From: a virus
Direction: 5' to 3' (one strand)
Length of the DNA: 23,409 nt
Virus record (IMG/VR): IMGVR_UViG_3300017527_000039
Location: 1-23,409 of that record
Part shown: positions 1 to 23,409 of the stretch, piece by piece
Position numbering within the stretch: position 1 is the stretch's first letter
Layout of the letters: each line of letters starts with the position of its first letter
Translations under genes and position numbers: made by a program
The notes under the pieces: model-generated
The model's input: the letters and a program-made list of their open reading frames with translations, nothing else
The model's database searches: none
What the model was told of the DNA's origin: nothing

Positions 1-805
1 CAACTCTATCAGAAACTTTAGGTGCTTGACGCATAAATTTACGAGCAGCTCTTGGGTCTTGTCCAAAAGGAATAAAGTTTCCTTGCATCCCTGCTTGTTC
101 AAGAGGAAGGTTTGAAGGATATACAATTTGTTGTTGATTAAACTGTCCTTGTGAAAGTGGAACCTGTTGACCTTGAAGCAGACTACTAGCAAAAGGTGTA
201 TTTTTAGCTAATGCTAAATTTCCAAGTGTACCTCGCTGTCTCTTAGGAACATCTTCAAAACCACCACCACCAAGATTACCACCTATAGCAAAGTTACGTG
301 GATTCTCAGGCAAAGGTCGTTCAAGTTTATCAAGAGCTTTTGGTAAACTTCTTTTAAACTTACGAGCTGTTTTCATATCTCCAAAAGGAATAGAGTTCTG
401 CTGAACACCTGCTTGATTTAACTGTTGACCGACAACAGGTTCTTCACTACCGGGAAATCTCCGTGGAAAGACCGCAGGTTGACCGAGTTCATTGACTCCT
501 ACCTGTAATCGTTGATCATTTCCTGCAAGTATATTTTGAACAAATGGAGTATTTCTGTTAGCAAGCAGAGTACCAAGTGTTTGTCTTTGCTTTTTATTCA
601 GATCACCACCATTAGCAAAAACATTTACAGCATCTTCCTGCTCCTGTATTCTAGCTGCCTCCTGTCCTTCACGTAGAGCTTCAAGCTCTTGATTCATAGC
701 TTCTAACGCAAGTGTATCTCCCTTATCGAATTTCTCTCCAAGACGAGGCTTATACTTGTTCATTATCGCTTTCGCTTTTTGAGCGTATGTCTGTTTCTTT
801 GCCAT
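1..805 (-). CDS. Glycine-rich putative cargo/ejection protein, C-terminus beyond left edge
   Basis: A reading frame starts with ATG at 805, three bases after the TAG of the preceding gene, and stays open for 268 codons to the left edge, so the C-terminus is missing. Residues 1-60 are charged and helical, probably coiled coil. Two FAxGGxL motifs follow (residues 63-69 and 172-178). Two copies of a module occur: residues 70-161 and 186-268 each begin with a basic stretch, then NTPF, and each ends with an IPFG segment and a basic helix (ARKF). The helical, Gln-rich start and the GG motifs resemble virion proteins encoded after the muzzle gene in crAss-like phages, where internal cargo proteins lie. 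It shares the NxP(F/W) module and the GG motif with the 544-aa protein upstream, so the two probably act together. The cargo role is inference from position and relatedness; no enzymatic motif is visible. Confidence 0.75.
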   Translation of the reverse strand, partial: MAKKQTYAQKAKAIMNKYKPRLGEKFDKGDTLALEAMNQELEALREGQEAARIQEQEDAVNVFANGGDLNKKQRQTLGTLLANRNTPFVQNILAGNDQRLQVGVNELGQPAVFPRRFPGSEEPVVGQQLNQAGVQQNSIPFGDMKTARKFKRSLPKALDKLERPLPENPRNFAIGGNLGGGGFEDVPKRQRGTLGNLALAKNTPFASSLLQGQQVPLSQGQFNQQQIVYPSNLPLEQAGMQGNFIPFGQDPRAARKFMRQAPKVSDRV

Positions 806-808
806 GAT

Positions 809-2443
809 CTAAGTTGTTAACTTGTCACTAAATACATATCCGTTCCACGTCACTTCGCCTTTCTCGGTAAGACCTACAGCAGATTGTTTTGAAACTGCTG
901 AAGGATTTCCTCTAGCGTCTACTGGAACACCACCTACACCTTCTTGATGAGTATTTGATCGACCACCGTATTCTGTAATCATAGGAATCTGGCTGTTTGT
1001 AGGATTATTGTCCATCAGTTCACCTCCCATCTGAAAGGTAGCTCCATAACTAAGATTCTGAGATGGATCATATTGCTCTCTATAGGATTCTGCATCACCA
1101 CGTATACCTGCTGATACTTCTTCTCTTTGAGCAGCAATCTCAGCTTCATCTTCAGCTCTATTTTTGCGAACTTTGCCTACAATAGCATCTGTAGCTGCTC
1201 CTGCACCGATAAGAATAGGACCAGCGATCTGACCGAATCCCGGAATAATACTGACAACTCCACCAACTCCTTTTAATATTTTTCCTGCATTATCTCCTAA
1301 CCAACTTCCAAAACCATGTTGAGGAAGATAGCCTAACAGTTGTCCTCCGTCTTGGTAGATAGGAACATAACCTTCTTGTTGAGTGTCACTTACATTAGCA
1401 AGGAGAGCATCATATTGATCTTGAGTTATATCAACTCTTGGAAGATTACCACCTTCCTGAAACTGACCATACTGATTTCCTACACCAGTAGTTGACATAG
1501 ATGTTATCAAATCACCTATACCTGATCCTTTTAGTTGATCCAACCCCATTTGCTGTATTCCCTGACCTGCTCCGGTCTGACCAATGTTGAATGATCCTCC
1601 TGTACTAGGACCTCCACCAAAACTTCCACCTGCACCTGTATAAGCACCTAAAGCAGCACCACCTATATCCATAGCAAGACTTCCCCAATCTGTGTCAGGG
1701 AGATCAAGATATTTTAAATTCTTCAGGTCTTCGTGCCTCTTAGCAAGCATTGGTGCATTAAGACTTAAAGCTGTACTTCCTTTTCCAAAAGTTTCTCCCC
1801 AAGGTAAATCTCCACCTCCTTGAAACAGAGGAACATTATCAATAGGAATACTATCAATAGGAGTTTCAGTAAGCTGTTGGTCTAAATATCCTCCAAATTC
1901 TTTTTTCCATTTAGAAGCATTACGAGCGAAGTTTGCTCTTTTCTTTTGTAAAGGAGAAGCTTTAGGATCAGCAAGAATATGACTAGCGTGTTGCTGTACA
2001 GTATGTCCCATAGCATTTGCTGCTGCTGTGAACTTACCTCTATTCTCAGGTTTTATGTTAATCTTAGATTGTGCCATAAGTTGTCCTCCTTTTCTATGCT
2101 GTATCAATCCATCCTGAGAATAGTATTTAGCTAATTCGAGATCAGTATCTATACCCAAATTATTCTGCTCTGCATATTCTCTTGCACTATCTCCTGTACG
2201 ATGAACTAGACTATCTCCTTGCTGAACAATCTCAGGATATATCATTGCACTATCCTGACTGAAAGGATGATACGCTAATCCATGTGTACTTGTCTTTCCG
2301 CTTCCGGGATTATAAGGATCAGGTATATTTAATTGATTTCCTTGTAGATACCTCTCAACCCACGGAATATTTTTATTAGCTTGAGTAAGACTATCACTTC
2401 TTGCTCTAAGACTTTTTTTAGGATCGTCTTTCTTTTTAGCCAT
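809..2443 (-). CDS. crAss-like virion protein, putative cargo/ejection protein
   Basis: This 544-aa protein lies directly after the muzzle gene, where crAss-like phages encode internal cargo proteins. Residues about 25-112 form a domain I recall from this group: N-x-P-W, a central STHGLAY and a MIYPEIV strand. Residues 126-180 hold a second recognisable block (KINIKPENRGKFTAAA, then RANFARNASKWK). The C-terminus carries a third (GLTEKGEVTWNGYVFSDKL, 524-542). Between them are a Gly-rich linker (256-300) and a hydrophobic glycine-zipper-like stretch (390-424) that could cross a membrane. Five aromatic-or-His-x-x-GG-x-L motifs are spread along the chain (near 116, 207, 328, 363 and 470). Position, glycine zipper and low complexity suggest a protein packed in the head and ejected with DNA; that role is inferred. 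A structural tail part is the alternative. Stop is TAG; no Shine-Dalgarno precedes the ATG. Confidence 0.85.
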   Translation of the reverse strand: MAKKKDDPKKSLRARSDSLTQANKNIPWVERYLQGNQLNIPDPYNPGSGKTSTHGLAYHPFSQDSAMIYPEIVQQGDSLVHRTGDSAREYAEQNNLGIDTDLELAKYYSQDGLIQHRKGGQLMAQSKINIKPENRGKFTAAANAMGHTVQQHASHILADPKASPLQKKRANFARNASKWKKEFGGYLDQQLTETPIDSIPIDNVPLFQGGGDLPWGETFGKGSTALSLNAPMLAKRHEDLKNLKYLDLPDTDWGSLAMDIGGAALGAYTGAGGSFGGGPSTGGSFNIGQTGAGQGIQQMGLDQLKGSGIGDLITSMSTTGVGNQYGQFQEGGNLPRVDITQDQYDALLANVSDTQQEGYVPIYQDGGQLLGYLPQHGFGSWLGDNAGKILKGVGGVVSIIPGFGQIAGPILIGAGAATDAIVGKVRKNRAEDEAEIAAQREEVSAGIRGDAESYREQYDPSQNLSYGATFQMGGELMDNNPTNSQIPMITEYGGRSNTHQEGVGGVPVDARGNPSAVSKQSAVGLTEKGEVTWNGYVFSDKLTT

Positions 2444-2523
2444 AACAAAAAATATTATGTCTATTGGTAAAATTACTTAACTATTTGTTAGGACTCAACA
2501 ATATGTATTAAAACTTTCTAATA
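2444..2523. other. AT-rich intergenic gap, the longest non-coding stretch in the window
   Basis: Eighty bases separate the muzzle stop codon from the ATG of the 544-aa protein. The stretch is very AT-rich. I looked on the minus strand for a Bacteroidota-type promoter (TTTG, then TAnnTTTG about 20 bases later) and for a stem with a T-run. I found neither in convincing form, only a 4-bp stem (TAAC/GTTA) around 2500. It may hold a divergent phage promoter or mRNA-processing site for the downstream cargo genes, but nothing in the sequence proves this. Confidence 0.4.
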
Positions 2524-5500
2524 CTAAGTGTTAGATATAGTTATAGAAGTCAGTATATCATGCATTGTAAACTTCTGGTCAGCAGTATCATTCGTATAAC
2601 TAAATCTAGCGAACATATGACTATCACGCATACGTGCATATCGCTCACCATCAGGAAGTACTGAGAATCCATTCCTTGCAAATCTAGCTCTTGGAATAGT
2701 AAATCTCCATTTCCTCATCCTACGTTTTACGTTATCTCCGACAATCAAAGGGATCACTCCCGTATGTTGGTAATCATTCCACATTTCAAGATTCTGCCAA
2801 GTAAGACGTTGATCTTGAAGTCCGAGAACAAAGTCATCATCAAAACATTCTGTCAACCATTCAAAATTATTGAATACTGATATATCATGTTGAGATGGGT
2901 TAATGAGTAACGTTAGACTTATCTCTCTGTACACTCCATAGATGTGACCACGATCTCCGACGAAATCGTTGTGCCTGTGGAATTGTCGAAGGTTAGTAGT
3001 ACCGAGTATCTTCTCAAGATAGTTGATTACATATGAAGGTTGATTATCAGTACGACATACAAAACCATTTGTAAGTTCATTCCAGATTAAACCGAAACCT
3101 TGATCATTATCAACCAAATATACTTCACGATATTCAGGATCATAGAACATATGCATTGCATCACCAAGAGTCGTATTCATGTCTTTACGTTCCACAATAT
3201 TATCCCTGAACCAAGAGTTCATTCCTTTCATTATGGAAATCTCTTCTGGACCTTTGGTAAACATGAACATTGATTGATTGATTGCATCAACCCAATATAA
3301 AGCATTAGGTGTAAGAACTATATGTCTCCAATGAGAACATCCTACATCAGTCTTTGCATAATCATATCGTTCCAGAACATCACCTACACCAAGACTCAGT
3401 TGAGCCTGTGATTCTGTCTGAAGTAAAGCTCTTTCGTTTACTGCAATTATACCAAACGCTTGAGGTTGAAAGAAAGTAAGCCTTGTAGTAACTGTCTTAA
3501 GTACTGTTATAGGTCCATATTGAGGATCGACTTCAATGAAAGAATCTGTTCTGAACTTTAACCAGCTATCTTCAATTTCACCGTTGATTTTTTGATCAGA
3601 AGCATAAACCCTTGTGTCAAAGTTCTCAAGCTGAACCCAATCAAACGGTTTAGGAATAAAGATTTTAGTATCGTTAGTCTTTGAATAGACAGTGTTATAC
3701 CGATAAAGGTCTTCATCCTGATATAGAATAATAGTCGGAGTACCTGTTTCGATATTATCATCTGCATAAATACCTGCTTCATCGTGTAGATACTGCATTG
3801 GCTCTCCCTGAAATCTCTGTCTCGTATAACCATCATCTAATCTCAAAGGAAGATTTATACTTGTTTCAACTGGAAATAAAATAACATCAGGGTCTTCATT
3901 AACAGGTCTGGTTTCTTCATTTGTAGCTGTATTATATAGACAATCAAATACTCCTAAAAACGTATCACCTCCGTACACTTCTTTAGTAGTAAGAATAGTT
4001 TTAGCATATAATGGACTTGCTGCAACATATTCATTATTAGCTCTTGATGTGTAACTATGACCACCATACTGAGTTCCATACAGATTTCGTCTGTAATTCA
4101 ATAATCTCATTTCATCGTAGTCTTTCTGGCTTGCATCGAAAGAACCATTTTCTGCGTAAAAATTGAAATTTATTCCTTTATCAGTTTTTCTGCCATCGTT
4201 TTTCGCTTTAATTGGAATACCCTTTAGACTATAATCTAAATCTGTTTGTCTTACAAGTATTCCATCGTCAAGGTCAGTAAAATTATCATCATGAAATTCA
4301 TCTCCAGATACTGCACCATAACTATCACCATCTCTCTGAGGATTATCAAGAGGATCGTAATGAGAGTATTTGATAAGATTATTAAGGACTCCGGTAAGAG
4401 CTGCTGTACCAAGACTAGTTGCACCGTCATCTACAATACCTATGACCTGAATTACATCTTGTGCTTTACTCTCAAGATTTTTATTAAAAGAAATTTCCGG
4501 AGAATGAAGCTGGTATATATCAGCAGCAATTCCAGTTGCTCCTGATCCACTACTAGCTGTATCTTGCCATTCTACGTGCGCTCTATCAGAACCATCAGTT
4601 CCTATATGGTTAGCTAGTCCTTGAGCAAGAACAGTCCTATCAGTAGATTCCCTTTTAACTCTTACAATTTGATAACTAACGGCTTCAGTTGGAACATTGT
4701 CTATATCAAAATCTATACGGAGAGCTTGCATATGAGTGCCACTACCAGTTTCAGTAATAGTAAAAGAGTGAACACCATTAGCAGTTTCTGTACTATGAGA
4801 AGGGAATCGAATATCTCCAATCCATTTTACAAACGATGATATTCCTTTATCGTTAAAGAAGACAATTCCAAAACGATAGATTTCATCTCTATGATAACCT
4901 AAAAAGTCACCTGAGTTCCATGGACTTGAATAACCTGCATACGATTCGTTAGACGGGTTATTTGCAGTACTATTATCAGCCCAATAATCATAAGCAGTTG
5001 CAACGCCTGAACGACCTTCATCAGGTTCTATATCATCAGTACCAAAAGTGTATGATACATTAGGTCCTTCACCTCCTACAGTTGAACCATTACTTTGATA
5101 CATATACCTATAGTAATGATTCCCGTCCCAATTAAGATTGTTATACTGACATATACAATCAAAGTCTTCAGGAATATCTTCCCAATCTTCTCCCGGTTGA
5201 AGAATCTGACCACCAGCAGGACCGTAGTAAAGTTGTTTATCACTACCTCGGATAGCATAAGTATTGTTATCCTCTTCTTGAGCTAATTGTGCAAATCCTC
5301 TACTGCCTGTAGTACCAACTCTATTATAATTGTAGTTCCCTGAAGATGAAGATGATCCTGCAAAACGATATGCTCTTGCATCATAATCTACATCAAAATT
5401 TTCAATCTGTACATTTCCTGCAAAAAGAAAATTATCTTTTGTTTCTAACACTTGAGGAATTAAATAAGTGGTTTGTAACAATCTTAATTCTTCAAGTGTA

Positions 5501-6462
5501 AAAGAGCCAAGACTTTGACCACTATCAGTAACAAAAACCGTCTGTCCGGGATTACCAGTAATATCAATCTCATCAACAACTCGTATTCCGGGATCAGCGT
5601 TTAAGGTAGTCCAGTGTACAGCTACAAGACGTAATCTAGTATAATGAGAAGAAGAGATAGATATACCGACTTTTACAGCTTTTCCTGTATCTTCATCAAG
5701 TTCAGCACCTCTGTATCTAAAATCATTAGGTGCTTCTTCGCTACTACTAGTAATATCAATCAGAGGACTAAAATCACTGAAAACTGTTTCTGATCCATTT
5801 AAAACATATAATTGATAAGCATATTGAACTCTTCCTGCTCTTAAGTTTCCGGTTCCAAATTCTTCTAACCACGGTGTAGTAAGTATGAGATTTCCTGTTA
5901 CTTCAAGAAAATCTTCAGGAATATTCTCAAGATCATTAGTATCAGCATTATAGACAGTATTCAAATATCGAAGTGGATTATGTCCATCAACCCAATAAAC
6001 CTTTTGAATATTTTCAGTTTCATATCTTGGTATAGCAGCTATAGGATTTCCAAATGAAAATTCTAAGTTGCCACTGTAAAGAAGATTTCCGGGACTTACA
6101 TCATGAACATAGTTAAGGCTAATTGTTTCAAAGTTAATTCCCGGAAGATTTTCAATATCTTCTATTGGAACTTGCAAAATATAATCTGTATATCCAATGC
6201 TAGGTGTGCTTGTTGGATTTCTCGTAGTAAAGAGAATTATCTTATCTCTGAGAATACAATGACCAACAATAAATAAAGCACCACCAGAATCAATATCAAG
6301 ACGTTGAATAGTTCCCATCATGTCCTCAAGCGCACCACTCGTAACTCCATCCTGAGTAATTATGCGAACATTCTCAGCATCAAAATAATGCTTGTTATCA
6401 TATTTATTCTTGGATGAATCTTGGTCCATCCCTGACGAAAACTCATTCGTAATTATAGCCAT
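2524..6462 (-). CDS. Tail stabilization / muzzle-type protein of crAss-like phage
   Basis: This 1312-aa protein begins with a pattern typical of crAss-like stabilization (muzzle) proteins: a short strand, then GMDQDSSKNKYDNKHYFDAENV (residues 11-32), followed shortly by GALEDMMGT (43-51). The rest is beta-rich with many Tyr, Asp and Asn, no transmembrane segment and no catalytic motif, as expected for a large structural protein. In phage crAss001 the muzzle closes the distal end of the tail barrel, and distant P22 gp10-like stabilization proteins do a similar job. Its ATG overlaps the TAA of the 245-aa ring protein gene by one base (TAATG), so the two are probably translationally coupled and made in related amounts. 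The stop codon is TAG. The family call is from memory of the N-terminal signature, size and gene order, and I consider it firm. Confidence 0.88.
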   Translation of the reverse strand: MAIITNEFSSGMDQDSSKNKYDNKHYFDAENVRIITQDGVTSGALEDMMGTIQRLDIDSGGALFIVGHCILRDKIILFTTRNPTSTPSIGYTDYILQVPIEDIENLPGINFETISLNYVHDVSPGNLLYSGNLEFSFGNPIAAIPRYETENIQKVYWVDGHNPLRYLNTVYNADTNDLENIPEDFLEVTGNLILTTPWLEEFGTGNLRAGRVQYAYQLYVLNGSETVFSDFSPLIDITSSSEEAPNDFRYRGAELDEDTGKAVKVGISISSSHYTRLRLVAVHWTTLNADPGIRVVDEIDITGNPGQTVFVTDSGQSLGSFTLEELRLLQTTYLIPQVLETKDNFLFAGNVQIENFDVDYDARAYRFAGSSSSSGNYNYNRVGTTGSRGFAQLAQEEDNNTYAIRGSDKQLYYGPAGGQILQPGEDWEDIPEDFDCICQYNNLNWDGNHYYRYMYQSNGSTVGGEGPNVSYTFGTDDIEPDEGRSGVATAYDYWADNSTANNPSNESYAGYSSPWNSGDFLGYHRDEIYRFGIVFFNDKGISSFVKWIGDIRFPSHSTETANGVHSFTITETGSGTHMQALRIDFDIDNVPTEAVSYQIVRVKRESTDRTVLAQGLANHIGTDGSDRAHVEWQDTASSGSGATGIAADIYQLHSPEISFNKNLESKAQDVIQVIGIVDDGATSLGTAALTGVLNNLIKYSHYDPLDNPQRDGDSYGAVSGDEFHDDNFTDLDDGILVRQTDLDYSLKGIPIKAKNDGRKTDKGINFNFYAENGSFDASQKDYDEMRLLNYRRNLYGTQYGGHSYTSRANNEYVAASPLYAKTILTTKEVYGGDTFLGVFDCLYNTATNEETRPVNEDPDVILFPVETSINLPLRLDDGYTRQRFQGEPMQYLHDEAGIYADDNIETGTPTIILYQDEDLYRYNTVYSKTNDTKIFIPKPFDWVQLENFDTRVYASDQKINGEIEDSWLKFRTDSFIEVDPQYGPITVLKTVTTRLTFFQPQAFGIIAVNERALLQTESQAQLSLGVGDVLERYDYAKTDVGCSHWRHIVLTPNALYWVDAINQSMFMFTKGPEEISIMKGMNSWFRDNIVERKDMNTTLGDAMHMFYDPEYREVYLVDNDQGFGLIWNELTNGFVCRTDNQPSYVINYLEKILGTTNLRQFHRHNDFVGDRGHIYGVYREISLTLLINPSQHDISVFNNFEWLTECFDDDFVLGLQDQRLTWQNLEMWNDYQHTGVIPLIVGDNVKRRMRKWRFTIPRARFARNGFSVLPDGERYARMRDSHMFARFSYTNDTADQKFTMHDILTSITISNT

Positions 6463-7199
6463 TACCGTCCAATATTATTGTGAAGTATAAGTCTTTCACT
6501 ATCAGGAGAATATATGAACGAAGTATTATGGAGGTCGGTATGAATCCTCAATCGTAGGAATCTGTTCTTGATGGATTCCATCTCGTCAATAGAAGGAATG
6601 TGCGCTGCCGTTCCAGCAGCACCTATATACCATGCTCGATCTACTTCAAGCTTGTTATATTTTCTCTCTGTCATATGATCTTGCATAAAGAGCCTGAATC
6701 CTATTCTCTCAGCTATGAACGCCTGTACAGCCATGATGAACTTAATATCATCAGGGACAAGAGGCATCCCTAACGCATTAGTAGGAAATGCTCTATAATG
6801 TAATTCTACCTGTCCTTCTTCAAAGGATGTGAAGATGTAGTTGTTATTAAGCGTGTAGCTGTATTGAGATTCTCTTTGGTAAATCTGATCCATATCTCTT
6901 AGATACGAACTTGATTTACAGACCATTGGCATCTTCGATTCATAGTCTCTTGCAAGAAAAACCGAATGTACATCACACGGTAGTTCTCCACGGTAGTTGG
7001 TTATGGTAAGTGGTTCAGGCATATTGTCACTTCCATCAGTAATCTTATCAACCAGAGGTTGAGGCGCACCGATTAGTGACATCACATCCCATATCCATTC
7101 TATTACTTCATCGAATTTGATTTCAAGATCGAATCCATAATCTCTATAAACACGTTCAATAATGTAACTTACATCAACAGTTTTGCTAGTTAAGCTCAT
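6462..7199 (-). CDS. Ring / tail-barrel protein (P22 gp4-like head-to-tail adaptor, crAss-like)
   Basis: This 245-aa protein closely follows the crAss-like adaptor pattern I remember. Residues 9-20 form the first helix, then EWIWDVMSLIGAP (34-46) and DKITDG (51-56). ITNYRGELPCDV lies at 66-77, YIFTSFEEGQVELHYRAFP at 121-139, and GMPLVPDD at 144-151. Residues 153-170 are a hydrophobic helix (AVQAFIAERIGF), and 188-215 read DRAWYIGAAGTAAHIPS then MESIKNRF. Proteins of this kind are distant relatives of P22 gp4 and form one of the stacked rings between portal and muzzle. It is followed at once by the muzzle gene (one-base overlap) and preceded by the 99-aa gene after a 14-bp gap. No Shine-Dalgarno is evident before the ATG. 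The exact ring number cannot be assigned from sequence alone. Confidence 0.87.
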   Translation of the reverse strand: MSLTSKTVDVSYIIERVYRDYGFDLEIKFDEVIEWIWDVMSLIGAPQPLVDKITDGSDNMPEPLTITNYRGELPCDVHSVFLARDYESKMPMVCKSSSYLRDMDQIYQRESQYSYTLNNNYIFTSFEEGQVELHYRAFPTNALGMPLVPDDIKFIMAVQAFIAERIGFRLFMQDHMTERKYNKLEVDRAWYIGAAGTAAHIPSIDEMESIKNRFLRLRIHTDLHNTSFIYSPDSERLILHNNIGR

Positions 7200-7213
7200 T
7201 GTCTGTTATGTTT

Positions 7214-7513
7214 TTACATTAAACTTGGCATATCAATAAAACTGAACATTTTTTGTTCTTCTTTCTTCTCCTCCTTCTTAGCCTCAAAGGGATTCTCAGT
7301 GGTGACATATTCTTTACGCTCGTCAATCCACTCACCATCTTCTCCTTGATCTTTAGGTTTTCCATGTTGGGATTCAGTAACGATATATCCACCTTCGACC
7401 TTTCGGACTTCTTTACGATGGTTCATACCATTCTTTTCCCAAGACTTGCTATAAGTGATACTTTCAGTACCATCTTTTAGCGTCTCTTTGCTGATGTTAA
7501 CTCTGTCGCTCAT
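7214..7513 (-). CDS. Small charged protein of unknown function in the tail-barrel cluster
   Basis: The 99-aa product is highly charged and hydrophilic. Residues about 5-70 look like a small beta-sheet unit with alternating charged and aromatic positions (SITYSKSW, GGYIVTES). A Lys/Glu-rich linker (about 78-87) follows, and the last eleven residues are a hydrophobic tail (MFSFIDMPSLM) that could dock on a partner. Its start lies inside the end of the 172-aa gene (17-bp overlap). It has the clearest Shine-Dalgarno-like sequence in the window (AAGGAG, 5 nt before ATG), although those bases also encode Lys-Val-Arg-Arg of the upstream protein. Its place between two ring-protein genes suggests a minor virion or assembly protein. 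I do not recognise the family. Confidence 0.72.
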   Translation of the reverse strand: MSDRVNISKETLKDGTESITYSKSWEKNGMNHRKEVRKVEGGYIVTESQHGKPKDQGEDGEWIDERKEYVTTENPFEAKKEEKKEEQKMFSFIDMPSLM

Positions 7514-8015
7514 AGCTTCTCCTTACTTTTGGTTTCTGTTCATAATAATCAACCTCAATGTCTTCATTCTGAATGACTGCTGACAATTCTCGCTTATGCG
7601 CTCTTGTCATAGTCAGAGAGTACGCTGTATTGTTTGGTACTGAGCAAGTTGATTTATCCCAAAACCACTTGCAGTTATATCCATTGAAATGTTTATTCAA
7701 ATGATATACTAATTGCTTTCGCTTTTTTGCTTCAGGGTCTTTCGCCCATAATTTCTTAGTTGCAGCCCAATCCGGTCTCAAGTATCGTTTGTCAATGTCA
7801 CCGTCCGGAGTCATAGCAACAATTACCTTTTGCTTTCTAATACCGACACTACCCAAAGAAGGCATAGAAAAGTCTCTACCTCCTAAGATAACTCCATGTA
7901 CCACTTCATCTATAAAAGTCTCCCACACACGCTTAAACGTGCGAAAATCGACAGGTTTGGTTGAAGTACCCTTATAGAACCTGTGAATATTTTTAATCCC
8001 TTGCTTCTCCTGCAT
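7497..8015 (-). CDS. Conserved crAss-like tail-barrel cluster protein
   Basis: This 172-aa protein has an architecture I associate with a small conserved protein of crAss-like tail modules. A helix with FRTFKRVWETFIDEVVHGVI (residues 24-43) leads into GRDFSMPSLGSVGIRKQKV (46-64). Then come DWAATKKLWAKDPEAKKRKQ (82-101), a YHLNKHFNGYNCKWFWDK segment (104-121), and a basic C-terminal helix. The N-terminal helix plus beta-hairpin loosely recalls small DNA-bending proteins, but no such fold can be proved here. It overlaps the preceding ring gene by 23 bp and the following 99-aa gene by 17 bp, which argues for tightly coupled expression with the ring proteins. It is probably a structural subunit of the neck or barrel. 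Function is inferred from context. Confidence 0.8.
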   Translation of the reverse strand: MQEKQGIKNIHRFYKGTSTKPVDFRTFKRVWETFIDEVVHGVILGGRDFSMPSLGSVGIRKQKVIVAMTPDGDIDKRYLRPDWAATKKLWAKDPEAKKRKQLVYHLNKHFNGYNCKWFWDKSTCSVPNNTAYSLTMTRAHKRELSAVIQNEDIEVDYYEQKPKVRRSYERQS

Positions 8016-8706
8016 CTAAAGTGTCAGTTCCATCATTGACCACATCACTCGGTACTGCTGATTGAGGAGCAATGCGCTCTTTGATAATTAAATTCTCAAG
8101 ATCATCTCTCATAGCTCTGCTGATTGGATAACGTCCATCGTCAGAGTAAAGAGAATTTCCATCTACGTCTACAAACTGTGCAACCTGTGTAGGGTTCTGA
8201 AAGACACCTTCGACATCAATATACTGAACTCCTTTATGGTATCTGTCTCCACTGCTTAGATAAATCCTGCTATCTCGTAAGAAACAGAATATCAAAGCTT
8301 GATTGAACCTACCGTTTCCAGAATACAATGCACGATCATAACTTACTAAGTTCCATTTGGTTGCAAGTTTATCAGCAGGTCCGATTCGTGTAAAAGTACC
8401 TTCATAGTTCCTTCGATCTATAGTCTCAGGGACTTCAAGAACAGTTCCATACATGAATCGACCAGCCGTAATAGTGGGATGAACCGATGAATCAATTGGT
8501 TCAATTTCCAAAGCTCCTAAAGACTGAGTGAAGACATCATCTATAACCCTTAAATTTCTGTCAAACTTCTGCTTTAGGAGCCTTGCTCTTGTGCTATGTA
8601 CCATATCCTTAATCTGATCAATGTCGATATTATCGTCATCTGAGATTCTACCTCTGACAGACTCAAGGATACTATGTGCGATCTGATTAAGTGTTACGTT
8701 GTACAT
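7993..8706 (-). CDS. crAss-like ring protein of the tail barrel
   Basis: The 237-aa product matches the pattern I remember for a crAss-like ring protein. The N-terminal helix reads TLNQIAHSILESVRG (residues 5-19). DQIKDMVHSTRARLLKQKF follows at 30-48 and a long beta-rich middle contains FTRIGPADK (105-113). YPISRAMRDDLENLIIKE (193-210) is the C-terminal helix, and a short acidic tail ends the protein. The combination of helix, RIGP motif and YPIS helix is characteristic. These proteins stack between the portal vertex and the distal tail. The coding region overlaps the next gene by 23 bp, and a six-base gap separates it from the 101-aa gene before it. The ATG at 8706 has an A-rich leader without a Shine-Dalgarno, usual for Bacteroidota phages. 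Ring number is not assignable without alignment. Confidence 0.86.
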   Translation of the reverse strand: MYNVTLNQIAHSILESVRGRISDDDNIDIDQIKDMVHSTRARLLKQKFDRNLRVIDDVFTQSLGALEIEPIDSSVHPTITAGRFMYGTVLEVPETIDRRNYEGTFTRIGPADKLATKWNLVSYDRALYSGNGRFNQALIFCFLRDSRIYLSSGDRYHKGVQYIDVEGVFQNPTQVAQFVDVDGNSLYSDDGRYPISRAMRDDLENLIIKERIAPQSAVPSDVVNDGTDTLDAGEARD

Positions 8707-8712
8707 TGGCTT

Positions 8713-9018
8713 TTATTTTTTGAACTTCTTATACACTTGATATTGTTGGAGAGTAGCCTCTTCCTTTTCATCAAGTGATTCCAGCTCTTTAATGAGTAAA
8801 TCTTTCTGTGCCTTAGTGAGCTTTATCTCAAGTTCTTTAGCACCTTCTTTGTTCCAAGAAATGTTGTTTCCAGTTTGTGTAATCTCAAACTTCACAACTT
8901 CTTCTTCATTAGGGTAGAGCAGGTCCTTAACTGCTTCGATGGTTTTCATTGTTTGAAAGTTTCCTTTTTCAGGAAGTAAATTCACCAGTGTTAGCCTTTC
9001 TTGAACATTTAAATTCAT
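8713..9018 (-). CDS. Small helical phage protein of unknown function
   Basis: The 101-aa product is mostly charged helix: NVQERLTLVNLLPEKGN (residues 4-20), an EEEVVKFEI segment (43-51), and a long Lys/Glu-rich C-terminal helix (60-100) with leucines spaced as in a coiled coil. Proteins of this pattern (ERL..LLPxxGN, later a NISWN-like strand) occur in many phages of different tail types. I recall no assigned function. It sits six bases before the ring protein gene and may be a small scaffold or assembly factor; that is only a guess. The ATG follows a purine-rich stretch (AAGAAGAAG) that might aid initiation. Confidence 0.72.
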   Translation of the reverse strand: MNLNVQERLTLVNLLPEKGNFQTMKTIEAVKDLLYPNEEEVVKFEITQTGNNISWNKEGAKELEIKLTKAQKDLLIKELESLDEKEEATLQQYQVYKKFKK

Positions 9019-9039
9019 AATTCTTCTTCTTTTAATTTA

Positions 9040-9321
9040 TTAAAAATCAACCATATAGTTAGTTCCGCAGATATTGTTGATGTGCTGCGCCACATCTCTC
9101 GCTTCTTCGGGCGTGAAAAAATTTACATTCTCATAATCATCACTATCGAAATAGTCTACTAAGATACGAACTAGATATTTAAGAGTTCTAAATTTCATAT
9201 CATAGCATAAGAGGTCTGTTCTGCCAAGTCTCTGTGCATTGGCAAGGTTGTTACCATAATCTACAAACGCTGTTCTGATGTTATATAGATAGGCATTTAT
9301 CTCAGTAGGTGTAGCTGCCAT
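9040..9321 (-). CDS. Small conserved phage protein of unknown function
   Basis: This 93-aa protein is helical in its first two thirds (INAYLYNIRTAFVDYGNN at residues 8-25, then FRTLKYLVRILVDYF at 44-58). It ends in an acidic section with FTPEEARDVAQHINNIC (69-85). The helix-helix-TEEE arrangement resembles small proteins found beside structural genes in Bacteroidota phages, but I cannot name the family. It belongs to a set of four genes of 93-101 aa between the fiber cassette and the ring genes, all with short gaps (about 12-26 bp) and TAA stops. No signal peptide or membrane segment is visible. Confidence 0.7.
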   Translation of the reverse strand: MAATPTEINAYLYNIRTAFVDYGNNLANAQRLGRTDLLCYDMKFRTLKYLVRILVDYFDSDDYENVNFFTPEEARDVAQHINNICGTNYMVDF

Positions 9322-9347
9322 TGTTTCTAAAGTGTTTAGTTAAGTTT

Positions 9348-9632
9348 TTATTCAAAAATATCACCAGACACATCTCCTTCAACTACATCCACACCATCAG
9401 CTTCATTTTTAGCATCTAATGCTAAGGCTCCAACTCTCTTAAAGAAAATCTTAATGGTATTTTTCTGAGTAGTTGTTGCTGCTGTCCATAGAGTATCAAT
9501 ATCTATATGGAATGTTTGAAGACCTTCAGAACTACTGATCAGTACTTCTACAATCTTACTAGGAGGAGATACTCTAAATTGAATAACTTCTTGAGTTTTA
9601 ACCTTTTCAGGAATTGTTACATCTGTTTGCAT
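9348..9632 (-). CDS. Small protein of unknown function
   Basis: This 94-aa protein has a beta-rich N-terminal half (VIQFRVSPPSKIVEVLIS, residues 16-33, and a QTFHIDIDTLW stretch). A helix follows (KNTIKIFFKRVGALALDAK, 57-75), then an acidic tail ending DIFE. I recognise no family. It lies 12 bp after the TAA of the preceding 94-aa gene and 26 bp before the next, within the four-gene set of small proteins. Its layout, a short sheet plus helix, is typical of phage proteins that cap or chaperone fibers, but nothing in the sequence demonstrates that. Confidence 0.68.
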   Translation of the reverse strand: MQTDVTIPEKVKTQEVIQFRVSPPSKIVEVLISSSEGLQTFHIDIDTLWTAATTTQKNTIKIFFKRVGALALDAKNEADGVDVVEGDVSGDIFE

Positions 9633-9644
9633 GATCTTTCTGGT

Positions 9645-9929
9645 TTAAGATAATTCTACAGTATCAGCTTCAGCTTGGTCTACTGCCATACTATCTTGAT
9701 TGTGTCCTTTAAGTGCTTCGTGCTTAATCATATGAATAAGCATCCTCTTTGCAAATGCTCCCTTACCTTCAGGATTATCAATAGTAGGAGGATTGGTGTC
9801 AGGGTCTACAGGTTGTTCAGGATCGAAATCAGGATTCGCAATTTGATCTTGACGTTTAAACCTCTTAGCGAAACCATCTACTACCCACGGTAACTTGTCA
9901 TCTGGAATGTTAATTGTTATTGCTGCCAT
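9645..9929 (-). CDS. Small protein encoded after the giant fiber, possible fiber-associated factor
   Basis: The 94-aa product opens with MAAITINIPDDKLPWVVDGF, a pattern (ITINIPDD followed by an amphipathic helix) common in small phage proteins encoded next to tail genes. The middle is a disordered Asp/Pro/Asn-rich loop (residues 33-55). It is followed by a second helix, FAKRMLIHMIKHEALKGHN (59-77). The gene starts only three bases after the TAG of the 1430-aa fiber gene, so its translation is probably coupled to the fiber. A role in fiber assembly or attachment is plausible from position alone; the family has no known function to my knowledge. Confidence 0.72.
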   Translation of the reverse strand: MAAITINIPDDKLPWVVDGFAKRFKRQDQIANPDFDPEQPVDPDTNPPTIDNPEGKGAFAKRMLIHMIKHEALKGHNQDSMAVDQAEADTVELS

Positions 9930-9932
9930 AAT

Positions 9933-12900
9933 CTATAAATTTAGTTGTTTTTTTAATGCGGTGACTTCTTTACGCAAAGTTCTAACTTTCTTTTCAAGTT
10001 TCCCTATTCTATCGTCGTGACCTTGATCAATAGCATAGAGTTGTTGAATAGCTCTGTGAAAGTGTACAGGAAACTTAGTCTCCTTGATATTCCAATAACC
10101 TTTTTTATCCTTAAAGGTTAGAGATGGCATTATTTCAGACATCTGAGTACCATCCCATCCAATCTCACCGTAGCAAGTACCGTTTTTCCTATCAAATTTT
10201 ATAAGTCTCTGATTTACTATCCATCCAAGTGAATCAGGTTGATACTCTTCAATATTCTCTTTAAGACGTAAATCAGAAGAAGTATTATAAGTAACCTGAC
10301 CTGTAGATGTATTATGTTTCAGATAAGTACTTGCATCTTGATTCAGAAGATTACCCATGTAAATTCTACCTGCTGTAGTTACTGCAAAATCTGATGAAGC
10401 TAGGCTAGAACTAAAGCTAGTAGAAGAATGAATCTGAAATGCTGTAAGACTCACATCATATCCTATTATAAAACGTGTTGAGGTATTTTCTCTAAAATAA
10501 ATCCTACTATCACTTCCTGTATTAGACTGCATATAGATGGAAGTAGTAGAGGTTGCTCCATCAACATAAATTGCAGCAGTGCTTGATCCATATATGTAAT
10601 AAGCAAGAGTACTCCAACTGTGTCTAAGAGTCATAGTAGTTGTACTACCTTGATACCAATACATCTGACCATAACCTACTCTAAGGTCCGAAACAGTTGT
10701 TCCTCTTCTATGCTGTACTCCTGCGTGTATATTACTCCATACATAGAAACCAGCATAATCATTTGACTGATAGGAATTTGGTCTGAAGATCATTCCCTCA
10801 GTTGCAGTCAATAATCCTGATGCACCATATATCCACGTAGCAACTCTTCCTAACTCTGCTATAATCGTAGTACCACCATCTCTGTGCCAAACCATACAGT
10901 GATCAGTTGTGGTACTAGCAGTTCCATTGATAGCTAAATGACCTAGACGGTTCAACTCAAACTTGTGAATCGTACTAGCACCTTCCCATGTATAAAATGC
11001 TAGATTCCCTTGAGTGACACTAGCTCCTTGAGTTGCACGTATTAGACCTATTCGTTTATAAGTCTCAGTAGAATCATCACTACAAAAAGCAATCTCTCCA
11101 ACAGTACTTCCACTAGTGTTAGGATCACCAAGAAGAACGTAAGCTGGAAACCGATCATTATTTGTTTGTGTTATCTGATGCGTATAATCTGCATAAGTAA
11201 GAATTGATGCTGCTGTTGATGATCCACCAACGACATCACTAACTTCTCTGATTAGTCCACTTGTAGTTTGAAGGAAGATGTCACCACCTGACATCTCATT
11301 TACCAGCTTGAGATTATCCTGTGCAGCTACCGAAAATCCAAAATATCCTGATCTGGTAGATTGAGCTGCACTATCAGCAAAAAATGACATATACACATGA
11401 TCATCTGATGCACCTGCTTTCAGAGCTAACGATGTAGCACCACCAGTAATGGTAAGGTCTGTTCCACTAAATACTAGGTTTGCTGAGTATAAGAAAGCAG
11501 TTCCAGCACCGTTCATATAAGGAACCTGTCCACTAGTTCCATATGCAGGTGGACTACCTGCTACTAAAGTTGACAGAGCTACAGTCCCGTTAGTTGAGTC
11601 TGTAAACTCCATATCACCTGAATTTAAAGCAATACCGGAAGATGTAGATTCAAGATTAAGTATATGTGTTACTACTCTTGACCAAGCATTACTGTTATCT
11701 CCTAGTTGAGAATCATCATCAGCATCTGGTAATATTGAAGTATAAGTCGTGTGTGTTCCACCTCCTGCAAATCTCCACGCTATTGATCCACCATTGTAAA
11801 CATCAATATATGCAGTTCCTCCGGAGATATAATCGTTTGCACTTACAAATTGTATTTGTTCATTAGTTGCTAATCGTAAATCATCTCCTGCTGTAACAGT
11901 AGTGATCACATTTGCTGCTACTTGCCACGGTGAACTTCCTCCACTTATACTAGCTACAGATCGTTTAGTAAGTAATCCGGTTGTATCATCAATGGCAACA
12001 AGATGATCTTCTGTATCATCATCTCCTAATTCTGGAATATACAATGAACCGTCTTCTCGAACATCAAATGTCTTATCTGAAGATATATTATAGACCTGTA
12101 ATGTACTATCAGCAGTGTTGCTAACGTCTCTGATTGCAACATAAGACTCGCTTGTAGTTAAATCTCCTAAAGAAATATGAGGAGTAGTAGCATGAGTTGA
12201 TATAATTGAAATTGTTGCAGGAGAATTGATTTCACCGGAAGTTCCAGTTTTACCTTTTATAGTTAATCCAATTGCTCCACCATACTTATATGCTGTTGAA
12301 CCACCAAACCCACCAGTTCCATCAAGCGACATTACATAAGACGAAGTATTATATGACATATAGGAGACTGATTGAATATCTCCTCCGGAAGAACCAAAGA
12401 CAATATAATTATTTGAAGCTGTTCCCCATGAGACATCTCCTATTGACGCTGATCCTTCTATAAGGTTTCCCGATGAATCTACCTGTAAAGTATAAGTTGC
12501 TGTACCTGTGTGAGTTCCAGAGCCATATGTACCAAGAAGCATCGCTCCACTACCATATACCACAAATCTCTCTGACGATAAAGTTGCAACACGTAATACT
12601 TTTGAACCTGCTGTTGAAAGGTTATTTTTAGTATCAAAATTATATGCAACTGCTGAAGCTCCATCGGCAGTTCCTCCATCAAGGTCCGTTCTCTTAATAC
12701 TGGTAAAGTACATTTGAATCCTTCCGTACTCATAAGAAGCACGATCAACTAACAAACCGTTAAGGTTTGCTTGAAAAGAACTATGTGCTATAAGATTACC
12801 AGCACCATCAGTACTAAGATCGGTATTAGATTCAATCGCTCCACTAGCAGAACCGAAGGTCAGATATTTGTTGGTAGCTGTTCCCCATGCTGCACCAGCT

Positions 12901-14225
12901 CCACCAAAGTCAGTACCTAATGCAAATTCCGTTTGTACTCCATCTACCATTTGCCAAAACGACCAATGGGTATCTTCTGTACCATCTGAAGCATCATCAA
13001 CTATCAGTTCTAACCGTCCTCCTGTTAATGTCTGAGGAGTTGCATTGTCATTATCAAAGTAACCTTTTATCGCTCCAACTGTATCACCATCGTTTGCTGT
13101 TGATGCAGTAATCCTTTCTTTATGCCACTGTATTGTTGCTCCATACGCATCATCTGATATTTGCTCAATTACAAGACCAGAATAAGTATTAGATGTAGTG
13201 TTAGACTTTACGATAACACCAGTAGAATTGATTTGAAGTTCCTCACCACTGTTGGCAAAGAATGAAATAGTATTCCCTGCACTTTCTACAATATAAGTAT
13301 CAGTTCCTCCATCAAGGTAAATCTTTCCAGTAGCAGCTATAGATAAATCTGTCCCATCGAATTTCAAATTCGCTTCAGCGTTCAGTTCGTCAGTAGTACC
13401 TGTAGCAGTAACTATTCTATTATCAGCTTGATTAGTAACAGATACGTCAGATGATCCAGCTCCTGCAACTATTGATGCAACTGATCTTTTAGTTATTAGA
13501 CCAGTTGAATCATCAATAGCCATTACGTGATCTTCAGCATCATCGGAACCAAGACCAGTAAAATATGCTGATCCATTTTCCCTAAAATCAAAGAAAGAGG
13601 AATCGTCTCTAGCTCGAAGTCTGAGAATATAGGTTTTTGTAGTAGTAGAAGGGTCCTTAACTGTAACGAAAGCATCTGATGCTGAGGTACTTCCAATTCC
13701 CATAAAAGCACCATCAGTAAAAGAAGTCAACGAAAAAGAAGTATGCCAACTCTGAATACTAGCAGTAGCAGAACTTGCTCTTACCTGCCATGTAGCAACA
13801 TTGTTATATTCCAATTTAATTTCTCCTCCATCAGAAGCTCCACCATCAATAGTTAGAACCTTTGAAGAAATACTGTAAGATAACGATGAATCAGATTGTA
13901 CATCTCCGGTTGCAGAACCAAGTACGATATATTGATTAGTGGCAGTTCCCCATTCTACAGCACTTATTGCATCTATAGCATCATATACCGCACCAGACGT
14001 AGGAAGATGCGTATCGTCGTTCGTTAGAGTTGTTTCAATGTCATTTACAAACGCACCGGACGTTAATGCCATACCACTCGATTTGAGTGTCATGACATTC
14101 GTCGATTCGGCAGTAATTTGTATAAACCCTGAAGCGTCCTCTTCAATGGACGAGTTAGTGCTTGCAAAAAGCAGCTTACACGCTACATTGGTCAAGTGGA
14201 TGCTTGACTCGAATGGATACGCCAT
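9933..14225 (-). CDS. Giant tail fiber/spike with C-terminal S74 self-cleaving chaperone
   Basis: This 1430-aa protein has a short N-terminal virion-anchoring segment (1-89) ending in TSGAVYDAI, and a very long Ser/Thr/Gly-rich beta-structured shaft. Its C-terminal intramolecular chaperone is of the peptidase S74 type. The cleavage motif is SDLRLKENI: Ser1317 and Lys1322 have the i, i+5 spacing of the Ser-Lys dyad known from endosialidase-type chaperones. The chaperone (about 114 residues) ends in a coiled coil (1390-1430) that would align three chains before release. The shaft has three WGTA(T/S)N modules (W92, W447, W600) and two GL(I/L)TKRSVASI segments (242-252, 750-760). It is expected to be a homotrimeric receptor-binding or depolymerase spike; I see no obvious glycan-hydrolase catalytic motif. 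It follows the 667-aa fiber gene after six bases, and the two N-termini resemble each other. Confidence 0.88.
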   Translation of the reverse strand: MAYPFESSIHLTNVACKLLFASTNSSIEEDASGFIQITAESTNVMTLKSSGMALTSGAFVNDIETTLTNDDTHLPTSGAVYDAIDAISAVEWGTATNQYIVLGSATGDVQSDSSLSYSISSKVLTIDGGASDGGEIKLEYNNVATWQVRASSATASIQSWHTSFSLTSFTDGAFMGIGSTSASDAFVTVKDPSTTTKTYILRLRARDDSSFFDFRENGSAYFTGLGSDDAEDHVMAIDDSTGLITKRSVASIVAGAGSSDVSVTNQADNRIVTATGTTDELNAEANLKFDGTDLSIAATGKIYLDGGTDTYIVESAGNTISFFANSGEELQINSTGVIVKSNTTSNTYSGLVIEQISDDAYGATIQWHKERITASTANDGDTVGAIKGYFDNDNATPQTLTGGRLELIVDDASDGTEDTHWSFWQMVDGVQTEFALGTDFGGAGAAWGTATNKYLTFGSASGAIESNTDLSTDGAGNLIAHSSFQANLNGLLVDRASYEYGRIQMYFTSIKRTDLDGGTADGASAVAYNFDTKNNLSTAGSKVLRVATLSSERFVVYGSGAMLLGTYGSGTHTGTATYTLQVDSSGNLIEGSASIGDVSWGTASNNYIVFGSSGGDIQSVSYMSYNTSSYVMSLDGTGGFGGSTAYKYGGAIGLTIKGKTGTSGEINSPATISIISTHATTPHISLGDLTTSESYVAIRDVSNTADSTLQVYNISSDKTFDVREDGSLYIPELGDDDTEDHLVAIDDTTGLLTKRSVASISGGSSPWQVAANVITTVTAGDDLRLATNEQIQFVSANDYISGGTAYIDVYNGGSIAWRFAGGGTHTTYTSILPDADDDSQLGDNSNAWSRVVTHILNLESTSSGIALNSGDMEFTDSTNGTVALSTLVAGSPPAYGTSGQVPYMNGAGTAFLYSANLVFSGTDLTITGGATSLALKAGASDDHVYMSFFADSAAQSTRSGYFGFSVAAQDNLKLVNEMSGGDIFLQTTSGLIREVSDVVGGSSTAASILTYADYTHQITQTNNDRFPAYVLLGDPNTSGSTVGEIAFCSDDSTETYKRIGLIRATQGASVTQGNLAFYTWEGASTIHKFELNRLGHLAINGTASTTTDHCMVWHRDGGTTIIAELGRVATWIYGASGLLTATEGMIFRPNSYQSNDYAGFYVWSNIHAGVQHRRGTTVSDLRVGYGQMYWYQGSTTTMTLRHSWSTLAYYIYGSSTAAIYVDGATSTTSIYMQSNTGSDSRIYFRENTSTRFIIGYDVSLTAFQIHSSTSFSSSLASSDFAVTTAGRIYMGNLLNQDASTYLKHNTSTGQVTYNTSSDLRLKENIEEYQPDSLGWIVNQRLIKFDRKNGTCYGEIGWDGTQMSEIMPSLTFKDKKGYWNIKETKFPVHFHRAIQQLYAIDQGHDDRIGKLEKKVRTLRKEVTALKKQLNL

Positions 14226-14231
14226 CTTCTT

Positions 14232-16235
14232 CTATTCTTGTACTCCGATTACTACATATCTAAAGGTTCCTAGAGAGGGGTTAATAGCTGCTGCTCCAAA
14301 GTTTACAGTTACAGTATCTGCTGTTGCACCAGTTAATTCAACTCCCACTTTCTTACCGTCAGACTGTCTCCAAATTTCGACAACTATGTCTGTAACCTCT
14401 GTTTTGTTAAGACTATGAGTAATGGTTGGAGCTATTCCACTTGCAACATCACCTACTTTAACCGTAGCATACCCTGCTGTGTCCATTCCAGTTTCAATAG
14501 CTGACAAGACATTCGCCCAAGTAATCTTCTTGTTAGTAGCTGTTGCAGTAATATCCCAAAATGGAACAAAATCTCCTGTAGCAATGGTTGTTTCTGTTGA
14601 TAGACTGTTAATATCCAGATCAAATGTCCGAGCAGTAGAACCATCATAAGCTGATCCAGCAATACCACTACCGGGAGTCAAGTCAGCAAGGTTAATTTCA
14701 GATGCAAGCTCTGACTTCATATTCGCCCAAGTGATCTTCCTTTGACCAGTACCATCTACATAGACAGCAAATTGATCAGCATCTAATACTGTAGTTACAG
14801 CAGTTAATGCTGAAACATCCAGAAGTAGAGTTCTACTAGCAGCAATAGTACCGCCTCCACTTAATCCAGAAGTAGCACCAGTAATTATTGATACAGTAGT
14901 GTGATCAACGTGTTCATCGCCCACAAAGTCAGAGAAGCCATCGTGATGCGCTCCACCTGTGAAAGCAAATGATCCGTCACTCAATGCAGTATTGAAGTTA
15001 GCTCCGGTATCAGAGATTCCATAACCTGAGAGAGTTGTAGGAGTCGTTCCAAGATCAGCAAAGTCAACATCTTTCCACGATACATCCGTTCCATCAGTGT
15101 AGAGGAATGTGGTTGCACCTCCAACAACAAGTTCGTCCCATGCAGGAGTAGAATTACCGATGATAATTGAACCTTGAGTTGCACCTTGAGCTACTGTATC
15201 AGGGTGAGTACTTCCATCAAGTAGGTTGTGAGTACCTAATCCTGTTGGAGGATCAGCCCATTCAAGAGCAGTTGCTCCGGAATTTACTCTAAGATGTTGC
15301 AGTCCTGTACCAATTCCAAGTTTGGAAAGGGTATTAGCTGCTGATGCCCAAAGAATATCACCAGTTGTATAAGTACCTGTTCCAGTACCACCCCTTGTTT
15401 CTGCAAGAGTTCCTGTCCATCCAACACTGATTGAAGTTGCCTGTAGCAGTGCTGTAGCAGGAGTTCCACCAAGAGTCAATGTTACGTTGGTATCATCAAC
15501 TTTAGTAAGAGCTGCTGCTGTATACAAGTTGTTATTGAAGTTCGAGAGATTATATCCAGAAGGATCAATAAACTCAAGAGCATCCGGAGTGGAATCAACC
15601 ATCACCATATAACCACCTGAACCACTGTAATTAGCAGGAGTATCAGTAAGCTCAATAAAGGTCTCAGTGATATTTCTGTTAACTACTGTCCAATGTGCTT
15701 CTAATGTAGGACTGTCTTGGATAGCTATAAGAGCATCACCAACATCTACGGCTATAGTGAAAAAATCACCTGCTACTGTAACTACATACATATCTCCTTG
15801 AAGAATACCTGCAATAGGTGATCCGTCATCGAGACTAGGAGTATCAGTAGTAGCATTGTAGCCTCCTTTATAGGTTACACCACCAGATATTGCTGTGTTA
15901 ATAGCTTCTCTGATACCTTGATCTGTTACAATAGCAGTATCTACACCGGGATCACCGACAGTTGTTACTAAAGAAAGACCTGTTGAGAGTTTGTTACCAA
16001 GCGTTCCACTCCATCGGGGAATGTAACCATCGGTACTTGACGCTGGACCTTGAACCAATGAGTTCCAAGCCGAATCATCGTCATTGTAGACTTTTAAATC
16101 ATAGTTGGTACTATCCCACCACATCATGCCTCCTAGAGTACCTGAGTTGGTTGGCGAAGAACCAGCACTATGAACTACGAAATTCAGTAACTGAAAATCG
16201 TTAAGATCAATAGACTGTACATAGGGAATTGCCAT
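14232..16235 (-). CDS. Tail fiber protein with repeated shaft motifs and small C-terminal tip
   Basis: This 667-aa protein begins MAIPYVQSIDLNDFQLLNF, which resembles the start of the 1430-aa fiber and probably serves as the virion anchor. Phage-fiber phrases follow: GTLGGMMWWDSTNYDLKVYN (32-51), a unit with KGGYNATTDTPSL (123-135), and ETRGGTGTGTYTTGDILWAS (279-298). The last two are shared by many fibers. Two related blocks near the C-terminus both carry KITWAN (500-505, 570-575). Residues 591-667 form a small tip that starts with ITHSL and resembles the tip of the 141-aa protein, so it may be the receptor-binding end. There is no S74 chaperone or obvious enzyme domain. Stop is TAG, six bases before the next gene. 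A trimeric fiber is expected; the receptor is unknown. Confidence 0.83.
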   Translation of the reverse strand: MAIPYVQSIDLNDFQLLNFVVHSAGSSPTNSGTLGGMMWWDSTNYDLKVYNDDDSAWNSLVQGPASSTDGYIPRWSGTLGNKLSTGLSLVTTVGDPGVDTAIVTDQGIREAINTAISGGVTYKGGYNATTDTPSLDDGSPIAGILQGDMYVVTVAGDFFTIAVDVGDALIAIQDSPTLEAHWTVVNRNITETFIELTDTPANYSGSGGYMVMVDSTPDALEFIDPSGYNLSNFNNNLYTAAALTKVDDTNVTLTLGGTPATALLQATSISVGWTGTLAETRGGTGTGTYTTGDILWASAANTLSKLGIGTGLQHLRVNSGATALEWADPPTGLGTHNLLDGSTHPDTVAQGATQGSIIIGNSTPAWDELVVGGATTFLYTDGTDVSWKDVDFADLGTTPTTLSGYGISDTGANFNTALSDGSFAFTGGAHHDGFSDFVGDEHVDHTTVSIITGATSGLSGGGTIAASRTLLLDVSALTAVTTVLDADQFAVYVDGTGQRKITWANMKSELASEINLADLTPGSGIAGSAYDGSTARTFDLDINSLSTETTIATGDFVPFWDITATATNKKITWANVLSAIETGMDTAGYATVKVGDVASGIAPTITHSLNKTEVTDIVVEIWRQSDGKKVGVELTGATADTVTVNFGAAAINPSLGTFRYVVIGVQE

Positions 16236-16247
16236 CTTTAATAGTTT

Positions 16248-16673
16248 TTAGTTACAATAAGCTGTTCCTGAATAAGTTGAATTACCAAAAACAGCTTGTG
16301 CGTTATTATTATCTATATGTATAATTTGAGGAATTATTTCATTTCCACTCATATCTTCAACGTGAATTGCTGGTCGTTTGCCCAAGTTATGATTTATATT
16401 CCAAGTTTGAGCAGCCATACCTTGAGTATGTGTATAACTTAAATCACCAGTTCCACTGCTTTTTACTATCAGATCAGGATCAGTTGTACCATCTTTCCAC
16501 CAATATTCAACTGCATTTACATTTACTGTTAGTCCTAGATACCTGATAGCAGCAGGTATTGCTGCAATTGCAGCAGTAGTATTAACGTAGGGCGTACCTT
16601 CGTTGTCGTACTTTGCATCAGCAGGTTTAGGGTTAAGTACTTTCACCCCGAATGGTAGCTCTAAACTTGCCAT
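16248..16673 (-). CDS. Short fiber or adhesin-tip protein
   Basis: The 141-aa product has an N-terminal half that starts MASLELPFGVKVLNPKPADAKY and carries an Ala/Ile-rich stretch (residues 31-47). The C-terminal half contains TWNINHNLGKRPAIHVED (90-107) and ends VFGNSTYSGTAYCN. The T-W-x-I-x-H-x-L-G-K/RP start followed by short strands is a tip domain I recall from many phage tail fibers. Its ATG overlaps the TAA of the 405-aa fiber gene (TAATG), so the two are probably translated together and may form one complex, with this protein as a distal tip or cap. It is too short to be a fiber alone. A receptor-binding role is inferred. Confidence 0.75.
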   Translation of the reverse strand: MASLELPFGVKVLNPKPADAKYDNEGTPYVNTTAAIAAIPAAIRYLGLTVNVNAVEYWWKDGTTDPDLIVKSSGTGDLSYTHTQGMAAQTWNINHNLGKRPAIHVEDMSGNEIIPQIIHIDNNNAQAVFGNSTYSGTAYCN

Positions 16674-17890
16674 TACGCTGTGTGTATTTGATGTCTATGG
16701 TCCGATGAATAAGACGCACCGACATTCATTTCATAAATATTGTATGCTCTATTTGTCCCTCCTGCGTCTAAAACGTTAATACTAGATTGTGCTATATACT
16801 CGCTTGTTATATCTGCGTTGAGTGCATCTAAATCAATTACTGATGTGATAGTTCGTCCCGGTGGTAGAGCTACAACAAATTTAGTCAATGTTGAACCAGT
16901 ATTCAAATTAAAAGTGTTACCTGTTGAATGAAATCCTGATTGTGGCAATGCTCTTACTGTTGCACTGTCTGTAGGACTCGTTGCAGAAGCTCCATAAAAC
17001 CTATAATATCTTGCTGTTACAGTAAAAGTACTACTGTAAAATTGTACATTCGGAACAATACCAGTATCTAATCCTTCACCTCTCCATTGTTGAGTAGCAC
17101 CATCTGCATTAAGCTGTATTGTTGTTACAACAACAACTTCAGTTCCATCATTAGGAGTCGCAATAAGAACAGCAGGAATAGTTTGATCCCATATCTGGAT
17201 AGTTGGAACTGTACCTGAATTAAGGTTAATGCTCCAAGTGAAGATTTTACCTCCTGATAAAGTGCTTCCTACCTCTAAAGTCGTGGGTTGAGTTGAAACA
17301 CTGAAAGAAGTAAAGGTAGAATTGATGTATTCAATAGCTGCATCTGTGATAACTTCTACTGCTGTTTTGCCTATCGAAGGTATGGTCTCTCCATTTGTGT
17401 ACTTACCAAAAGTTTTACCTCCACTTAGACTGACTATAATATCTGTAAGAAACGTATCACCACCTGTAGGCTTTGGTTCGTGTATGTAAGTATTAGTACC
17501 TGCGTCATACACAAGTATATAGTCATCTAATCTACCTCCTGTATAAACATCTTCAAGGTCTTCTAAACGAGTAGGACTCTCAATAATAGTAATCTCATCT
17601 GGAATAGGTATAGTCTCAAGTAGTACTATACCGTCAGGTGGAACACTAGGAGGAAGTTCAACTACAGCTTCTGAAGGAGGAGCTGCATCTATCTGTATAA
17701 GTTCAGGGGATGGTAGAGTATCAGGGAGTTCTACGACTTGTCCAGCAGCAGACGGAGCATCGACTCCGATAAGCTCAGGACTAGGAACTATATCAGGAAG
17801 TTCTATAGGGGTTAAATCCGAACCCGTTGGTATACTCGGACTCGGAACTAACTCTATAGTAGATGTGTTATTTGTTACATCGTATGCCAT
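16673..17890 (-). CDS. Fiber protein with proline-rich N-terminal repeats
   Basis: This 405-aa protein has a proline-rich N-terminus with about three imperfect 22-24-residue repeats of the form (I/V)ELP-D-x-x-PSPELI (28-41, 53-65 and a shorter one at 77-85). A short linker, VYTGGRLDDYILVYD (115-129), follows. Residues 157-200 read GGKTFGKYTNGETIPS, then KTAVEVITDAAIEYIN, a fiber module I know from other phages. The beta-rich C-terminal domain (290-405) contains YYRFYG and ends near SSDHRHQI, also familiar from phage fibers. Both ends use TAATG junctions: its ATG overlaps the TAA of the 708-aa gene and its TAA overlaps the ATG of the 141-aa gene. This suggests stoichiometric production of three fiber components. 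The proline-rich stretch is probably an extended linker or docking peptide. Confidence 0.8.
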   Translation of the reverse strand: MAYDVTNNTSTIELVPSPSIPTGSDLTPIELPDIVPSPELIGVDAPSAAGQVVELPDTLPSPELIQIDAAPPSEAVVELPPSVPPDGIVLLETIPIPDEITIIESPTRLEDLEDVYTGGRLDDYILVYDAGTNTYIHEPKPTGGDTFLTDIIVSLSGGKTFGKYTNGETIPSIGKTAVEVITDAAIEYINSTFTSFSVSTQPTTLEVGSTLSGGKIFTWSINLNSGTVPTIQIWDQTIPAVLIATPNDGTEVVVVTTIQLNADGATQQWRGEGLDTGIVPNVQFYSSTFTVTARYYRFYGASATSPTDSATVRALPQSGFHSTGNTFNLNTGSTLTKFVVALPPGRTITSVIDLDALNADITSEYIAQSSINVLDAGGTNRAYNIYEMNVGASYSSDHRHQIHTA

Positions 17891-20016
17891 TATCTGCTAC
17901 CGTATAAAATTCTCCTTAGCATTTCTCCTGTACTATTTGCAAGTTCATGACTTCCTGCAATTTCATCCCAAACTTGATCTGCGTTCTCTGCTGCTGTAGG
18001 TATATCACTTACATCAGCAGGATTAGCAGGTAAATTATCTGTCTTCGCCTTAATAGCATCTACATTAGCGTCAACTATATCTATCTTAGCTTCGTTTGCA
18101 TTTACTTCTACTATAATTTCGTTCTTATTTGATGTAGCGTTTGTTTCGCTCGTTGGATCAACAGGTAGATTGTCCGTTTTGGCTTTAATATCATCCACGT
18201 TAGAGTCGATAATATCCAGTTTAGCCTCATTTGCATCTATCTCTACTATAATACTATTCTTATTTGCAGTAGCATTTGCCTCACTTGCAGGATCAATAGG
18301 TAAGTTGTCTGTCTTAGCTTTGATAGCATCCACATTGGAATCAATGATGTCTAACTTAGCTTCATTCGCATTTACCTCAACTATGATCTCGTTTTTATTT
18401 GAAGTAGCATCTGCTTCGCTTGTAGGATCAGCAGGAAGATTATCAGTCTTAGCTTTAATTGCGTCGATTTCAGCGTCTTTAGTTCCTGCTGTAAGAGTTC
18501 TGGTAACATATGCCCAAATAGCTGCTGGTGTTGTTCCTCCACTTCCAGAAGCTGCATCATCTAATGCTTCTCCTGTAGAACCTGCACCTAAATGTCCTGA
18601 TAAAATTTCATCCCATACCTGATCCGCATTATCATTTGCAGTTGGTATATCTGATACATCTGCTGGATTGGCTGGAAGATTGTCTGTTTTAGCTTTGATA
18701 GCATCAATCTCTGTATCTTTAGTCCCTGCGGTAAGAGTCCTTGTAACATAACTCCACATATCAGCGATTAGAGTACCAAATGATGTTAATGTCCTTGTTG
18801 CAACAGTCCACACATCAGCAGCCGTATGACTTGAGCGTGTTGATACTGCTACATCAAGATTGGAAACATCCGCTTTATATTGATTTGGATTGTCAAGATC
18901 AGCTTGTATTGCTGCAAGTTCTGTATCATACTCATTAGCTGGCGCACGAGTGGAGACAGCTACATCAACATTTGCTCCGGGAAATGGAGTTGAATCACTG
19001 AGTATCACATTTTGAATTGATTGTCGTGAAAGAGCTGCGTTAGGTACTACAAGTTCAACACCTGTTTGTGTATGTTGAAGATCAACCACACCGTTAATAT
19101 AGAAAACGGTTGCACTTATACTACTATCAATAATGCAAGTTCCTGAGATAAATTCCGCAGTTACTACCGTACCTATTAAGGTTCTATTTTTAAAAGTTAG
19201 ATTTCCAGACCATCCAAGAAAATGGTAAGTTCCACCTGTTGTATCATTACTTAAATCAATAACCGTTGGTTTACCACCAAGAAAAAGGCTTGAACTACTA
19301 TAACAACGGTCAGTAAAGACTGATGTATTTGCAAATACTTTAAAAGTTCCTTGAAATCCACAATTTACGAATGTTCCTGCAAGTCCGTCTATCGGTCCTA
19401 TAAGAGAACAGTCTTGGAAGAAACCAAAACTAAGATAATCTCCAATAATTCCTACACCCAAAAACTTAGTTCCTAGAACTAATTGTCCGTTAAGATCAAC
19501 ATCTGAAACAACTGATGGTATTGATGTACCTTGAATTACATAACCTTGAAATGCAGCAGTAAGTTGAATAGCTCCTCTAAGATAGAATTTTCGTAATCCT
19601 CTTGCAGTAGCAATGGTTAATGCATCTGGTAAATTACTTGAAGGACTACCTGCTGTACCAATCGGAAAAGCTGTTCCTGCTGAACCATAGGTAGTATCAA
19701 TGTAGACACCATCATCAAAAGCTACATCTTCAAGAGTAGTTTCTACTCCTGAAACATCTGCTTTAGCTGCTTCATTTTCATTTGTAGCAGTAGTATATCT
19801 ATCGTAATCATTTAACGTGGCAGTACCGTCTGCTCGTATAGAATAATTTTCATCAGGATCATAGGTAGTGAAATCATATTTGTAGAATCCACCATCTATC
19901 TCAGTCATAGCTGCTGCTGTTACTACCTGTGTCCCATCATCTTCCCAAATATCAATAGTAGGTGACAGACCTGTAGCTGGCACTCCTAAATTTGAAAAGT
20001 AAGACATTAGTAACAT
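17890..20016 (-). CDS. Tail fiber with probable beta-helix and tandem coiled-coil repeats
   Basis: This 708-aa protein starts with a beta-sandwich-like domain (5-75; YFSNLGVPATGLSPTIDIWE), seen at the N-terminus of other phage fibers. A strand-rich section (about 100-330) with regularly spaced short strands, Gly turns and few charged residues suggests a right-handed beta-helix. From 350 on it is repetitive: VDVAVSTR units, IKAKTDNLP five times (440, 520, 565, 610 and 655), and NADQVWDEI twice (463, 678). Residues 533-667 are three tandem 45-residue repeats that would form coiled coil. The C-terminus is basic (RRILYGSR). No catalytic residues can be named, so it may be adhesin or depolymerase. 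ATG at 20016 gives the longest form; Met4 (ATG at 20007) is equally plausible, neither having a Shine-Dalgarno. The TAA overlaps the next ATG. Confidence 0.84.
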   Translation of the reverse strand: MLLMSYFSNLGVPATGLSPTIDIWEDDGTQVVTAAAMTEIDGGFYKYDFTTYDPDENYSIRADGTATLNDYDRYTTATNENEAAKADVSGVETTLEDVAFDDGVYIDTTYGSAGTAFPIGTAGSPSSNLPDALTIATARGLRKFYLRGAIQLTAAFQGYVIQGTSIPSVVSDVDLNGQLVLGTKFLGVGIIGDYLSFGFFQDCSLIGPIDGLAGTFVNCGFQGTFKVFANTSVFTDRCYSSSSLFLGGKPTVIDLSNDTTGGTYHFLGWSGNLTFKNRTLIGTVVTAEFISGTCIIDSSISATVFYINGVVDLQHTQTGVELVVPNAALSRQSIQNVILSDSTPFPGANVDVAVSTRAPANEYDTELAAIQADLDNPNQYKADVSNLDVAVSTRSSHTAADVWTVATRTLTSFGTLIADMWSYVTRTLTAGTKDTEIDAIKAKTDNLPANPADVSDIPTANDNADQVWDEILSGHLGAGSTGEALDDAASGSGGTTPAAIWAYVTRTLTAGTKDAEIDAIKAKTDNLPADPTSEADATSNKNEIIVEVNANEAKLDIIDSNVDAIKAKTDNLPIDPASEANATANKNSIIVEIDANEAKLDIIDSNVDDIKAKTDNLPVDPTSETNATSNKNEIIVEVNANEAKIDIVDANVDAIKAKTDNLPANPADVSDIPTAAENADQVWDEIAGSHELANSTGEMLRRILYGSR
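18016..18420 (-). repeat. Three tandem 135-bp (45-residue) repeats within the 708-aa fiber gene
   Basis: The units lie at 18286-18420, 18151-18285 and 18016-18150, exactly in phase with the reading frame. Each encodes SE-x-x-ATxNKN, IIVE, ANEAK(L/I)DI and ends in DxIKAKTDNLP. The protein copies differ at only a few positions, but synonymous codons differ widely. The conserved AKTDNLP is spelled with a different codon combination in each unit, and also in the two extra copies at residues 440 and 520. Confidence 0.9.
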
Positions 20017-20027
20017 AGCATCTATTT

Positions 20028-20747
20028 TTAAGTATAGTCAACAATTACTACCCAAGCTCTAATCTCCTGTATTCTAACCTGATTGCTTGCGTGTTGAGAC
20101 CCGAATCCTGTAAAGCGAATATATTGTCCATTAACCTTTGATGCACCATCAAAAGGAATCTCTACCCATGCGCTAGGCGTAGTTATGTTAGCTCCGGTTA
20201 TAACACGGTTATTTTCATTATCAAGACCAACAATAGTATTGGATATATAGACATCAAGATCAGTGAGAAGATTTCGGGAACTACTACCAACTCTGAGTTC
20301 TATTTTACTAATTCGTTTTTTGTAATCCCTTAATTGCCACGTAATTTGATGTGCTTCATCCACATCATGTTGCCAATAAGTATTGTTGAGTCCATCTAGC
20401 GTAAGTATCGCTTCATGTCCAACTTCTTCACCACACACATCTTCGATAGCAATAGGAGTAAACCACTTTCCATCTTTTACATTAAAACTCAGTTGAGTAT
20501 TATCATAATCAAAGAAATCTATAAGATTCTTTAGTTCACTTCTTCGTCTAGCTAACTCAATATCAAATATTTCTAATGTTGGAGAACCCTCACATTCAGA
20601 TATAAGTTTTCGGGCAACATCGTTTAAAGACATAATCTCCTCTATTGCAGCAACCTCAATCTCTAACTCAGTTCTGACATATACTTCATCTGGATTGTTC
20701 CAGAGAGCTAAATCTCCACCTAACGGTTGATAATATCTTTTTGCCAT
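20028..20747 (-). CDS. Virion protein with galactose-binding (F5/8 type C-like) domain
   Basis: This 239-aa protein has a helical N-terminal part (26-80, with many Glu, Leu and Ile) that may trimerise or attach to another fiber. The C-terminal jelly-roll-like domain (about 95-235) has the hallmarks of a discoidin or F5/8 type C fold. These are ILTLDGLNNTYWQHDVDEAH (114-133; the domain-start pattern of D-G-x-x-x-T-x-W), a buried ITWQLRDYKKRISKIELRVG (135-154), LDVYISN (164-170), WVEIPFD (194-200), GQYIRFTGF (207-215), and VRIQEIRAW near the end. Such domains bind sugars, which fits recognition of capsular or cell-surface glycans. It sits between two fiber genes with short gaps (6 and 11 bp). 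The fold call is by pattern; sugar contacts cannot be identified. AGGAAA lies close before the ATG. Confidence 0.78.
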   Translation of the reverse strand: MAKRYYQPLGGDLALWNNPDEVYVRTELEIEVAAIEEIMSLNDVARKLISECEGSPTLEIFDIELARRRSELKNLIDFFDYDNTQLSFNVKDGKWFTPIAIEDVCGEEVGHEAILTLDGLNNTYWQHDVDEAHQITWQLRDYKKRISKIELRVGSSSRNLLTDLDVYISNTIVGLDNENNRVITGANITTPSAWVEIPFDGASKVNGQYIRFTGFGSQHASNQVRIQEIRAWVVIVDYT

Positions 20748-20753
20748 TATTTC

Positions 20754-22631
20754 CTATTTTATAAATTCTTGCCTTGATCCCATTGTATTTACTGGAACAT
20801 GGAAATCACACTCTATTAAAGCAGGGCTATTTGCCGCCGTACCACTTGACCATGTATCATCAGTCCCCGTATCACTTCTGTATATGCGCACCATTAAAAT
20901 GCTAGAGATCTTCTGTCCAGTCCCATCAATCAAGACATCACTGGTTATCTCGTGCTGGTCATCTGTTCCCGTACAGGTGTCACTGAGATCGTAGGTGGTC
21001 GTCCCGCTGAATGCTGCGTTTACATTGGTCCATGTAGCGTCAACCTTCCAGCCCACAGCGTTACCACTCTCTGCTGCCCCTCTATCACAAGGTGTCCAAT
21101 GAATATGAACGTAAATGTCTTCGCCCTCTTCATAGCGATGAGTTAGCTGTACAGATCCGAACACCTCATCATTCTTCCGGAACTTATAAACCTTCAGGGT
21201 TGCCCCTGTCCCTCCGGGTTGCCAGTCTCGAATGGTCGGATCAGCATTTCCGGCAAACTGGAACGCTCCGGGAACTATTTTCTCATCATCCCAAACCTCT
21301 TCCGTTAATACTAAAGTTTTTTGTGTACCACAATCAATTACTAAATCAGATGGATTGTTAAGTGATGTATCAATTTTAGCATCTGTTCCATCGTATTCGA
21401 TTGACGCATCCTGACTTGCACCAAGAAAGATTTTCTTAGTGTCAGACGGAATTAAAAAGTCTTGGTAGGATATTGCCTGTGTTGCACTGAGCCTGAGAAT
21501 ATCATTGGTTGCAACTTGTAGTCCTAGTTCACCATTAGTTGCCCAATCTATCTGAGTATCAATCGCACCGTTGTTAAAAACCAGAGTATTAGGTTGTAAG
21601 CTCATTTCTACAGCACCAGCAAAATAGAACTCGATTGCTGTAAGAGTGTCAAGAGTTCCAACACCAAAAAAAGCACTTGTCATTTCACCTATACAAAGTG
21701 TACTTATACCAGTTCCGGTTCCTAGTCTCCAAGTAGCTAGTTTAGCAACTCCTCCGCTTACACTATTTTCCAATACTGCATAATTTGCTGTGGATTCAGC
21801 ATTAGTTACAAGTGTTGCTGTAACAGTAGCTGTACCTAAAGGCTTTAGAGCCATTACTGCACCAGCGTTCGGATTTACTGCTAGTATATTTGTGACATCA
21901 AGAACACCGAAGACAGTGGTACTATCAATATTTGTATATCTATTGACTATTATACCTCCCGGAGCAGTGATGTGTTGTAATGGAAAATCAACAGTATGAG
22001 GATAATTCGGAGGTCCGGTAGTAATCTCATTCTCAATAGTTAGTACATTGTCACCGTCAATTCTAAAATCAATAGAACGTGCAGTATCAGATCGTGGTAC
22101 TCTATTATCAAAGAACATCGTCCTTGAAACTACTTCTGAACCAACTAATCTTTCAAGAGCGAAACCATATTCTCCATTGGTCCAACTACCAAATCCTGCA
22201 ACAAGTCCATAAGTAGCAATTCCGTTGTAAGATTGAATAATAAACTTATTTTCTACAGTACCAGCAAACCAATCAGGTCCACCTACATCAATGATAAATT
22301 GATTAGTACTTGTTCCCCCTGTATCACCAATACTACCCATTACCATACTGAACGTACCACCTTGATTCGTCTCAAAGGGAACATAACCTCCACCACATTT
22401 CATGCTGTAATTGGTTGGTCCTTCGCCTGTTGCTACTTCGGGGAATGTGACACGCTCTCCACTGACCTTATTAAAGATCATGGTATCAGTATCATCTATT
22501 ATAAGACCTGAACCCTGAATACCTTTTGAACCACCGTCGCCACGTACAATAACATTATCAGCTATAGCTGCTCCTGCTGTAACATCACCTTCACCAACGT
22601 TATCTTTTCGCAACAGTATATTCTCACCCAT
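20754..22631 (-). CDS. Tail fiber/appendage protein with foreign-looking C-terminal domain
   Basis: This 625-aa protein opens with a fiber N-terminal motif (GEGDVTAGAAIADNVIVRGD, 13-32, then GGSKGIQGSGLIIDD) seen in many phage fiber and appendage proteins. A shaft of beta-strands follows (60-440), containing SDTKKIFLGASQDASIEYDG and SDLVIDCGTQ. A distinct C-terminal domain begins around residue 442 (EEVWDDEKIVPGAFQF) and includes EGEDIYVHIHW (61-71 residues into the domain), a Thr/Asp-rich loop, LMVRIYRSD and the end HVPVNTMGSRQEFIK. I recall this domain, with its HxHW strand, from phage structural proteins of varied origin. Bases coding for it are about 50% GC, against 28-42% in flanking lines counted by hand. 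The stop is TAG, six bases before the next ATG. It is probably a fiber; its receptor is unknown. Confidence 0.82.
   Translation of the reverse strand: MGENILLRKDNVGEGDVTAGAAIADNVIVRGDGGSKGIQGSGLIIDDTDTMIFNKVSGERVTFPEVATGEGPTNYSMKCGGGYVPFETNQGGTFSMVMGSIGDTGGTSTNQFIIDVGGPDWFAGTVENKFIIQSYNGIATYGLVAGFGSWTNGEYGFALERLVGSEVVSRTMFFDNRVPRSDTARSIDFRIDGDNVLTIENEITTGPPNYPHTVDFPLQHITAPGGIIVNRYTNIDSTTVFGVLDVTNILAVNPNAGAVMALKPLGTATVTATLVTNAESTANYAVLENSVSGGVAKLATWRLGTGTGISTLCIGEMTSAFFGVGTLDTLTAIEFYFAGAVEMSLQPNTLVFNNGAIDTQIDWATNGELGLQVATNDILRLSATQAISYQDFLIPSDTKKIFLGASQDASIEYDGTDAKIDTSLNNPSDLVIDCGTQKTLVLTEEVWDDEKIVPGAFQFAGNADPTIRDWQPGGTGATLKVYKFRKNDEVFGSVQLTHRYEEGEDIYVHIHWTPCDRGAAESGNAVGWKVDATWTNVNAAFSGTTTYDLSDTCTGTDDQHEITSDVLIDGTGQKISSILMVRIYRSDTGTDDTWSSGTAANSPALIECDFHVPVNTMGSRQEFIK
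20821..21300. other. GC-rich island coinciding with the fiber C-terminal domain
   Basis: Hand counting eight consecutive 60-base lines gives 240 G+C in 480 bases (50%). The next line on the right (21301-21360) has 17 of 60 (28%), and the line on the left (20761-20820) has 19 of 60 (32%). The edges fall at about residues 444 and 604 of the 625-aa protein, matching the start of a new domain and a point near its end. This looks like a domain swapped in from a GC-richer genome. Confidence 0.75.
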
Positions 22632-22640
22632 CTCAAATCG

Positions 22641-23186
22641 TTATTGCACTTTAAATCCTGCTATATAGAATGTTACAAATGCTGAACCTATATGATCTAC
22701 AAAGTAAAGGTGTACATTTTGAGAAGCATCTTCATCTTCATATGCATGATCAATTATAATATCTTCGTTTCCTCTTCCGTTTGTCATCAATCTCATAGCT
22801 GGAATATCTGCATCATCTGCAAAATACCCGTTTCCATTTTGAACTATGTACAATGACCACCTGTTAGAAGTCGTTTCTACCCTTACCATCTTGATAATTG
22901 CCTTATCCACATTCCAATCCACTAGATTAGAAAGGTGAATATCGCCTTCAGTTTTTAATGCGGATGCTATATGTACATACATAGGCGTTCCTTCTAAACC
23001 TGCTAAATCATCAAATGTGACGTAATTGCTCAAATCTGGTTCGCAACATTCTGGTGCGCTACCGACTTGTACACCATCGACAAGTACTGTAGGATCAAGC
23101 GGTAAAGTTTCCGGAATCGGAATACTATCTGCTACGCCTAAGTCAGGTGGACTGCCATTAGCACTACCAAGTAATATTGCTCCCAT
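22641..23186 (-). CDS. Small virion-like protein with proline-rich start
   Basis: From the ATG at 23186 this is a 181-aa protein; an in-frame TTG at 23204 would add six residues and is less likely. The N-terminal stretch is proline-rich (IPIPETLPLDPTVLVDG) and similar in style to the repeats at the start of the 405-aa fiber. It is followed by ECCEPDLSNYVTFDDLAGLE, a short pattern often found before a fiber or collar domain. The remaining 120 residues are strand-rich with acidic loops (HIASALKTEGDIHLSN, DEDASQNVHLYFVDH, FVTFYIAGFKVQ) and could form one beta-sandwich head. It lies 9 bp before the 625-aa fiber gene and overlaps the end of the gene at the right edge. I do not recognise the family; a minor appendage protein fits the context. 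Confidence 0.65.
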   Translation of the reverse strand: MGAILLGSANGSPPDLGVADSIPIPETLPLDPTVLVDGVQVGSAPECCEPDLSNYVTFDDLAGLEGTPMYVHIASALKTEGDIHLSNLVDWNVDKAIIKMVRVETTSNRWSLYIVQNGNGYFADDADIPAMRLMTNGRGNEDIIIDHAYEDEDASQNVHLYFVDHIGSAFVTFYIAGFKVQ

Positions 23187-23409
23187 TCTTGATGATATTA
23201 TCAAGTACGATTAACATATTCAAAAGTTCCTCAGTCTTAGCAATATAAGCTGAGTTCTCAATACCACTCAAATATGCTCCACAAAGGTCTGCTTCTGAAA
23301 TCTCAGGACTTGGACATCCATCAATACACATATAATGTACAGGAATCTGTCTGAGCTTCTCATACGTTGCGACCTTCACTTGACCATATACAAGGATGGT
23401 TACATTCAG
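23164..23409 (-). CDS. C-terminal part of a protein of unknown function, cut by the right edge
   Basis: The frame ending with TAG at 23164 is open to the right edge, giving at least 81 residues with no in-frame stop. An internal GTG at 23379 could serve as start but has no ribosome-binding-like sequence, and the ten codons upstream remain open, so an incoming gene is more likely. Visible parts are a hydrophobic strand (VTILVYGQVKVATYEKLRQI), a cysteine-containing loop (MCIDGCPSPEISEADLCGAY), and a C-terminal helix (EELLNMLIVLDNIIKNG). The three cysteines are spaced C-x3-C-x10-C; no zinc motif can be claimed. Its end overlaps the start of the next gene. Function unknown. Confidence 0.6.
   Translation of the reverse strand: MNVTILVYGQVKVATYEKLRQIPVHYMCIDGCPSPEISEADLCGAYLSGIENSAYIAKTEELLNMLIVLDNIIKNGSNITW

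Follow-up and report, generated by a model that had tools for sequence, protein, structure and literature searches.

Cargo protein 1 of a crassvirus is encoded as two halves and its modules are joined by a repeated Gly-Gly motif

The two open reading frames (ORFs) that follow the muzzle gene in a metagenomic phage genome are the halves of a single cargo protein 1 (C1), the homologue of crAss001 gp45, cut in a loop of the portal-bound domain. The aromatic-x-x-GG-x-Leu motifs repeated along both ORFs are joints between the modules of this protein. The stretch of DNA analysed, hereafter the window, comprises 23,409 bases, and its end cuts the ORF of the C-terminal half. C1 is already known, as are its portal-bound domain and Pfam model; in the open-licence literature we found no report of a split C1 or of the GG joint motif, nor of a second cut site, an endonuclease at the junction or the shuffling of C1 modules.

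Genomic context

The window represents the tail module of a phage of the Crassvirales, with muzzle and ring proteins identified by Pfam:

2524..6462, minus strand: muzzle protein (PF25731, 675 bits)
6462-7199: ring 1 (PF24228, 140 bits)
7993-8706: ring 2 (PF25702, 100 bits)

The gene order is muzzle (2524-6462), then the ORF at 809-2443, then the ORF at 2-805. The earlier note had placed its motifs in two proteins after a muzzle gene, and the Pfam match bears this out. In crAss001 the muzzle protein is gp44 and the next gene encodes gp45, which is cargo protein 1; C1 genes are placed directly after the muzzle gene and before C2 and the vRNAP subunits, the two window ORFs follow their muzzle gene in the same way, and in L004 a further gene is found at the C2 position after the C1 halves. 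A search of bacterial genome contigs with the muzzle profile gave no matches. Elsewhere in the window, 9933-14225 encodes a fibre-like protein of 1430 aa, without a Pfam match, whose C-terminal segment resembles an intramolecular chaperone (LRLKENIEEY...), and 20028-20747 a putative tail or fibre protein with a weak F5/8 type C (discoidin-like) match (26.0 bits, cut-off 28.2).

Two ORFs encode one cargo protein

The features of the split protein are as follows:

809..2443, minus strand: C1-N, N-terminal half of cargo protein 1, 544 aa, stop codon TAG, after the muzzle gene; PF25725 at residues 511-543
2..805, minus strand: C1-C, C-terminal half, 268 aa shown, running off the window end; completes PF25725 when joined
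806..811, minus strand: junction TAG-ATC (then ATG), the split lying inside the portal-bound domain
818..934, minus strand: CARG1a, first half of the portal-bound domain (...GEVTWNGYVFSDKLTT)
647..799, minus strand: CARG1b, second, helical half of the portal-bound domain (KKQTYAQKAKAIMNKYK...)

The Pfam family PF25725 (crAss_CARG1) represents the portal-bound domain of gp45 and has a curated cut-off of 27 bits. The C1-N ORF, which stops within the domain, scored 18.8 bits against it (profile positions 33-65), and the C1-C ORF alone gave no match. When the ORFs were joined across the TAG, the score was 31.1 bits, above the cut-off, and the match extended from profile position 33 to 126. A structural model of the joined domain, of moderate confidence (mean pLDDT 63.7, core 75-86), had the portal-bound chain of gp45, 7qog_M, as its first-ranked and only significant Foldseek match (E 7.9e-4, probability 1.00). 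The two structures aligned with Z 9.2 over 107 residues (rmsd 5.7, gp45 residues 433-552), versus 3.9 for the next, unrelated entry. The alignment behind the model included crAss001 gp45 (L013) as a row, so the match supports homology without being an independent proof of it. The domain model was the informative one: Foldseek with the full 814-aa low-confidence model returned nothing, and neither did the fused protein find anything significant among the sequences of solved structures. A tblastn search of phage records with C1 matched chiefly the KIK module described below, and a scan of viral contigs with a single C1 protein gave no matches.

C1-C starts with an ATG 3 nt past the TAG of C1-N and is homologous to L004 11890-13881 (663 aa). 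We classify the protein as a C1 homologue that occurs in split form. The two adjacent proteins of the earlier note are thus two as ORFs only; as protein, both are halves of one. The anatomy of the split C1 and its joints is well supported.

The split is conserved and does not reflect recoding

The cut falls in the same loop, just after YVFSxxL, in ten phages (the window, L003, L004, L008, L009, L011, L012, L036, L046 and L043), which we call split-A. This is a count of distinct phages from which the repeats and near-copies L006, L007, L010, L040, L044, L049 and L051 were left out. In crAss001 the loop where these relatives are cut carries about eight extra residues. Nine of the ten have a spacer of -1 to 4 nt between the halves, and the tenth, L043, has an endonuclease gene there. 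The stop codon at the split is TAG in the window and L004 and TAA in the other eight, and the downstream frame is 0, +1 or +2, being shifted in seven of the eight TAA phages. In L008, for instance, the halves of PF25725 (profile 3-66 and 77-122) lie in two ORFs of different frame. Although errors are possible in metagenomic contigs, the identical cut in ten of them excludes a sequencing error, and because stops and downstream frames differ among relatives, readthrough as a common mechanism is ruled out.

A single TAG separates in-frame halves in the window and L004, as would be expected if this codon were read as an amino acid and the window encoded one unsplit C1, and TAG recoding has a documented precedent in crAss-like phages (PMC7886860). 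We rejected this reading as very improbable, given that the other eight split-A phages use TAA, seven of them with the downstream start in another frame, that a whole endonuclease gene separates the halves in L043, and that the other large genes of the window contain no internal TAG.

Other lineages, a second cut site and a junction endonuclease

In the Cellulophaga phage phi14:2 the portal-bound domain is likewise divided between two genes at the same loop, with profile positions 16-74 of PF25725 in g070 and 75-126 in g069, and the record of this phage marks both genes as encoding virion proteins detected by MS/MS. It differs from the window in a long loop insertion with two HExxH motifs, another module order, few GG motifs, and halves that are contiguous in frame across one TAA.

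A second clade (L047, L055, L058/L060 and L062) is cut at another loop, which lies between both helices of the domain's second half, always with a TAATG overlap. Profile comparison of its domain with that of the window gave a probability of 93.5 and an E value of 2.2e-7. Its junctions are located as follows:

L047 12442; L055 13753; L058 6829; L062 12940: second-site junctions

C1 is uncut in crAss001, DAC15, cr126, cr128, cr108, cr85, cr111, Dulem 41, bajarodcaudo 1 and L015, ten phages belonging mostly to the Steigviridae, and also in L048 and L054. On the muzzle tree, where the second-site clade has a support of 99/98, the split label requires at least two changes, and the uncut C1s may have appeared through re-fusion from an ancestral split.

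The endonuclease gene of L043 (7222-7911) encodes a GIY-YIG enzyme (PF01541, 25.3 bits, cut-off 22.6), lies exactly between the C1 halves and overlaps both neighbours. The start of the same gene was found in L044, and these are the only two records with an endonuclease at the junction; the window has its 3-nt spacer. Because the ORF overlaps both flanking ORFs there is little room for an intron, and a group I intron around it was rejected, with no Rfam match. Since L043 branches inside the split clade, its endonuclease may have been inserted when the gene was split already.

This organization resembles the genes-in-pieces of T4-like phages, such as Aeh1 nrdA, which works although mobE splits it, gene 43 of phage 25, and T4 gene 60/39 (PMC2988022). 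In both cases a gene that is continuous in relatives appears as two coding regions, and the L043 endonuclease gene, which sits exactly in the split, recalls mobE in nrdA. The T4-like products must reassemble, and the halves of C1 would do so by our interpretation. C1 differs in being a structural, ejected protein, and the window junction in having no endonuclease.

A repeated Gly-Gly motif in C1

All seven copies of the aromatic-x-x-GG-x-Leu motif that the earlier note had listed were recovered by pattern search on the minus strand, spanning exactly 272-2098:

272..292, minus strand: joint motif FAIGGNL, between two NPF_b modules
599..619, minus strand: joint motif FANGGDL, directly after the portal-bound domain, the same position as crAss001 FAYGGDT 559
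1016..1036, minus strand: joint motif FQMGGEL, before the portal-bound domain
1337..1357, minus strand: joint motif YQDGGQL
1442..1462, minus strand: joint motif FQEGGNL
1805..1828, minus strand: joint motif (L)FQGGGDL
2078..2098, minus strand: joint motif HRKGGQL

The pattern [FYWH]..GG.L thus occurs seven times in the 812 aa of the two ORFs, where shuffled sequences predict 0.08 (none of 5000 shuffles reached seven), and is absent from the other 6849 aa encoded in the window. GG alone is only mildly enriched in the two ORFs (20 versus 12.7 expected), so that the signal lies in the motif as a whole. The rule that position 6 is always D, N, Q or E and position 7 always Leu describes the window but not the family, in which position 6 is unconstrained (G, D, K, Q, E, V and others) and position 7 follows the preference L>I>V.

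The earlier note had proposed to look for the motifs in homologues, and there they proved to be a real, conserved and repeated short motif between modules. We counted 58 motifs in 9259 aa of split-A C1s (3.8 in shuffles), 13 in 2521 aa of split-B C1s (0.9) and 49 in 9938 aa of fused C1s (3.7), and none in 10,204 aa of the neighbouring C2 proteins. Motifs are rare in the C1s of Suoliviridae (six in 4653 aa), so that not all crassviruses can depend on them. The copy that follows the portal-bound domain is common to the window, L004, L008, L009, L011, crAss001 (FAYGGDT) and L015 (FATGGPT). Across aligned motifs, identity is 0.72 in the core (aromatic, GG and Leu), 0.42 in the flanks and 0.34 at the x positions. 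The codons used for the GG pair vary freely, which places the constraint on the protein; with the core kept over its flanks, it appears to be the peptide that is under selection.

C1 is built of modules and the motifs lie between them

Besides the portal-bound domain, the following modules were recognised in the window:

2099..2401, minus strand: NPF_a module, N-terminal in the window; between TM and CARG1a in L008
1901..2062, minus strand: KIK module (KINIKP...KKRANFARNASKWKK), a small helical domain (model pLDDT about 94)
1613..1801, minus strand: TFGKG module
1097..1333, minus strand: membrane-type glycine-rich segment and charged helix (hydropathy peak at residues 396-414)
323..595, minus strand: NPF_b module, copy 1
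2..244, minus strand: NPF_b module, copy 2, cut by the window end

The putative membrane-type segment was assigned by hydropathy, from a single peak (1.68 over 19 residues, 396-414). The KIK module is absent in L011 and occurs twice in DAC15, DUF5661 modules number zero, one or two per C1, and NPF_b is doubled in the window and L004 and absent in L003. These differences show that C1 is built of modules that were gained, lost, duplicated and moved between phages. Compared with crAss001 gp45 (PF25725, 7qog), the window protein shares the gene position after the muzzle, the portal-bound domain, the KIK module, a glycine-rich segment of putative membrane type and the GG motifs, one of them at the same place directly after the portal-bound domain. 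It differs in that gp45 is one chain of 842 aa and the window C1 two ORFs with the domain cut in a loop, in module order, in its extra NPF and TFGKG modules, and in motif number (seven versus two by the loose pattern).

The claim that the motifs sit between domains and not inside them is upheld by two tests. Among proteins with recognised modules, 53 of 54 motifs fell outside the modules (38% coverage, p 2e-10), the module boundaries having been drawn by hand. The second test has no hand-drawn boundaries and is less biased: 118 of 284 ends of pairwise alignments lay at most 15 aa from a motif, versus 43 for shifted positions, and none of 2000 shifts gave as high a number. The motifs are mostly found in stretches of low pLDDT.

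At window 2063-2098, the residues after HRKGGQL (ATGGCACAATCT...) match those at the N-terminus of the L003 and L004 C1 proteins and have a GGAGG upstream. This segment is probably the relic of a former gene start where NPF_a was fused on.

Proposed function of the joints and of the split

In crAss001, residues 425-552 of gp45 lie on the portal wing and residues 214-245 in the tail barrel, about 420 angstroms apart, and the protein must pass constrictions of less than 50 angstroms, its exit being expected N-terminus first (PMC10172136). In the reading that we consider most likely, C1 is threaded through portal and tail, the motifs give it flexible joints, and two chains together form the portal-grip domain. 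C1 is an ejection protein stored across the portal and the tail barrel and is thought to leave the virion before the DNA. As to the function of the joints, we infer that each GG pair would be a flexible hinge keeping the modules as separate beads, with the aromatic residue and Leu providing a short, weak hydrophobic anchor, so that the beaded chain could be stretched out and pass portal and tail one module at a time. In split phages, the halves would be made as two separate, probably translationally coupled chains that re-form one portal-bound domain by complementation; with a grip domain made of two chains, the tail-side chain could leave without covalently dragging the capsid-side chain. Taken together, the two-chain C1, the motifs as module joints and the mechanism of hinges and complementation make up a reading that we regard as reasonably probable.

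A plain flexible linker needs no conserved aromatic residue and Leu, and for this reason a specific partner is possible. The motifs might be short linear docking motifs binding a site that recurs on the tail barrel, portal, capsid wall or vRNAP, a possible but somewhat doubtful reading to which the conservation of the core beyond what flexibility needs lends some weight. Binding would be strong and multivalent with many such copies on a 12-fold complex, and in gp45 each of the two ordered segments has GG motifs next to it, at 205 and 260 on either side of the helix bound in the tail and at 559 past the portal domain. The copy number of one to ten per C1 and the variable spacing are nevertheless unlike a fixed docking register, and the strict motifs of crAss001 gp45 (260 and 559) fall outside the segments resolved with symmetry (214-245 and 425-552; PMC10172136). 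The earlier note had suggested docking to a capsid or ejection partner; the protein does belong to the ejection (cargo) machinery, but the cryo-EM-resolved segments end just short of these motifs.

Modules of C1 move, duplicate and disappear, and moved modules keep a motif at their end (NPF_a has HRKGGQL in the window and HEDGGQI in L008), as they would if the motifs were passive by-products of cassette exchange, a functionless linker carried along with the modules. We find this doubtful, because the core is far better conserved than the adjacent linker, the variation of synonymous codons means that there is no repeat at the DNA level, and the same motif surrounds unrelated modules.

An unlikely elaboration of the joint reading is that the GG joints form a dedicated linear code for the order and pausing of module release during ejection and that the repeatedly cut grip domain is a release latch. 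Once the tail-side chain was pulled out, the grip would come apart and set the capsid-side chain free; the domain is cut at two loops in different lineages.

Processing of C1 by a protease, which the earlier note had raised, would involve cleavage after GG at assembly or after ejection and the release of the modules. It is the weaker reading, quite unlikely in our judgement, and nothing observed supports cleavage. The motifs do lie exactly between modules, where a cleavage site would be placed, and metalloprotease-like HExxH motifs occur in phi14:2 g070 (L016 13071-14852), in the insertion in the split loop, and in a gene of cr50_1 called 'peptidase' beside the portal (L026 1149-2444). For g070 this is a remark on the motif, as Pfam assigned no zincin family to it, and no HExxH was present in the C1-region ORFs scanned at other viral-contig loci. 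The protease sought at the suggestion of the earlier note did not appear either: papain (PF00112), C39 (PF03412) and prohead protease S78 (PF04586) domains, the three families expected, are absent from five complete or near-complete crassvirus genomes (L004, L008, L012, crAss001 and phi14:2), C39 having no match at E<=1 in these five records; the window spans only 23 kb of its own genome. The GG at 447-448 of gp45, which is not a strict motif, is intact inside the resolved portal-bound chain (7qog_M, aligned over 433-552), and the model of the crAss001 authors requires continuity across FAEGGGL 260, bridging tail and capsid (PMC10172136). C39 double-glycine leaders also combine a Gly-Gly pair with conserved neighbours, but they have hydrophobic positions upstream of GG, occur once near the N-terminus and need a C39 peptidase, whereas the C1 motif, which is internal and repeated, has its aromatic residue at the third position upstream of the first Gly and its Leu at the second position beyond the second Gly.

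That the GG codons (GGAGG) are internal ribosome-binding sites for shorter C1 isoforms would suit the start-like ATGGCACAATCT... after HRKGGQL, with GGAGG about 7 nt upstream, but was rejected as extremely improbable, since Shine-Dalgarno-like forms are rarer (11 of 40 motifs) than first-codon GGA usage predicts (18.4) and most motifs have no ATG at a suitable distance downstream.

Crassviruses are among the commonest human gut viruses, and they push large proteins through a narrow portal and tail. C1 is the sole cargo protein seen on both sides of the portal, and a natural two-chain portal-grip domain, found in separate lineages and at two loops, gives a handle on whether both sides leave together. 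The joint motif can be used to parse C1 into modules, to find C1 in divergent phages and to design linker tests.

Consequences for gene annotation

The split reading corrects gene calls, because the halves of C1 have the appearance of two uncharacterised proteins, and neither of those in the window reaches the Pfam cut-off by itself. The annotated start of phi14:2 g069 is probably about 114 bases too late (L016 14853-14966, NC_021806.1): read back to the g070 stop, the frame supplies the first helix that the portal-bound domain otherwise lacks and contains no ATG, and readthrough or a rare start is possible at this junction. In cr50_1, the KIK module was found as a stand-alone gene of 72 aa near the portal gene (L026 2450-2668), with a GG joint at its start (YKDGGIHIKKKNRGKF), and is annotated as a transcriptional regulator.
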